This document shows positions 1 to 64,000 of a stretch of 64,000 bases of DNA, piece after piece. The notes beneath the pieces were generated by a model that did no database searches, was not told the DNA's origin, and saw only the letters and a program-made list of their open reading frames with translations. Source of the DNA: Kaistia terrae (GTDB lineage: Bacteria > Pseudomonadota > Alphaproteobacteria > Rhizobiales > Kaistiaceae). Position 1 is the first letter of the stretch. The number at the start of each line of letters is the position of its first letter. The stretch is taken from the NCBI RefSeq assembly GCF_026344005.1, contig NZ_JAPKNH010000001.1:806001-870000 (forward strand), read 5' to 3'. Made by a program: the position numbers and the translations under genes.

Positions 1-1
1 T

Positions 2-559
2 GAACTGGATGCTGGCCCGCGCAAGGTTCGCACCGTCGTGGTGAAGCCCGATGGCACGATCATTTCGAGCGAGGCGCAGCCGCGCAATGCCGGTTCCAAT
101 GCGAACCAGGCAGCGCCTTCGACGAATGCGCCGATAGCGGCCGCTCCGGAGCCTGTCGCAACGCCTGCGACACCGGTTCGGACCACGGACGCCGAGGCTC
201 CGGCCCCGGTTGCCGCCGAGCCGCAGGTTGCGGAAGTGCCGGCTGTCGAGCCGGCCACGCCGCGCGCTCAGCCGGCGGCTCCGGCCGCTGCGGCCCGCCC
301 CGCTGCGTCGGGTGGCTTCGTCGTCCAGGTCGCTTCGCAGCGCACCGAAGAACAGGCGCTTGCCTCCTACAAGGCGATGCAGCGCAAGTTCTCCAACGTG
401 TTTGGTGGACAGGAGCCGAATATCGTTCGCGCCGATCTCGGCGCCAAGGGCATCTACTACCGTGCTCGCGTGGGTCCGATGGCGACCCGCGACCAGGCCG
501 TCTCGTTCTGCGAGAGCCTGCGTGCGGCCGGTGGCGACTGCATCGTCCAGAAGAACTGA
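2..559 (+). CDS. SPOR-domain envelope protein, 3' part only
   Basis: The reading frame is open from the left edge of the window, so the N-terminus is missing; 185 residues are visible. The first ~100 residues are a low-complexity Ala/Pro/Glu linker. The last ~80, from about GGFVVQVASQ to the C-terminus, form a SPOR domain, a fold that binds glycan strands of peptidoglycan stripped of stem peptides, typically at the septum. A membrane anchor is expected in the missing part. The gene lies just upstream of nagZ, fitting a cell-wall locus. Family assignment is good; the specific role in division is inferred. Confidence 0.85.
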   Translation, partial: ELDAGPRKVRTVVVKPDGTIISSEAQPRNAGSNANQAAPSTNAPIAAAPEPVATPATPVRTTDAEAPAPVAAEPQVAEVPAVEPATPRAQPAAPAAAARPAASGGFVVQVASQRTEEQALASYKAMQRKFSNVFGGQEPNIVRADLGAKGIYYRARVGPMATRDQAVSFCESLRAAGGDCIVQKN

Positions 560-615
560 TCGCGAGAGACGAGCGGCGGATCCAATCCGCCGCTTGCGGC
601 CTGCCCGGCGGGCGG

Positions 616-721
616 CTAGAGCGTTTTCGAGCGAAGTGTGACACAGTTCGCGTCAAGAAAACGCGACCAAGCAAGGAGTTAGAGTAGGGCGCTGTTTCTG
701 GTAAACGGTGAAATGCTCTAG
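616..721. repeat. Dispersed rhizobial-type palindromic element, copy 1
   Basis: This ~106-bp intergenic element begins with CTAGAGCGTTTTCGAGCGAA and ends with AAATGCTCTAG, so its ends are inverted repeats. Its reverse complement aligns over nearly its whole length with 49436-49542, sharing the segments CATTTCACCGTTT and CGCGTTTTCTT. It lies between the SPOR gene and nagZ, ending 9 bp before the nagZ start. It resembles RIME-type elements of rhizobia, which are non-autonomous and of unknown function. Confidence 0.75.
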
Positions 722-730
722 GGCCGAACA

Positions 731-1765
731 ATGACCGCCAAAGCATTCATTTCTGGTTGTGCAGGGCGCAGCCTTTCGGATGATGAAATCGCGTTCTTCC
801 GCGATGAACGGCCATGGGGCCTCATCCTCTTCAAGCGCAACATAGGCACGCCGGAAGAAGTCTGCGATCTTGTCGCGACTTTTCGCGATCTGCTCGGCGA
901 TCCGGACCGGCCCGTCCTGATTGATCAGGAAGGCGGCCGCGTCCAGCGCATCGCCTCGCCGCATTGGCGCAATCGCCCGTCCGCGCGGAGCTCCGGTGAC
1001 CTCTATGCCGAGGATCAGGCAGCCGGTCGACGCATGGCCTGGCTGCAGGGTCGCCTGATTGCCTCGGATCTGATCGATCTCGGCATCACGGTGGACTGCG
1101 TTCCCGTGCTGGATGTCGGCACCCCGCAGACCCATGCCGCAATCGGCAACCGCGCCTATGCGGAAGATGCCGAGCTGGTCTCGATCCTGGGTCGTGCGAC
1201 CGCCGATGGCCTTGCCGCCGGTGGCGTGCTGCCCGTGATGAAGCACATGCCCGGACACGGCCGCGCGACCGTCGACAGCCATCTGAGCCTGCCGGTCGTC
1301 GAGGCTAGCCTGCGCACGCTGGAGGCATCGGACTTCGTGCCGTTCAGGGCGCTGAACGATTTGCCCATGGCGATGACAGCGCATATCGTCTTCACGGCGG
1401 TGGATCCCGAACGCCCGGCAACTACCTCGAAGATCGTCGTCGACGAGATCATTCGCGGTCGGATCGGCTTTGACGGGTTGCTGATGAGCGACGATCTTTC
1501 GATGAAGGCGCTCGGCGGCGACTACGCCAGCCGCGCGGCGGCCGTGCTTTCGGCTGGCTGCGACATGGTCCTGCATTGCAACGGCATCATGGAAGAGATG
1601 GCGGATGTGGCACGCTCGGTTCCCGAATTGACGGGCAGGGCGGCCGAACGGGCAGCGACGGCGCTTGCCGCGCGCAAGCCGCCGCACACGCTCGATCGCG
1701 AAGCGGCGGAGGCGGAGTACGCCACGCTCACCGACCGCGCCGGCTGGCCACCGGCGGCGGCCTGA
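731..1765 (+). CDS. nagZ: beta-N-acetylhexosaminidase NagZ (GH3)
   Basis: NagZ is a cytoplasmic GH3 enzyme that removes N-acetylglucosamine from 1,6-anhydromuropeptides during peptidoglycan recycling. The 344-residue protein has the family length and the GH3 substrate motif KHMPGHGR near residue 178 followed by D/S/H residues. SDDLSMKAL near residue 255 contains the catalytic Asp. The ATG at 731 is used because the N-terminus MTAKAFISGC leads straight into the TIM barrel. It is followed after 14 bp by scpA. There is no signal peptide, as expected. Confidence 0.95.
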   Translation: MTAKAFISGCAGRSLSDDEIAFFRDERPWGLILFKRNIGTPEEVCDLVATFRDLLGDPDRPVLIDQEGGRVQRIASPHWRNRPSARSSGDLYAEDQAAGRRMAWLQGRLIASDLIDLGITVDCVPVLDVGTPQTHAAIGNRAYAEDAELVSILGRATADGLAAGGVLPVMKHMPGHGRATVDSHLSLPVVEASLRTLEASDFVPFRALNDLPMAMTAHIVFTAVDPERPATTSKIVVDEIIRGRIGFDGLLMSDDLSMKALGGDYASRAAAVLSAGCDMVLHCNGIMEEMADVARSVPELTGRAAERAATALAARKPPHTLDREAAEAEYATLTDRAGWPPAAA

Positions 1766-1779
1766 GGCGACCGAATCCG

Positions 1780-2607
1780 ATGGCCGCGACCCGCGACAAG
1801 GACGGCCAGAGCGAACTCTGGGAGATGGCTCCGGGCGAACGCAAGGATGGCGACGCCGCGCTCGTCGTCGATGTCGACGGCTTCGAAGGTCCGCTCGACC
1901 TGCTTCTCTCTTTGGCGCGGACGCAAAAGGTCGATCTCGCCAAGATCTCGATCCTGGCGCTGGCCGAGCAGTATCTTTCCTATATCGAGGAACTGCGGCG
2001 CCTCCGGTTGGAGCTCGCGGCCGACTATCTCGTGATGGCGGCCTGGCTCGCTTATCTAAAATCGCGGCTGTTGCTGCCGTCGCCTTCGCCCGACGAAGAG
2101 CCGAGCGGTGAGGAAATGGCGGCGGCGCTCGCGTTTCGTCTGCGCCGATTGGAAGCCATGCGCGAAGCGGCGGCCAAGCTGGTCAATCGCGATCGCCTCG
2201 GCCGCGAAGTGTTTGCTCGCGGCATGCCGGAGGCGGTCGAGATCGTCCAGCGCAGCGATTATGCCGCCACCCTTTACGACCTGCTGATGGCCTACGCCTC
2301 GCAGCGGCAGCGCCAGATGGTGTCGGTCGTGCATGTGCGGCGGCGTCAGGTCTGGTCGCTGGCCGAGGCGCGCGAGGTGCTGACGCGGATGGTTGGCAGC
2401 ATCGCGGACTGGACGCCCGTCGACGTGTTCCTGTCGCCCTGGATCCTGACGCCCGAAATGCGCGCAACCGTGGTCGCCAGCTCCTTCAGCGCCAGCCTGG
2501 AACTGGTGCGCGAGGGCAGGGTGGAATTGCGTCAGACGGCCCCCTTCGCGTCCCTCTACATGCGGGATCGCGATCGCGATGGCGCGGAGACAAAGAACGA
2601 TGGTTGA
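1780..2607 (+). CDS. scpA: segregation and condensation protein ScpA
   Basis: ScpA is the kleisin subunit of the SMC-ScpAB condensin, which bridges SMC heads to organise and segregate the chromosome. The 275-residue product carries the ScpA N-terminal hallmark FEGPLDLLLSLARTQKVDL, then EQYLSYIEELR and LVMAAWLAYLKSRLLLP. An upstream in-frame start inside nagZ exists, but the ATG at 1780 sits 15 bp after the nagZ stop and gives a normal N-terminal extension. Its stop codon overlaps the scpB start, so the two are probably translationally coupled. Confidence 0.95.
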   Translation: MAATRDKDGQSELWEMAPGERKDGDAALVVDVDGFEGPLDLLLSLARTQKVDLAKISILALAEQYLSYIEELRRLRLELAADYLVMAAWLAYLKSRLLLPSPSPDEEPSGEEMAAALAFRLRRLEAMREAAAKLVNRDRLGREVFARGMPEAVEIVQRSDYAATLYDLLMAYASQRQRQMVSVVHVRRRQVWSLAEAREVLTRMVGSIADWTPVDVFLSPWILTPEMRATVVASSFSASLELVREGRVELRQTAPFASLYMRDRDRDGAETKNDG

Positions 2608-3274
2608 TCGAGACAATCTGACCTTGCTTGCGCCGGAAGGGCACCGCATGGCGCTGCGCATTGTCGAGGCGATGCTGTTTGCAAGCGCCCATCCGCTTGG
2701 CGCCAAGGAGATCGCGGCGCGGCTGCCGGAAGGCAGCGACGTCGACGCGCTGATCCGTGAAATCGAGCACCTCTATTCCGGGCGCGGCGTGAACCTGGTC
2801 AAGGTTGCGGGCAAGTACATGTTCCGCACGGCAAGTGATCTCGCCTTCCTGCTGCAGCGTGATTCCGGCGAACAGAAGAAGCTTTCGCGCGCTGCGCTCG
2901 AGACGTTGGCAATCATCGCCTATCACCAGCCGGTGACACGAGCCGAAATCGAAGAGATCCGGGGCGTCTCGATCTCCAAGGGTACGCTCGACGTGCTGAT
3001 GGAGGCGGGCTGGATCAAGATGCGCGGCCGCCGCCGCACGCCGGGCCGTCCCGTGACCTATGGCACGACCGAGAATTTCCTTGTCCATTTCGGACTGGAG
3101 ATGATCGGCGATCTGCCGGGTCTCGAAGAGCTGAAGGGGGCCGGTTTGCTCGACGGACGCATTCCGCCGGGCTTTTCCGTGCCCGAGCCGCGTGATGGTG
3201 ACGCGCTGAGGGACGACGAAGACCCGCTCGACCCTGATGACCTCCTCGCGGCCGGCCTCAGCGAACACGACTGA
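2600..3274 (+). CDS. scpB: segregation and condensation protein ScpB
   Basis: ScpB is the winged-helix KITE partner of ScpA in the SMC complex. The protein (about 224 residues) has LRIVEAMLFASAHPLGAKEIA near the start and the conserved second winged helix containing LSRAALETLAIIAYHQPVTRAEIEEIRG. The ATG at 2600 overlaps the scpA stop codon and has GGAG ten bases upstream. An alternative ATG at 2579 would add seven residues. The C-terminal tail is acidic, ending in DDLLAAGLSEHD. Confidence 0.95.
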   Translation: MVDRDNLTLLAPEGHRMALRIVEAMLFASAHPLGAKEIAARLPEGSDVDALIREIEHLYSGRGVNLVKVAGKYMFRTASDLAFLLQRDSGEQKKLSRAALETLAIIAYHQPVTRAEIEEIRGVSISKGTLDVLMEAGWIKMRGRRRTPGRPVTYGTTENFLVHFGLEMIGDLPGLEELKGAGLLDGRIPPGFSVPEPRDGDALRDDEDPLDPDDLLAAGLSEHD

Positions 3275-3538
3275 AGCCAGCGATGTGGATGGACCTTCCG
3301 GGGAGGCGGTCAGTTCCTGCATGAGGTCTGGCCTGCCCTAGATGTCAGTCATGATGAGTTTTGGAAACTCTACGGCAGATTGGCGCCTTGCGCGTTGAGG
3401 GCGGCACCGCGCGTCATGAATATTTAGTCTCCGTTCCTTGACGCGCTCGCCGCTACTTGCGCGGGTCGGGCTCAAGCCTATGCTCCGGCGCGGAGAGGGC
3501 CGTCAGACGCGGCCCGGCGTCAGCCTGGGGAGGCAGCT

Positions 3539-4495
3539 TTGTCCGATTTTTCATTCAATCGTCGTCAATTACTGACCATCGGCACCGGAATAGCCGCGAT
3601 GGTGGCTCTGCCCGCGCCCGGGTTCGCCCTCTCGCCGACGCATCCGGTGATTGCTACCGGCGGCAAGGGCGGCGTTTTCTATCCGTATGGCAAAGCAATT
3701 GCCGACGTCCTGGCGGGCACGGTGGAGGTCACCGGCGGCTCTGTCGACAACGCCCGCCTTGTTCACTCGGGCAAGGCGGCAATCGGCTTTTCGACCCTTG
3801 ATTCTGCCTATGACGCCGTTCACGGCGTCGGCGCCTACGCAACGGACGGCAAGCTGGATCTGCGCGTCCTGGCCGTGCTGTACGATTCCTTCCTGCATGT
3901 TGTGGCGAATGCCGATGCTGGCATCGCGACGATTGCCGATCTGAAGGGCAAGCGCGTCTCGATCGGCTCGGCGGGCTCCTCGACCGAATCGATAGCCGAC
4001 CGCGTGCTTCAAGCGGCCGGGCTGGATCCCGCCAACGGGGTTGTGCGCAGCAATCTTGGCGTGGCCGAATCCGCCGAGGCGCTGAAGGACGGCAAGATCG
4101 ACGCTTTCTTCTGGATTGGCGGGGTTCCTACCGCCGCCGTGCGCGAGCTTTCGGAAGGAAAACCCGCTTTGACGTTCATCGCAACGGGCGGTGAATATGC
4201 GGCGATCGACCAGAAATACCCCGGCCTCTATCGCCAACTCGTCCTGCCGAAATCGGCCTATGCCGGGTTGAAGGCCGACGTGCCGTCCCTTGGCGTCGCC
4301 AATATTCTGACTGTCTCCGCCAAGGCCGAGGACGCGTTCGTCACAGCCACCCTGAACGGAATCTTCGACAATCTCGGCGCGATCCACAAGTCACACCCCG
4401 AGGCTGCCAAGCTGGCCTTGACCAGCGCTGGCGTCGCGACGGCCGTACCGTTCCATCCGGCTGCCGAAGCCTTTTACAAGGCAAAGGGCGACTGA
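3539..4495 (+). CDS. TAXI-family TRAP solute-binding protein with Tat-like signal
   Basis: This 318-residue protein is a periplasmic binding protein of the TAXI type (NMT1-like fold), recognised by ATGGKGGVFYPYGKAIADVL, a serine-rich loop GSAGSSTESIADRVL and a C-terminal KAEDAFV/HPEAAKL region. The start is TTG with GGGGAGG five bases upstream. The N-terminus has Arg-Arg at residues 8-9 before a hydrophobic stretch, so export may use the Tat system encoded 1.3 kb downstream. TAXI proteins normally work with a fused TRAP permease; none is present in the window. An ABC ATPase follows instead. The substrate cannot be assigned. Confidence 0.85.
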   Translation: MSDFSFNRRQLLTIGTGIAAMVALPAPGFALSPTHPVIATGGKGGVFYPYGKAIADVLAGTVEVTGGSVDNARLVHSGKAAIGFSTLDSAYDAVHGVGAYATDGKLDLRVLAVLYDSFLHVVANADAGIATIADLKGKRVSIGSAGSSTESIADRVLQAAGLDPANGVVRSNLGVAESAEALKDGKIDAFFWIGGVPTAAVRELSEGKPALTFIATGGEYAAIDQKYPGLYRQLVLPKSAYAGLKADVPSLGVANILTVSAKAEDAFVTATLNGIFDNLGAIHKSHPEAAKLALTSAGVATAVPFHPAAEAFYKAKGD

Positions 4496-4569
4496 CATGC
4501 CTCCGCCCGTCGGCCGGATCGGATTACTGCAAACTCGACGCCGGCGACGACAGGCGCTAAACCGCATCT

Positions 4570-5685
4570 ATGACTGCAAGCACGCAATGGATTGAACGCA
4601 CTGCCTGGGGCCGTCGCGGCACCGCCGGTGTCACGATTGCCGCTCGGCTCGGCTTTGACGGTGTCACGCATCACTACGGCGACGAGCCGTCGTTGCGTGG
4701 CATCCATCTCGAGGTGGAACCGGGAGAGGTTGTCTGTCTTCTCGGCCGTTCCGGCTGTGGGAAAACGACGCTTTTGCGCGTCACGGCAGGGCTTGAGCGC
4801 CCTTCCGGTGGACGCATCACGGTCAATGGCCGCGAAATGGCGTCCTCCACCGTATTTGTGCCGCCGGAGAAGCGCGGCGTCGGCCTGATGTTCCAGGACT
4901 ATGCGCTATTTCCGCACATGACGATCCTGAAGAACGTCATCTACGGGCTCAATGATCTTCCGCGCGCGGAGGCCGAACGTCAGGGGCGGCTTGCGCTCGC
5001 GCGCGTCGGACTGGACGGGTACGCGTCGTCGCACCCTCATGCGCTATCGGGTGGCGAACAACAGCGTGTCGCGCTGGCTCGCGCCATCGCGCCACGCCCT
5101 TCCATGCTGCTCATGGACGAGCCGTTTTCCGGTCTCGACAAGCGATTGCGCGATCATGTCCGCGAGGAGACGATGGCGATCATCCGCGAGACGCGGGCGA
5201 CATGCATCATCGTCACCCATGATCCCGAGGAAGCGATGCGTATGGGCGATCGCATCGCCCTCATGCGTGGCGGCAAACTGCTCCAGGTCGGCACCGCGCG
5301 GCATCTCTACGAGAATCCTGTCGACCTCTATGCGGCCCGATTCTTCTCGGAACTGAACGAGTTCGAGGCCATCGCCCGAAATGGTCGCGTGGAAACGCCG
5401 ATCGGAACTTTTGCCGCGCAGGGGCATTCGGACGGCTCGACGATCTCCATCGGCATTCGGCCGCAGGGTGTCGGGTTTACCATTGCCGGGAACGGCGTGC
5501 CGGGACGCATTGTCGGCCACCAGTTTCTTGGAGAGGTTGATCTGCTTAGCGTTGCGATCGACGGCATGGATGTCCCGATCCGTGTTCGCACGCGCGATAA
5601 CGCCGAACCCTTCGTGGTCGGCAGTGCCGTGTGGCTGACCATAGATCCACGCGACGTTCTGGTGTTTGCTAAACCGGCCGGATAA
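4570..5685 (+). CDS. ABC transporter ATP-binding protein, FbpC/PotA-like with TOBE domain
   Basis: This is a cytoplasmic ATPase subunit of an importer. It shows Walker A GRSGCGKTT (residues 59-67), Q-loop FQDYALFPHM, signature LSGGEQQR (159-166), Walker B LLMDEP and switch His in VTHD (217). A C-terminal domain of about 130 residues matches TOBE regulatory regions. VFVPPEKRGVGLMFQDYALFPHMT is closest to iron(III)/2-aminoethylphosphonate-type importers. No permease or cognate binding protein of that class is nearby. The true start could be the GTG at 4630, since the first 20 residues are outside the domain. Confidence 0.85.
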   Translation: MTASTQWIERTAWGRRGTAGVTIAARLGFDGVTHHYGDEPSLRGIHLEVEPGEVVCLLGRSGCGKTTLLRVTAGLERPSGGRITVNGREMASSTVFVPPEKRGVGLMFQDYALFPHMTILKNVIYGLNDLPRAEAERQGRLALARVGLDGYASSHPHALSGGEQQRVALARAIAPRPSMLLMDEPFSGLDKRLRDHVREETMAIIRETRATCIIVTHDPEEAMRMGDRIALMRGGKLLQVGTARHLYENPVDLYAARFFSELNEFEAIARNGRVETPIGTFAAQGHSDGSTISIGIRPQGVGFTIAGNGVPGRIVGHQFLGEVDLLSVAIDGMDVPIRVRTRDNAEPFVVGSAVWLTIDPRDVLVFAKPAG

Positions 5686-5783
5686 CCCTACATGCGTGTC
5701 AGATGGTTGGTTGCGGGCGCAGGGTCCGTCTGCGATAGTCGCCCACCAAACGCATAGCGCGTGATTTTTGTGGAGATGAGTTG

Positions 5784-6008
5784 ATGGGTTCTTTCAGCAT
5801 CTGGCACTGGCTGATCGTGCTGGTAATCGTCCTTCTGCTGTTCGGCAAAGGCAAGATTTCCGACGTGATGGGTGACATGGCGAAGGGCGTCAAGAGCTTC
5901 AAGAAGGGTCTTGCGGACGAAGACGAACCGGTCGCCAAGCCTTCTATCGACAGCAAGCCTTCCGATGTCGTTTCGTCGAATACCGACGAGAAGACCCGCG
6001 CCAGCTAA
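5784..6008 (+). CDS. tatA: Sec-independent translocase subunit TatA
   Basis: TatA oligomerises to form the protein-conducting part of the twin-arginine translocase in the inner membrane. The 74-residue protein has the single N-terminal membrane helix [19 protein letters not shown], the FG hinge, and the amphipathic helix [10 protein letters not shown], followed by an acidic tail. The ATG at 5784 follows GGAG at 5772; an in-frame TTG lies three bases upstream. It is the first gene of a compact tatABC operon. Confidence 0.95.
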
Positions 6009-6090
6009 GTCCTGAACAAGGGCCGCGAAGCTGCTTCGCATCCGCGCTTTTTGAGCGCGGATCGCAGGGCAGGTGGATCGGTGTGATATA

Positions 6091-6783
6091 ATGCTGGATA
6101 TCGGCTGGAGCGAACTTCTCCTCATCGCCGTCGTTGCTATCGTTGTGGTCGGTCCGAAGGATCTGCCGCCGATGCTGCGTGCGCTTGGACGTACCGTGTC
6201 CAAGATGCGCAAGATGGCGGGCGAGTTTCAGGGGCAGTTCAATGAAGCGCTCAAGGAAGCCGAGCTCGACGACGTCAAGAAGTCGTTCGACGAGCTTCGC
6301 GGCCTGAACCCGCTCAATGACATCAAGAGCAGTCTGAGTTCGCTTCCCGAGGCGATCGCCAAGCCGTCGCCGTCTCCGGTGCCGCCGCCTGCCGATCAGC
6401 CGGCACAACTCATGACGGATTCGGATATATTGCCGACACCGCCGCCGGAAGTGTCCAAGTCGCCGGTCGAAGCGTCCAAGGCCTCGGCATCGCCGGTCGA
6501 AGCGTCCAAGACCGTGGAAGCGGTTGCGCCGGTCGTCGCGCCGAAGCCGAAGCGTGCCGCAGCGACGAAGGCTGTATCCGCCGAGGGCTCGGTCCCGAAG
6601 CCGCGCGCATCGCGGGCGAAGCCCAAGTCGATTGATGGCGTCGCTGCCGTATCGGCAGAAGCCAAGGCGCCGGCTCGGATTCGCAAGCCGAAGCCGACGG
6701 TGGAGACCGCCGCACCTGCCGCCAGCCTATCCGCTGCCAACGAGTCGGTAGTTGCCAGCACGACCGAAGAGTCCAAGACATGA
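6091..6783 (+). CDS. tatB: Sec-independent translocase subunit TatB with long repetitive tail
   Basis: TatB forms the substrate receptor with TatC. The N-terminus [26 protein letters not shown] is the diagnostic TatB membrane helix with the Glu and the GPKDLP hinge, followed by an amphipathic helix. The remaining ~130 residues are a Lys/Ala/Pro/Ser-rich tail containing a direct repeat (SPVEASK twice, encoded by 21-bp copies at 6460-6480 and 6490-6510). ATG 6091 gives a standard TatB start; an in-frame GTG at 6073 is the alternative. The gene overlaps tatC by four bases (ATGA). Confidence 0.93.
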
Positions 6784-7598
6784 GCGACAAGCCTTCGGCC
6801 GAAGACGAGATCGAAGCGAGCCGCATGCCGCTCATGGAGCATCTGATCGAGTTGCGTTCGCGACTGATCAAGACGCTTGTCGCGGTTCTCGCCGCCTTCC
6901 TGATCTGCTTCTATTTCGCGGGTACGATCTACAATATCCTGGTCATCCCGTATGAGTGGGCCGTCGGCCCGGCGCAGGACGTCAAGCTGATCTACACGGC
7001 GCCGCAGGAGTATTTCCTGACGCAGATGAAGCTGGCGCTGTTCGGGGCCGTATTCATCGCGTTTCCGGTGATCGCGATGCAGGTCTACAAATTCGCGGCG
7101 CCCGGTCTCTACAAGCACGAGAAGCGGGCCTTCGTGCCCTACCTGATTGCGACGCCGGTGCTGTTCATCATCGGTGCGGGGTTGGTCTATTTCCTTATCC
7201 TGCCGATGGCGCTCCACTTCTTCCTGTCGTTCCAGCAGACGGGCGGCGAGGGCAAGGCGCAGATCGAAGCGCTGTTCAAGGTCAACGAGTATCTCGGTCT
7301 GATCATGACCCTGACGCTGGCCTTCGGCATCGTGTTCCAGCTGCCCGTCGTTTTGACGCTTTTGGGGCGGGCCGGCATCGTTTCGAGCCAGATGCTCAAG
7401 GACAAGCGGCGCTATGCCATCGTGCTGGCCTTCGTGGTCGCGGCCGTGCTGACGCCGCCGGATGTTATCAGCCAGATCTCGCTCGCCATTCCGGCAATGC
7501 TTCTTTACGAGCTCTCGATTGTCTCGGTCCGCATGGTTGAGCGCAAGCGCGCCGAAGCCACGGCCGCGGATGACGAGGACGAAGCCGAGGCGAAGTAG
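6780..7598 (+). CDS. tatC: Sec-independent translocase subunit TatC
   Basis: TatC is the six-helix inner-membrane protein that recognises the twin-arginine motif. The 272-residue protein begins with the conserved [16 protein letters not shown] segment (E near residue 15) and contains six hydrophobic segments, with [12 protein letters not shown] near residue 105 and LTPPDVISQ near residue 223. The start overlaps the tatB stop (ATGA), indicating translational coupling. A strong terminator hairpin follows at 7630. Confidence 0.97.
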
Positions 7599-7629
7599 GG
7601 CGCTCGAAGCCTGAAGCCGGATTTCATTG

Positions 7630-7667
7630 GAGCCGCGCCATCCCGAGGGATCGCGCGGCTCTTTTTG
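7630..7667 (+). terminator. Rho-independent terminator of tatABC
   Basis: An eight-base GAGCCGCG arm (7630-7637) pairs with CGCGGCTC (7654-7661). Its loop can pair further (ATCCC/GGGAT), and it is followed by a T-rich tail TTTTTGTTTT. It lies 32 bp after the tatC stop and before serS. Confidence 0.85.
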
Positions 7668-7821
7668 TTTTCAGCGATGGCGGAGCGACGGTTTCGTCGC
7701 TTTCTCTCACCGGGCGCCGTGCTGCCGGGTTGATCCTTCGACAGTCTCCCACTATCCGTCATGCGAATGCTTTGCTCTTCCGCGGCCGGAACGATGGCCG
7801 CCATCTCTTCGAGGCACGATC

Positions 7822-9135
7822 ATGCTCGACATCAAATGGATCCGCGAAAACCCTGAAGCGCTTGACCGTGCGCTCGCCAGTCGTGGAGCCGAGCCGATCT
7901 CGTCGAAGCTGATCGCGCTTGATGAAGCGCGCCGGGCCCATATCGTCCAGGTCCAAGCCGCCCAGGAGCGCCGCAACGCCGCCTCCAAGGATATCGGCAA
8001 GGCCAAGGGCGCCAAGGACGAAGAGACCGCCGCGCGCCTGATGGCGGAAGTCTCGACCATCAAGGAGTTCCTCGCGCATGCCGAGGAGACGGAGCGTCGG
8101 CTCAACAAGGAGCTTGATGACGCGCTGGCGGTCCTCCCGAACGTGCCGCTTGAGGACGTTCCTGCCGGCAAGGACGAGAACGACAACATCCAGTACTTCG
8201 GCCGCAACCAGACCGAAGAGCACGCGGCATCGGCGCGCCCCAAAAAGCGCGTGCATGCCTTTGCAGCCAAAGAGCATTTTGAAATCGGCGAAGCGCTCGG
8301 CCTGATGGACTTCGAGGCGGCCGCGAAGATCTCCGGCAGCCGTTTCGTCGTGCTCAAGGGCCAACTCGCCCGCCTGGAGCGCGCCATTGGCCAGTTCATG
8401 CTCGACCTCCACACGAGCGAGCATGGCTACACCGAGGTTCAGCCGCCCTTGCTGGTCAAGGACGATGCGTTGTTCGGCACTGCCCAGCTGCCGAAGTTCG
8501 CCGAGGATCTGTTCAAGGCCGGGGAGCAGCATTGGCTGATCCCGACCGCCGAGGTGCCGCTGACCAATCTGGTGCGCGAGAGCATCCTCGACGAGAAGGA
8601 GTTGCCGCTCCGCTTCACGGCGCTGACGCCTTGCTTCCGTTCGGAAGCTGGGTCGGCTGGCCGCGATACGCGCGGCATGCTGCGCCAGCATCAGTTCAAC
8701 AAGGTCGAGCTGGTGTCGATCACCACGCCCGAGACCTCCGGCGATGAACACGAGCGCATGCTCGCCAGCGCCGAGGAAGTGCTGAAGCGGCTCGACCTGC
8801 ACTATCGCGTCATGCTGCTCTGCACCGGCGATATGGGCTTCGGTTCGCGCAAGACCTACGACATCGAGGTCTGGTTGCCGGGCCAGAACGCCTATCGCGA
8901 GATTTCGTCCGTCTCGGTCTGCGACGATTTCCAGGCCCGGCGCATGAATGCGCGCTATCGCCAGGGCGCCGAGAAGGGCAACCGCTTCGTCCATACGCTG
9001 AACGGTTCCGGAACAGCGGTAGGCCGCGCGCTGATTGCCGTCATCGAGAACTACCAGAACGAGGACGGCACGATCTCGGTTCCTGACGCGCTCAAGCCCT
9101 ATATGGGCGGGCTCGACAAGGTTGGGGCGGCATAG
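7822..9135 (+). CDS. serS: seryl-tRNA synthetase
   Basis: SerRS charges tRNA-Ser in the cytoplasm. The 437-residue protein starts [15 protein letters not shown], followed by the long antiparallel coiled-coil tRNA-binding arm (about residues 30-100). The class II core has motif 2, [14 protein letters not shown], and motif 3, [18 protein letters not shown]. The ATG at 7822 has GAGG seven bases upstream; the frame is open further upstream but that sequence is not protein-like. It is probably transcribed separately from tatC because of the intervening terminator. Confidence 0.97.
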
Positions 9136-9216
9136 CCGCTCCCATCCGGTCTTGGACACCGACCAACGGCTTGCTCTCGACCTGCACCCTGACGAATAGC
9201 GAAGGCTGACCCAGAC

Positions 9217-9975
9217 ATGCGCATTCTGATCACCAATGACGACGGCATCCACGCCCCCGGGCTCGCGGTGCTGGAGCGCATCGCACGGACCTTGTCCGAC
9301 GATGTCTGGGTCGTCGCGCCGGAAACCGACCAGTCCGGCCTCGCGCATTCGCTGACGCTGAACGATCCGCTGCGGCTGCGCCAGGTCTCCGAAAAGACCT
9401 TCGCGGTGCGCGGCACGCCGACCGATTGCGTGATCATGGCTGTCCGCAAGGTGTTGGACCGCGCGCCGGATCTCATCCTGTCGGGTGTCAATTCCGGCCA
9501 GAACGCCGCCGACGACGTCACTTATTCGGGAACCGTCGCCGGCGCGATCGAGGGGACGCTGCTGGGTATCCCGTCGATTGCCCTGAGCCAGGCCTACGAG
9601 TCGGTGGACGGTCAGCGCGTCATTCCGTGGGATACCGTGGAAGCGCATGCGCCGCGCATCCTGAAGAAGCTGGTGGATCATGGCTGCCCGCGCGGCGTGC
9701 TCTACAATCTGAACTTCCCGAACACGGCGCCCGGCCTCGTCACCGGTATCGAGGTGACGTCGCAGGGTGTCGTCTCGCACGGGCTGAGCGTCGACGAGCG
9801 CCATGACGGGCGCGGCAATCCCTACTTCTGGCTGATGCATCGGCGCATCGCCGAGGAACATGCGGCCGGCACCGATGTCGACGCCCTCCAGCGCCGCGTC
9901 ATCTCGGTCACGCCGCTTCGGATCGACATGACGGCCTACGACCAAGCGCATGGCCTCAAGGCATTGTTCGACTGA
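9217..9975 (+). CDS. surE: 5'/3'-nucleotidase SurE
   Basis: SurE is a metal-dependent survival-protein phosphatase acting on nucleoside monophosphates. The 252-residue protein begins [15 protein letters not shown] with the metal-binding Asp-Asp at residues 8-9. It also contains SGVNSGQN near residue 90 (metal ligand Asn) and [11 protein letters not shown]. Length and motifs are canonical. It sits 81 bp after serS and upstream of pcm, the usual surE-pcm pairing. Confidence 0.96.
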
Positions 9976-9997
9976 GCGCTCTCGCGCCAAATGCTTC

Positions 9998-10029
9998 GCG
10001 GATCGCTGGCTTGAGGGTCTGCGATCCGC
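9998..10029. other. Inverted repeat between surE and pcm
   Basis: GCGGATCG (9998-10005) and CGATCCGC (10022-10029) form a perfect eight-base stem with a 16-base loop, 23 bp after the surE stop. There is no T-run, so it is either a transcript-stabilising hairpin or a Rho-associated end rather than a clear intrinsic terminator. Confidence 0.4.
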
Positions 10030-10137
10030 ATTCTGCCCCGAAATGACGCAAATTCGTCGGCGATGCTGCGTGTAATAAGACGCCGTTTACCACCTTGGCC
10101 GCATGAGTAGGGCACATAAGGCGAGGGCGCGTAGCGT

Positions 10138-10830
10138 ATGGCACTCGAGGCAGTTCAGTTTCATCCGATGGACTATGAGGCGTTCGACGATAATCTCGTC
10201 CCGATCGCCCAGTTTCTGCTGCGCCTGCGCCAGTTCGGCATCATGGATCGCCGCATGGTGGATGCGTTCGAATCGGTGCCGCGTCAGCCCTTCCAGCCGA
10301 CCGATGCCAAACGCGGCCCGCTTTTCGGCGAACGGCCGCAGCCGATCGATTGCGGGCAGCTCGACACCCCGCCCATTCTTGCTGCGCGCATGATCGAGGC
10401 GCTTGCGCCGACGACCCGCTGTCGGGTGCTCGAAGTCGGCACCGGTAGCGGCTACCTGGCGGCTGTCTTGTCGCGGCTTTCCCGGCGGGTCTATACGGTC
10501 GACCGTTTTCGCACCTTGGCATTCGCGGCGCAGGCGCGTTTTGAAATGCTGCGGATCGCGAACATCACGTCTGTCTTCGGCGATGGCCTCGACGGCTGGC
10601 CGGAGAAGGGGCCATTCGATCGTATCGTCTCCTCAGCGTCGGCCCAGGCCGTGCCGCCTGCCTTTATCGAGGCGCTTAGCACGAGCGGTACGCTGGTAAT
10701 GCCGATCGGTCCCGATGACGGCATCCAGACATTGACGCGCTTTATTCGTGTCGATCGCCAACTGGTTGCCACACCGATCTGTTCGGTGCGCATGGTGCCG
10801 CTGATCAAGGGCAAGGCAGCACGCCTCTAG
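10138..10830 (+). CDS. pcm: protein-L-isoaspartate O-methyltransferase family protein
   Basis: PCMT enzymes use S-adenosylmethionine to repair isoaspartyl residues. The 230-residue protein has the SAM-binding motif VLEVGTGSGYLAAVLSRL (near residue 98) followed by VYTVDR. The segment that is QTxSQPxxxA in canonical enzymes reads QLDTPPILAA here, so catalytic competence is less certain than the fold. The second half has SSASAQAVPPAFIEAL. Start ATG 10138; location directly downstream of surE supports the assignment. Confidence 0.85.
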   Translation: MALEAVQFHPMDYEAFDDNLVPIAQFLLRLRQFGIMDRRMVDAFESVPRQPFQPTDAKRGPLFGERPQPIDCGQLDTPPILAARMIEALAPTTRCRVLEVGTGSGYLAAVLSRLSRRVYTVDRFRTLAFAAQARFEMLRIANITSVFGDGLDGWPEKGPFDRIVSSASAQAVPPAFIEALSTSGTLVMPIGPDDGIQTLTRFIRVDRQLVATPICSVRMVPLIKGKAARL

Positions 10831-11318
10831 GGCATTGCCTGGTTGCGCTTTCTTCACGTGAGCCGTTTCGCGCGACGGTCTAGAGCAAGATTCATCTGGG
10901 TCGATTCCTACTTTCCCGCATCTCCCTCAGGGAGAGGTGAAGAACGATGTTTCAAATCAGATGGATCTTGCTCCAACTTCGTCGATCCCGCAGCCTCGAT
11001 CGCGAACCATTCCACCGAAGCGGATGCTGACTTTCACAACGCTGCTCAAGGCCCGCCCACGCTTGTCGCGGGCGCCTTGTTGGTTAAGGACCTGCGCGCC
11101 TGTGGTTCGCGGCCAGGCGCTGGAATAAGGCGCCGGAATGCCGGTTCTCCGGAATTCTGGCATCGCTGCGGCCTGAACCGGGCGGAATCCGGGGATTTCC
11201 TGGATCTTTGTTTCCGTTTCGAGTGATGCCGACGAAGTTTCGCATCGTGCTTAAGCCTTTATCAACGTTACCAGCGTCTATTGGCGTCATGTGTGGTGTG
11301 GCGTTGCGAGTAGGCTCG
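10831..11318. other. 488-bp intergenic region carrying repeats upstream of the LytM lipoprotein gene
   Basis: From 10831 to about 10882 there is a weak match to the palindromic element at 49436-49542 (GCGCTTTCTTCACGTGAGCC). It abuts the 96-bp element at 10880-10975. The remainder (10976-11318) shows no convincing protein-coding frame and should hold the promoter of the following gene, but I cannot point to a clear -35/-10 pair. Confidence 0.5.
10880..10975 (+). repeat. ~96-bp palindromic repeat, copy A
   Basis: Terminal inverted arms GAGCAAGATTCATCTG (10883-10898) and CAGATGGATCTTGCTC (10958-10973) enclose a central palindrome TCTCCCTCAGGGAGA (10921-10935). The same element occurs in opposite orientation at 49571-49665, including the internal segment GGTCGATTCCTACTTTCC. 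It is probably a small non-autonomous palindromic unit. Confidence 0.8.
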
Positions 11319-12851
11319 ATGTGCAGAAATGCTTCCTCTTTTCGGTCTCGGACTCTCTCTCAGGTTGCGGTTATTGCGCTCCTTTCGGGGTTGACCGCGG
11401 CCTGCAGCGCTGACGGTTCGCGATATGGTTCGATTTTTACCGGTAGCACGGCGAACCAGAAGCAGATCATCGGCGGTTCGCAGCCGATGCCGGCTCCTGT
11501 CGATTACAGCTACAACAACGCCGGCAATGGCGATGTCGTCGCAACGCGGCCTGCTACGCGTGGTGTCAGCCGCTCCGATCTGCCGATGCTGCCGGGCGTG
11601 CAGCAGAGCAATCAACCCCTGGCCTCGGCTCCGGCCTACGGGTCGGCTGAGACCTACCAGCCGCCGCGTTCCTACACCCCGCCGACCGATACGGTTGGCT
11701 CGGTCCAGTCTTCCGCTCCCACTCAGGTCGCTTCCGCCGCCCAGCCTCCGCGTCGCGGCGGTGCCTGGTCGACCGAAGGCGGCACCTCGGTGACGCTCGG
11801 GCCGGGCGAGACGCTCTCGTCCGTGTCCCGTCGCTATGGTGTTCCGATCAAGGAGCTGGCCCGCGTCAACAACATCGGCAATCCGTCGCAGGTTGGCGCC
11901 GGTACGCGGCTGACGATCCCGACCTACGGCCAGGGCAACGCTGCTGTCGCCGAAGCGCCGGCTCCGCAGGGTCGTGACAATACGCAGCTGGTTGCCGGAC
12001 CCGCCCCGGCTGGCGAGCGCAAGAACCTTGCCTCGGCCGAAGGTGCGCCGCTCAACGGTCTGCATACCGTGTCGCCGGGTCAGACCCTGTCGTCGATCGC
12101 CCGTCTCTATGGCGTCAGCGCCAAGGATCTGGCGTCCGCCAACGCGCTCGGCTCGACCAACCAGTTGAAGTCCGGCCAGAAGCTCAAGATTCCGGGCCAT
12201 GACGGCCAGCAGCAGGCTGTCGCCCTGCGCACCGACCCGTCCCGTCGCGAGGAGAAGCCGCGCGGTGAAGATCCGAACGCCAAGCCGGACGCCGCCAATG
12301 GGCTGAACAAGTCCCCGAGCGCAGATCCGGCGACGACGGCAAGCGTTGCCAAGCCGGTCGAAACAGCTTCGATCGCCAAGCCGGCGACCCCGAATCAGCC
12401 GGTGGCCTACGCGCCGCCGTCCGAGACTGCACCGGCTGCGACCAATGCCAGCGCCGACGCCGGCTCAACCAACGGTACGACGTTCCGTTGGCCGGTTCGT
12501 GGACGCATCATCACGGGCTTCGGCGCATCGGCAACGGGCGAAAAGAACGACGGCATCAATCTCGCTGTCCCGGAAGGCACGTCGATCAAGGCCGCCGAAG
12601 CGGGCACCGTCATCTATGCCGGCAACGAACTCGAGGGCTACGGCAATCTGGTCCTCGTCCGTCATGCCGACGGCTGGGTCTCCGCCTACGCCCACAACAG
12701 CAAGATCCTGGTCAAGCGCGGCGATGCCGTGCGGCGCGGCCAGATCATTTCGCAGGCCGGCTCGTCCGGTTCGGTCAACGCGCCGCAGCTTCACTTCGAG
12801 CTCCGTCGCGGTTCGAAGCCGGTCAATCCGCTGGATTACCTGCAGAGCTGA
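11319..12851 (+). CDS. LysM/LytM (M23-like) envelope lipoprotein, NlpD-type
   Basis: This 510-residue lipoprotein has an Arg-rich n-region, a hydrophobic segment and lipobox LTAAC. Two LysM repeats follow (each with PGETLSSVSRRYGV or PGQTLSSIARLYGV), then a Pro/Ala linker and a C-terminal LytM domain beginning FRWPVRGRIITGFG. The M23 zinc ligands are degenerate: the HxxxD motif reads NDGIN and the HxH motif reads QLHFEL. It is therefore more likely a regulator of murein amidases, like NlpD, than an active peptidase. ATG 11319 is chosen for the signal peptide; 11289 is an alternative. Confidence 0.88.
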   Translation: MCRNASSFRSRTLSQVAVIALLSGLTAACSADGSRYGSIFTGSTANQKQIIGGSQPMPAPVDYSYNNAGNGDVVATRPATRGVSRSDLPMLPGVQQSNQPLASAPAYGSAETYQPPRSYTPPTDTVGSVQSSAPTQVASAAQPPRRGGAWSTEGGTSVTLGPGETLSSVSRRYGVPIKELARVNNIGNPSQVGAGTRLTIPTYGQGNAAVAEAPAPQGRDNTQLVAGPAPAGERKNLASAEGAPLNGLHTVSPGQTLSSIARLYGVSAKDLASANALGSTNQLKSGQKLKIPGHDGQQQAVALRTDPSRREEKPRGEDPNAKPDAANGLNKSPSADPATTASVAKPVETASIAKPATPNQPVAYAPPSETAPAATNASADAGSTNGTTFRWPVRGRIITGFGASATGEKNDGINLAVPEGTSIKAAEAGTVIYAGNELEGYGNLVLVRHADGWVSAYAHNSKILVKRGDAVRRGQIISQAGSSGSVNAPQLHFELRRGSKPVNPLDYLQS

Positions 12852-12863
12852 CCCGTCGAAGCA

Positions 12864-12896
12864 CTTCGCGCGAAGCGGATAGCCGTTCGCGCGAAG
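12864..12896. other. Perfect 11-bp inverted repeat after the LytM gene
   Basis: CTTCGCGCGAA (12864-12874) and TTCGCGCGAAG (12886-12896) pair perfectly around an 11-base loop, 12 bp after the stop codon. There is no U-tract, so it may be a transcript end or a REP-like unit between convergent genes. Confidence 0.5.
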
Positions 12897-13014
12897 ACAA
12901 TGCGACAGTTGAACCGTGGTTGGTGCCTTTCACCAAACCGTGCAAGACGCCAATCTGGCCGGCCTGATCTCATCTCGTGATGGATATTCCGGCCACAATA
13001 CTGGCGGGGCGGCT

Positions 13015-13899
13015 TCAGCCCGCAAGAGCGACCCCAAGTCGTCCCGCCAGATTCTGCACATACTGCCAGGCCACGCGTCCTGAACGCGCGCCGCGCGTTG
13101 TCGACCACTCCAGCGCCTCGGCCCGCAAAACCTCCGGCTCCACCTTCAGCCCGAAGTGCTCGGCATAGCCGTTGACCATGTCGAGATAGTCGTCCTGGCT
13201 GCACTTGTGGAAGCCGAGCCACAGACCGAAGCGGTCCGACAGCGACACCTTCTCTTCGACAGCCTCGCCGGGATTGATCGCCGTCGAGCGCTCGTTCTCC
13301 ATCATGTCGCGCGGCAGCAGATGGCGCCGGTTGGACGTGGCGTAGAAGACGACATTCTCCGGCCGACCCTCGACGCCGCCGTCCAGCGCCGCCTTCAGCG
13401 ACTTGTAGGACGTATCGTCATTGTCGAAGGAAAGGTCGTCGCAGAACAGGATGAAGCGGCGATCCTGGGCGCGCACCAGCGTCATCAGCTCCGGCAGGCT
13501 GTCGATATCCTCGCGATGGATCTCGATCAGCTTCATCGGATGACCGCCGGGCAGCGCCGCGGCATTGCTGTTAATCGTCGCATGCGCCGCCTTGACCAGC
13601 GAGCTCTTGCCCATGCCGCGCGCACCCCAGAGCAGCACGTTGTTGGCCGGCAATCCGCGGGCGAAACGATCGGTATTCTCGACCAGGATATCGCGTACGC
13701 GGTCGACGCCCTTGAGCAGGACCATCTCGACGCGGTTGACCTTCGGGACCGGCTGCAAGGTGCCTGTCGATGCCTGCCAGACGAAGGCGTCGGCGGCGTC
13801 CGGGTTGAATTTCGGCCGTGCCGGGGGAACGGCGCGCTCGATCAGGGCGATCAGCCGGTCGAGACGATCGGCGACGGATTTCAGCGTATCTTCTGTCAC
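13015..13899 (-). CDS. P-loop ATPase, DUF815 family
   Basis: This 294-residue cytoplasmic ATPase has Walker A WGARGMGKSS, Walker B-like RFILFCDDLSFD, a sensor region VVFYATSNRRHL and an ERFGLWLGF-like segment (SDRFGLWLGFHKC) typical of DUF815 (COG2607). Its function is not established. The GTG at 13899 has GAGG nine bases upstream and gives VTEDTLKSVADRLDRL. A longer frame to 13992 looks non-coding. It is transcribed against its neighbours, convergent with the LytM gene and divergent from yajC. Confidence 0.85.
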   Translation of the reverse strand: MTEDTLKSVADRLDRLIALIERAVPPARPKFNPDAADAFVWQASTGTLQPVPKVNRVEMVLLKGVDRVRDILVENTDRFARGLPANNVLLWGARGMGKSSLVKAAHATINSNAAALPGGHPMKLIEIHREDIDSLPELMTLVRAQDRRFILFCDDLSFDNDDTSYKSLKAALDGGVEGRPENVVFYATSNRRHLLPRDMMENERSTAINPGEAVEEKVSLSDRFGLWLGFHKCSQDDYLDMVNGYAEHFGLKVEPEVLRAEALEWSTTRGARSGRVAWQYVQNLAGRLGVALAG

Positions 13900-14225
13900 A
13901 GTGCATTTCCTCGGGCCAATCCCTACCTCCCGCGTGTCGAGAGGTCTGAGGGCGTGCCGGCGGCTGGGGTTAAGGCGTTCAGACGAAGGCAAAACCCCTC
14001 ATCCGGCTCTCCGGGCGATCTCTTCCCGCGTGCAAGCGAGGGCTCCGGACGACATTCGCCACTATCATGCTGGCGCGGCCATTTGCAAAGGCTTGCCGCG
14101 TGGTTATATTCCGCGCCGTTTCGCGTATCGCTGTCTCTCCCTATGTGAAGGTCGGCGCCAACCACGCGTTTTGATCGGGCGGGCCAGCAGTGGACCCGTC
14201 AACGCTACAGGGAGCAACCATTTCC
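13900..14225. other. Divergent intergenic region between DUF815 ATPase and yajC
   Basis: These 326 bp separate two divergent starts. A plausible plus-strand promoter is noted at 14082-14110. The left half has no convincing coding frame or repeat. Confidence 0.5.
14082..14110 (+). promoter_or_regulatory. Candidate housekeeping promoter for yajC-secDF
   Basis: TTTGCA (14082-14087) and TATATT (14105-14110) are separated by exactly 17 bases and lie about 116 bp before yajC. This matches the spacing and general composition of a sigma-70-type promoter; it is a pattern match only. Confidence 0.45.
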
Positions 14226-14564
14226 ATGTTCATTACCCCCGCCTTCGCACAGGCTGCCGGCGCATCCGCCGGTGGTGCCGACCTGCTCATCCAGTTTGTG
14301 CCGTTCATCTTCGTCTTCGCCATCATGTGGTTCCTGATGATTCGTCCGCAGCGGCAGAAGCAGAAGGCACATCAGGAAATGATCAAGGGCGCCCGTCGTG
14401 GCGACACGGTCGTGCTGTCGGGCGGCCTGATCGGCAAGATCAACAAGGTCGTGGACGATTCCGAGCTGCTGCTGGAAGTCGCCGAGGGCGTGCGCGTCCG
14501 CGTCTCCCGCGCCTCCATTGCTGATGTGCGCGCCAAGGGCGAGCCGGCCAAGGACGGCGAGTAA
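14226..14564 (+). CDS. yajC: preprotein translocase subunit YajC
   Basis: YajC is a small inner-membrane accessory of the SecDF complex. The 112-residue protein has a single N-terminal helix (LLIQFVPFIFVFAIMWFLMIRPQ) with the diagnostic IRPQRQKQKAHQEMI, then a soluble domain with GDTVVLSGGLIGKI. ATG 14226 follows GGAG at 14211; an in-frame start at 14190 is less typical. It is the first gene of yajC-secD-secF. Confidence 0.95.
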   Translation: MFITPAFAQAAGASAGGADLLIQFVPFIFVFAIMWFLMIRPQRQKQKAHQEMIKGARRGDTVVLSGGLIGKINKVVDDSELLLEVAEGVRVRVSRASIADVRAKGEPAKDGE

Positions 14565-14630
14565 TCCTCGTCTAGCTCCCCCTTGATGAAACGGCTCCTG
14601 TAGGAGCCGAGATCGACTGGAACGGTTTCC

Positions 14631-16232
14631 ATGCTGCACTTCACACGCTGGAAGATGATTGCGATCCTGACCGTAGTTGTGGTCGGGCTTCTCGCCGCGC
14701 TTCCCAATCTCTTCTCGAAGGAAACCGTCGAATCCTGGCCGAGCTGGGTGCCGAAACGGCAAATGGTTCTCGGCCTGGATCTCCAGGGGGGCGCTTATCT
14801 TCTCTATGAGGTGGATAAGCAGGACTACGTCCAGAAGCGCCTGCGCTCGCTCGTTGGCGACATCCGCAAGGCGATGCTGGAAGAGCCGCGCATCGGCTAT
14901 TCGGGCCTCGGCGTCCAGGGGCAGGGCGTTCAGCTCCGCATCCGCGACCTGTCGCAGCTCGACGAGGTCAAGAAGCGCCTCGAGCCGTTGCGCAACCAGC
15001 TTGCGACCTCCGCGCTCGGTGGCACGGCGGTCAACGAATTCGACCTGACCGTCGGCAACGACGGCCTCGTCCAGATGGCCTATTCGCAGGCCGGCCTCGA
15101 CCAGCGCATCCGCCAGATCGTCGATCAGTCGATCGAAGTCATTGGCCGTCGTATCGACCAGCTCGGCACCGTCGAGCCTTCGATCCAGCGCCAGGGCGCC
15201 GACCGCATCCTCGTCGAGGCTCCCGGCCTTGACGATCCGGAGCGCTTGAAGACGCTCGTCGGCCAGACCGCCCAGCTGACGTTCCATCTGGTCGATACCG
15301 GCGTTTCGCCGACGGCCGATACGCGCAAGCCGGGCACGATCGTTCTCAATTCCACAGACAACCCGCCGGTCGCCTACGTCCTCGAAGAAGCACCGCTTCT
15401 GACCGGCGAAGACCTGACGGACGCCTCGGCAACCTTCGATTCGCGCACCAACGAACCGGTCGTCTCGTTCCGGCTCTCCAGCGCCGGCGCCCGCGTCTTT
15501 GGTGAAGTCACCCAGAAGAACGTCAACCGCCCCTTCGCCATCGTGCTTGACGACAAGGTGATCTCGGCTCCGGTCATCCGCGAGCCGATCCTCGGCGGCT
15601 CCGGCCAGATTTCCGGCAATTTCTCGATCCAGTCCGCCAATGACCTTGCGATCCTGCTGCGCGCCGGTTCGCTGCCGGCCAAGCTGACGATCGTCGAAGA
15701 GCGCAACATCGGTCCGGGCCTCGGCGCTGACTCGATCCGTTCGGGCAAGATCGCCGCGATCATCGGCACCGTCGCTGTTTGCGCCTTCATGGTCATGACC
15801 TATGGCGTCCTCGGCTGGATCGCCAACATCGCCGTGATCGTGAACGTCATCCTGATCTTCTCGATCGTGACGATACTTGGCGCGACACTCTCGCTACCGG
15901 GTATCGCGGGCGTGATCATCACGGTGGGAACGGCGGTGGACTCCAACGTTCTGATCTATGAGCGCATACGCGAAGAGTTCCGATCCGGACGCTCCGCCAT
16001 CGCCTCGATCGATGCCGGCTTCCACAAGGCGCTCGGCACCATCCTGGACGCGAACGTGACGACGCTGATCGCCGCCCTCGTGTTGTTCTACATGGGCTCC
16101 GGTCCGATCCGCGGCTTCGCCGTCACGCACGCCATCGGCGTCGCGACGACGATGTTCACGGCGTTCACCTTCACCCGCCTTCTGGTTGCGATGTGGGTGC
16201 GCTGGCGCCGTCCGACCACGATTTCGCTCTGA
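14631..16232 (+). CDS. secD: protein translocase subunit SecD
   Basis: SecD is an RND-superfamily inner-membrane protein that uses the proton gradient to complete Sec-dependent export. The 533-residue protein has an N-terminal helix, the large periplasmic P1 domain beginning LGLDLQGGAYLLYEVD, a P1 head and a C-terminal five-helix block. That block contains GPGLGADSIRSGK and VGTAVDSNVLIYERIREE, the conserved Asp helix 4 motif. It starts 66 bp after yajC and is followed by secF after 22 bp. Confidence 0.97.
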   Translation: MLHFTRWKMIAILTVVVVGLLAALPNLFSKETVESWPSWVPKRQMVLGLDLQGGAYLLYEVDKQDYVQKRLRSLVGDIRKAMLEEPRIGYSGLGVQGQGVQLRIRDLSQLDEVKKRLEPLRNQLATSALGGTAVNEFDLTVGNDGLVQMAYSQAGLDQRIRQIVDQSIEVIGRRIDQLGTVEPSIQRQGADRILVEAPGLDDPERLKTLVGQTAQLTFHLVDTGVSPTADTRKPGTIVLNSTDNPPVAYVLEEAPLLTGEDLTDASATFDSRTNEPVVSFRLSSAGARVFGEVTQKNVNRPFAIVLDDKVISAPVIREPILGGSGQISGNFSIQSANDLAILLRAGSLPAKLTIVEERNIGPGLGADSIRSGKIAAIIGTVAVCAFMVMTYGVLGWIANIAVIVNVILIFSIVTILGATLSLPGIAGVIITVGTAVDSNVLIYERIREEFRSGRSAIASIDAGFHKALGTILDANVTTLIAALVLFYMGSGPIRGFAVTHAIGVATTMFTAFTFTRLLVAMWVRWRRPTTISL

Positions 16233-16254
16233 ATCGAAGCGAGGACACAAACCC

Positions 16255-17193
16255 ATGGCTCATCTTCGCATCGTTCCCGACAACACCAAGATCCCCTTCA
16301 TGCGGATGCGGAAGTGGACGTTTCCGCTCGCCGCCTTCCTCTCTGTCATGTCGGTGATCCTGTTCTTCACCGTCGGCCCCAATTACGGCATCGACTTCCT
16401 TGGCGGCACCGTCATCGAGATCCAGACCAAGGAAGCGAAGCCGGATCTCGGCAAGCTGCGTTCGACGCTGAACGATCTCGGTCTCGGCGACGTCCAGGTG
16501 CAGACGATCGGTTCCGACAACACGATCCTGATCCGCATGGGTCAGCAGGCCGGCGGCGAGGAGGCCCAGCAGGCCGCCATCGGCAAGATTCGTGCGGCGC
16601 TCGTCGATCAGGCGGAGTTCCGCCGCACCGAGATCGTCGGTCCGCGCGTTTCGGGCGAACTGGCCTCCCGAGGTGCGCTCGCCTTGCTGGCCACCTTCGC
16701 GGCCATCGCCGTTTATGTGTGGTTCCGTTTCGAGTGGCAGTTCGCGGTCGGCTCGATCATCTCGGCCGCCAACGTCGTGGTCATGACCTTCGGCTTCTAT
16801 GTCGTGACTCAGCACGAGTTCAACCTGACCTCGCTCGCAGCGATTTTGACGACCATCGGCTATTCGCTGAACGACACGGTCGTGGTCTATGACCGAATTC
16901 GCGAGACGTTGCGCAAGTACAAGAAGATCCCGCTTGGCGACCTGATCGACCGCGCCATTAACGACATGCTGGGTCGTACCGTCATCACGACGGTGACCAC
17001 GCTGATCGCCCTGTTCTCGCTTTACCTGTTCGGTGGCGAGGTCATCCAGGCGTTTACGCTCGCCATGATCTTCGGCGTTCTCGCGGCGATCTTCTCGTCG
17101 GTCTGTGTGGCGGCTCCGATCCTGATCTATTTCGGCCTGCGCCAGGATCAGATGACGAAGAAGGAAGACGTGGAGGCGGCCGGCAAGGCCTGA
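16255..17193 (+). CDS. secF: protein translocase subunit SecF
   Basis: SecF pairs with SecD. The 312-residue protein has an N-terminal helix, the hallmark GIDFLGGTVIEI, the periplasmic P4 domain and a C-terminal helix block with GYSLNDTVVVYDRIRE near residue 205. The ATG at 16255 is preceded by GAGGACAC; the frame extends upstream into secD but those residues do not match the family. The order yajC-secD-secF is the common alphaproteobacterial arrangement. Confidence 0.97.
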   Translation: MAHLRIVPDNTKIPFMRMRKWTFPLAAFLSVMSVILFFTVGPNYGIDFLGGTVIEIQTKEAKPDLGKLRSTLNDLGLGDVQVQTIGSDNTILIRMGQQAGGEEAQQAAIGKIRAALVDQAEFRRTEIVGPRVSGELASRGALALLATFAAIAVYVWFRFEWQFAVGSIISAANVVVMTFGFYVVTQHEFNLTSLAAILTTIGYSLNDTVVVYDRIRETLRKYKKIPLGDLIDRAINDMLGRTVITTVTTLIALFSLYLFGGEVIQAFTLAMIFGVLAAIFSSVCVAAPILIYFGLRQDQMTKKEDVEAAGKA

Positions 17194-17199
17194 GCCGAT

Positions 17200-17598
17200 A
17201 TGGCGCTTTTCACGCGACCGTCCATATCGGTCCGCGACCAGCATTTTCCCGGTCAGGCTCCGATCGATGTCTACGGCGAAGGGGTCTTCCGCTTCGCCGA
17301 GATGTCGCATCCGGGTTCGATTCTCTGCCTGCCGAGCGGCATCTACGGATGGCCGGTCGGCAGCGCGGCGGAAATCACCGCCGAGACGCTGGCGGATGTG
17401 TTTGCCGAGGCCGCCGACATCGCCCTGCTGGTGATCGGTTGCGGTCGCGACATCGCCGTCATACCGAAGGGCTTGCGGGAGCAGCTCAAGGAAAGCGGCA
17501 TCGGCGTCGAAGTGATGGCGACCGGGCCCGCGGTCCGCACATACAATATCCTGCTCGCCGAGGGCCGCCCTGTCGCGGCTGCGCTCGTCGTCATCTGA
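17200..17598 (+). CDS. Mth938-like domain protein (DUF498)
   Basis: This is a 132-residue soluble protein of the Mth938/NDUFAF3-like fold, recognised by the repeated glycine-rich beta-strand pattern (FAEMSHPGSILCLPSGIYGW) and the C-terminal TGPAVRTYNILLAEGRPVAAALV. Mitochondrial relatives assist complex I assembly. It lies six bases after secF and 13 bp before an NDUFAF6-like gene, so a joint role in respiratory complex assembly is a reasonable inference rather than a demonstrated fact. Confidence 0.82.
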   Translation: MALFTRPSISVRDQHFPGQAPIDVYGEGVFRFAEMSHPGSILCLPSGIYGWPVGSAAEITAETLADVFAEAADIALLVIGCGRDIAVIPKGLREQLKESGIGVEVMATGPAVRTYNILLAEGRPVAAALVVI

Positions 17599-17611
17599 TT
17601 GGTTTCGTTCC

Positions 17612-18454
17612 ATGGACGTCTTCGCCCTTTGCGCCGATGAAGTACGCGCGCATGACCGGGATCGGTTTCTGGCCGATCTGTTCGCGCCGGAAGCGAAGCG
17701 GCGCTATCTCTTCGCGCTCCACGCCTTCAACCTCGAAATCGTTCGCGTGCGCGAACTCGTCAGCGATCCGATGCCGGGCGAAATTCGCCTGCAATGGTGG
17801 CGGGACGTTCTGGCGGGTGAGGCGAGGGGCGAAGTGGCCGGCCATCCGGTCGCCGCGGCTCTGCTGGAGACGATTGGCCTTCACAATCTGCCGCGCGCCG
17901 CCTTCGACAATCTGATCGAGGCGCACATCTTCGATCTCTACAACGACCCGATGCCGACGCTTGGCGATCTCGAAGGCTATGCCGGCGAGACCGTCTCGGT
18001 GCTGATCCAACTGGCGGCGCTTGTGCTGGCCGGTGGCGAGGATCCGCATACGGCTGACGCTGCCGGCCATGCCGGTGTCGCGCAGGCGCTGACAGGCCTT
18101 ATGCGAGCCCTGCCGTATCATGCCCGGCGGCAGCAGCTCTTTATCCCGACCGATCTCATGGATCGACATGGGGTGAAGGCGGATGAGATCTTTGCCGGGC
18201 GGACGACGCCGGAACTGCTCGCCCTACTTGCCGATCTGCGCAGCACGGCGCGACGCCATCTGGAGGCCGGCCGCGAGGCGCTGGCCCGGATCGACCGCGT
18301 CGCTTTGCCTGCGTTCCAGCCGGTCGCCCTGGTTGCTCCCGTCCTGAGCTTGATGGACCGGGCCGACTATGATCCGTTCAAAACGGTGATCGACCCGCCG
18401 CAATGGAAGCGGCAATGGTGGCTCTGGCGTGCTGCCCGGCGCGGTTCGTTCTGA
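17612..18454 (+). CDS. phytoene/squalene synthase-fold protein, NDUFAF6-like
   Basis: The 280-residue helical protein aligns with the COG1562 fold. Both metal-binding DxxxD motifs of true squalene and phytoene synthases are missing: the first region reads HAFNLEIVRVRELVSD and the second reads GLMRALPYHARRQQLFIP. FNLEIVRVRE...IRLQWWRD resembles NDUFAF6, a complex I assembly factor. It is therefore probably not a prenyl transferase. It forms a short operon with the Mth938-like gene upstream. Start ATG 17612. Confidence 0.8.
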   Translation: MDVFALCADEVRAHDRDRFLADLFAPEAKRRYLFALHAFNLEIVRVRELVSDPMPGEIRLQWWRDVLAGEARGEVAGHPVAAALLETIGLHNLPRAAFDNLIEAHIFDLYNDPMPTLGDLEGYAGETVSVLIQLAALVLAGGEDPHTADAAGHAGVAQALTGLMRALPYHARRQQLFIPTDLMDRHGVKADEIFAGRTTPELLALLADLRSTARRHLEAGREALARIDRVALPAFQPVALVAPVLSLMDRADYDPFKTVIDPPQWKRQWWLWRAARRGSF

Positions 18455-18577
18455 GCCACGGCTTTTTCGCGATCCCGGTGCGTCGGCTTTCGTATCCTGG
18501 CGCCGTGTATCCGTGAAAATCATCCACGCCAGCAAGGCGTTAACGCCGGATTTTGAATCGATCCCGCAGCCCCGACA

Positions 18578-20332
18578 TCACGCTGCGCCGTGCGTCAGCA
18601 CGTCGATGTTGTGGGCGTGGCGGACGGCGCCGCGCGCCGCCTCGTTCTGGTTGAAGATCTCGAGCGTCTCGGTCTCGTCGTCGACGACCGGCATCAGGGC
18701 CGCGTCCATGTAGCTCGCCTTGTCCGGGGTCGCCTCGATCCGGCGGCGCTGGCGTTCGAGCTTGAGGCCGAGCCAGATCAGCGTCGCGCTCTTGGCCAGC
18801 GTTTCCCAGGCATGGCGGGGATAGAAGCGCCAGATCGGTTCGATCGGCATGCCGGGGCGGCGGTCGAGACGGTCCTTGAACCGCACGACGCCGCCTTGCA
18901 GCGGGTGCACATGCTCGACATCGACCGAGGTCGAGAACCACATCAGCAGTTTCATGATGCTGGTTGTGCGGACACCCGTGGCGGCGGCGCGACGCAGGAT
19001 CGTCACCATGTGCTCCGGCGAATAGAACAGCCGCCAGGCCTCGCGATAGATCCCCTCCCATTCCTGCTGCGACATCAGGCCATGGCCGGTGACGGCGTGC
19101 TCCAGGTCGTACTTGTTGAGGTCGCTATCCATGGCCACGCCCTTGCGGTGCAACGTCTGGTGATCCTCGGAGCCAGGCAGCGGCGTCAGGAAAAAGAACT
19201 CCAATATGTCGAGCGGCAACTCGCGTTGGATGATGCCGATATCGCGGCGAATGCTCTCGGGCGTATCGCTCGGGAAGCCGAGAATGTAGCCGGCATAGGT
19301 GATGATGCCCTGGTGCTTCCAGTCGAGCAGCATGCGGCGATATTCGGTGATCTTGTTCTGGCGCTTCTTCGCCGCCATCAGATTGTCGGGGTTGATGTTC
19401 TCAAGCCCGATGAACACGCGGCTGACGCCGGCCCGCTTACATTTCTCGATGAAGTTCGGGATCTTGTGGCAAAGCGTATCGACCTGGACCATCAAGCCGA
19501 TCCACATGCCTTCCTTTTCCTTCAGCGCGATGATGCGGTCGAGGATGATCTCCCAATCCTTGTTGCGGGCGAAATTGTCATCGGTGATGAAGTAGTTATG
19601 GATGCCTTGGGCAAGGTTTTCGCGGATCAGTTTTTCGATATCGTCGGGCGAGCGGCGGCGTGATTTGCGGCCCTGCACGTTGATGATGGTGCAGAACGAG
19701 CACTGGAACGGGCAGCCGCGGCCCGCGTCGAAGCTGGTATTGCCGCCGAGCGTGCGCGCGACGTAGCCAGCGGGCAGGAAGGGCGGCGGCGTGCCTTCGA
19801 CGCTCGGCAACTCCTTCATGTAATTATAGAGCGGCTGCAGCGTGCCTGCCGCCGCATCGAGCAGGACGCGGTCTAGCCGTTCCTCGGCCTCGCCGGCAAA
19901 CAGGCTGACGCCGATGTCGAGCGCTTGTTGCAAATCGACATGCAGATCCGGCAGCATGGCCAGACAGCCCGAGACATGAAATCCGCCCATCGCGACGGGA
20001 ATGCCGGCTTCGCGTAGCGGCCGCGCAAGATCGAGCGCGCGCGGATACTGGTTGGACTGGACTCCGACGAGGCCGACCAGCCCGAAATTGCCGTTGCTGC
20101 GAAACGCCTCGACGATCTGGTCGACGCGCACCCGCGTATTGGTTTCGTCGATGGCGCGGATATCGAGGGTGACGTCCGCGCCGAGTACCTTGCGATCCTC
20201 GCAATCGGAGGCGAGCCCATAGAGGCTGGCGAGCGAGTTGGAAGGGATCATGGAGCGGTGCCAGCGGATCACATAGCCGTCGTCGTCATAGTGCGACGGC
20301 TTGATCAGCATCAGCAGAAAGGACCGCTTCAT
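18578..20332 (-). CDS. radical SAM protein with N-terminal cobalamin-binding-like domain, function unknown
   Basis: The 584-residue protein begins with a Rossmann-like domain (about residues 1-190) in the position of the B12-binding domain of this superfamily. I do not see the DxHxxG histidine motif. The radical SAM core follows with the CxxxCxxC cluster motif in GRGCPFQCSFCTI (about residue 215), the GGNTSFD strand before it, and FIGLENINPDNL. The last ~180 residues are helical and unassigned. Neighbours (NDUFAF6-like, trmFO) do not reveal a substrate. It is convergent with the gene at 17612. Confidence 0.85.
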   Translation of the reverse strand: MKRSFLLMLIKPSHYDDDGYVIRWHRSMIPSNSLASLYGLASDCEDRKVLGADVTLDIRAIDETNTRVRVDQIVEAFRSNGNFGLVGLVGVQSNQYPRALDLARPLREAGIPVAMGGFHVSGCLAMLPDLHVDLQQALDIGVSLFAGEAEERLDRVLLDAAAGTLQPLYNYMKELPSVEGTPPPFLPAGYVARTLGGNTSFDAGRGCPFQCSFCTIINVQGRKSRRRSPDDIEKLIRENLAQGIHNYFITDDNFARNKDWEIILDRIIALKEKEGMWIGLMVQVDTLCHKIPNFIEKCKRAGVSRVFIGLENINPDNLMAAKKRQNKITEYRRMLLDWKHQGIITYAGYILGFPSDTPESIRRDIGIIQRELPLDILEFFFLTPLPGSEDHQTLHRKGVAMDSDLNKYDLEHAVTGHGLMSQQEWEGIYREAWRLFYSPEHMVTILRRAAATGVRTTSIMKLLMWFSTSVDVEHVHPLQGGVVRFKDRLDRRPGMPIEPIWRFYPRHAWETLAKSATLIWLGLKLERQRRRIEATPDKASYMDAALMPVVDDETETLEIFNQNEAARGAVRHAHNIDVLTHGAA

Positions 20333-20498
20333 GAGCGGATCCCGGAATGCGTTTCGGACTGCATGAGTGGCTTTCCCCCTTACGGCGGCTTTAGCGCATG
20401 CGAATTCTCGAAATGAGCATAGCTTGAATCAATGGATAATTACCTTACGGAAGGCCGGCGCATTCGGCAATGCCAAGCGCGCCGGTCTCCAGTCGTGG

Positions 20499-21923
20499 CT
20501 ATTCGGCAGCGGCGACCGAGGCAGCGGCGGCCGAGGCCGGGCCATTGAGCCAGGCGGCCGTGTCGGCGCGGGCCCGGGCCGTCAGCGCCTTTCGCTTGGC
20601 GACCGTCTTGTCGGTGCCGCGCAGCTTGACGCCGGGCTCCTTCGGAACCTCGATCGGCGGGAACAGGCCGAAATTGACGTTCATCGGCTGGAACGAACGG
20701 CTTCCGGCCTCTTCATCGACGATATGACCGCCGGTGATGTGGCCGAGCAACGCGCCGAATGCCGTGGTCACAGGCGGCGGCACGGGCACTTCGCCGAGGC
20801 GTTCGGCAGCCGCGAAGCGGCCGGCGAGCAGGCCGATGGCGGCGGATTCGACATAGCCTTCGCAGCCGGTGATCTGGCCGGCAAAGCGCAGGCGCGACTG
20901 TGCCTTCAGGCGCAGCAGCGGATCGAGAAGTTTTGGCGAATTCAGGAAGGTGTTGCGGTGCAGGCCGCCGAGACGAGCGAACTGGGCGTCCTCGAGGCCG
21001 GGGATCATCCGCAAAACGTCGGTCTGCGCGCCATATTTCAGCTTCGTCTGGAAGCCGACCATATTGTAGAGCGTGCCGAGCGCATTGTCCTGGCGAAGCT
21101 GGACGATGGCGTGCGCCTTGACGGTCGGATTGCGCGGGTTGGTGAGGCCAACCGGCTTCATCGGTCCGAAGCGCAACGTCTCGCGGCCGCGTCCGGCCAT
21201 GATCTCGATCGGCAGGCAGCCGTCGAAATAGGGCGTCGAGGCTTCCCATTCCTTGAAATCGGCGGTGTCGCCGGCGATCAGCGCGTCGAGGAAGGCGTTG
21301 TACTGCGCCTCGTCCATCGGGCAGTTGATGTAGTCGGCCCCGTTGCCGCCCGGTCCGACCTTGTCATAGCGCGACTGGAACCAGGCGATGTCCATGTTGA
21401 TCGAGTCGAAATAGATGATCGGCGCGATGGCGTCGAAAAAGGCGAGCGAATCCGCGCCCGTCAGGTCGCGGATGGCCTCCGAAAGGTCCGGCGAGGTGAG
21501 GGGGCCGGTCGCGACAATGACGTTGTCCCATTCGGCCGGCGGCAGGCCGGCCATTTCGGTGCGGTCGATGGTGACGAGGGGGTGGTCTTCGAGCGCCTTG
21601 GTGACGGCTTGGGAAAAGCCGTCGCGGTCGACGGCGAGCGCGCCGCCGGCAGGCACTTGATTGCTGTCGCCCATGCGCATGATGAGCGAGTTCGCCATCC
21701 GCATTTCCGCATGCAGCAGGCCGACGGCATTGTTCTCGGCGTCGTCCGAGCGGAAGGAGTTGGAGCAGACGAGTTCGGCCAGGCCGTCCGTCTTGTGCGC
21801 TTCCGTCTCGCGGACAGGGCGCATCTCGTGCAGGACGACGGGGATGCCGCGATTGACGATCTGCCAAGCGGCTTCTGTGCCGGCAAGACCACCGCCGATG
21901 ATGTGAATTGGATCTGTTGTCAT
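20499..21923 (-). CDS. trmFO: tRNA m5U54 methyltransferase TrmFO (folate-dependent)
   Basis: TrmFO is an FAD enzyme that methylates U54 of tRNA using 5,10-methylenetetrahydrofolate. The 474-residue protein begins [20 protein letters not shown] with the FAD dinucleotide motif at residues 10-15. Cys53 in [10 protein letters not shown] and Cys201 in [11 protein letters not shown] match the two cysteines used for catalysis in characterised members. ATG 21923 is preferred to an upstream in-frame start because the flavin motif follows directly. The C-terminus is an Ala-rich tail. Confidence 0.95.
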
Positions 21924-21985
21924 GGCGCGGAGAATATTGCGCCGGAGCCCTTCGGACAACTGCGCAGTTCGCAGTTTGGTCCGGA

Positions 21986-22025
21986 CAAAAGAAAACGCCC
22001 GTCGGGGAGGAGGTCGACGGGCGTT
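21986..22025 (-). ncRNA. CCUCC-loop hairpin 1 of a cuckoo-type sRNA array, also terminator
   Basis: On the minus strand an 11-bp perfect stem (22025-22015 with 22004-21994) exposes the ten-base loop ACCUCCUCCC (22014-22005) and is followed by TTTTCTTTTG. The loop is complementary to Shine-Dalgarno sequences. Loop sequence, tandem arrangement and position downstream of a DUF1127 gene match the alphaproteobacterial CcsR/cuckoo sRNA family. As the last hairpin with a T-tract it should also end transcription. Transcription itself is inferred. Confidence 0.8.
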
Positions 22026-22035
22026 CTCTTGGGAT

Positions 22036-22068
22036 GGCGCATCGCGAGGGAGGAGGTTCGCTAGCGCC
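22036..22068 (-). ncRNA. CCUCC-loop hairpin 2 of the cuckoo-type array
   Basis: The inner stem GCGA/TCGC (22044-22047 with 22058-22061) and outer stem GGCGC/GCGCC (22036-22040 with 22064-22068), separated by a small internal loop, present the same ten-base minus-strand loop ACCUCCUCCC (22048-22057). It lies 10 bp from hairpin 1. Confidence 0.75.
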
Positions 22069-22076
22069 GTATCGCT

Positions 22077-22102
22077 GGGAACAAGGGAGGAGGTTTGTTC
22101 CC
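22077..22102 (-). ncRNA. CCUCC-loop hairpin 3 of the cuckoo-type array
   Basis: A perfect eight-bp stem GGGAACAA/TTGTTCCC (22077-22084 with 22095-22102) presents the same minus-strand loop ACCUCCUCCC (22085-22094). It starts 19 bases after the DUF1127 stop codon, so the gene and three hairpins probably form one primary transcript that is processed. Confidence 0.78.
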
Positions 22103-22121
22103 GCGCGAATTTCGTGTCGGC

Positions 22122-22280
22122 TTAGTAACCAGCCGTCTGCTTGGCGATCTGGGTGATATCGCCACGGTTGATGCCAAGGTCATTGAGCTCGCGGGACGTC
22201 AGACGCATCAATTCGCTGCAGGTCTCGCGATACTTGCGCCAGTTTCTGTAGGAAGTGAGGATGTTCGTAGCCACGGTCAT
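22122..22280 (-). CDS. DUF1127 small protein (CcaF1-like)
   Basis: The minus strand encodes 52 residues, too short for many gene finders. It starts MTVATNILTSYRNW, is rich in Arg/Lys in the first half, and ends with the DUF1127 signature SRELNDLGINRGDI plus AKQTAGY. GAAGGAA lies just upstream of the ATG. Small DUF1127 proteins include an RNA-binding member, CcaF1 of Rhodobacter, which is co-transcribed with and involved in maturing CcsR sRNAs. The three hairpins directly downstream make the same coupling likely here. Confidence 0.92.
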   Translation of the reverse strand: MTVATNILTSYRNWRKYRETCSELMRLTSRELNDLGINRGDITQIAKQTAGY

Positions 22281-22545
22281 TTTCCTTCGGACATCGGACA
22301 GTTAGGGAAGCGGTAGTTGTTGTCTGTGTGTCCACCGCTCTTGTTGATCCCAATGTAGGGGATGCTTCCCAAAACGAGCACTGTGAAAAATCGCATGGCT
22401 GCGCTGCGCATGACGCAAAGCAACATACAATTGTGATTATATATTGCACTGCAGCATTGCCCAAAGAGGCAGCATTCGCCACGATGCAGGCGAGTCGAGC
22501 CGGTTCGCTTCTACGAACGCGGCTTCCGCCATAGGGGGATTCCGG

Positions 22546-23133
22546 ATGCTACTGAGACGCTGGTCGCAAGGTTTGGCGGCTGTCCTGATCCTTGCCCTCT
22601 CCGGACCCGCCGTCGCGCAGTCCCTTTCGCCGATCAAGATCCGCTATTGCCATGGCTATGGCTGCAAGATGCGATCGCCTGTGGTGTTCTCCCGGGCCGA
22701 CCTGCTGACGTTGAAGCGGATCCTGGAGGCGGGCCGACGTAGTCCCGAGGCGGAGCGGGCGGCCATTTCCCGCGCCGATCAATGGTATGAGCGCAAGGCA
22801 GGGGCTGCGACCGGCACATCGAGCGATGCCGCGAAAGGAGAGTTTGGCGTCTATACGCCCCTGACGCAGCTCGATTGCATCGACGAATCGGTGAACACGA
22901 CGACGCTGCTGAAGTTGCTTGAAGGCCAGGGATGGCTCCAGCATCACCGCGTCGGCAGCGTGGCCAGTCGCGGGCTCCTGTTCGATGGGCGCTATCCCCA
23001 CAACACGGCAACGATCATTGAAAAAGTGAGCGGCCGGCGTTGGGTCGTGGATAGTTGGGTCCGCGCCAACGCCCAGCCGCCGGATATCAAGCCGCTGGAT
23101 GTCTGGAAGAAGGAAGGCGGGCGGCGCGGCTGA
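22546..23133 (+). CDS. Secreted hypothetical protein
   Basis: This 195-residue protein of unknown function starts at ATG 22546 with AGGGGG seven bases upstream. A signal peptide (LLRRWSQGLAAVLILALSGPAVAQ) is followed by YCHGYGCKM, with two cysteines four apart, then an Arg/Ala-rich helix. Further conserved-looking blocks are LDCIDESVNTTTLLKLL, HNTATI and GRRWVVDSW. A Cys/Glu/His/Asp arrangement could suggest an enzyme, but I recognise no family. It is divergent from the DUF1127 gene. Confidence 0.72.
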   Translation: MLLRRWSQGLAAVLILALSGPAVAQSLSPIKIRYCHGYGCKMRSPVVFSRADLLTLKRILEAGRRSPEAERAAISRADQWYERKAGAATGTSSDAAKGEFGVYTPLTQLDCIDESVNTTTLLKLLEGQGWLQHHRVGSVASRGLLFDGRYPHNTATIIEKVSGRRWVVDSWVRANAQPPDIKPLDVWKKEGGRRG

Positions 23134-23202
23134 GGGAGCGTCAGCCGGTGCCCATTCGCCGCGCTGGATGCGGCACTACTCAGCCGCATCGTGGTCTCAA
23201 AG

Positions 23203-23233
23203 GGCACGCCGCCGCCTGGGGCAGGGGCGTGCC
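23203..23233. terminator. Possible bidirectional hairpin between convergent genes
   Basis: GGCACGCC (23203-23210) pairs with GGCGTGCC (23226-23233) around a 15-base loop between two convergent genes. There is no strong T-run, so termination is only a guess from the position. Confidence 0.3.
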
Positions 23234-23300
23234 GCGCATTCTCTCCGGCCTTCCAGCCTGAACTCCCGATTGCAGCGCTTCCGCCTTGCGTGGCTCGCGG

Positions 23301-24119
23301 CTAGACCACGACCTTGCGATAGAGATGCCAGGTCGCATGGCCCAGCACCGGCATCACGACAGCGAGCCCGAAGAAGAACGGGATCGAGCCGACAGCGAGC
23401 GATACCGCCACGATCAAGCCCCAGAGCGCCATGACGCCGGGGTTGGCGAGTACGGCGCGGATGGATGTCAGGATAGCGGGGGCAAGCCCGACATCGCGGT
23501 CGAGCAGGAGCGGGAACGACACCACGCTGATCGTCAGCACCATCAGCGCGAACAGGAAGCCGACGCCGTTACCGACCAGGACGAGCGCCCAGCCAGCCGG
23601 TGTCGTCAGCACCCGATGCAGGAAATCGGGCATGGAGGCTGCCGGGCTGTAGCCGAAATACGAGACATAGATGGCGTTGGCGACGGCGATCCAGACGAAA
23701 AAGACCACCATCAACCCGACGCCGAGCATCAGGATCGCCAGCATGGATGGCGAGTGCCGGGCCTCCAGTATCTTCGGCAGTGAAATGTCCAAGCCCTGTT
23801 CTCGCCGCCGCGACAGCTCATACAGGCCGAGCGCCGCGAACGGCCCGAGCAAGGCGAAGCCCGCCATGATGGGAAAGAGCAGGGGCAGGATGTCCGCCCC
23901 AAACACGGCCCGGCCGATGAGAAGGCCGACGATCGGGTAGATCACCACCAGGAAAATTGCGTGGGTCGGCATGGCCGAGAAATCTTCCCAGCCGAGGCGG
24001 ATCGCGTCCCGGAGATCGGCGACCGTGATGCGCCGCACCGTGGGCATGGCTGTGTCGGGTGAAGTCGAGCCGGTAATCAGATGCGAGTGGGTGGAATAGT
24101 CACTCATTTGCGCGGCCAT
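23301..24119 (-). CDS. DUF2189 integral membrane protein
   Basis: The 272-residue protein has about six membrane segments (for example AIFLVVIYPIVGLLIGRAV, ILMLGVGLMVVFFVWIAVANAIYV, WALVLVGNGVGFLFALMVLTISV) and a polar N-terminus with PTVRRITVADLRDAIRLGWEDF. This pattern, ending in MPVLGHATWHLYRKVV, is DUF2189. Members are often near respiratory genes but have no assigned function. ATG 24119 is preceded by AGGAGAA; the longer frame is not protein-like. Confidence 0.85.
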   Translation of the reverse strand: MAAQMSDYSTHSHLITGSTSPDTAMPTVRRITVADLRDAIRLGWEDFSAMPTHAIFLVVIYPIVGLLIGRAVFGADILPLLFPIMAGFALLGPFAALGLYELSRRREQGLDISLPKILEARHSPSMLAILMLGVGLMVVFFVWIAVANAIYVSYFGYSPAASMPDFLHRVLTTPAGWALVLVGNGVGFLFALMVLTISVVSFPLLLDRDVGLAPAILTSIRAVLANPGVMALWGLIVAVSLAVGSIPFFFGLAVVMPVLGHATWHLYRKVVV

Positions 24120-24340
24120 GAGCGTGTTCTCCTGCTCTGCCCCCAAAGTTGAGCAATCACAGCGCCGCCGGGACCAAAGTCGATCGCAGGCCGCAGCGCC
24201 CCGATGTACTCCGCGACACAATAGCGCGGAAGCGGTGGTGGCGCGATCACGATTTTGCGTAAGCGCGGCCGTTCTTTTCCCGTCGATGCTGTGGAAGGGC
24301 CGAATGGCAGCTCCCATATGTTGTTGAGGGAGCTCTGAGC

Positions 24341-25750
24341 GTGAAACTTCCGCGCGTGGCCCTTTTCGTCGCGGTTACCGCCGCGATTCCGATTTCGCTA
24401 CTGGCTGCCTCACCGCCTCCCGCGCCGACAGCGGCGAACCCGTTGCCCTCAGGCCTGATGATCGAAATCGAGGGTGCGATTGGTCCGGCAACGGCGCGCG
24501 CGGTGAAGGAAGGCCTTGCTGCAGCCGCGGCGCGATCGGCCGAAATCGTGATTCTCCGCCTCAACACGCCCGGTGGTCTTGCCTCCAGCATGCGCGATAT
24601 CATTGTCGATATCGTTGCCTCGCCGGTGCCCGTCATCGGCTTTGTCGCGCCGTCCGGTGCGCATGCTGCCAGCGCCGGTACCTATATCCTCTACGCAACC
24701 CACATCGCGGCCATGGCGCCCGGCACCAATATCGGCGCCGCGACGCCAGTCGAACTCGGGGCTCCTATTCCTGGGTTGCCGGGTGGCGGCGAGGGCGGAG
24801 AACCGACGAAGGGAACGTCGCCAAACACTGGTGGCGATACGTTGACCGCCAAGGCGACGAATGACGCGGTCGCACTGATCCGCAGCCTCGCCGAACTGCG
24901 CGGCCGCAATGCCGATTGGGGCGAGAAGGCGGTGCGCGAGGCAGCGAGCCTTTCCGCCAATGCCGCGCTTGACGCGAAGGCGATTGATCTCGTCGCCCGG
25001 GATGTACCGGAACTGACGACAAGGATTGACGGTCGCACGGTCGAACTTGCTAACGGTGCCCAACGCACCCTGGCGACACGCGGAATTGCGGTAGACCGCT
25101 ATGATCCCGGCTGGCTGATCCGCCTTCTCTCCGTCATCACCGATCCGAACATCGCCGTGCTGCTGATGCTCGCCGGCGTTTACGGCCTGCTCTTCGAATT
25201 CATGAGCCCCGGCCTGATCGCGCCGGGCGTCATCGGCACCATCTGCCTGTTGCTCGGCTTCTATGCGCTGAACCTGTTGCCGATCGACTATGCCGGTCTC
25301 GCGCTCATGTTGCTTGGCCTGACCTTCCTTGCCATCGAGGCCTTCAATCCGACCGTCGTGCTGGGGCTGGGCGGCCTCGTTGCCTTCCTGCTGGGAACGG
25401 CAATGCTGTTCAAGGTCGAACAACCCGGGTTCACCCTCTCGAAGCCGGTGGTCGGCGGCGTGGCCATTCTTGTATTCGGTCTTTCCGCGCTCACCGCCCG
25501 TGCGCTTTGGCGCATCCGCAAACGTCCGGCCCTGGTCGGCGGCGAAGCGATGCCGGGCATGCCGGCGGAGGTTATCGACTGGCACGGCGACCGGGGCCAC
25601 GTCTTCGCCCATGGCGAGCGCTGGCGGGCGCAAGGCGGCGAAGCCTTTCTTCCCGGCGATAAGGTTGAGGTGGCGGTGATTGATGGTTTCACCCTGACGG
25701 TGCGCCGAACGACCGGCCGCAACGCCGAACCCGATGGAGAACGTCCATGA
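24341..25750 (+). CDS. NfeD-family membrane serine protease (ClpP-class)
   Basis: The 469-residue protein has a signal peptide, a ClpP/SppA-like Ser-Lys dyad domain, a four-helix membrane block (about residues 260-370) and a C-terminal OB-fold NfeD domain. The serine lies in [13 protein letters not shown] and the likely lysine in [16 protein letters not shown] 24341 is used. It overlaps the slipin gene by four bases. Full-length NfeD and slipin pairs are membrane quality-control partners in which the protease cleaves stomatin-type proteins. Confidence 0.92.
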
Positions 25751-26526
25751 GTTTGATGCTTGTGCCCTATCTGGTGGTCTTGCTCATCCTGGTCATCTTC
25801 CTGCTGGCAGCGATCAGGGTGCTGCGGGAATATGAACGCGGCGTCGTCTTCACGCTTGGTCGCTTCACCGGCGTCAAAGGACCGGGGCTGATCATCCTGG
25901 TTCCGTTCGCGCAGCAGATGGTGCGGGTCGATCTGCGCGTCATCGTCCACAACGTGCCGCCGCAGGATGTCATCTCGCGCGACAACGTCCCGGTGAAGGT
26001 CAATGCTGTGCTCTATTTCCGCGTGCTCGACCCGGAGCGCGCCATCATCCGCGTCGAGAACTTCATGGCCGCGACCAGCCAGTTGGCGCAGACGACGCTT
26101 CGATCCGTGCTCGGCAAGCATGAACTTGACGAGATGCTGGTCGAACGCGATCGCCTTAACGCCGACATCCAGTCGATCCTCGACAGGCAGACCGACACCT
26201 GGGGCATCAAGGTCGCCAATATCGAGATCAAGGACATTGACCTGAATGACAATATGGTGCGCGCCATCGCCAAGCAGGCCGAGGCGGAGCGCCTGCGTCG
26301 CGCCAAGGTCATCAATGCCGAGGGCGAGCAGCAGGCGGCCGAAAAGCTTGTCGAGGCGGGCCGCATCCTGGCGCGGGAGCCGCAGGCCATGCAGCTTCGC
26401 TATTTCGCGGCGCTGCATGACGTCGCCAGCGAACGCACCTCCACCATTGTATTTCCGCTGCCGACGGAACTGCTTGGCCTGTTCAGGCGGCGGCCGCCTG
26501 TTTCGGAAGAGGGCGGAAGAGAATAA
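25747..26526 (+). CDS. slipin / SPFH (band 7) membrane protein
   Basis: The 259-residue prokaryotic stomatin homologue has an N-terminal hydrophobic segment ([23 protein letters not shown]) followed by [22 protein letters not shown]. The band 7 core includes [23 protein letters not shown] and [19 protein letters not shown]. It overlaps nfeD (ATGA), so the two are translationally coupled and probably act together in the inner membrane. Confidence 0.95.
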
Positions 26527-26549
26527 TCTTACCGGGCAAGACAGCGTAG

Positions 26550-26963
<414 letters not shown>

Positions 26964-26971
26964 GTTCGGCC

Positions 26972-27748
26972 TCAGGCTCGCTTGCCGGCGAGTGCGAACA
27001 TGGCGCCCTGCGGATCCTTGCACTGGGCGATCCAATCGCCGCCCGGAACCTCGATTGGCCCGTTCAACAGCTTGCCGCCGCTGCCTTGGACCCGCATCAG
27101 GGCAGCGTCGATGTCATCGACATTGAAATAGAAGAGCCAGAACGGTGGCGGCATGTGGTGTGGCTTGTTGAACATGCCACCGATCGGCGGGCCACCGGCC
27201 GTGAACAGCTGATAGATGCCCATCTCACCCATATCCATCGGGTCGCCCTTCTGCCAGCCGAACAGCGCTGCATAGAAGTCGAACGCCTTTTCCCAGTCCT
27301 CGGCATAGTATTCGTGCCAGCCGATATAGCCGGGGGTGCCCGGGGCGGGTTCTTCGGGCGCCTGTTCAGGTGGCAATGGCCTGAAGAGGGTGAAGACGGC
27401 CTTTTGCGGGTCGGAGACGACGGCGAAGCGACCGACCTGAGGGATCTCGGAGGGCTGCACATGCACCGCGCCGCCGAGGCTCGTCACCTTCGCGGCGGCA
27501 GCGTCAACATCCGCAACGGAAATGTAGCCGATCCAGCCGGGCGGCGTTCCCATCTTGCGGGCTTGCTCCGGCAGGTCCATCAGTCCGGCGACCGGGCTCT
27601 CTCCGACGGTGAGAAGCGTGTAGGCCATGTCGGGCTGCGAGGCATCTCGCGATCCCCAGCCGACCACCGAACCGTAGAACAGTCTGGCGGCCGCGGTGTC
27701 GGTCGTCATCAGTTCATACCAGACGAAACGGCTTGCAAGATCGGTCAT
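26972..27748 (-). CDS. Two-domain VOC-family protein
   Basis: The 258-residue protein contains two VOC domains in tandem, the first with FVWYELMTTDTAAARLFYGSVVGW and the second with IGWHEYYAEDWEKAFDFYAALFGW. This duplicated layout is seen in CFP-30-like/hydroxylase-associated VOC proteins. The C-terminus QCKDPQGAMFALAG lacks the usual Glu ligand in that position, so it may not be a metalloenzyme. The ATG at 27748 is preceded by GGAGGCC. Confidence 0.88.
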   Translation of the reverse strand: MTDLASRFVWYELMTTDTAAARLFYGSVVGWGSRDASQPDMAYTLLTVGESPVAGLMDLPEQARKMGTPPGWIGYISVADVDAAAAKVTSLGGAVHVQPSEIPQVGRFAVVSDPQKAVFTLFRPLPPEQAPEEPAPGTPGYIGWHEYYAEDWEKAFDFYAALFGWQKGDPMDMGEMGIYQLFTAGGPPIGGMFNKPHHMPPPFWLFYFNVDDIDAALMRVQGSGGKLLNGPIEVPGGDWIAQCKDPQGAMFALAGKRA

Positions 27749-28059
27749 TCCGGCCTCCTTCCGTTACGGAGTTGCCAACTTACACGAGATGACGCAGCGA
27801 CGGAATTGCACGTCGTCGTGTCCGGGACAGCAGACGGATAGTGCTTCGCGCGCAACAAGGAGAGGCTGACTTCATGCCCGAGCCCGGATGCTGTTGCGTC
27901 ACCATCCTGTCTGGGGATATGAGAAAAGAACTCGACTGGACCCGGTGAAAATCCGGGTGGCTCTTCCGGCCGCCGATCCGCCGGACAACGCAGATTGAAA
28001 GCACGGACGGTTCTTGGCGCGAAAGCGCACCCTCCGCATCTGCCGCGAAGCATCCCATC
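27749..28059. other. Intergenic region upstream of the SulP gene
   Basis: These 311 bp between divergent genes show no coding frame of note. A short hairpin ACCCGG-TGAAAAT-CCGGGT lies near 27940. It resembles a fragment of a cobalamin riboswitch but lacks the B12 box and the rest of the core. No promoter can be named with confidence. Confidence 0.4.
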
Positions 28060-29541
28060 ATGAACAGTTTTTCCACCATCCGCCGCGAATGGTTTTCCAA
28101 CCTGCGTGGCGACATCCTTTCGGGCATGGTCGTTGCGCTGGCCTTGATCCCGGAGGCGATCGGCTTCTCGGTGATCGCCGGCGTCGATCCGAAGGTTGGC
28201 CTCTACGCCTCGGTCGTGATCGCCTGCGTCATCGCCTTCACTGGCGGTCGCACGGCGATGATCTCGGCCGCGACGGCGGCTACCGCCGTTCTGATGGGCG
28301 GGCTGGTGCGCGAATATGGCATCCAGTACCTGTTCGCTGCGACCATCCTCATGGGCGTGTTCCAGATCCTCGCGGCGCTGTTGAAGCTCGGTCTGCTGAT
28401 GCGCTTCGTTTCGCAATCGGTGATGACCGGCTTCGTCAATGCGCTGGCGGTGTTGATCTTCATGGCGCAGTGGCCCGAACTGGTAAACGTGCCGACAGCC
28501 ACTTACGGGCTGATCGCGCTGGGGCTTGCCATCATCTACCTGCTGCCGCGATTCACTCGGGCAGTGCCGTCGCCTCTGGTGGCAATCATCGTCGTGACGC
28601 TGGTCGCCTTCCTCTTCAAGATCGACGTGCGTACGGTTGCCCATCTTGGCGAGCTGCCGTCCACCCTTCCGAGCTTTGGTCTGCCGGATGTGCCGTGGAC
28701 CTGGGAAACGTTGCGCATCCTGCTGCCCGTCTCGCTGCCGCTGGCAGCGGTTGGTCTGTTGGAATCGATGCTGACCGCGCAGATCCTCGATGACATGACG
28801 GATACGCCGAGCAACAAGAACCGCGAATGCGCGGGGCAGGGCCTCGCCAACATGGCGTCGGCGCTGTTCGGCGGCATGGGCGGCTGCGCCATGATCGGCC
28901 AGTCCGTGATCAACGTTTCGTCCGGCGCGCGCGGGCGGTTGTCGACCCTGGTCGCAGGCTCCTTCCTGCTCGTGCTGCTGGTGGCGATGCAGGACCTCTT
29001 GGCGATCGTGCCTGTCGCGGCGTTGACGGCGGTGATGATCATGGTGTCGATCAACACCTTCTCCTGGCGCTCGATCCTTCGGCTTCGAAGCAATCCCTGG
29101 CCTTCGTCAGTCGTGATGCTGGCGACGGTCGCGACCGTGTTCGCCACGCATGATCTGGCCAAGGGCGTGCTGGTCGGCGTCCTGCTTTCCGGCGTCTTCT
29201 TCGCCGGCAAGGTCGCGCGCCTGAGCCGGGTGACGTCTTCCCTGTCCGAAGATGGGCGGACGCGAACCTACCGTGTCGAGGGACAGATCTTCTTCGCTTC
29301 GGCCAGCACCTTTGCCGAGTCGATCGACCTCCAGGAAGATCTGGACCGGATCGTCATCGACGTCCATGCTGCCCATTTCTGGGACATTTCGGCCATTTCC
29401 GCGCTGGATCGCGTTGTACTCAAAGCGCGGGCTCGTGGCCGGGTCGTCGATGTCGTCGGGCTCAATGCCGCGAGTTCGACCATGGTTGAACGCTTCGGCG
29501 AGCACGACAAGGATGGAACCGTTTCGGCTCCGGTCCATTGA
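28060..29541 (+). CDS. SulP-family anion transporter with STAS domain
   Basis: The 493-residue inner-membrane protein has the SulP core with about eleven hydrophobic segments, starting [35 protein letters not shown]. It ends with a cytoplasmic STAS domain (about residues 390-480, [22 protein letters not shown]). SulP proteins carry sulfate, bicarbonate or dicarboxylates; the short form seen here is common in proteobacteria and its substrate cannot be told from sequence. The segment [27 protein letters not shown] is the family signature region. Confidence 0.92.
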
Positions 29542-29677
29542 GGTCTCCAATACAGCCTTGCATCGCGAGCGCCTTGGTCGCTTCTACCGCACAACCCTGC
29601 TAAACTTACCCCGTCTATGCAACGTCGCGTCCGGCGTCGGCAACCGAACGAAACGCTTTGAACAGAGAAGTCCTCCC

Positions 29678-30010
29678 ATGAATCATAGAATTCCCGCCTT
29701 GGTCGCCGTGCTGGCCGCCGTCGCTCTCGCTGGTTGCGTGTCGCAGCCCAGGCAGGTATCAGCGCCTCCCGGCCTTTCGCCGGTATCCGAGCCCCTGACC
29801 TGGGTTCGCAAGGACGGCCAGAGCGGACGCGCGAACCCGGCCTTGGCCGATCAGTTCGCCGCCGACCGCGCTGATTGCGTCCGCGCTCCCGGCGACAACG
29901 CGGCGCTGCGCGAAGCCGAGGCCTGCATGGGCAATCGCGGCTATGCGCTGGTTCCCGCCTCGCAGGCAGCCTCCCGCGCGGCCCAGTATCGCCGCATGGC
30001 CGGCTACTAA
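29678..30010 (+). CDS. Small hypothetical lipoprotein
   Basis: This 110-residue protein has a signal peptide with lipobox LAGC (Cys 20). The mature part has TWVRKDGQ, an ADRADCVRA segment and ACMGNRGYALVP. The paired Cys residues and the MxxRGY motif recur in small alphaproteobacterial lipoproteins of unknown role. ATG 29678 follows an AGAGAAG Shine-Dalgarno-like stretch; a long open frame upstream overlaps the SulP gene and is not used. Confidence 0.8.
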   Translation: MNHRIPALVAVLAAVALAGCVSQPRQVSAPPGLSPVSEPLTWVRKDGQSGRANPALADQFAADRADCVRAPGDNAALREAEACMGNRGYALVPASQAASRAAQYRRMAGY

Positions 30011-30041
30011 TCCTGCCTGAATAGGTCTTCGCCGACAGGCC

Positions 30042-31157
30042 TCAGGGCCTGTCGACGAAGATGATTTCGCGCGTCCTGGCGTCTTCTTCCTGGAAGGAGA
30101 GCAGGGCTTCGGCTTCGCGCATCAGCGCCTGTCTATCCCCGCTCTCGAGCCGTATAAGTGGCGTGATCCGCAGCGTCGCCCGGTCTCGATCGCGATCGAT
30201 CCGCCAGCTTCCAGCAGCAAAGCCGTCGATAAGGAAAGCCGGTATCATCCCGTTTTCCTTCATGAAATGACCCCTGTGGTCATCATGGACGATCCGGCTA
30301 CGGTCGGCGTGCCCCAGCATGACATTGTCATAATCCGGCAGGAAACGCGGCGGCGCGACCGTGTCCTCCGGTGGCCTTGGCGCCTCTGGCAGGTCGTAGA
30401 GCACCTTGCCGTTCTCATCGCGGAATTCGACCAGCCGCGGCTTCAGCCGTTCCATCGCATCGGCGAGTTTCGTCAATCCCGACCACGCCTGAACATCGAT
30501 AGTCGAGGCTGGGCCAAAGGCGGCGAGATAGCGCAGGATGACCGCATCGGGCTTGTCATCGGTGGAGACATGCTCCCCAGTCCAGTTTTGAAGCGTCGTC
30601 GAGATGGCCTGACCGCTGCGGCGCCAGAGACCGCGCGGCGTCACTTGTACCAGCGGCAGGATCGCCCGCACCGCCTGGGACAGCGCATGGCCGTCGCGGC
30701 CGGGGAAGTGTGGCGCAAGTTCCGCCTCCAAAGCCTTGTTGGAGCGCGGTTTTTCCGCAAGGATTTTCTCTCCCAATCCAAGCAGAGCGTCCATGTCGAG
30801 CCCGGCCAAGGCGCGGCCATAGACACTGCCCGGTGTCATGTTGCGCTCGAAAACCTTCTGCATGACGGGGCGCAATTGGGCGGCGTCGGCGACCGAGACG
30901 AGGTGCAGCGTTCCTCGCATCAGCGCAATCCGAACGAGCTTTCGCGCTTCCGTCAGTTCGGACACTTCCTCGGCGCGAAACCCTTCCAAACGGGACCAGA
31001 GCCCGAGATAGGGATTGCCGGGGATCTGCGATTGCAGCCCGACCAGCCGCTCGATGGCCGTCGAGGCCGGAAGCGGAACTCGGGCCAGCAACATCTGACG
31101 TGCCAGCAGCGCCCGGTTGAGCGCGCGGCGCGAGAGGATGGTGGGTTCCGCTGCCAT
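30042..31157 (-). CDS. AlkZ-like winged-helix protein (HTH_42), putative DNA glycosylase
   Basis: The 371-residue protein belongs to the winged-helix family that contains AlkZ and YcaQ, glycosylases that remove bulky or crosslinked N-alkyl purines. The QxQ active-site motif is present as LVGLQSQIPGNPY near residue 46. RIALMRGTLHLVS and PRGLWRRSGQAI are further family blocks. The precise lesion is not predictable. A TTG or GTG start is not needed, as ATG 31157 gives a standard N-terminus. It is 42 bp from the LysE-type gene upstream on the same strand. Confidence 0.82.
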   Translation of the reverse strand: MAAEPTILSRRALNRALLARQMLLARVPLPASTAIERLVGLQSQIPGNPYLGLWSRLEGFRAEEVSELTEARKLVRIALMRGTLHLVSVADAAQLRPVMQKVFERNMTPGSVYGRALAGLDMDALLGLGEKILAEKPRSNKALEAELAPHFPGRDGHALSQAVRAILPLVQVTPRGLWRRSGQAISTTLQNWTGEHVSTDDKPDAVILRYLAAFGPASTIDVQAWSGLTKLADAMERLKPRLVEFRDENGKVLYDLPEAPRPPEDTVAPPRFLPDYDNVMLGHADRSRIVHDDHRGHFMKENGMIPAFLIDGFAAGSWRIDRDRDRATLRITPLIRLESGDRQALMREAEALLSFQEEDARTREIIFVDRP

Positions 31158-31199
31158 GCTTTTCGACGTCCTCGCTGTTAGCGCGCCGTTAGCGATCCG

Positions 31200-31826
31200 T
31201 TAGCGGGCTTCAAGGATCAGGCGGATGCCGAGCGCGCCGATGACCGCGCCGGCAAAACGGTCGATCCAGGTCTTGGCGCCGAGATAGAGCGCACGCGGTC
31301 GCGACGACGAGAAGGCGAAGGCGACGAGGGCATACCACGCCGTCTCCTGCACGAAGATCAGAGCGGGCAGAGCGAGGTCGAGCCAGAGCGGCCGCTCTGC
31401 CGGCAGCAGGGCGGCGAACACCGCGCCGAAGACCGCGACGATTTTTGGATTGCTCATTTGGGTGGCCAAGGCCAGCCCGAACGAGCGGCCAAGGTTGGAG
31501 CCTCCCCCGGTGCCGTTTCGGGCGACTTCGACCGGCTGCTTGGCGCCGCACCAGATCCTGTAGGCGAGATAGAGGAGATAGACGCCGCCGGCGATCTTCA
31601 GCACCATGTAGAGGCCGGCGGCCTCGTTCATCAATGTTCGCAGGCCGAGCAGGGCAAGCGCTCCAAACAGCGCCGCGCCGACTCCCATGCCGACCGCCGC
31701 CGCGAGGCCATCCGCCCGCGACTGGGCGACGGCGGTTCGAACCACGAAGACGAAGCTCGGGCCCGGGCTGATCGCGCCGATCAGCAACGCTCCCAGAATC
31801 GCGAACAGCGCGGCAAACGGCGTCAT
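31200..31826 (-). CDS. LysE-family amino acid exporter
   Basis: The 208-residue inner-membrane protein has six hydrophobic segments and the LysE/RhtB signature GAISPGPSFVFVVRTAVAQSRADGLAAAVGMGVGAAL near the N-terminus. Such proteins export amino acids or homoserine lactones. The gene is upstream of and on the same strand as the AlkZ-like gene; no linked regulator is visible. Confidence 0.9.
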   Translation of the reverse strand: MTPFAALFAILGALLIGAISPGPSFVFVVRTAVAQSRADGLAAAVGMGVGAALFGALALLGLRTLMNEAAGLYMVLKIAGGVYLLYLAYRIWCGAKQPVEVARNGTGGGSNLGRSFGLALATQMSNPKIVAVFGAVFAALLPAERPLWLDLALPALIFVQETAWYALVAFAFSSSRPRALYLGAKTWIDRFAGAVIGALGIRLILEAR

Positions 31827-31958
31827 GACGGTTCCTCGGCGGACGAGGCGGTCGATCCGCGCTCGGATTGGGCTTGGACTAGGACATGGATGCGGCCTGG
31901 AGAGTAGAGCGCCCGTCGCCGGGGCGGCAAGAGCCGCGCTCCGGCGACGGGACTGTTC

Positions 31959-32741
31959 CTAGAGACCGCTACCGGCCTGTTCGCCCTCATGCAGGCCGAC
32001 GCCGGCCGCCGAAAGCTTCGCCCAGACGTCTTCGGCGCTTTCGGCAAAATCGAACAGGGTCAGGTCCTTGGCCGAAATCACGCCTTCCTCGACCAGCGCC
32101 TCGAAATTGATGACCTTCTTCCAGTAGGCGCTGTCGAACAGGATGATCGGGATCGGCGGCGCCTTGCCGGTCTGGCGGAGCGTCAGAATCTCGAACATCT
32201 CGTCGAAGGTTCCGAAGCCGCCCGGAAACACAACCAGCCCATTGGCGCGCATGGCGAGGTGCATCTTGCGCATGGCGAAATAGTGGAAGCGGAAGGTGAG
32301 TTCCGGCGTCGAATAGCTGTTCGGCTCCTGTTCGTGGGGCAGGGTGATGTTGAAGCCGATCGAGGGGGCGCCGACATCGGACGCGCCGCGATTGGCCGCC
32401 GCCATGATGCCGGGGCCGCCCCCTGTCGCGATGACGTTGTCGCGAAACGTGCCGTTGGAGACCAGCGCGCCGCCGCGTTCGGAAACAATGCGGCCGACCG
32501 CGCGCGCCTCGTCATACCAGCGGGCATGATGGCCGGCGCCACCTTCATGGATGCGGGCGCTGCCGAAAACCACGATCGTCGAGCGCACGCCCCAGAGCCG
32601 CAATGCCTCCTCGGCCTTGCTGTATTCCAACATGAACCGTACGCCGCGCATGGAATCGCTGAGCAGGAAGTCCTGGTCGAGGGCCGGCAGACGGTAGGAG
32701 GGGGAGCTCATCTGCGGGGTAACTGGAATGCTATCGGTCAT
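31959..32741 (-). CDS. LOG-family (TIGR00730) Rossmann-fold protein
   Basis: The 260-residue protein has the family motifs GGGPGIMAAANRGA and PGGFGTFDEMFE, which bind nucleotide phosphates. LOG proteins are phosphoribohydrolases that release cytokinin bases or related nucleobases from nucleoside monophosphates. This longer bacterial form has an N-terminal extension of about 60 residues. The substrate is inferred only at family level. Confidence 0.9.
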   Translation of the reverse strand: MTDSIPVTPQMSSPSYRLPALDQDFLLSDSMRGVRFMLEYSKAEEALRLWGVRSTIVVFGSARIHEGGAGHHARWYDEARAVGRIVSERGGALVSNGTFRDNVIATGGGPGIMAAANRGASDVGAPSIGFNITLPHEQEPNSYSTPELTFRFHYFAMRKMHLAMRANGLVVFPGGFGTFDEMFEILTLRQTGKAPPIPIILFDSAYWKKVINFEALVEEGVISAKDLTLFDFAESAEDVWAKLSAAGVGLHEGEQAGSGL

Positions 32742-32891
32742 ATCGCCATCGTTTTCTGAATCGAGCGTGGATTATGCCGCGATGCGGCAATAATCGGTAG
32801 GGTGTCGCCTGCGCGGGGTCGTCGCGGCCAGGCTTTTGCCGGAGAGTCCGGGATTGGCCCAGGGCACGGCGCGGACGGAGGGAGCGCTGCT

Positions 32892-33707
32892 ATGTCGAGG
32901 TTAGATAGGGATTTCGAGCCCTTCCTGCATCGCTGGAATCTCGCGGCCGATGGCGAGCCAATCGTCACGCACACCAGTCGCCTGTTGCCGGTGCGCCGGA
33001 ATGACGAGTCGCTGATGTTGAAGGTCTCGCATGCCGAGGAGGAGCGCTTCGGCGGGCTATTAATGCTCTGGTGGGACGGCGAGGGCGCCGTGCGCGTGGT
33101 GGCGCATGAGGGAGACGCGCTGCTGATGGAGCGCGCCGAAGGCCCGCTCAGGCTTTCCGACATGGCGCGCAACGGCGAGGACGACGCGGCAAGCCGCATC
33201 CTCTGCGATGTCGCCGCCCGGCTACATGCGCCCCGCCCCGGCGCCCTGCCGGAAGCAACGCCGCTCGACCTCCGGTTTCGCGAGCTCTGGCCGGCGGCAC
33301 AGGCGCATGGCGGGGTGCTCGAAGAAAGCGCCGTCGCCGCCCGCGCTTTGCTGGAAACTCCGCGCGAAGTGCGCGTGCTGCATGGCGACCTGCATCACGA
33401 AAACGTCCTCGATGGCGGTGACCGCGGCTTTCTCGCCATCGATCCGAAACGGCTGGTCGGCGAGCGCGGGTTCGACTTCGCCAACATCTTCTGCAATCCC
33501 GATGCGACGATTGCCCTGGCTCCGGGCCGCCTGGCGCGACAGGCGGATGTCGTCGCCGAGGCGGCAGGCCTCGATCGGTCGCGGTTGCTGCGGTGGATCC
33601 TTGCCTATGCCGGCCTCTCGGCCGCCTGGCATCTTGGTGACGGCAGCGATCCGACGATGGCCCTCGCCGTCGCCGAAATTGCGCTCATCGAGATCCAGGC
33701 AGGGTAG
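32892..33707 (+). CDS. APH-family kinase, aminoglycoside 6-phosphotransferase/hydroxyurea-kinase-like
   Basis: The 271-residue protein has the APH catalytic loop VLHGDLHHENVL and the DFG-like FLAIDPKRLVGERGFDFANIF. These are characteristic of the APH(6)/hydroxyurea kinase family. GGAG lies upstream of the ATG at 32892. It is surrounded by ordinary chromosomal genes with no mobile element, so it is more likely an intrinsic kinase than an acquired resistance gene, and aminoglycoside activity should not be assumed. Confidence 0.83.
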   Translation: MSRLDRDFEPFLHRWNLAADGEPIVTHTSRLLPVRRNDESLMLKVSHAEEERFGGLLMLWWDGEGAVRVVAHEGDALLMERAEGPLRLSDMARNGEDDAASRILCDVAARLHAPRPGALPEATPLDLRFRELWPAAQAHGGVLEESAVAARALLETPREVRVLHGDLHHENVLDGGDRGFLAIDPKRLVGERGFDFANIFCNPDATIALAPGRLARQADVVAEAAGLDRSRLLRWILAYAGLSAAWHLGDGSDPTMALAVAEIALIEIQAG

Positions 33708-33748
33708 AGACGCTGCCGCATGCGTATCCTGGGGCGTAAGCCGAAGGC

Positions 33749-34318
33749 TCAGCTGACCACAACGCGGACGAAGCGGGTGATCTCGGTCGCGACGTTTTCA
33801 TAGGCGTAAGGCTGGGCGCTGCTGTAAACCGCATAATCGCCAGCCTCGATGGTCAGCGGCCCTTCGGCCAAGGTGACCCGAAGCCGGCCCTGAACGACGG
33901 ATATCATTTCATGCCAGCCATCCGGATCGGGTTCGGCGGCATAGCGATCTCCGACGCCCAGCGACCAGGACCAGAGTTGCGCTTCTTTTCTGGCCGGTGT
34001 GCTGGCCTGGATCATGCCGATGCTGGCCGGATCCTCCCCGCGCCATACCAGCGCGTCAATGCGGCGGGTCTCCGCTTCGGGATCGCTGACGATGTCGACG
34101 AAGCCAACCCCGAGCGCCTCGGCCAGGCGATCGAGGCTCGAAAGGCTGATGTTTTTGTCGCCCGCCTCGACATTGACGATCATGCGGCGGCTCAGGCCGG
34201 ACGCATCGGCAAGCGCTGCCTGGCTCATGCCGGCCCGTTGCCGCAACAGGCGCAGGTTGCGGCCGACATGCGATAGCACATCGCTTCGCGGGGGTTGATT
34301 GTGCATTATATTGCTCAT
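33749..34318 (-). CDS. XRE-family regulator with C-terminal cupin domain
   Basis: The N-terminal helix-turn-helix (VGRNLRLLRQRAGMSQAALADASGLSRRMIVNVEAGDKNIS) is joined to a cupin domain (GWHEMISVVQGRLRVTLAEGPLTIEAGDYAVY). This is the architecture of single-component sensors that bind a small ligand. ATG at 34318, 34306 or 34342 are all possible; the protein is 185-197 residues. It is divergent from an EamA exporter with start codons almost touching, so it probably controls that gene. Confidence 0.87.
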   Translation of the reverse strand: MSNIMHNQPPRSDVLSHVGRNLRLLRQRAGMSQAALADASGLSRRMIVNVEAGDKNISLSSLDRLAEALGVGFVDIVSDPEAETRRIDALVWRGEDPASIGMIQASTPARKEAQLWSWSLGVGDRYAAEPDPDGWHEMISVVQGRLRVTLAEGPLTIEAGDYAVYSSAQPYAYENVATEITRFVRVVVS

Positions 34319-34326
34319 ATGGGTAT

Positions 34327-34342
34327 GCGCACTATGGTGCAC
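34327..34342. promoter_or_regulatory. Possible operator between XRE-cupin gene and EamA exporter
   Basis: GCGCACTATGGTGCAC is a six-base inverted repeat with one mismatch around TATG. A related half-site GTGCAT lies at 34301-34306. Its place between the two divergent starts suggests a site for the XRE regulator. This is inferred from symmetry alone. Confidence 0.35.
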
Positions 34343-35287
34343 ATTTCCGGTTTCCGCAAGATTCCCTTCTCCCTGTCACGGCAGGAACTCCTTCTCGTCG
34401 CCATCACGATGGTCTGGGGAGGGACGTTCCTTGTGGTGCATATTGCCATGCGCCATAGCGGCCCGTTGTTTTTCGTCGGCCTGCGCTTTGTCGCCGCCGG
34501 CTTGCTGACGCTGCTGCTGTTCCGGCGAAGCATGGCCGGCCTCACCCGGCTGGAGTTCCGGGCGGGCCTCTCGATCGGCGTAGCGATTTTCCTCGGCTAT
34601 GCGCTGCAGACCTATGGCTTGCAGACGATCACCAGCAGCCAGTCGGCTTTCATCAGCGCGCTCTATGTGCCGATGGTGCCGTTTCTCCAGTGGTTCGTCC
34701 TGCGGCGGGCGCCGCATCCGATGAGTTGGGTCGGGATCGCCTTTGCCTTTGTCGGCCTGCTTCTGCTGGCCGGGCCGGCGGCAGGCAGTGTCGCGCTTGG
34801 CAAGGGCGAGGTGGCGACGCTGCTCGGTGCGGTCGCGATCGCGGTCGAGATCATCCTGGTGGGCCGTTATGCCGGCAGGGTCGATACGCGCCGCATCACC
34901 ATCGTCCAGCTTCTCGCCGCCGGCATGTTTTCGCTGGTCCTGATGCCGGTCGCCGGCGAGGCATTGCCCGAATTCTCCTGGACGCTGTTTGCCTGCGTCA
35001 TCGGCTTGGCCGTCGCCAGCGCGCTCATCCAATTCTCGATTAACTGGGCGCAGAAGACCGTCTCGCCGACGAGGGCGACCGTCATCTATGCCGGCGAGCC
35101 TGTCTGGGGAGGTCTTATCGGACGACTGGCGGGAGACAGGCTGCCGGCTCTCGCGATAGTCGGCGCGGGGCTGATCGTCGTCGGCGTCCTTGTCAGCGAA
35201 TGGCGGCCAGGTCGACGGAGCCAGCGCAAGACGGCCCGCACCCAGCCTCTCGCCAATCACGTTGAGCCGTCGCAGGCGGAGATCTGA
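34334..35287 (+). CDS. EamA/DMT-family exporter
   Basis: The ~317-residue inner-membrane protein has ten hydrophobic segments in two EamA repeats, with AITMVWGGTFLVVHIAMRHSGPLFFVGLRF at the start of the first and EFSWTLFACVIGLAVASALIQFSINWAQ in the second. Members export amino acids, bases or sugars. ATG codons at 34319, 34325 and 34334 are all in frame; the last is used because it is closest to the family N-terminus. The last ~25 residues are a polar tail. Confidence 0.87.
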   Translation: MVHISGFRKIPFSLSRQELLLVAITMVWGGTFLVVHIAMRHSGPLFFVGLRFVAAGLLTLLLFRRSMAGLTRLEFRAGLSIGVAIFLGYALQTYGLQTITSSQSAFISALYVPMVPFLQWFVLRRAPHPMSWVGIAFAFVGLLLLAGPAAGSVALGKGEVATLLGAVAIAVEIILVGRYAGRVDTRRITIVQLLAAGMFSLVLMPVAGEALPEFSWTLFACVIGLAVASALIQFSINWAQKTVSPTRATVIYAGEPVWGGLIGRLAGDRLPALAIVGAGLIVVGVLVSEWRPGRRSQRKTARTQPLANHVEPSQAEI

Positions 35288-35536
35288 TTGGGCGCCGTCC
35301 GAGGCGCGGCGCGCGGTACTGTGCCGTAGCGTTCGAAGGGGCTGAACGGCGCCGGATCAAGAAGTCGGTCGCCCGATCTGGCCTCTTGACCCTGCGGCGT
35401 CTCGCTCCTGACGTAGCGGCCCGTGCAGGCCTTATGAACGACGCGTGCAAAGTGCATAATTTCGTTTGTGCGCCGGATCAACCTGCGCCATGCTCATCTT
35501 TAGCCCCGTTTTAAAGAGGGCATGGGAGGAAACAAC

Positions 35537-36496
35537 ATGTCGAATTTCGCAAGGTCTCTGCTCGCTGCCGGCGCGATTTCGCTCGCCGCGATGTCGACTG
35601 CACCGGCGCCCGCACTTGCCCAGGACAAGATCGAGATCTTGACCTCGGTCCCCGGTCTGACGTTCCCGTTCTTCGTCCACATGATGAACGCGTTCAAGGC
35701 TGAGGCCGAGAAGCAGGGCGTCACCGCCATCGAGAGCGACGGCCAGGTGTCCTCGCCCAAGCAGACGGCCGACGTCGAAGCGGCTATTGCCCGCGGCGTG
35801 AAGGGCATCGTCATCAGCCCGAACGAAGTCGACGCCATGGCCCCGGCCTTGCAGCAGGCCGTCGAGGCCGGCATCCCGGTTGTCACCGTGGATCGTCGCG
35901 TCGCGCAGGTCGAGGGCATTCTCGGCCATATCGGCGCCGACAACGTCAAGGGTGGCGAGGCCCAGGCCGAGCTGATCCTGAAGCTCTACCCGAACGGCGC
36001 GAACATCGTGAACCTGCAGGGCCAGTCGGGCGCCTCGCCGGCGATCGATCGCAACAAGGGCCTGCACAACATCCTCGACAAGCAGGCTGACAAGTACAAG
36101 ATCGTCTTCGAGCAGACGGCCGGCTTCGACCGCGCCAAGGGTCTTTCGGTGACGGAAGCCGCGCTTTCCGCTCTCAAGGAAGCCCCGCAGGTCATCGTGG
36201 CCGCCAATGACGACATGGCGCTCGGCGCGATGGAAGCCGTCAAGGGCCGCAACCTTTCGGGCATCGCGATCATCGGCTTCGATGCTCTGCCGGAAGCTCT
36301 CGGCCAGGTGCGTGACGGCGGCCTGACGGCCACCATCGAGCAGTTCCCGGGCAAGCAGAGCGCCATGGGCGTCGACATGCTTGTCGACTTCATCAAGAAC
36401 GGCAAGAAGCCCGCCGAACCGCTGACCCTGCTGACGCCGGTGGCGATCACCAAGGAAAACCTCAACGTTTCCGAGCGTCTCGGCGAACTGAAGTAG
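35537..36496 (+). CDS. Sugar ABC transporter substrate-binding protein (CUT2/RbsB-like)
   Basis: The 319-residue periplasmic protein has a signal peptide ending APALAQ and the type I sugar-binding fold: FPFFVHMMNAFKAEAEKQGV, then GIVISPNEVDAMAPALQQAVEAGIPVVTVDRRV, then IVAANDDMALGAMEAVKGR. This is typical of ribose/galactofuranose/xylose-type CUT2 importers. GGGAGGA precedes ATG 35537. It is the first gene of a three-gene importer with the ATPase (36822) and permease (38380). The sugar is unknown. Confidence 0.93.
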   Translation: MSNFARSLLAAGAISLAAMSTAPAPALAQDKIEILTSVPGLTFPFFVHMMNAFKAEAEKQGVTAIESDGQVSSPKQTADVEAAIARGVKGIVISPNEVDAMAPALQQAVEAGIPVVTVDRRVAQVEGILGHIGADNVKGGEAQAELILKLYPNGANIVNLQGQSGASPAIDRNKGLHNILDKQADKYKIVFEQTAGFDRAKGLSVTEAALSALKEAPQVIVAANDDMALGAMEAVKGRNLSGIAIIGFDALPEALGQVRDGGLTATIEQFPGKQSAMGVDMLVDFIKNGKKPAEPLTLLTPVAITKENLNVSERLGELK

Positions 36497-36821
36497 TCCA
36501 GCATTCAGGCAAGGCGCTCCGTGCCGCTGGCATGGAGCGCCTTCGCCGCGCCTGTTGCCGCCATTCGTATTCGGGCCCTGTCGGACCTGCCGTTTACGCC
36601 GCCTGCTTTCCGGAGCGAGGCGGTTTTCAAAGCGGTTGCATGACAGCGTCTGTCAATCGACAGCTGCGGCACGGATATCGGGCACTCCGGTGCCCCGCCT
36701 TTGAAATTGCCGGATCCCGCCGGCCGCTGTGCCGAAGCATGTCCGCGCCGCTTATTCGATCTCGTCCTTGCCCGCGCCGGTGGGGCAGGCGATTCCCTTT
36801 CTCCATCGCAAGCGAAGACTG
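36497..36821. other. Structured 325-bp gap between the binding-protein and ATPase genes
   Basis: Besides the strong hairpin at 36511-36543 there is TGACAG-CGT-CTGTCA (36641-36655) and GGGCAC-TCCG-GTGCCC (36680-36695). No coding frame is convincing. The gap could hold a second promoter for the ATPase and permease genes. Confidence 0.55.
36511..36543 (+). other. Strong stem-loop after the binding-protein gene
   Basis: AAGGCGCTCC (36511-36520) pairs perfectly with GGAGCGCCTT (36534-36543), and inside it TGCC/GGCA add four more pairs around GCT. No T-tract follows. It lies 14 bp after the stop codon, as in binding-protein operons where a 3' hairpin protects the upstream message so that binding protein is made in excess. 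Confidence 0.7.
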
Positions 36822-38360
36822 ATGACCGATCCGAAACCCCTGCTGAAGATGACCGGCATCGCCAAGAGCTTTCCCGGCGTCAAGGCGCTCGACGGCGTCG
36901 ATCTTGAGGTCGCCTCCGCCGAAATCCACGCCCTGCTCGGTGAAAACGGCGCCGGCAAGTCGACATTGCTGAAGATCCTCGCCGGTGCGCAATCGCCGGA
37001 TCGCGGCACCATTTCCTTTGACGGGCAGGAAGTCACGCTCGGCACGCCGCAGGATTCCCAAAAGCTCGGCATCGTCACGATCTACCAGGAATTCACGCTC
37101 GCGCCCGACATGACGATCGCCGAGAACGTCTTCATCGGCCGCGAGCCCGGCCCGCGCTTCTTCATCAACTGGCCGAAGATGGAAGCCGAGACGCTGAAGC
37201 TGATCCGCCGCATCGGCCTTGAGCGCAGCCCGATGACGCTGGTGCGCGACTTGTCCGTCGCTGAGCAGCAGATGGTCGAGATTGCCCGCGCGCTCTCCAT
37301 GCAGTCGCGCATCATCATCATGGACGAGCCGACTTCGGCGCTGAGCTCGGCCGAGGTGGAAAAGCTGTTCCGCATCGTCCGCCAGCTGAAGTCGGAAGGC
37401 ATTTCCATCATCTTCGTCACCCATCGGCTGGAGGAGGTGATCGAGATCTGCGATCGCCTTACCGTGCTGCGCGATGGCCGCAATGTCGGCGCCGGCACGG
37501 TGGCCGAGACGACGATCGACGGCATCATCCGCCTGATGGTCGGCCGGGAGGTCAATGCGCTCTATGCCCACCGCGAGGCCGGCGAGGTGGGTCCCATCGC
37601 GCTTGCCGTCGAGGGGCTGACCCGGCTGCGCACCGCGCATGACCCGCATGCGACCGAACTGAAGGATGTGACGCTGCATGTGCGGCGTGGCGAGATCCTC
37701 GGCATTGCCGGGCTGGTCGGCGCCGGGCGAACCGAAATGGCGCGTGCGATCTTCGGCGCCGATCCGTTCGATTCCGGCCGGGTGCTGATCGATGGCGAGC
37801 CGGTCGACATCCGCTCGCCGCGCGACGCCATCCGGCGCGGCGTCGGCCTTGTGCCGGAAGATCGCAAGCAGCAGGCGCTGTTCCTGGCGCAGGCGATCCG
37901 CAGCAATCTCTCCATCGCGGCCCTCGACCGCCTCGGTCGCTTCGGTGTGTTCGTCGACGAGCGCAAGGAACGCGACATGGTCGAGGAATACCGCAAGCTT
38001 CTGAACATCCGCATGGCGAGCCCCGACCAGGCTGTCGGCAATCTCTCCGGCGGCAACCAGCAGAAGGTGGTTCTCGCCCGCTGGCTGGCGCTGCGGCCCA
38101 AGGTCTTGATCGTCGACGAGCCGACGCGCGGCATCGATATCGGCGCCAAGGTCGAGGTGCACAATCTGCTTTTCGAGATGGCGAAATCCGGCATCGCCGT
38201 GATCGCCATCTCCTCCGAACTTCCAGAGGTTCTCGCGGTCGCCGACCGGATCGTCACGATGCGCGAAGGGCGCGTCACCGGCGAGACGATGCGCGCCGAC
38301 GCGAACCAGGAAAAACTCATGACCATGATGACGCTCAGCGCCGCCAGCCGAGCTGCGTGA
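36822..38360 (+). CDS. Sugar ABC transporter ATP-binding protein, duplicated (CUT2/RbsA-like)
   Basis: The 512-residue protein has two ABC cassettes. The first has Walker A GENGAGKST, signature LSVAEQQMVEIARAL and Walker B IIIMDEPTSAL. The second has a degenerate nucleotide site (GLVGAGRTEMAR), signature LSGGNQQKVVLARWL and LIVDEPTRGID. This duplication is the hallmark of CUT2 importers. ATG 36822 precedes MTDPKPLLKMTGIAKSFPGVKAL; the upstream frame is not homologous. The gene is 325 bp from the binding-protein gene but 19 bp from the permease. Confidence 0.95.
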   Translation: MTDPKPLLKMTGIAKSFPGVKALDGVDLEVASAEIHALLGENGAGKSTLLKILAGAQSPDRGTISFDGQEVTLGTPQDSQKLGIVTIYQEFTLAPDMTIAENVFIGREPGPRFFINWPKMEAETLKLIRRIGLERSPMTLVRDLSVAEQQMVEIARALSMQSRIIIMDEPTSALSSAEVEKLFRIVRQLKSEGISIIFVTHRLEEVIEICDRLTVLRDGRNVGAGTVAETTIDGIIRLMVGREVNALYAHREAGEVGPIALAVEGLTRLRTAHDPHATELKDVTLHVRRGEILGIAGLVGAGRTEMARAIFGADPFDSGRVLIDGEPVDIRSPRDAIRRGVGLVPEDRKQQALFLAQAIRSNLSIAALDRLGRFGVFVDERKERDMVEEYRKLLNIRMASPDQAVGNLSGGNQQKVVLARWLALRPKVLIVDEPTRGIDIGAKVEVHNLLFEMAKSGIAVIAISSELPEVLAVADRIVTMREGRVTGETMRADANQEKLMTMMTLSAASRAA

Positions 38361-38379
38361 CAAGACAAGGGATACGGTA

Positions 38380-39399
38380 ATGACGGACGCACAACGAGTA
38401 ACGGCGGAAAGCGCGCGTTTCGACTGGTTCGGAATGCTGGCGCGGTTCGCGCCGCTGATCTTCCTGGTCGCGCTGATGATCATCTTTGCGGTGCTGGAAC
38501 CGCGCTTCATGTCGTCGATCAATCTGTTCAACGTCATGCGGCAGGTGTCGATCACCGGCTTGCTCGCCATCGGCATGACCTTCGTCATCCTGACGGCCGG
38601 CATCGATCTTTCGATCGGCTCGCTGCTGGCCTTTGCCGGCCTGGTCGCCGCCGCCGTCGCCAAAGGCGGCATGCAGGATCGCTTCACCGTGGGCGAGGGC
38701 GTTATCGGCTGGGGCTGGGAGCTCGCGGCGCTGGCGGCGATCGCCGTCGGCATCTGCGGCGGCCTGTTGCAGGGCCTGGCCATCACCAAGCTGAAGGTTC
38801 CGCCCTTCGTGGTGACGCTGGGCGGCATGTCGGTGTTTCGCGGCGCGGCTTTGCTGTTCGCGGCCGGCGGCCCGATCTCCGGCTTCCAGCCCGATTTCAC
38901 CTGGTGGGGCCAGGGCAAGATCGGCCCCGTCCCGGTTCCGGTCATCATCTTCCTGGTCGCGGCGCTGCTCGCCCATATCGCGCTGCGCTACATGCGCTAT
39001 GGCAGGCAGGTCTACGCCGTTGGCGGCAATCCGGAGGCGGCGCGACTATCCGGGCTGAACGTCAACTGGGTGATCTGCAGCGTCTACGTCATCATGGGCT
39101 TTTTCGCAGGCCTCGGCGCCTTCGTCCTGTCGGCGCGGTTGAACTCGGCTGAAGCGGTCGCCGGCACGGGCTATGAGCTGACCGTCATCGCCTCGGTCGT
39201 CATCGGCGGCACGTCGCTGTTCGGCGGCGCCGGCACGATCTTCGGCACGGTGATCGGTTCGATCCTGATCGGCGTCCTGCTCAACGGCCTCGTGCTGATG
39301 AACGTCTCGTCCTACATCCAGCAGATCATCATCGGCGTGATCATCGTGCTGGCGGTCGCCTTCGACACGTTTGCAAAGTCGCGTCGCCGCAAGGCGTAG
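38380..39399 (+). CDS. Sugar ABC transporter permease (CUT2/RbsC-like)
   Basis: The 339-residue inner-membrane protein has eight to ten hydrophobic segments and RbsC-type motifs: TFVILTAGIDLSIGSLLAFAG, VPPFVVTLGGMSVFRG, QVYAVGGNPEAARLSGLNV and VIGGTSLFGGAGTIFGTVIGSIL. It completes the importer whose sugar is not identified. It starts 19 bp after the ATPase gene and is followed by a terminator. Confidence 0.95.
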   Translation: MTDAQRVTAESARFDWFGMLARFAPLIFLVALMIIFAVLEPRFMSSINLFNVMRQVSITGLLAIGMTFVILTAGIDLSIGSLLAFAGLVAAAVAKGGMQDRFTVGEGVIGWGWELAALAAIAVGICGGLLQGLAITKLKVPPFVVTLGGMSVFRGAALLFAAGGPISGFQPDFTWWGQGKIGPVPVPVIIFLVAALLAHIALRYMRYGRQVYAVGGNPEAARLSGLNVNWVICSVYVIMGFFAGLGAFVLSARLNSAEAVAGTGYELTVIASVVIGGTSLFGGAGTIFGTVIGSILIGVLLNGLVLMNVSSYIQQIIIGVIIVLAVAFDTFAKSRRRKA

Positions 39400-39431
39400 G
39401 CAGAGTCCGGGCGGTTCAAATCCTTCAACAA

Positions 39432-39458
39432 AAATGGCCGCGCACTGCGCGGCCATTT
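39432..39458 (+). terminator. Hairpin terminator after the sugar ABC operon
   Basis: AAATGGCCGCGC (39432-39443) and GCGCGGCCATTT (39447-39458) form a perfect 12-bp stem with the loop ACT. The 3' side of the stem ends in TTT and is followed by GCATTTCCC. It lies 32 bp after the permease stop. Confidence 0.7.
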
Positions 39459-39588
39459 GCATTTCCCGGGCGCGCATTTCCAGTCTGCTGCCGTAGGGGC
39501 GATCACGAGATATCGAACACGATCGCCTCACAACTCGTGATAGCATCCCGCCGCCATATGGCTCTCAGCCGGTCCAGAGGAGGAAGCA

Positions 39589-40428
39589 ATGCTCATGCAT
39601 GCACTCACGCCGCCATGGGGTTTGTGGCGCCATCGGGGGATGGCGCTGGCCGCAGGCTTCGCAACAATGTTGGCATTTGGCGCCCCGGCAGAGGCCCAGG
39701 ACGCCGCGGCGAATGCCGAACAGAACCGTCAGCAGGCGATCGAAATCGTCAAGCGCATGGCGACCTATGTCAGCAGCGAGAAAGACCTCACGCTCTCCTA
39801 TGACAGCGAACTGGAAGTCGTCACGCCGCAGATGGAGAAGCTTCAGTTCAACAGCTCCGGCAAGGCGTCGCTCAGCCGTCCCGACAAGTTCCGTGTCAGC
39901 CGCACCGGCGGCTATGCCAATGTCGAGTTGGTCTATGACGGCAAGAGCGTGACCGTGTTCGACAAGGATTCCGATACGTATGCCGTCGAGCCGGCGACCG
40001 GATCGATCGACAACGTCGTCGAACGGCTGCGGAGCGAATGGATGCAGGACCTGCCGGCGGCCGACCTCCTGACCACGGATTCGTTCGAAGCGCTGATGGC
40101 CGATGTGATCGAGGCGAAATATATCGGTCCCGCCGTCGTCGGCGGCGTCGACTGCGAGCACGTCGCCTTCCGCAATCACGATACGGACTGGCAGCTCTGG
40201 GTCGAGAGCGGCGAGCGGCCGATCCCCTGCAAGTTGGTGATCACCAGCAAGACGGTCGGCGGAGCGCCGCAATATTCGGTCCAGTTGACCGACTGGCAGA
40301 GCGGCGAATCCTTCCCGGCCGCCGCCTTCACCTTCGCGCCGCCATCCGGCGCCAAGCAGGTCGAGCTCAAGGCGCTGGCCCATGTCGATGAACTACCCTC
40401 GGGTGCCACGGTGGGAGAACCGAAATGA
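39589..40428 (+). CDS. DUF2092 secreted protein
   Basis: The 279-residue protein has a signal peptide (ALAAGFATMLAFGAPAEA) and the DUF2092 body: AIEIVKRMATYVSSEKDLTLSYDSELEVV, then GKASLSRPDKFRVSRTGGYANVELVYDGKSVTVFD, then CEHVAFRNHDTDWQLWVE. This is a LolA-like lipid-binding beta fold by analogy; function is unknown. GAGGAGGAAG precedes ATG 39589. It overlaps the next small gene by four bases. Confidence 0.88.
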   Translation: MLMHALTPPWGLWRHRGMALAAGFATMLAFGAPAEAQDAAANAEQNRQQAIEIVKRMATYVSSEKDLTLSYDSELEVVTPQMEKLQFNSSGKASLSRPDKFRVSRTGGYANVELVYDGKSVTVFDKDSDTYAVEPATGSIDNVVERLRSEWMQDLPAADLLTTDSFEALMADVIEAKYIGPAVVGGVDCEHVAFRNHDTDWQLWVESGERPIPCKLVITSKTVGGAPQYSVQLTDWQSGESFPAAAFTFAPPSGAKQVELKALAHVDELPSGATVGEPK

Positions 40429-40730
40429 CCCGTATCCTCAGTTTGCGCCGGCTCGGGCTGGCGCTGGCGATCATCGCTGGCCTGTTCGCAGGCGAGGGCA
40501 CGTCGTGGACGTCGCCGATTACCGCGATCAGCCAGGCCGAGGCTCGCATCGGCCGGCCGCTGACGCCGCTCAGCTATGCGGGTGTTGCGCGTCGTACGAC
40601 GCGAAGGGCCGTGGTTGGTGGCGCGGTGGTGGGCGGGGCCTATGTCGCCGGCGCCTATGTGGCGGCGCCCCGCGTTGGCTGCTACCAGGTCGTCGACGCC
40701 TATGGCCGCATGATCTGGCGCTGCCCGTAA
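40425..40730 (+). CDS. Small secreted or membrane-anchored hypothetical protein
   Basis: The 101-residue protein has an N-terminal hydrophobic segment (LGLALAIIAGLFAG), an Arg-rich stretch (VARRTTRRA), a glycine-rich hydrophobic run (VVGGAVVGGAYVAGAYVAA), and two Cys in the C-terminus (GCYQVVDAYGRMIWRC). The gene start overlaps the DUF2092 stop (ATGA), so the pair is co-translated and probably works together. No function is known. Confidence 0.78.
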   Translation: MTRILSLRRLGLALAIIAGLFAGEGTSWTSPITAISQAEARIGRPLTPLSYAGVARRTTRRAVVGGAVVGGAYVAGAYVAAPRVGCYQVVDAYGRMIWRCP

Positions 40731-40847
40731 GGGGCGGCTTTGAATGTGGCCCGACGTGCTTCGAGACGGCCCTGCGGGCCTCCTCAGCATGACTGGACGA
40801 GGGCCTTCTGGCTCAGCCGATAGCATTCCGCATTTCAGTCCGAACAG

Positions 40848-40967
40848 ACCCTCACCCCGACCTCTCCCGCGCACGGGAGAGGGGGTTCGCCTGCGCTTGT
40901 TGGAACACTCGCTGGAGGTCGTCGGCCGAAACCCTCGCCCGCTTGCGGGAGAGGGCAGGGTGAGGGG
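40848..40967. repeat. Large imperfect palindromic repeat upstream of the uvrA 3' end
   Basis: ACCCTCACCCCGACCTCTCCCGC (40848-40870, shown as its start ACCCTCACCCCGACC) pairs with GCGGGAGAGG...GGTGAGGG (40945-40967) with two mismatches. An inner CTCCCGCGCACGGGAG hairpin lies on the left side. The same CCTCTCCC/GGGAGAGG and CCCTCAC motifs occur at 57846-57971. A second GC-rich hairpin precedes it at about 40760-40785 (GGCCCTGCGGGCC). Confidence 0.65.
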
Positions 40968-40983
40968 ATTGATGAATCAATGC

Positions 40984-43911
<2,928 letters not shown>

Positions 43912-44063
43912 GTGTCGTCTGTCCAAATGGAAGGGGCCGGCGTCGAGACACCAAGGCCCAAATTTAGGCTGTCGGCCCTTCCATACAAGGAGAAGGTCCG
44001 GATTGTCGCGGCATTCGGTTGATTCACCTGACGGGATCTTGCCAGTTTGAATGCGATTGTCTA

Positions 44064-44078
44064 GAACAAAAAGAGAAC
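44064..44078. promoter_or_regulatory. LexA/SOS box between uvrA and ssb
   Basis: GAACAAAAAGAGAAC is a perfect GAAC-N7-GAAC direct repeat, the LexA-binding consensus in alphaproteobacteria. It lies between the divergent starts of uvrA (43911) and ssb (44196), two classical SOS genes, so DNA-damage control of both is likely. Confidence 0.85.
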
Positions 44079-44195
44079 ATCTGGATTTCAGTGGCCCAAG
44101 ACCCGATTGTCTGGTGGACAAGGCCTGATTGTCGCGGGCGGGTCGTGTCATTTCGGGATAGTTTGGAGCCAGCAAAGAGGCAGAAGGAACAGACC

Positions 44196-44705
44196 ATGGC
44201 CGGAAGTGTCAACAAGGTCATTCTCGTCGGCAATCTCGGGCGTGACCCGGAAGTGCGGCGGATGAATTCGGGCGAGTCGGTCGTCAATCTGAACATCGCG
44301 ACCTCGGAAAGCTGGCGCGACAAGCAGAGCGGCGAGCGCAAGGAAAAGACCGAGTGGCATCGCGTGGTGATCTTCAACGAGAACCTCGCCAAGATCGCCG
44401 AGCAGTATCTGAAGAAGGGCTCGAAGGTCTACATCGAGGGCCAGCTGCAGACCCGCAAGTGGCAGGACCCGTCCGGCGCCGAGAAGTTCACCACCGAGAT
44501 CGTGCTGCAGCGTTTCCGCGGTGAGCTGACGCTGCTCGACGGTCGTGCCGGTGGCGGCGAGCAGTCGGAGTATCAGGGCGGCGGCGGCAGCGACTTCGGT
44601 CGGTCCAGCCCGCTCGAGGCCCCGCGCGGCGGCGGCCAGGCGGCCCGTCCCCCGGCGGCTTCCTCGTCCTACGCGGCCGACCTCGACGACGACATCCCGT
44701 TCTAG
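44196..44705 (+). CDS. ssb: single-stranded DNA-binding protein
   Basis: SSB protects single-stranded DNA in replication and repair. The 169-residue protein has the OB fold ([40 protein letters not shown]), a glycine-rich linker and the acidic tip DLDDDIPF that docks repair proteins. GAAGGAAC precedes ATG 44196; an upstream in-frame TTG is not used. It is under the SOS box at 44064 and is followed by a strong terminator. Confidence 0.97.
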
Positions 44706-44732
44706 GATTGGTCCGTTCTGGACCCGAAAGAA

Positions 44733-44768
44733 AAAAAGCCTGGGAAGCGGTCGCTTCCCGGGCTTTTT
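44733..44768 (+). terminator. Rho-independent terminator of ssb
   Basis: AAAAAGCC-T-GGGAAGCG (44733-44749) pairs with CGCTTCCC-G-GGCTTTTT (44752-44768), giving a long GC-rich stem flanked by A and T runs, 27 bp after the ssb stop. The A/T symmetry allows termination from both sides. Confidence 0.88.
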
Positions 44769-44818
44769 CTTGCGGGCCATTCGGCGACAGCCGTCCTTTT
44801 GGTCCGATCGATCTCCGG

Positions 44819-44860
44819 CATCCTCCTTCGAGGCCCGGCTTCGCCGGGCGCCTCAGGATG
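44819..44860. repeat. REP-like palindrome
   Basis: CATCCTCCTTCGAGGCCCGG and CCGGGCGCCTCAGGATG form an imperfect hairpin with the loop CTTCG. This GC-rich palindrome type is common between genes in rhizobia and sits between ssb and the alcohol dehydrogenase gene. Confidence 0.55.
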
Positions 44861-44896
44861 ATGAGTGAGTTTAGGGCGTGAAGGCCCGGACGAGGC

Positions 44897-46024
44897 TCAG
44901 ACCATCACACCGTCGAGGATGGCGCGGAACTCTTCCGCCGTCGCGGCGCGCGGGTTGGTGGCGTAGGAGTGATCGGCCAATGCCCGCTCGACCACCCAGG
45001 GCAGTACGTCGTCGGTGACGCCCAAGGTTCGCAGGCCGACCGGGATGCCAAGCCGGCGGTTCAGCGCGTCGAGTTCGTCGGCGAGATCGGCGGAGGCGGG
45101 CAGGCCCATCGCGGCGGTGAGGCGGTCGACCTTGGCCGGCACGGTTTCGCGGTTGAAGCGCACGATCGCCGGCATCAGGATGGCGTTCAGCGTGCCGTGA
45201 TGCAGGCTCGGGCTCTTCAGGCCGCCGAGGGCATGGCTCAGCGCATGCACGGCGCCAAGGCCCTTCTGGAAGGCGAGACCGCCTTGCAGCGCGCCCATCA
45301 TCATCTCGCTGCGGGCTTCCAGATCGCTGCCATTGGTGACCGCGCGCTCGATATGGTCCCAGATCCGGCGCGCGCCATCGAGGCCGATCGCGTCGGCAAC
45401 GGGGTTTTCGCGGGGCGACAGGAAGGTTTCGATGCAATGGGAGAGCGCGTCGAGACCGGTCGCCGCGGTCAGGCCCTTGGGCAGGCCGAGCGTCAGTTCG
45501 GGATCGCAGATGGCGCGCTTGGGGATCAGATGCGGGCTGATGAAACCGAGCTTGCGGCCGTCATTCAGCGTCAGCAGCGCGGCGCGACCGACTTCGGCGC
45601 CGGTGCCCGCCGTGGTCGGGATAGCGATGATCGGCGCCACCTTTGCGCTGATGCGGGCGATACCGCCGAGGATCGCCGCATAGGGCTCGAGCGGGCCTTC
45701 ATGCGTCGCGAGCAGGGCTACGCCCTTGGCGAGATCGATCGGCGAGCCGCCGCCGACCGCGATGACGCCGTCGCAGTCGCCGGCCCGATAGGCTTCCAGC
45801 GCTGCCAGCACGGCGGCTTCGGTCGGGTTGGGCGGCACGTCGAGGAAGATCGTTGCGTCGGCGGAAAGGAGATCGGTGACGCGGGAAAGCAGGCCAGAGG
45901 CCTGCAAGCCGCGGTCGCTGACGATCAAGGGGCGCTTCACGCCGAGGGCCGCCAGCGCTTCTGGCAGGACCGACACGACGCCGGCTCCGAATTCGATCTG
46001 CGTCAGGTAGTTTATCGTGCTCAT
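44897..46024 (-). CDS. Iron-type alcohol dehydrogenase family protein
   Basis: The ~375-residue protein has the group III dehydrogenase layout: NAD-binding [20 protein letters not shown], then [18 protein letters not shown], then the metal region [15 protein letters not shown] and [13 protein letters not shown], in which the conserved His residues bind iron or zinc. Members include alcohol and lactaldehyde dehydrogenases and maleylacetate reductases; the substrate is not predictable. ATG 46024 follows GAGAGA; a TTG lies one codon upstream. Confidence 0.88.
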
Positions 46025-46161
46025 CAATCTCTCTTCCCGCTAAGCTCCCGGGCCGGGGCCCGGCGGGAGATTGCCAGCTAAGGCGCGGAAGGGACAGGCT
46101 GTTTTTGCGTGTCTTTGCGGTGTTGAAAATGTTCGGCCGGCGATAAAAGGGAATACGAGCG

Positions 46162-46659
46162 ATGCCAATTCTGCCGGATGTGCTGGCGCCGGGTTTGAAC
46201 ATCGTCTTCTGCGGCACGGGGGCGGGCGCATGGTCGGCGCGGATCGGCGCCTATTATGGCAATCCCGGCAACAAGTTCTGGCCGACGCTGCACGCCATCG
46301 GCCTGACGCCGCGCCGCATTGCGCCGGCTGATTTTCTTGATGTGCTGACCTTCGGCATAGGCCTGACGGACGTCGCCAAGGAGCATGTCGGGCAGGATAC
46401 GGCGATTGACCTGGAGCTTGTCGACGCGAGCGCCCTGCGCGAGAAGATCGGACGCTACAGGCCCCGCCACTTTGCGTTCACCAGCAAGCGGGCGGCTAGC
46501 CTCTATCTCGGACTGGCCACAGGCGCGATCCCTTATGGCATACAGGAAGAGTCCATCGGCGCGACACGCGTCCATGTTCTGACTTCGCCCTCCGGCCAGG
46601 CAGGGCCGCACTGGACGATCGAGCCGTGGCGGGAACTGGCAAGCATGGCTACCGGCTAG
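46162..46659 (+). CDS. Mug-like (UDG family 2) mismatch glycosylase homologue with altered active-site motif
   Basis: The 165-residue protein aligns with Mug. The first motif, GINPG in characterised enzymes with Asn as the catalytic residue, reads GTGAG in VFCGTGAGAWSARIGAYYG. This is followed by the well-kept NPGNKFWPTLHAIGLTP and FGIGLTDVAKE. The second motif reads LTSPSGQAGPHW. The fold is clear, but uracil or mismatch excision by the usual mechanism is doubtful. It starts at ATG 46162 and is divergent from the alcohol dehydrogenase gene. Confidence 0.82.
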   Translation: MPILPDVLAPGLNIVFCGTGAGAWSARIGAYYGNPGNKFWPTLHAIGLTPRRIAPADFLDVLTFGIGLTDVAKEHVGQDTAIDLELVDASALREKIGRYRPRHFAFTSKRAASLYLGLATGAIPYGIQEESIGATRVHVLTSPSGQAGPHWTIEPWRELASMATG

Positions 46660-46748
46660 GCTGGACAAGCCGGACGTTTCGCCTCTCAATGCCGGACACA
46701 TTCGTGCCCGATGGCGATAGGCCGACCGTGGCCGCACAGGAAATCCGC

Positions 46749-47501
46749 ATGGCTCAGATCGCCTCTCTCTATCGCTATCCGGTGAAAGGCTTCTCGCCGG
46801 AAAAGCTCGACACGGCGGCGCTGAGGGCAGGGTACCGGTTTGATAGCGACCGGATCTATGCGGTGGAGAACGGTCCGTCCGGTTTCGATCCGGCCGCGCC
46901 CGCGTATAAGCCGAAGGTCAGGTTCCTGTGCCTGATGAAGAATGCACGGCTGGCGCAATTGCAAACCCGCTTTGACGACGCGACGCATGTCTGGTCGATC
47001 AAAGGTCATGGCGAGCCGTTTGCCGCCGATCTCTCCACGATCGAAGGACGCGAGGCGACGGAAGCGTTCCTCGCCGAATTCATGGGCGAGGAGCGGCGCG
47101 GCCCGCTTAAGGTGCTTTCGGCGCCGGGCCATGCCTTCACCGATGTCGGCAAGCCCTACATTTCGTTTATCAATCTCGCCTCGGTGGCGGCGGTTGCCAA
47201 TTGGGTCGGCCAGCCAGTCGATCCGCTGCGCTTCCGGGCCAACATCTATCTGGACGGCATGGAGCCGTGGCAGGAGCTGGAACTCGTCGGCCGGGAGGCA
47301 ACGATCGGCGAAGCAAGGGTGCGGTTCGCCAAGCGGACCCAGCGCTGCGCCGCGACGAATGTGAGCCCCGATACGGCCGAGCGCGACCTCGACATACCCG
47401 GAACGCTGCTGCGCAAGCTCGACCACACGGATTGCGGAATCTACGCCGATGTGATCGAAGGCGGGCGCATCGGTGCGGGGGCTGCCATGCGGCTGGACTA
47501 G
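46749..47501 (+). CDS. MOSC-domain protein, mARC/YcbX-like
   Basis: The 250-residue protein has an N-terminal MOSC_N beta-barrel (IASLYRYPVKGFSPEKLD) and a MOSC domain with RFRANIYLDG (161-170) and the conserved Cys at about residue 200 in QRCAATNVSPDTAERD. This Cys is the expected molybdenum ligand of this enzyme group, which reduces N-hydroxylated compounds. AGGAAA precedes ATG 46749. An earlier in-frame start overlaps the Mug-like gene and is not homologous. Confidence 0.87.
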   Translation: MAQIASLYRYPVKGFSPEKLDTAALRAGYRFDSDRIYAVENGPSGFDPAAPAYKPKVRFLCLMKNARLAQLQTRFDDATHVWSIKGHGEPFAADLSTIEGREATEAFLAEFMGEERRGPLKVLSAPGHAFTDVGKPYISFINLASVAAVANWVGQPVDPLRFRANIYLDGMEPWQELELVGREATIGEARVRFAKRTQRCAATNVSPDTAERDLDIPGTLLRKLDHTDCGIYADVIEGGRIGAGAAMRLD

Positions 47502-47535
47502 ATGGCCCCGGCCGTTTGTCGGACTCGGAGATACC

Positions 47536-48309
47536 ATGCGCGTTGTCGTGATCAATCTGGACCGATCGCCGGATCGGCTTGCGATGTTTCGCGAGCAGGC
47601 GGAGAAGCTCGATATCGCTTTCGAGCGGTTGGCCGCGATCGATGCCGCGACGATACGCGAGCAACGCGGACGGATGACGGTCGGCGAAATAGCGTGTTTT
47701 GAGAGCCACCGCCTAGCCTGGACGCGGCTGGTTGAGAGTGGCGAGCCTTGGCTTGCTGTGTTCGAGGATGATGTCATTCTGGCACCGCCGATCGCGCCGC
47801 TGCTCCGCTCGCACGACTGGATTCCAACGGGTGTCGATCTGGTCAAGGCCGAGACCTTCGAGGCGAGCACCAAGGTCTCGCCGACAGGAATTCCGGTCGA
47901 AGGAACGGTGTTGCACAGACTGCTGACAACACACTGCGGAACGGCCGGCTACATGGTTTCGCGCAAGGCGGCAGCGGATCTCCTGATGCGGACCGAACAG
48001 TATATGCGGCCTGTCGACATCGCCATGTTCGATCCCGAGCAGGATTCCTGTCGACATCTTAACATCGTGCAGATGATCCCTGCACTATGCATTCAGGAGC
48101 GCTTCCTGGCCGACCGGAAGCAAAGCCTGCCGCAGCATGCCGATCTGATCGCTCGATCCGAGGTGTTTGATCCGCCTCCGCGACTTCACGGCGCAGCGAA
48201 GTACGGGCGCGAGGCCAAGCGCATTCTGGGTCAGATTGGCCGCCCCCGTAGCCTACTCCGCTCCCTGACGCCTTCTCGTCGACTGGTTGTTCCTTTCCTG
48301 GAATCCTAA
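47536..48309 (+). CDS. Glycosyltransferase family 25 protein
   Basis: The 257-residue protein begins MRVVVINLDRSPDRLAMFREQAEKL, the GT25 N-terminus. It contains GEIACFESHRLAWTRLVES and the metal/nucleotide motif LAVFEDDVI. GT25 enzymes add galactose or similar sugars to lipopolysaccharide or proteins. No other polysaccharide gene adjoins it. ATG 47536 is chosen; the frame is open for 21 codons upstream into the MOSC gene end. Confidence 0.88.
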   Translation: MRVVVINLDRSPDRLAMFREQAEKLDIAFERLAAIDAATIREQRGRMTVGEIACFESHRLAWTRLVESGEPWLAVFEDDVILAPPIAPLLRSHDWIPTGVDLVKAETFEASTKVSPTGIPVEGTVLHRLLTTHCGTAGYMVSRKAAADLLMRTEQYMRPVDIAMFDPEQDSCRHLNIVQMIPALCIQERFLADRKQSLPQHADLIARSEVFDPPPRLHGAAKYGREAKRILGQIGRPRSLLRSLTPSRRLVVPFLES

Positions 48310-48384
48310 AAGCGCTCTTTCAGCGTTTCCAGAGCCGGAGCGGGTGGTAAACAGAGCCGGAGGCAGGCCGAGCGCTGCGCTTGC

Positions 48385-49329
48385 TTACCAGAAGCGCTTG
48401 GCAGTGCGGAATTCTTGCCAGAGCTTATCGAGCGCCGCCAGCTGAAACGCCTTGTCGCGGACCGTCCAGCCGGCGATGGCGCCGACCGCGCGCTGGCTGA
48501 TCGGCGAGGGATCGTCCGAAGCGATCCGGTTGAGGAGCTGTTGCGCCGCCCTCGCGTCGTTCAGCGAGCCGAGCACCGATTGCAGCGCGTTGATCCGCTT
48601 CTGGTAGCGCCGGATCCGGTTCGAACGCGGCCAGATCGGCTCGAGCCACTCGATCGTGTAGCGCAGTCTTTTGACCTCGATGCGCAATTCATGGCGCGCT
48701 TCGTCGGTGAGGTTTTGAAGCTGCTTGCCATGGTTCCTGAGCTGCCTGTCGGCGCGTGAAATCTCGCGCGTTGCCCTACGGCGAATGCCGCCGGCCAGTC
48801 GCTTCGAAATCACGCCGGCCTCACCGCGCCAGTGTTGCTGCGAGAGGGCGAGGGCGAGCCCCAGAAGCAGTTTTTGCGGCAAGGGACCGTCGAGAAGGAC
48901 GCGGACCCGACGGTAGCTGTCGTGGCGCGCGGTGGCGGCGGCTTCCGTCAGCGCGGCGACATCGGCGATGCCGGCCAGCCTGTCGATATGCGGGGCCAGC
49001 GTCTCCTCGATGAGAATATCCCAGTTGCGGCTTTCGCCGAGCGAATCGGAAAGCGCATGCGCGTCGCGCTTGAGATCGTCCAGCGCCTCCGTGTCGGCCC
49101 ACCGCGTGGAGAGCGCCAGAGCGGCGCGCAGGCGGCGAAGCGCGACGCGCAGCTCATGCACCGTCTCCGGCATCGGCCGGTCGAGCGCCGCACGCAAAGA
49201 ACCCACCAGGTCGACCTGGCTTTGCGACAGGACGAGGGTGATGGCGTCGTCGACTGTCATGCGGGACGTGAGAAGGCCCAGGGGAGGGACGGGAGCCTTG
49301 GCCCGGCTAGCGTTCTTTCGGTCGGACAT
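48385..49329 (-). CDS. CHAD-domain protein
   Basis: The 314-residue helical protein carries the CHAD polyphosphate-binding domain with conserved basic blocks VHELRVALRRLRAAL and HELRIEVKRLRYTIEWLEP, whose His, Arg and Lys residues bind polyphosphate. No CYTH domain is attached. A short N-terminal tail precedes the domain. The neighbours give no metabolic clue. Confidence 0.88.
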   Translation of the reverse strand: MSDRKNASRAKAPVPPLGLLTSRMTVDDAITLVLSQSQVDLVGSLRAALDRPMPETVHELRVALRRLRAALALSTRWADTEALDDLKRDAHALSDSLGESRNWDILIEETLAPHIDRLAGIADVAALTEAAATARHDSYRRVRVLLDGPLPQKLLLGLALALSQQHWRGEAGVISKRLAGGIRRRATREISRADRQLRNHGKQLQNLTDEARHELRIEVKRLRYTIEWLEPIWPRSNRIRRYQKRINALQSVLGSLNDARAAQQLLNRIASDDPSPISQRAVGAIAGWTVRDKAFQLAALDKLWQEFRTAKRFW

Positions 49330-49662
49330 GGTCTTGGCTCTTGTCGCTATTTTCTAAAACTCGGTCGTTCGCTTGGCCGCTGCAAATCGGCCGCCTGTCA
49401 CGGGTGGCCTGCGCGAAGCGTCTGAACTCGCATCTGTAGACCCATTTCACCGTTTCCCGGAAACGGCGCAATGCTCCAACACCTGGCGGGCGCGCGTTTT
49501 CTTCATGCGAACCGGTTTCCCACTTCGTTCCAAACGCTTGAGACCCATCCAGGCGGGCCTGAAAGGTCGCTAGAGCGGAGATCCATCTGCTTTGGAAAAT
49601 CGTTCTCCACCTCTCCCTCAGGGAGAGGTGGAAAGTAGGAATCGACCCAGATGGATCTTGCT
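49330..49662. other. 333-bp intergenic region holding two different repeats
   Basis: The region upstream of the CHAD gene and downstream of marC contains a RIME-like element (49436-49542) and an inverted copy of the 96-bp palindrome (49571-49665). The remaining ~100 bp next to the CHAD gene (49330-49435) should hold its promoter but shows no clear signal. Confidence 0.6.
49436..49542. repeat. Dispersed rhizobial-type palindromic element, copy 2
   Basis: This element is an inverted relative of 616-721. Shared segments include CATTTCACCGTTT, a GAAAC run, CGCGTTTTCTT, GCGAAC and CACTTCG. It is more diverged at its ends (GTAGAC instead of CTAGAG; GCTTGAG instead of GCTCTAG). Confidence 0.72.
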
Positions 49663-49665
49663 CTA
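49571..49665 (-). repeat. ~96-bp palindromic repeat, copy B
   Basis: This is the inverted copy of 10880-10975: its reverse complement keeps the arms, the internal GGTCGATTCCTACTTTCC and the central CTCCCT/AGGGAG palindrome. Its outer end (CTAG at 49662-49665) supplies the marC stop codon. Confidence 0.8.
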
Positions 49666-50319
49666 GCCGACGTGCATCGCTGCTCGGGCAATCTCGGTTA
49701 CGCCGTCAGCGACGAACTGCACGGCGAGCGCGGAGAGCAGGACGCCGAGAAGGCGCGTCAGCACGATCCGGCCGGTATTGCCGAGGAGCCGGTCAAGCGG
49801 GCCAGCGAGCAGGAAGACGAGCAGGCACGAGCCGATCAGCGCGGCGACAATGACCAGTAGGCCGACAAGGCCGAGCGTGCTTGGCGCCGAGGCCGCGATC
49901 AGGATGGTGGCGGAAATGGCGCCGGGGCCGGCGATCAGCGGGATGGCGAGCGGGAAGATCGCGAGGTGGTGGATATCGGCATGGTCCGGCACGATCTCCC
50001 CGTCGAGGGCCTTCTGGGCGTTGGCCATCTTGCGCTGGTCGCGGCGCTCGAACACCATTTCGAAGGCGATCCAGAACAGCATCAGGCCGCCGGCGATACG
50101 GAATGCCGCGAGCGATATGCCGAGGGAGGTCAGGAGCCCTTCGCCCACCACCGCGAAGGCGTAGAGGATGATGGTGGCGGTGACCGTGGCGCGGATCGCG
50201 ATCTGCCGGCGCTGGTCGCGGCTCATGCCGCGCGTGAGGCCGACGAAGATTGGCGCGAGGCCGATCGGGTCGATGGTGACGAAGAGCGTGATCAGCGCAT
50301 TCAGAAGATAGTCGAGCAC
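49663..50319 (-). CDS. MarC-family integral membrane protein
   Basis: The 218-residue protein has six hydrophobic segments and the MarC pattern LLNALITLFVTIDPIGLAPIFVGLTRGMS, ending FVADGVTEIARAAMHVG. The transport function of the family is not established; an earlier link to multiple antibiotic resistance was not upheld. The GTG at 50319 has AGAGGGG upstream and gives the normal length; the longer frame is Arg-rich and not homologous. The TAG stop lies at the edge of a palindromic repeat. Confidence 0.88.
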   Translation of the reverse strand: MLDYLLNALITLFVTIDPIGLAPIFVGLTRGMSRDQRRQIAIRATVTATIILYAFAVVGEGLLTSLGISLAAFRIAGGLMLFWIAFEMVFERRDQRKMANAQKALDGEIVPDHADIHHLAIFPLAIPLIAGPGAISATILIAASAPSTLGLVGLLVIVAALIGSCLLVFLLAGPLDRLLGNTGRIVLTRLLGVLLSALAVQFVADGVTEIARAAMHVG

Positions 50320-50607
50320 GCCTGGCCCCTCTGCTGGCGAGAAGGGCGCCATCGTGACAGGCGGCGCGGCGCTCCGCCAGTGCGTCCCTCGATGCGAAGA
50401 GGCCCTGCGGCGCTGGATTGGCGCCGGCGCGACGGCTCGTCGCCCGACGTTCGCGACGATCCGCCGGGCGGATGACGGAACGCTTGCGACAAAACGGCGT
50501 TTAGCGGCGAAAAGCGCCGTGAATCCTGCGGTTTTGGCGGGATTCCTTGATGCGGCCACATGCGGGCTCTATGATGGCTGTAGCAGAAACTGATTCCGGA
50601 AAATAAC

Positions 50608-53442
50608 TTGTCCGACACCCACGAGCCGCCGCGCCCCGATGAGCCGGGCGATGGTCGCCCATCCGATCACGAAACGATCTCCATCACCGATGAGATGAAG
50701 CGGAGCTATCTCGATTACGCGATGAGCGTGATCGTGAGCCGCGCGCTTCCGGACGCGCGCGACGGCCTCAAGCCGGTTCACCGCCGCATTCTCTATTCGA
50801 TGCACGAGAACGGCTACGACTGGAACAAGTCGTATCGCAAGTCGGCCCGCGTCGTCGGCGACGTGATCGGTAAGTACCATCCGCACGGCGACGCCTCGAT
50901 CTACTTCGCGTTGGTCCGCATGGCGCAGGATTTCTCCATGCGCGTCATGCTGGCAGACGGTCAGGGCAATTTCGGCTCGGTCGACGGCGATAGCCCGGCC
51001 GCCATGCGTTACACCGAAGTAAGGCTCAGCAAGGCGGCGCATTCGCTGCTGGACGATATCGACAAGGATACCGTCGACTTCCAGGATAACTACGATAGCT
51101 CGGAACGAGAGCCCGTCGTCCTGCCGGCGCGCTTCCCGAACCTGCTCGTCAACGGCGCCGGCGGCATCGCCGTCGGCATGGCCACCAACATTCCCTCGCA
51201 CAATCTCGGCGAGGTGATCGACGGTTGCATCGCCTATCTGGAAAATCCGGGCATCAGCATCGAAGAGCTGATCGAGATCATTCCGGGTCCCGACTTCCCG
51301 ACCGCCGGTTTGATCATCGGCCGCGCCGGCATCCGTTCGGCCTATCACGAAGGCCGCGGTTCCGTGCTGATGCGCGGTCGCGTGACGGTGGAGACGGTTC
51401 GCAAGGAGCGCGAGGCTCTCATTATTCATGAGATCCCGTACCAGGTGAACAAGGCGACGATGATCGAGAAGATCGCCGAACTCGTCCGCGACAAGCGGAT
51501 TGAGGGCATCTCCGACATCCGCGACGAGTCCGATCGCCTCGGCATGCGCGTCGTCATCGAGCTGAAGCGCGACGCCGTCGCCGATGTCGTGCTGAACCAG
51601 GTCTATCGTTATTCGCCGCTGCAGACGTCGTTTGGCGTCAACATGGTGGCGTTGACGGGCGGCAAGCCGCGGCTGATGAACCTGAAGGACCTGATTCAGG
51701 CCTTCGTCAATTTCCGCGAAGAAGTCGTCGCCCGGCGCACACGCTTCCTGCTCAACAAGGCGCGTGACCGTGCGCATGTGTTGGTCGGTCTCGGCATCGC
51801 CGTCGCCAATATCGACGAAGTCATCCACCTGATCCGCACCGCGCCCGATCCTTCGACGGCGCGCGAGCGGCTGATGGAACGGCACTGGCCGGCGGTCGAC
51901 ATCGCCCCCCTGGTTGCGCTGATCGACGATCCGCGCCACAGGCTGGCCGCGGACAATACCTACCAGCTGTCGGAAACGCAGGCGCGCGCGATCCTCGATC
52001 TGCGCCTGCAGCGCCTGACCGCCCTCGGCCGTGATGAAATCGCGGACGAGTTGAACAAGCTCGGCGCCGAAATCGCCGATTATCTCGAAATCCTGCGCTC
52101 GCGCGCCCGCATCGTCGCGATCATTCGCGATGAACTGGTTGCCGTTCGCGACGAGTTTGCTACCCCGCGCAAGACCGAGATCCTCGACGGCGGCATCGAC
52201 TTCGAGGATGAAGACCTCATCCAGCGCGAAGACATGGTCGTCACGGTCAGCCATGAGGGCTACATCAAGCGCGTGCCGCTGGTCACCTATCGGGCCCAGC
52301 ATCGCGGCGGCAAGGGCCGCTCCGGCATGGCGACGAAGGACGAGGATTTCGTCACCCGTCTGTTCGTGACGAACACCCACACGCCGGTGGTGTTCTTCTC
52401 GTCGCGCGGTATCGCCTACAAGATGAAGGTCTGGCGCCTGCCGCTGGCAGCGCCCCAGGCTCGCGGAAAGTTCCTGAACAATCTGATGCCGCTCCAGGAT
52501 GGCGAACGGATCACGTCGATCCTGCTGCTGCCCGAGGATGAAGAGCAGTGGGCAACGCTCGACGTCATGTTCGCGACGACGCGCGGCACGGTTCGTCGCA
52601 ACAAGCTGTCCGACTTCGTCCAGGTGAACCGCAATGGCAAGATCGCCATGAAGTTCGACGAGGAAGGCGACGCGATCGTCGACGTCCAGCTCTGCTCAGA
52701 GCATGACGACGTGCTGCTGACGACGGCGAACGGCCAGTGCATCCGTTTTGCGACCACCGACGTGCGCGTCTTCAAGGGCCGCGATTCGACCGGTGTGCGA
52801 GGTATCTCGCTGGCCGAAGGCGACCGCATCATCTCGATGGCGATCCTGCATCACTTCGACGCCAATGGCGACGAGCGCTCGGCCTATCTGAAGATGAGCC
52901 GCGCGGTGCGTGGCGAGGTCGAGGATGCGACGGTCATCGAGCACGATGCCGACGAGACGCCGGGCAATGAGTCGCTGCCACAGACCCGCTATGCGGAAAT
53001 GAGCGCGGCGGAGCAGTTCGTCCTCACCATCTCCGAGAACGGCTACGGCAAGCGGACCTCGTCCTTCGAGTACCGCATCACCGGACGCGGCGGTAAGGGC
53101 ATCGTCGCCATGGCCGTCAACGAGCGGAACGGGCAGCTGATTGCTTCCTTCCCGGTCGAGGACTCGGACCAGATCATGCTGGTAACCGATGCCGGCCAGA
53201 TGATCCGCATGCCGGTCGGCGGCGACAAGCCGATCCGCATCGTCGGTCGTGGCTCGCAGGGCGTCATCGTCTTCAACACGAACGACAAGGAAAAGGTCGT
53301 TTCGGTCGATCGCCTGACGGATGTCGAGGAAGACGAGCCCGACGCGGAAGTGCCGGCGGCCGGAACGGACGTTCCACCTGCGCCTGAAGCGCCAGACGCA
53401 CCGGAGGTGCCGCCTGCGCCGGAATCTCCGCTGGAAGGCTGA
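50608..53442 (+). CDS. gyrA: DNA gyrase subunit A
   Basis: GyrA cuts and rejoins DNA to introduce negative supercoils. The 944-residue protein has the topoisomerase IV/gyrase core with catalytic Tyr135 in [10 protein letters not shown] and the GyrA-box region [11 protein letters not shown]. The C-terminal beta-pinwheel repeats are followed by a Pro/Glu-rich tail. In the quinolone-contact region [17 protein letters not shown] the positions equivalent to E. coli Ser83 and Asp87 are Ala96 and Phe100. The start is TTG 50608. A terminator follows. Confidence 0.97.
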
Positions 53443-53461
53443 GAAGATCCTCAAAAAGAAG

Positions 53462-53493
53462 ACGCCGGCCTCAGGGGAAAGGCCGGCGTTTTC
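53462..53493 (+). terminator. Rho-independent terminator of gyrA
   Basis: ACGCCGGCC (53462-53470) pairs with GGCCGGCGT (53481-53489) around TCAGGGGAAA, followed by TTTTC and preceded by an A-rich stretch. It lies 19 bp after the gyrA stop. Confidence 0.85.
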
Positions 53494-53537
53494 ATGAGAT
53501 GGGTATGCTTGGAGGTCTTAAGGGTGAGGGGAAACCC

Positions 53538-53768
53538 TCAGTTCGCATCCGCGACGGGGATGCGCGTGATAACGGAATAGCCTTGCTGGTGATCGACGAC
53601 GGCTATCATGCGCGCGTCGGTATTGTCGGCGGTCGAAACCACCAGGCGATCAGCCTTCTTGGCTGCCGGAACATCCCTTTCGGAATAGACGGCGGCGCTA
53701 GCAAAGCCGACTGCGATGGTTGCTGCGGCGCAAGTTGCGAGAATGATGGTATGGAACCACGACGTCAT
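53538..53768 (-). CDS. Small secreted hypothetical protein
   Basis: The 76-residue protein has a signal peptide (TIILATCAAATIAVGFASAA) and a short mature part ending VVDHQQGYSVITRIPVADAN. GGAGGG precedes ATG 53768. I recognise no family. It is convergent with gyrA and divergent from coaD. Confidence 0.68.
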   Translation of the reverse strand: MTSWFHTIILATCAAATIAVGFASAAVYSERDVPAAKKADRLVVSTADNTDARMIAVVDHQQGYSVITRIPVADAN

Positions 53769-53971
53769 AGCTTGCCCTCCGTGTTCTGTTGCGCCGGAAT
53801 TTGTACGCAACATGAACTTTTGCCTATGAACCGCATCACAACTCGCCGTTCATTTGCTATTCATCTGGGAAGGCAATGCGCGTTTGGGAAGTTGGTTCCT
53901 TAAGGAAGTCCTATTCCCCTTCGTAAAGCTTGCGTGAGAATCCGAGAGCGTTCCGGGAGCGATATGTGATC

Positions 53972-54466
53972 ATGGCGAGCGTTGGACTGTATCCCGGCTC
54001 TTTCGACCCTCCGACCAGCGGCCATGTCGACATGTTTCGCGCGGCGCTGAAGGTCGTCGACAGGCTGGTCGTGGCGATCGGAGTCCATCCCGGCAAGACG
54101 CCGCTGTTCTCGTTCGAGGAGCGCGTTGCGCTGATCCGGGAGTTGGCAGAGGGCATTGACGGTGCAGCGAGCCGGATCGACGTGATCGCCTTTGACGGGC
54201 TGACGATCGACGCGGCGCGCGATTGCGGAGCTTCGGTGATGATACGCGGGCTTCGCGACGGCACCGATCTCGACTATGAGATGCAGCTTGCGGGCATGAA
54301 CGGCGCGATGGCGCCGGCGATTCAGACCGTGTTTCTGCCGGCAACGCCTGCGACGCGTCACATCACCGCGACGCTGGTGCGCCAGGTTGCCAAGATGGGC
54401 GGTGACGTATCCGCCTTTGTTCCGACAAGCGTTGCCCGAAAGCTGACACAAAAATTCAGTTCCTGA
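53972..54466 (+). CDS. coaD: phosphopantetheine adenylyltransferase
   Basis: CoaD performs the fourth step of coenzyme A synthesis, joining ATP and 4'-phosphopantetheine. The ~164-residue protein begins [26 protein letters not shown] with the T/SxGH nucleotide motif. It also contains [21 protein letters not shown] and [24 protein letters not shown] 53972 fits the family; GTG 53966, closer to GGGAG, is an alternative. Confidence 0.95.
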
Positions 54467-54509
54467 TGCCGTCGCAAAAGGCGGCGCCGTCTACCGACCG
54501 GAGAACTCA

Positions 54510-55058
<549 letters not shown>

Positions 55059-55110
55059 GTCGGCTCTCGCCGCGCCACCTTCCGGCGCGGCCCCTCAGAA
55101 GGAGATAACC

Positions 55111-55584
55111 GTGGCCGAAATCAAGGACCCGGAAAACACGCTCATCCTCGAGACCACCCAGGGCACGGCGACCATCGCCCTGCGCCCGGACCTCGCTCCG
55201 CTGCACGTTGCGCGGATCAAGGAACTGGCTCGCGAAGGTTTCTATGATGGCATCGTGTTCCATCGCGTGATCGACGGCTTCATGGCGCAGACCGGCGATC
55301 CGACCGGCACCGGCATGGGCGGTTCTGGCAAGAAGCTGAAGGCCGAATTCTCGCGCGAGCCGCACGTCCGCGGCACCGCCTCGATGGCCCGCTCGCAGGA
55401 TCCGAACTCCGGCGACAGCCAGTTCTTCCTTTGCTTCGGCGATGCCGGCTTCCTGAACGGTCAGTACACCGTCTGGGGCCAAGTCATTGAAGGCATGGAC
55501 AACATCGACAAGATCAAGCGCGGCGAGCCTGTCCAGAACCCGGACAAGATCGTCTCGATGAAGGTTGCCGCCGACGTCGCGTAA
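55111..55584 (+). CDS. Cytoplasmic peptidyl-prolyl cis-trans isomerase (cyclophilin)
   Basis: The 157-residue protein is the cyclophilin domain alone, with FHRVIDGFMAQTGDPTGTGMGGSGKK and SGDSQFFLCFGDAGFLNGQYTVWGQV. There is no signal peptide, so it stays in the cytoplasm. The GTG start has AAGGAG nine bases upstream, an excellent Shine-Dalgarno sequence; the longer frame overlapping the previous gene is not homologous. The pair arose by duplication. Confidence 0.94.
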   Translation: MAEIKDPENTLILETTQGTATIALRPDLAPLHVARIKELAREGFYDGIVFHRVIDGFMAQTGDPTGTGMGGSGKKLKAEFSREPHVRGTASMARSQDPNSGDSQFFLCFGDAGFLNGQYTVWGQVIEGMDNIDKIKRGEPVQNPDKIVSMKVAADVA

Positions 55585-55767
55585 GCCGTCGCGGTTCGCG
55601 GCCGGAATTCCCGGCTGCCATATCTGAAATGCAGCGCGTCCCGGCCATCGCCGGGGCGCGCTTTCTTGTAGTCGGGGGCCATGCCGCGTGCCGTCCGATT
55701 CAAACGCGGCGCTACCGTCTGGCCGATCCAACCCTCGCGCCAAACCGAATTTCACAGGATACGGATC

Positions 55768-56676
55768 ATGCTCGGCGTCTCGGTGGCGGGCTTTCCTCGT
55801 GCGCGGATCGAACCGCCGACGCTCATCGGCATCAGCGCGGTGCTGATGTGGAGCGCCACGATCGGCCTCTATCGCAATATTTCGGAGACGTTCGGCGCCG
55901 TCGGCGGCTCCGCGCTGATCTTTACCTTCAGCGGCATCGTCGCGACGCTCTATGGCGGGCGCGCCGCCTTTCGCGGCCATTCGCGCCTCTATCTGCTCGT
56001 CGGCGGCGCGATGTTCGTCACCTACGAGATCGCGCTGGCGCTTGCCGTCGGCCTTGCCCAGGACCGGGTCCAGACGGTCGAGGTCGGCATGATCAACTAT
56101 CTCTGGCCGAGCTTCACGATCGGGCTCGCCGTCCTGGTCGGGCAGGCGAGGGCGGATTTTCTGCTGATCCCGGGGATCCTGCTCTCGCTCGCCGGCGTGC
56201 TGCTGGCCTCGTCGGGCACCGGCATTTCCATCCATTCGATGCTCGGCAACATCGCCGGCAACCCGCTGCCCTATCTGCTGGCGCTGATCGCGGCGATCAC
56301 CTGGCCGCTCTACACGATCTTCACCCGCCGCCTGTCCGGCGGAAAGAGCGCGGTGCCGCCTTTCCTGCTGATGACGGCGGCGCTGCTGTGGATCCACTAT
56401 TTCACCAGCGACCAGCCGCCGCTGCACTTTGATATCCGTGGCCTTTCCATGGCCCTGCTGTTCGGCGTGCTGACGACGCTGGCCTATTCCGCCTGGACCT
56501 ATGGCGTCACCCACGGCAACCTCACCCTCATGGCGACGGCCTCCTACTTCACGCCGCTGCTGTCGGTGATGATCTCCAGCATCCTGCTCGACATGATGCC
56601 GGGTATGAATTTCTGGGGCGGGGCGCTGCTCGTGACCGGCGGTTCGCTCGTCTGCTGGTACGCCTCGCGTCAATAA
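55768..56676 (+). CDS. YddG-like aromatic amino acid exporter (DMT superfamily)
   Basis: The 302-residue inner-membrane protein has ten hydrophobic segments and resembles YddG in its start ([40 protein letters not shown]), the [15 protein letters not shown] motif and the C-terminal [19 protein letters not shown]. It probably exports aromatic amino acids or related compounds. AGGA precedes ATG 55768. It is between cyclophilins and queA on the same strand. Confidence 0.85.
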
Positions 56677-56749
56677 GCCTTGCGGGCGGCTGTTGAGGTC
56701 GGGGCCTTCGCCCGCTAGGAAGGGCGCGCATCCGCAGCGGAATGAGAAC

Positions 56750-57838
56750 ATGCGCGTCGACCTTTTTGATTTCGATCTCCCCGAGGAGAACATTGCCCTG
56801 CGACCGGCCCGGCCGCGCGATAGCGCGCGCCTGCTCGTCGTTCGGCAGGATGCAGCCCTTGAGGACCGCATTGTCCGCGAGCTACCGGACATGCTGCGCC
56901 CCGGCGATGCGCTCGTCTTCAACGATACCAAGGTGATCCCGGCCCAGCTTTTCGGCGAGCGCGTGCGCGACGGCGTTTCGGCGCGGATCGGCGTGACACT
57001 GCATATGCGCGAGGCAGCCGACCGCTGGCGTGCCTTCGTCCGTCCGGCCAAGAAGCTGCAGCTTGGCGACCGCATCCAGTTTGGCGAAAGCGCCGATCGT
57101 GCCTGCCTGATCTCTGGCCTTGCCGCGACCGTGGCGGAAAAGGGCGAGGCCGGCGAAGTCGTGCTGGCCTTCGATCTTTCCGGCCCGGTTCTTGACGAGG
57201 CCATCGCCTCGGTCGGCCATATCCCGCTGCCGCCCTACATCGCCTCCAAGCGCGGCGAGGATGGCGAGGACAAGCTCGACTACCAGACGATCTATGCCCG
57301 CGAGGAGGGCGCCGTGGCGGCGCCGACGGCGGGCCTGCATTTCACGCCCGACCTGTTTGCCCGCCTGGATGCGTTGGGCGTCGAGCGGCATTTCGTGACG
57401 CTGCATGTTGGCGCCGGCACCTTCCTGCCGGTCAAGGCCGACGATACGGCGGAGCACAAGATGCATGCCGAGCGCGGCGAGGTCTCGCAGGCGACCGCCG
57501 ATGCGCTGAACGCCGTGCGCGCTCGTGGCGGCCGCGTCGTCGCGGTGGGCACCACATCGCTGCGCCTGCTCGAAAGCGCTGCCGGCGAAGACAACATCAT
57601 CCGGCCGTTCCACGGCCCCACCAGCATCTTCATCACGCCCGGCTATCGCTTCCGCGCGATCGACCTGCTGATGACCAATTTCCATTTGCCACGCTCGACG
57701 CTGTTCATGCTGGTTTCCGCCTTTGCCGGGCTGGAGACGATGCGGGCGGCCTATGAACATGCGATCGCCACCGGCTATCGCTTCTATTCCTATGGCGACG
57801 CGTCGCTGCTTTTCCCGTCGGAGTCGGGCGGCGGATAA
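56750..57838 (+). CDS. queA: tRNA preQ1(34) S-adenosylmethionine ribosyltransferase-isomerase QueA
   Basis: QueA adds an epoxy-cyclopentanediol unit from SAM to preQ1 in tRNA during queuosine synthesis. The 362-residue protein begins [20 protein letters not shown], a diagnostic start, and has [30 protein letters not shown] and [17 protein letters not shown]. It is next to tgt, which performs the preceding step, but a 126-bp palindromic repeat separates them. Confidence 0.96.
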
Positions 57839-57845
57839 GACGTTT

Positions 57846-57971
57846 TTCACCTCTCCCTGAGGGAGAGGTCGACGGCGAAGCCAGCGGGTGAGGGTTTAGG
57901 AAACTCTCCGGATGCGCCGTAAACCCTCACCCGGCCCTGGCGGGCCGACCTCTCCCTCAGGGAGAGGTGAA
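57846..57971. repeat. Large inverted repeat between queA and tgt
   Basis: The left arm (57846-57898, starting TTCACCTCTCCCTGAGGGAG and ending GGGTGAGGGTTTA) pairs with the right arm (57920-57971, starting TAAACCCTCACCC and ending GGGAGAGGTGAA). Each arm also holds its own CTCTCCCT/AGGGAGAG palindrome. The right arm runs into the tgt ribosome binding site. It is related to 40848-40967. Confidence 0.82.
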
Positions 57972-57974
57972 GAG

Positions 57975-59117
57975 ATGCGAGACAGAATGACCGAGCAATT
58001 CACCTTCACCCTGCTCGCCAAGGACGGTATGGCGCGACGCGGCGAACTCTCGATGCCGCGCGGAAAAATCCGCACGCCCGCCTTCATGCCGGTCGGCACG
58101 GCCGGCACCGTCAAGGCGATGTATCCGGGCCAGGTGCGCGACCTTGGCGCGGACGTCATCCTCGGTAACACCTACCATCTGATGCTGCGTCCCGGCGCGG
58201 AGCGGGTGGCCAAGCTGGGTGGCCTGCATACCTTCGCCCAATGGCCGCATCCGATCCTCACCGATTCCGGCGGCTACCAGGTGATGTCGCTCTCCAAGCT
58301 GCGCAAGCTGAACGAGCGCGGCGTCACCTTCCAGAGCCATATTGACGGTCGTCGCTACGAGATGACGCCGGAGCGCTCCGTCGAGATCCAGGGCCTGCTC
58401 GGCAGCGATATCCAGATGCAGCTCGACGAGTGCGTCGGGCTGCCGAACCCGGAAAAGGAAATCGAGCGCGCGATGCAATTGTCGCTGCGCTGGGCCGAGC
58501 GCTCCAAGGCGGCGTTCGGCAACCAGCCCGGCAAGGCGATCTTCGGCATCGTTCAGGGCGGCGACAATCCGCGCCTGCGCGTCGAAAGCGCCGAGGCGCT
58601 GGCGGCGATGGACTTCAAGGGCTATTCGGTCGGCGGGCTTGCCGTTGGCGAGCCGCAGGAAGTCATGCTCGAAATGCTCTCGATCACCACCCCGGTGATG
58701 CCGGAGCTGAAGCCGCGCTATCTGATGGGCGTCGGCACGCCGGACGACATCATCGAGTCGGTCGCGCGTGGCATCGACATGTTTGACTGCGTCATGCCGA
58801 CCCGCGCCGGCCGCCACGGCCTGGCCTACACTCGCTTCGGCAAGGTGAGCTTGAAGAACGCTCGCCACGCGGAAGACCATCGCCCGCTCGACGAGGCGTC
58901 GGATTGCCCGGCGAGCCGCGATTACTCGCGCGCCTACCTGCACCACCTCTTCAAGTCGCAGGAGACGCTGGCGTCGATGCTTCTGACCTGGAACAACCTT
59001 GCCTACTACCAGAGCCTGATGGCCGGCATCCGCGCCTCTATCGATGAAGGCCGCTTCGAGGATTTCCGCCTGGCCACCAAGGAAGGCTGGGCGCGCGGCG
59101 ACATTCCGGCGCTGTAG
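57975..59117 (+). CDS. tgt: tRNA-guanine transglycosylase, zinc site apparently lost
   Basis: Tgt swaps guanine-34 for preQ1 in tRNAs. The 380-residue TIM-barrel protein has the catalytic residues: Asp97 in [12 protein letters not shown] and nucleophile Asp271 in [14 protein letters not shown]. The zinc-binding region, CxCxxC plus His in well-studied enzymes, reads [16 protein letters not shown] and [11 protein letters not shown], so three of four ligands are replaced. ATG 57975 is used (57987 is possible); its GAGAGGTGAAG ribosome binding site lies inside the upstream repeat. Confidence 0.93.
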
Positions 59118-59167
59118 AGGCCCGCTTTTGTTGAGGTCGGGGGTCGGTTTTCTGCGTACAACTCTGG

Positions 59168-59281
59168 CGTCATCCCGGACGTAGCGAAGCGGAGATCCGG
59201 GATCCATGCAGCGGTGGCTTTGGGAGGTTTGCGTGGCTCGGACCCCGGCTGTATGGATCCCGGGTCAAGCCCGGGATGACG
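59168..59281. repeat. Alphaproteobacterial palindromic repeat after tgt
   Basis: CGTCATCCCGG...ATCCGGGATCCAT at the left matches in reverse the right arm ATGGATCCCGGG...CCCGGGATGACG. The arms are about 30-40 bp and the left one has an 11-15 base insertion (CGTAGCGAAGCGGAG). This is a widespread intergenic element type in alphaproteobacteria; it lies between convergent tgt and the DUF4864 gene. Confidence 0.78.
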
Positions 59282-59296
59282 GCGAGGGGGGCGTCG

Positions 59297-59728
59297 TCAG
59301 ATCGTCGGTTCTGTGTCCCGGATCAGCGAGCAGCCAGCAATTTTCCAGCTGCCGTCGGGCTGCTTCTCGAACCGGTAGAGCGCCACCCAGTTCTGGCCGT
59401 CGGGGCCGGCCACATAGACCTTCTGCACGAAGCCGATCGGGCTGTCGGTGACGTCGCCATAGGCGACGCTGCGCGGCCGGTATATCGGCGGATAGGCCTG
59501 GCGGACCATGCTGAGGAAGATGTCCGGCGAGGGAAACATCCGCTGGATGCCCGGCGCGGCCAATCCATAGGCGGCATCGCCGTCGTCACGCTGGAACGCC
59601 GCGAGCTGATCGCGGACGGTCTGCTTCATCTGGCTCTTCTCGGCAACAGTCGGCTCTGCGGCTAAGGCTGAGGTGGAAAACAGGGCGGTCGCCAGCAGGA
59701 AGACGATGGTGAAGGCAATACGGGACAT
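59297..59728 (-). CDS. DUF4864 secreted protein
   Basis: The 143-residue protein has a signal peptide (AFTIVFLLATALFSTSALAAE) and a cystatin/NTF2-like body: VRDQLAAFQRDDGDAAYGLAAPGIQRMFPSPDIFLSMVRQAYPPIYRPRSVAY, ending KQPDGSWKIAGCSLI. Function is unknown. ATG 59728 with GGAG nine bases upstream is preferred to ATG 59734. Confidence 0.85.
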   Translation of the reverse strand: MSRIAFTIVFLLATALFSTSALAAEPTVAEKSQMKQTVRDQLAAFQRDDGDAAYGLAAPGIQRMFPSPDIFLSMVRQAYPPIYRPRSVAYGDVTDSPIGFVQKVYVAGPDGQNWVALYRFEKQPDGSWKIAGCSLIRDTEPTI

Positions 59729-59808
59729 GACCATTTGCTCCGGCGCTCGGCAAGATCGCGTTGATCCTCTGCCTTGAACTAGCTACGCAGCGCGTCGAGA
59801 CAAGGTTT

Positions 59809-59835
59809 CGCCGCGCAATCGATGATTGCGCGGCG
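59809..59835. other. Perfect 11-bp inverted repeat in a divergent promoter region
   Basis: CGCCGCGCAAT (59809-59819) and ATTGCGCGGCG (59825-59835) pair around CGATG between the divergent DUF4864 gene and the Lrp-like gene. It could be an operator or a hairpin; the T content is too low for a terminator. Confidence 0.45.
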
Positions 59836-59950
59836 GGTCGGGATCGCCCGAAATGGATGATTGGCGACCGCCCTGCTTGTGCGAGCGCATTGCGGGGAGG
59901 GGACCGGACCTGATATCCCGTCCCAGAGATAACGCGCTGCCGGAGGCCCC

Positions 59951-60187
59951 ATGCGAGCCCTTTTCGTTCAGATAAAATGCCATCTCGGCCGTGCCTATGA
60001 GGTGGCCAACGCCATCGCCGACGCCGAGATCGCCTCGGAAATCTATTCGACGGCCGGCGAGTTCGACCTTCTGGTCAAGTTCTACCTGCCCGACGACGCG
60101 GACCCCGGCCATTTCGTCACCGAATCGGTGCAGCGCTTCGATGGTATCCGCGACACCCGCACGATTATGACGTTCCGCGCGTTCTAG
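59951..60187 (+). CDS. Stand-alone Lrp/AsnC ligand-binding (RAM) domain protein
   Basis: The 78-residue protein is only the effector-binding alpha-beta domain of Lrp/AsnC regulators (RALFVQIKCHLGRAYEVANAIADAEIASEIYSTAGEFDLLVKFYL), with no DNA-binding helix-turn-helix. Such proteins form oligomeric rings that bind amino acids; their role is unknown. GGAGG precedes ATG 59951. Confidence 0.88.
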   Translation: MRALFVQIKCHLGRAYEVANAIADAEIASEIYSTAGEFDLLVKFYLPDDADPGHFVTESVQRFDGIRDTRTIMTFRAF

Positions 60188-60262
60188 AACGCTCCCGCTT
60201 CACAGAACCGGCACATTGCTCCGGCTCTCTGCCTTGTCGCGTGTCGTCACGTGAGCCGGTAC
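60184..60262. repeat. Degenerate relative of the RIME-like element
   Basis: From CTAGAACGCTCC to GTGAGCCGGTACCCAC the sequence keeps the order of blocks seen in 49436-49542 (ATTGCTCC, CGCG, GTCACGTGAGCCGGT). The match is partial, and the boundary is approximate. Confidence 0.4.
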
Positions 60263-60276
60263 CCACAGCGAGATCC

Positions 60277-60753
60277 ATGATGAAGAAACTCAGCCTGATC
60301 GCTTCCACCCTGATGCTGGCGCTGCCGGCTGCCGGTCATGCCGCCAACAAGCCCGTCGCTCCGCCCGTCATGGTCAGCGCCGGCAAGTGCGACAAGCTGA
60401 TTGTCGCCGGCAAGGACGCCACCAAGCAGTGCAAGAATTCGGTCGCCAGCGTGCCAACGCCGGGCGGCGTCGTCATGTTCATCTTCACCCAGGGCAAGAC
60501 CCTAATCGGCTTCAGCGGCGACGCCACGAAGCTGGCGGGCGACAAGAAGACCGGTATTGCCGGCGTGCCGGTGCTGGATGTCACCATCCGCTCCGACAAG
60601 GAGCCGCAGGTGATCGCGGCCACCGAAGGCTTCTGCAAGTTCAGCGATCCCTATTCCGGCAAGCCGGCCATCGTTTCCTGCACGGCCAAGACGGCCGAGG
60701 GCACGTTCACGGGATCGTTCAAGTCGAACGGCAAGAAGCCCACGGCGCAGTAG
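60277..60753 (+). CDS. Secreted hypothetical protein
   Basis: The ~158-residue protein has a signal peptide (KLSLIASTLMLALPAAGHA) and a small beta-rich body with pairs of cysteines in SAGKCDKLIV, TKQCKNSV, EGFCKFSD and VSCTAK. The four cysteines could form two disulfides in the periplasm. I recognise no family. It is convergent with ynfA. Confidence 0.75.
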   Translation: MMKKLSLIASTLMLALPAAGHAANKPVAPPVMVSAGKCDKLIVAGKDATKQCKNSVASVPTPGGVVMFIFTQGKTLIGFSGDATKLAGDKKTGIAGVPVLDVTIRSDKEPQVIAATEGFCKFSDPYSGKPAIVSCTAKTAEGTFTGSFKSNGKKPTAQ

Positions 60754-60765
60754 GCAGATCCAGGG

Positions 60766-61086
60766 TCAGCCGCGCGGCGCGAGCAGGATGATCGCCGCGC
60801 CGGCGAGGCAGACGGCGGCGCCGGTCAGGTCCCAGCGGTCGGGCCGGGCGCCTTCGATGATCCAGAGCCACAGGATCGACATCGCAATATAGATGCCGCC
60901 ATAGGCGGCATAGGCGCGACCGGCGGCGGCGCTGTCGACCAGCGTCAGCAGATAGGCGAACAGCGCCAGCGCCAGGACACCGGGAACGAGCCACCAGACG
61001 GAACGGTCGAGCTTCAGCCATGCCCAGAAGGCGAAGCAGCCGGCGATTTCGGCCAGCGCCGCGGCGACATAAATCGCGATCGTCAT
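60766..61086 (-). CDS. YnfA/UPF0060 small membrane protein
   Basis: The 106-residue protein has four membrane helices and the family signature [30 protein letters not shown] and [22 protein letters not shown], ending [21 protein letters not shown]. The topology resembles small multidrug resistance proteins, but substrates are not firmly established. Confidence 0.92.
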
Positions 61087-61202
61087 TCTATGAGAAGCCC
61101 CGTCCGCGTACCGTCTCTGGCGATTGTGCGCCAGTTCCCTGCGCGCACTCGCCTCGACAAGGCAGCATCGCCTTGGGTGTCATCGGTGGAATATCAGGGG
61201 AG

Positions 61203-61278
61203 TGGTGAGCCCGTCGGGATTCGAACCCGAGACCCCATGATTAAAAGTCACGTGCTCTACCAGCTGAGCTACGGGCTC
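61203..61278 (-). tRNA. tRNA-Lys (anticodon TTT)
   Basis: On the minus strand the 76-base gene starts GAGCCCGTAGCTCAGCTGG and has acceptor arms GAGCCCG/CGGGCTC, the D arm GCTC/GAGC, the anticodon arm CGTGA-CTTTTAA-TCATG and the T arm with GGTTCGAATC. Encoded ACCA ends the gene. The anticodon TTT reads lysine codons. No integrase or other sign of an insertion at this tRNA is seen. Confidence 0.97.
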
Positions 61279-61365
61279 ATCGAGGTTGGGCCTCGAATTC
61301 GGGCGGAACCTAGTCGCCACGACGGGGCGGGTCAAGACACCTTCCGGCAACGATCGCTCGGTGGT

Positions 61366-61384
61366 CCACCGATTTTATCGGTGG
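61366..61384. promoter_or_regulatory. Perfect inverted repeat upstream of UDP-glucose dehydrogenase gene
   Basis: CCACCGAT-TTT-ATCGGTGG is an eight-base perfect inverted repeat. It lies about 120 bp before the ugd-like gene and about 90 bp upstream of the divergent tRNA gene. It could be an operator for either. Confidence 0.4.
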
Positions 61385-61504
61385 CTCAAGCGTCCCTGTC
61401 GCATTCGCGCGAGATTGCGGCCTTCGAATGCGTTATGAACGCACCATATTTCTCCATTACACTGCTCCCTTGGTCATTCTCTCGGGAAAATCGAAGGCAT
61501 CACC

Positions 61505-62848
61505 ATGCGCATCGCGATGATTGGTTCTGGTTATGTCGGGCTCGTTTCCGGCGCTTGTCTGGCGGATTTCGGCCATGACGTGACCTGCATCGACAAGGAT
61601 GCGGCCAAGATCGAGGCTCTGAAGCAGAATCAGATCCCGATCTTCGAGCCGGGACTGGAGGCGCTCGTCGCCTCGAACGTCCGGGCAGGGCGCCTGTCGT
61701 TCACCACCGAGTTCGAGGGGCCGGTCGCGGCCGCCGACGTCGTCTTCATTGCCGTGGGCACCCCGTCGCGACGCGGCGATGGTCATGCCGACCTTTCCTA
61801 TGTCTACGCGGCGGCGCGCGAGATTGCGCTGGCGGTCAAGGGCTTCACCGTCGTCGTCACCAAGTCGACCGTGCCGGTCGGCACCGGCGACGAGGTCGAG
61901 CGCGTCATTCGCGAAGCCAACCCCGACGCGGATGTCGCCGTCGTCTCCAATCCGGAATTCCTGCGCGAAGGCGCCGCCATCGCCGACTTCAAGCGGCCGG
62001 ACCGCATTGTCGTCGGCCTCGATGGCGATCGCGGCAAGGAAGCCATGTCCGAGGTCTATCGGCCGCTCTATCTCAACCAGGCGCCGATTCTGTTCACGTC
62101 CCGTCGCTCGTCCGAGCTGATCAAATACGCCGCCAACGCCTTCCTCGCGATGAAGATCACCTTCATCAACGAGATGGCCGATCTGTGCGAAAGCGTCGGC
62201 GCCGACGTCCAGGCGGTCTCGCGCGGCATCGGCCTCGACAATCGCATCGGCTCCAAGTTCCTGCATGCGGGCCCGGGCTATGGCGGCTCGTGCTTCCCCA
62301 AGGATACCATTGCCCTCGTCAAGACGGCGCAGGATCAGGGCACGCCGCTGCGGCTGATCGAGACCACGGTGTCGATCAACGACCAGCGCAAGCGCGCCAT
62401 GGCGCGCAAGGTGATCCAGGCCTCGGGCGGCGAGATCCGCGGCAAGAAGGTCGCCATCCTCGGCCTGACCTTCAAGCCGAACACCGACGACATGCGCGAG
62501 GCGCCGTCGCTTTCGATCATCCAGGCGCTGCAGGATGCCGGCGCCAGGGTTTCGGCCTTCGATCCCGAAGGCATGGAGCCGGCGCGCCAGCTTCTTGGCG
62601 GTGTCGACTACGCGAGCGATGCCTATGACGCGGCGCAGGATGCCGATGTCCTTGTGATCGTGACGGAGTGGGACGTTTTCCGCGCACTCGATCTGAAGCG
62701 CTTGAAGGCAGCGATGAAGTCGCCGCTGATGGTTGATCTTCGCAACATCTATCGCCGTGACGATGTCGTTCGCGAGGGCTTCCGCTATGTCAGCATAGGC
62801 CGGCCGGGCGATGACGCTGCGTTCCAGCTGGACGTTGCTGCCGAGTAA
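61505..62848 (+). CDS. UDP-glucose 6-dehydrogenase
   Basis: The enzyme oxidises UDP-glucose to UDP-glucuronate for polysaccharide synthesis. The 447-residue protein begins MRIAMIGSGYVGLVSGACLADFGHDV with the NAD-binding motif. It contains KSTVPVGTGDEVE, NPEFLREGAAIADFKRPDRIVVG and the catalytic Cys in GPGYGGSCFPKDT near residue 263. It is a single gene here, not in a capsule cluster. Confidence 0.95.
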   Translation: MRIAMIGSGYVGLVSGACLADFGHDVTCIDKDAAKIEALKQNQIPIFEPGLEALVASNVRAGRLSFTTEFEGPVAAADVVFIAVGTPSRRGDGHADLSYVYAAAREIALAVKGFTVVVTKSTVPVGTGDEVERVIREANPDADVAVVSNPEFLREGAAIADFKRPDRIVVGLDGDRGKEAMSEVYRPLYLNQAPILFTSRRSSELIKYAANAFLAMKITFINEMADLCESVGADVQAVSRGIGLDNRIGSKFLHAGPGYGGSCFPKDTIALVKTAQDQGTPLRLIETTVSINDQRKRAMARKVIQASGGEIRGKKVAILGLTFKPNTDDMREAPSLSIIQALQDAGARVSAFDPEGMEPARQLLGGVDYASDAYDAAQDADVLVIVTEWDVFRALDLKRLKAAMKSPLMVDLRNIYRRDDVVREGFRYVSIGRPGDDAAFQLDVAAE

Positions 62849-62996
62849 TCGGCTTCCATGAGTTGCGTCGTCTAGGCGCTTGAATTCATGTAGAAAAGCG
62901 ACTTGTGGGAGCGGCCGGTCACGTTTTGGTCTGGTCATTCCTCTTGGGAATGGCATGATCCGATAGGGATTCTGAAAAGAATCGCGCGGGGATGCC

Positions 62997-64000
62997 ATGC
63001 TCAACAGACGTATTCGTAGGACAATCGCCACTCTTGTGCTGGCCGGAGGAGCGTCTCTGCTTCTTTCGGCGTGCTCGGAGGAGAAACCGGCGCCTTTGCC
63101 GCCGCGGGCGGTTCGCACCCTCGTCGTCGAGAAGAAGCCGATGATCCTGACGGCCGAGGGGGCCGGCACGATCCAGGCGCGTTATGTCAATAATATCGGC
63201 TTCCTGGTGAGCGGGCGGCTGCTGACGCGAAATGTCGATGTCGGCGCTTTCGTCAAGAATGACGACCTTTTGGCGAGCCTCGATCCTGTCGACTACAAGT
63301 CCCGGCTTACGGCGGCTGAATCGCAGGTGACGTCCGCGCAGGCGGCGCTCGACCAGGCAGCCGGCGAGGAGAGCCGCTTCAAGGAACTGCTGAAGAACGG
63401 CTTTACCCCGCAGGCGCGTTACGACCAGGCCCTGAAGGATCTGCAGACGGCGCAGGCTGGCGTGGTTGGCGCCAAGGCCAATCTCAAGCTGGCGCAGGAC
63501 CAGCTTCGCTACACCGATCTCCATTCGCCGACCGAGGGCGTGGTGACCCAGACCGGCGCCAATGTCGGCCAGGTGGTGCAGGCGGGCGAAATGGTCATCC
63601 AGCTGTCGAGTTTCAGCGACCGCGACGGCGTCTTCTCCGTACCGGTTCTCTACATCAGCGCCGCCAAAGTCGGCATGGCGGTCAAGGTCTGGTTGCAGGC
63701 CAAGCCGACCGAGATCGTGCAGGGCGTCGTCCGCGAGATCGCGCCGAACGCCGATCCGATCACCGGCACCTACACGGTCAAGGTCACGCTCGTCGATCCG
63801 CCGGCCGATATGTTCATTGGCGCGGTCGTGGTTGGAGAGGTCGACACCGAGGGGCACGAGGTCGTCACGGTGCCGGCGACCGCCATCCTCCAGACCGGTG
63901 ACAAGCCGGAGGTCTGGGTTGTCAGCGCCGACAATGTCGTGAAGAAGGTTCCGGTGACGGTCGACCGATACGACACGTCAACCGTCACGATCTCGAGCGG
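62997..64000 (+). CDS. RND-efflux periplasmic adaptor (HlyD/MFP) lipoprotein, 3' end outside the window
   Basis: The reading frame starts at ATG 62997 with GCGGGG upstream and is open to the window edge (334 codons seen). It has a signal peptide with lipobox LSAC, then the adaptor layout: a lipoyl-like half (VSGRLLTRNVDVGAFVKNDDLLASLD), an alpha-hairpin rich in Gln/Ala (AESQVTSAQAALDQA to QAGVVGAKANLKLAQDQL), the second lipoyl half (LHSPTEGVVTQTGANVGQVVQAG) and a beta-barrel. Such proteins link an inner-membrane RND pump to an outer-membrane channel; the pump gene should follow to the right. Confidence 0.9.
   Translation, partial: MLNRRIRRTIATLVLAGGASLLLSACSEEKPAPLPPRAVRTLVVEKKPMILTAEGAGTIQARYVNNIGFLVSGRLLTRNVDVGAFVKNDDLLASLDPVDYKSRLTAAESQVTSAQAALDQAAGEESRFKELLKNGFTPQARYDQALKDLQTAQAGVVGAKANLKLAQDQLRYTDLHSPTEGVVTQTGANVGQVVQAGEMVIQLSSFSDRDGVFSVPVLYISAAKVGMAVKVWLQAKPTEIVQGVVREIAPNADPITGTYTVKVTLVDPPADMFIGAVVVGEVDTEGHEVVTVPATAILQTGDKPEVWVVSADNVVKKVPVTVDRYDTSTVTISS

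Follow-up and report, generated by a model that had tools for sequence, protein, structure and literature searches.

The minus strand of the window (the whole 64-kb stretch of DNA analyzed) carries a short DUF1127 gene followed by three hairpins, and the locus probably encodes an alpha-r14 (NfeR1/cuckoo-type) regulatory RNA as the 3' part of the DUF1127 transcript. The components identified at the sequence level are the gene, the hairpins, the covariation of their stems, the family score, a conserved promoter segment and an over-representation of solute-binding proteins among the candidate targets. The locus is a well-marked addition to a known sRNA family, and its added value is a testable link, drawn from sequence, that ties LsrB/VtlR to DUF1127 and to the cuckoo sRNAs.

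Three hairpins with a common loop follow a DUF1127 gene

The DUF1127 gene (22122..22280, minus strand) encodes a CcaF1-kind small protein of 52 aa and matches PF06568 with 50.6 bits (cut-off 23.3, E = 1.5e-13), which confirms the 52-residue DUF1127 gene that an earlier note had placed ahead of the hairpins. The minus-strand order is DUF1127 gene, 13 nt, three hairpins (22108-21989) and then trmFO (20499..21923, minus strand; TIGR00137, 526.1 bits), a conserved downstream neighbor that lies outside the sRNA unit. The loop 10-mer ACCTCCTCCC occurs exactly three times in the window (expected 0.09). All three exact matches are at this locus on the minus strand (22094-22085, 22057-22048 and 22014-22005), and none of 100 window shuffles contained three copies. 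Each copy, ACCUCCUCCC in the RNA, forms a 10-nt hairpin loop in both the minimum-energy and centroid folds. The fold energy is -58.8 kcal/mol compared to -34.4 ± 3.6 in shuffles (z = -6.8). Folding and shuffling therefore agree with the three minus-strand hairpins with an identical ten-base loop described earlier.

The three loops belong, in the order given, to hairpin 1 (22072..22108), hairpin 2 (22036..22068) and hairpin 3 (21989..22030), all on the minus strand. The stem of hairpin 1 has 8 bp plus four outer pairs, that of hairpin 2 is 4+5 bp, and that of hairpin 3 has an 11-bp core that reaches 16 bp with an A/U extension; the lengths of 11, 4+5 and 8 bp reported previously are the same stems listed in plus-strand order. 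Hairpin 3 is followed by a U-rich tract and is likely an intrinsic terminator, in line with the earlier proposal that the last hairpin doubles as one. A simple terminator scan reported no terminator at hairpin 3, probably because it allows only loops of 3-8 nt.

The sRNA unit scores as alpha-r14

The alpha-r14 covariance model (RF02344) aligned over its full length (1-123) to 21990..22113 (minus strand) with 70.3 bits (cut-off 58.8, E = 4.8e-12). This score bears out membership of the cuckoo-type sRNA family, but not the assignment to CcsR made in the same note. The CcsR1 model (RF02791) gave 29.4 bits, below its cut-off of 65.3, and the covariance models place the locus in alpha-r14, the NfeR1 branch; filing it as CcsR was rejected. 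A ctRNA_p42d match of 22.6 bits (cut-off 50) was taken as terminator resemblance.

The identification of the locus as an alpha-r14/NfeR1-branch cuckoo RNA in the CIN1 arrangement is well supported by these scores, and both are already published. The unit has the three hairpins, the CCUCCUCCC motif in each loop and the variable stems of alpha-r14. It resembles S. meliloti NfeR1 (Smr14C2, SmelC397; RF02344) in these traits, in its length of about 123 nt, in scoring above the Rfam cut-off and in having several copies per genome. Rhizobiales sRNAs with CCUCCUCCC hairpins are on record (PMC3927594), and alpha-r14/NfeR1 is reported with three redundant loops (PMC10746234, PMC7143759). The DUF1127 partner gene proposed earlier also stands and is known in print: the name CIN1 has been given to DUF1127 adjoining CcsR-like RNAs (PMC10253847), and a short DUF1127 gene beside CcsR-like hairpins was found here. 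The reported order in R. sphaeroides is DUF1127, then CCUCCUCCC hairpins (PMC10253847, PMC8307010, PMC8625941).

The locus differs from both published systems. It shares with CcsR1-4/ccaF1 of R. sphaeroides and with CIN1 the same-motif hairpins directly 3' of a short DUF1127 gene, but it has one three-hairpin unit rather than four RNAs, a score under the CcsR1 cut-off, a DUF1127 protein of 52 aa rather than the 71 aa of CcaF1, and no RpoH-type -35 was seen by eye. NfeR1 starts at its own promoter, whereas the DUF1127 frame separates the conserved promoter from the sRNA here; stand-alone transcription is a trait of the founding member NfeR1, not of the Rfam model. NfeR1 is reported to be Hfq-independent (PMC10746234), and Hfq co-precipitation may therefore not discriminate. 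A search that covered few subscription journals found no paper joining DUF1127 with NfeR1 or trmFO, and the link may already be in print elsewhere.

The source genome has three alpha-r14 loci above the cut-off and five DUF1127 genes, and a DUF1127 gene precedes each of the three loci. Six weaker alpha-r14 matches fall below the cut-off (E = 0.00145 to 0.64); sub-cut-off matches also appeared in 3 of 14 control genomes in the same search. Tandem 9-mers at C1:660717 of the source genome have flanks without a comparable stem by eye and were set aside.

Loops are largely fixed and stems covary

The genus was represented by 43 loci, which are 40 regions (40 matches in 13 other genus genomes) plus the three source-genome loci. 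Three hairpins with CU-rich loops are present at every one. These loci contain 106 exact copies of CCUCCUCCC, none of which is paired in the predicted folds, with three exact 9-mers in 25 loci, two in 13 and one in 5. Loss of the loops with retention of the stems in close relatives, which the earlier note had named as refuting its reading, was not seen. The loops are not invariant: among the 129 loops we counted 23 that are non-exact (10 in hairpin 1, 2 in hairpin 2 and 11 in hairpin 3), with length and sequence changes in hairpin 1 and loops of 10 or 11 nt with a C-to-U change at the second base in hairpin 3. Seven loci (L003, L135, L138, L147, L158, L160 and L163) have a longer, altered, CU-rich hairpin 1 loop of 13-17 nt, and their hairpins 2 and 3 carry the motif or a one-base variant.

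Identity over 14 trmFO-linked orthologues is 96% in the loops, 87% in the stems and 65% at other positions. The loop and stem values are 99% and 84% for hairpin 1, 92% and 94% for hairpin 2, and 97% and 85% for hairpin 3. Hairpin 2 alone therefore has a stem that is not less conserved than its loop, with two alignment rows shifted. Compensatory changes occur in 2 of 12 pairs of hairpin 1, 1 of 9 pairs of hairpin 2 and 5 of 16 pairs of hairpin 3. In the 14 orthologues, 30 alignment cells are changed on both sides of a pair compared to 11.4 ± 3.7 in shuffles, a value reached by 0 of 500, and slid structures gave at most 10 such cells. Two other measures are not outstanding: the number of pairs with a double change (8) was reached by 23 of 500 shuffles, and the count of further pair types by 497 of 500. 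The 43-locus alignment, in which the hairpins are partly misaligned, was left out of the pair counts. Judged by these alignments the loop is under selection, as the earlier note had argued, with stems that covary around loops that are largely fixed.

DUF1127 and trmFO accompany the hairpins

An alpha-r14 match at E <= 1e-5 was found in 31 of 61 genomes, source included, and in 14 of 14 of the genus; this search used stricter filters, and matchless genomes may still hold weak copies. By our count a DUF1127 ORF precedes the hairpins at 42 of the 43 genus loci, and one alpha-r14 copy precedes trmFO in all 14 genus genomes searched. An automated tally gave 41, the difference being a stray 9-mer (L142:1588) that it read as the first loop. 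The trmFO neighborhood is shared with alpha-r14 of Rhizobium and Ensifer relatives.

A survey of trmFO genes in named genomes covered the 80 best matches out of at least 592. Among these 80, a cluster of at least two exact copies of CCTCCTCCC lies upstream of trmFO in 36, and DUF1127 is upstream on the same strand in 66. The 80 genes have 52 such clusters, 23 right behind DUF1127, 7 behind another cluster and 22 with DUF1127 not directly before them. Cluster-bearing loci of Rhizobium and Sinorhizobium/Ensifer run in the order hairpins, two DUF1127 genes, trmFO. Expanded CCTCCTCCC arrays precede trmFO at four loci: 8 exact copies in Pleomorphomonas (L059, 2550-2825), 9 in Pseudaminobacter (L031, 1821-2214), 7 in Aurantimonas (L072, 2106-2794) and 9 in Mesorhizobium jarvisii (L015, 2456-2889). 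Triplets recur every 157 nt in Pseudaminobacter, and most Aurantimonas copies have a period of 137 nt.

Outside the genus there were 26 alpha-r14 matches, of which the 20 fetched regions cover 23, including three from one genome of the same order (G049). That genome has six matches of up to 119.8 bits, compared to a genus best of 91.5. Two of its fetched loci (L186 and L187) have no DUF1127 by profile, and in a third (L188) two DUF1127 genes lie downstream, ahead of trmFO.

One relative (genome G013) has an alpha-r14 locus without DUF1127 (L166), in which the promoter directly precedes the sRNA. Its flanks match those of a locus in another genome (L144, G006) at 91% over 1565 nt and 84% over 1576 nt, and the 114-nt promoter piece is 86% identical. 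L144 has a DUF1127 frame between promoter and hairpins, whereas in L166 only a few dozen bases separate the end of the promoter from hairpin 1. The layout of L166 implies that this same promoter can be followed by the sRNA unit without the gene. Loss of DUF1127 in L166 appears likelier than gain elsewhere, because 42 of the 43 loci have the gene.

A candidate LysR-type box precedes the DUF1127 gene

A T-N11-A / TGC-N7-GCA box (TGCGTCATGCGCA; 22405..22417, minus strand) is a candidate LsrB/VtlR site at about -71 to -59, counted from the predicted start near 22346. All 43 genus loci, which are related copies and not independent, have TGC-N7-GCA at one and the same column of the model. An exact match to the consensus GCAT-N3-TG-N3-T, read on the plus strand, is located at 22393..22405 (about -59 to -47). 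This consensus lies inside the 60-nt segment in 26 of the 43 genus loci, with about 1% expected per locus, and its exact form is absent from 17. Conserved columns mark a predicted -10, CTACAT (22353..22358, minus strand), and a predicted -35, GTGCTC (22376..22381, minus strand), separated by a 17-nt spacer; the -35 assignment is putative, and the transcript would start at about 22346.

Comparable sites are reported in relatives. LsrB binds the NfeR1 promoter in S. meliloti; the proposed site is a T-N11-A box at -72 to -60 in which mutations abolish binding, and the -10 is given as CTATAT (PMC10746234). The LsrB/VtlR consensus GCAT-N3-TG-N3-T is reported at -61 to -49 of abcR1 (PMC8844928). A second report of this consensus describes direct activation of abcR1 and the small-protein gene atu1667 by Agrobacterium VtlR (PMC7486931). 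In Brucella, vtlR adjoins trxB, and VtlR is reported to drive three DUF1127 genes and AbcR2 (PMC12595884). The locus resembles this regulon (AbcR1, NfeR1, the Brucella DUF1127 genes with AbcR2, and atu1667) in box type and position, the distance being nearly equal to that in NfeR1, and in its kinds of target, DUF1127-type small-protein genes and anti-Shine-Dalgarno sRNA genes. The sRNAs and small proteins are separate targets in the regulon as reported, whereas here both stand behind one candidate box.

In the source genome a LysR gene whose Pfam domains are as expected adjoins trxB. No Rfam match, hence no AbcR, was found beside it, unlike lsrB/vtlR of S. meliloti and Brucella, and so trxB is the one neighbor that argues for orthology.

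A promoter profile of 80 columns was built from 14 trmFO-linked upstream regions and run on 145 loci (80 trmFO loci, 60 fetched regions and 5 from the source genome). Among 29 further genus loci it found 27 at E < 0.01 and every one at E < 1; the reversed-sequence control gave one match (E = 0.77). The profile also matched DUF1127-hairpin units in Phyllobacterium (L009, E = 4.1e-4) and Mesorhizobium (L017, 6.5e-3), and stand-alone NfeR1-type genes in Rhizobium setariae (L071, 4.3e-5) and Ensifer adhaerens (L061, 1.6e-3). Weaker matches precede the stand-alone clusters L065 (0.014), L056 (0.071), L033 (0.078) and L046 (0.58). Of the 22 clusters that lack a DUF1127 gene immediately ahead, an upstream promoter match was found for 2 at E < 0.01 and 6 at E < 1. 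The profile matched one DUF1127 gene that no hairpin cluster follows as well (L037, 6.5e-3). A second-round model gave 93 matches at E < 0.01 and none in reversed sequence; it contains its own matches and is not independent evidence.

A whole-genome scan for the box with up to 3 mismatches gave 25 sites compared to 2 in the control. The window site had no mismatch, two sites had 2 and 22 had 3; at this tolerance the scan misses the promoters of the other two alpha-r14 loci in the source genome. Rfam at gathering score found nothing on L194 (the trxB locus) or on four loci from the box scan (L197, L198, L200 and L208). A sigma-70 scan favored another site over the conserved promoter; this TGGGCA-16-TATAAT sequence (22463-22436, minus strand) lies upstream of the LysR-type box and outside the conserved promoter model. 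By eye, the -10 CCTACAT is close to CCTATAT, and no CTTG-type -35 is present at the conserved spacing. The likely switch is a LysR-type promoter (LsrB/VtlR) and not one of the RpoHI/RpoHII type, as described for ccaF1 in Rhodobacter.

Solute-binding proteins are over-represented among candidate targets

Sites complementary to the loop were searched for ahead of start codons. The pattern GGGAGGAG-N3-11-ATG has 26 matches in the source genome compared to 5 for the reversed pattern. Dropping ORFs of <80 aa removed 6 of 25 distinct sites; by Pfam, 11 of the remaining 19 ORFs encode ABC solute-binding proteins and one more an ABC ATPase. The 16S-type Shine-Dalgarno controls AAAGGAGG and AAAGGAGA, with 7 of 25 sites dropped at the same length limit, gave no solute-binding protein among 18 ORFs (Fisher p = 1.3e-4), 6 of which have no Pfam family. 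The Pfam threshold was E <= 1e-3 for the test set and E <= 1e-5 for the controls, and all 11 test-set solute-binding proteins are far below 1e-5. GGGAGGAG is the best of three loop-complementary patterns tried. The full 9-nt loop complement before ATG was rejected as a target signature (5 sites compared to 5 in the control), and GGAGGAGG was rejected as weak, with 2 solute-binding proteins among 14 ORFs after 11 of 25 sites outside the GGGAGGAG list were dropped as <80 aa. Duplicate rows for a single site were removed from all these sets. Pooling the two loop-complementary 8-mers gives 13 of 33 compared to 0 of 18 (one-sided p = 1.2e-3).

Two other genomes from the same order, neither with an alpha-r14 match at E <= 1e-5, have 34 and 33 GGGAGGAG sites compared to 18 and 14 reversed sites, and 2 of their 11 GGGAGGAG ORFs are solute-binding proteins, with 29 of 67 rows examined and 10 of the 11 ORFs scanned. 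Solute-binding-protein genes may also have a general preference for a GGGAGGAG Shine-Dalgarno on other grounds. Two periplasmic ABC components and ntrB are among the reported NfeR1 targets (PMC10746234), with which the enrichment agrees. The anti-Shine-Dalgarno logic of the loops proposed in the earlier note was judged right.

Proposed mechanism and alternatives

The reading we consider likely for the whole locus begins with a LysR activator of the LsrB/VtlR kind, suggested by published relatives, that would bind about 50-70 bp upstream of the start. A single transcript would carry the DUF1127 frame and the three hairpins and end at hairpin 3. The hairpin part would accumulate as an sRNA, either by cleavage behind the stop codon, as processing in published relatives suggests, or from an unseen internal start. 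Each of the three loops could then pair with a GGGAGGAG-like Shine-Dalgarno and block initiation, the silencing being modeled on published relatives, and the outcome would be lowered uptake functions, above all ABC-transporter solute-binding proteins. By the same analogy, the DUF1127 protein may have a role in sRNA maturation.

The shared order of DUF1127 and CCUCCUCCC hairpins would also fit a narrow CcsR-like element, that is, a ccaF1-type operon driven by RpoHI/RpoHII, with RNase E processing aided by the DUF1127 protein and a role in C1 metabolism. We regard this as unlikely given the sub-threshold CcsR1 score, the single three-hairpin unit and a conserved upstream region that consists of a LysR-type box and GTGCTC-N17-CTACAT, to which the S. 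meliloti RpoH1 consensus CTTGAA-N16-CCTATAT fits only at the -10. The loops share ACCUCCU with the 16S 3' end, which we take to count for a general decoy that damps all GGAGG-led mRNAs, or for loops held by a protein. Solute-binding proteins, which make up 11 of 19 GGGAGGAG ORFs and none of 18 controls, make it very improbable; yet GGAGGAGG yielded only 2 of 14.

The hairpins could instead act only in cis, as a terminator that also stabilizes the DUF1127 mRNA at its 3' end, with the repeated loop a by-product of duplication. The terminator-like hairpin 3 fits this, as does the gap between the stop codon and hairpin 1, which at 13 nt has no room for a promoter. The loops, however, stay largely fixed while the stems change with compensation, L166 retains promoter and hairpins without DUF1127, and trans silencing of mRNAs by stand-alone NfeR1 is reported from S. 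meliloti (PMC10746234). A purely cis role is accordingly given hardly any weight.

If the shared promoter of the preferred alpha-r14 operon is real, it joins the VtlR/LsrB-DUF1127 literature with the NfeR1/cuckoo sRNA literature and would help explain the association of a small DUF1127 protein with an anti-Shine-Dalgarno sRNA. A broader, more tentative possibility is that in the Hyphomicrobiales an ancestral LsrB/VtlR-controlled module of box, DUF1127 and alpha-r14 beside trmFO underlies three separately described arrangements: the DUF1127-sRNA operon (this genus, Mesorhizobium and Phyllobacterium), NfeR1 on its own (Rhizobium/Ensifer) and VtlR-driven DUF1127 genes that stand alone. Its odds are lowered because the promoter model finds few stand-alone copies (2 of 22 at E < 0.01). 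Were it true, stand-alone NfeR1 would be derived by loss or separation of DUF1127, as in L166, and the CIN1 locus of Rhodobacter, for which an RpoH promoter is reported, would hold this pair under a different switch.

A further RNA element in the window

An Rfam sul1 RNA (RF03058) is present at 27935-27990 (plus strand) with 78.2 bits (cut-off 36.2). It lies about 70 bases before a 493-aa ORF (28060-29541, plus strand) that by eye resembles a SulP-type sulfate permease.
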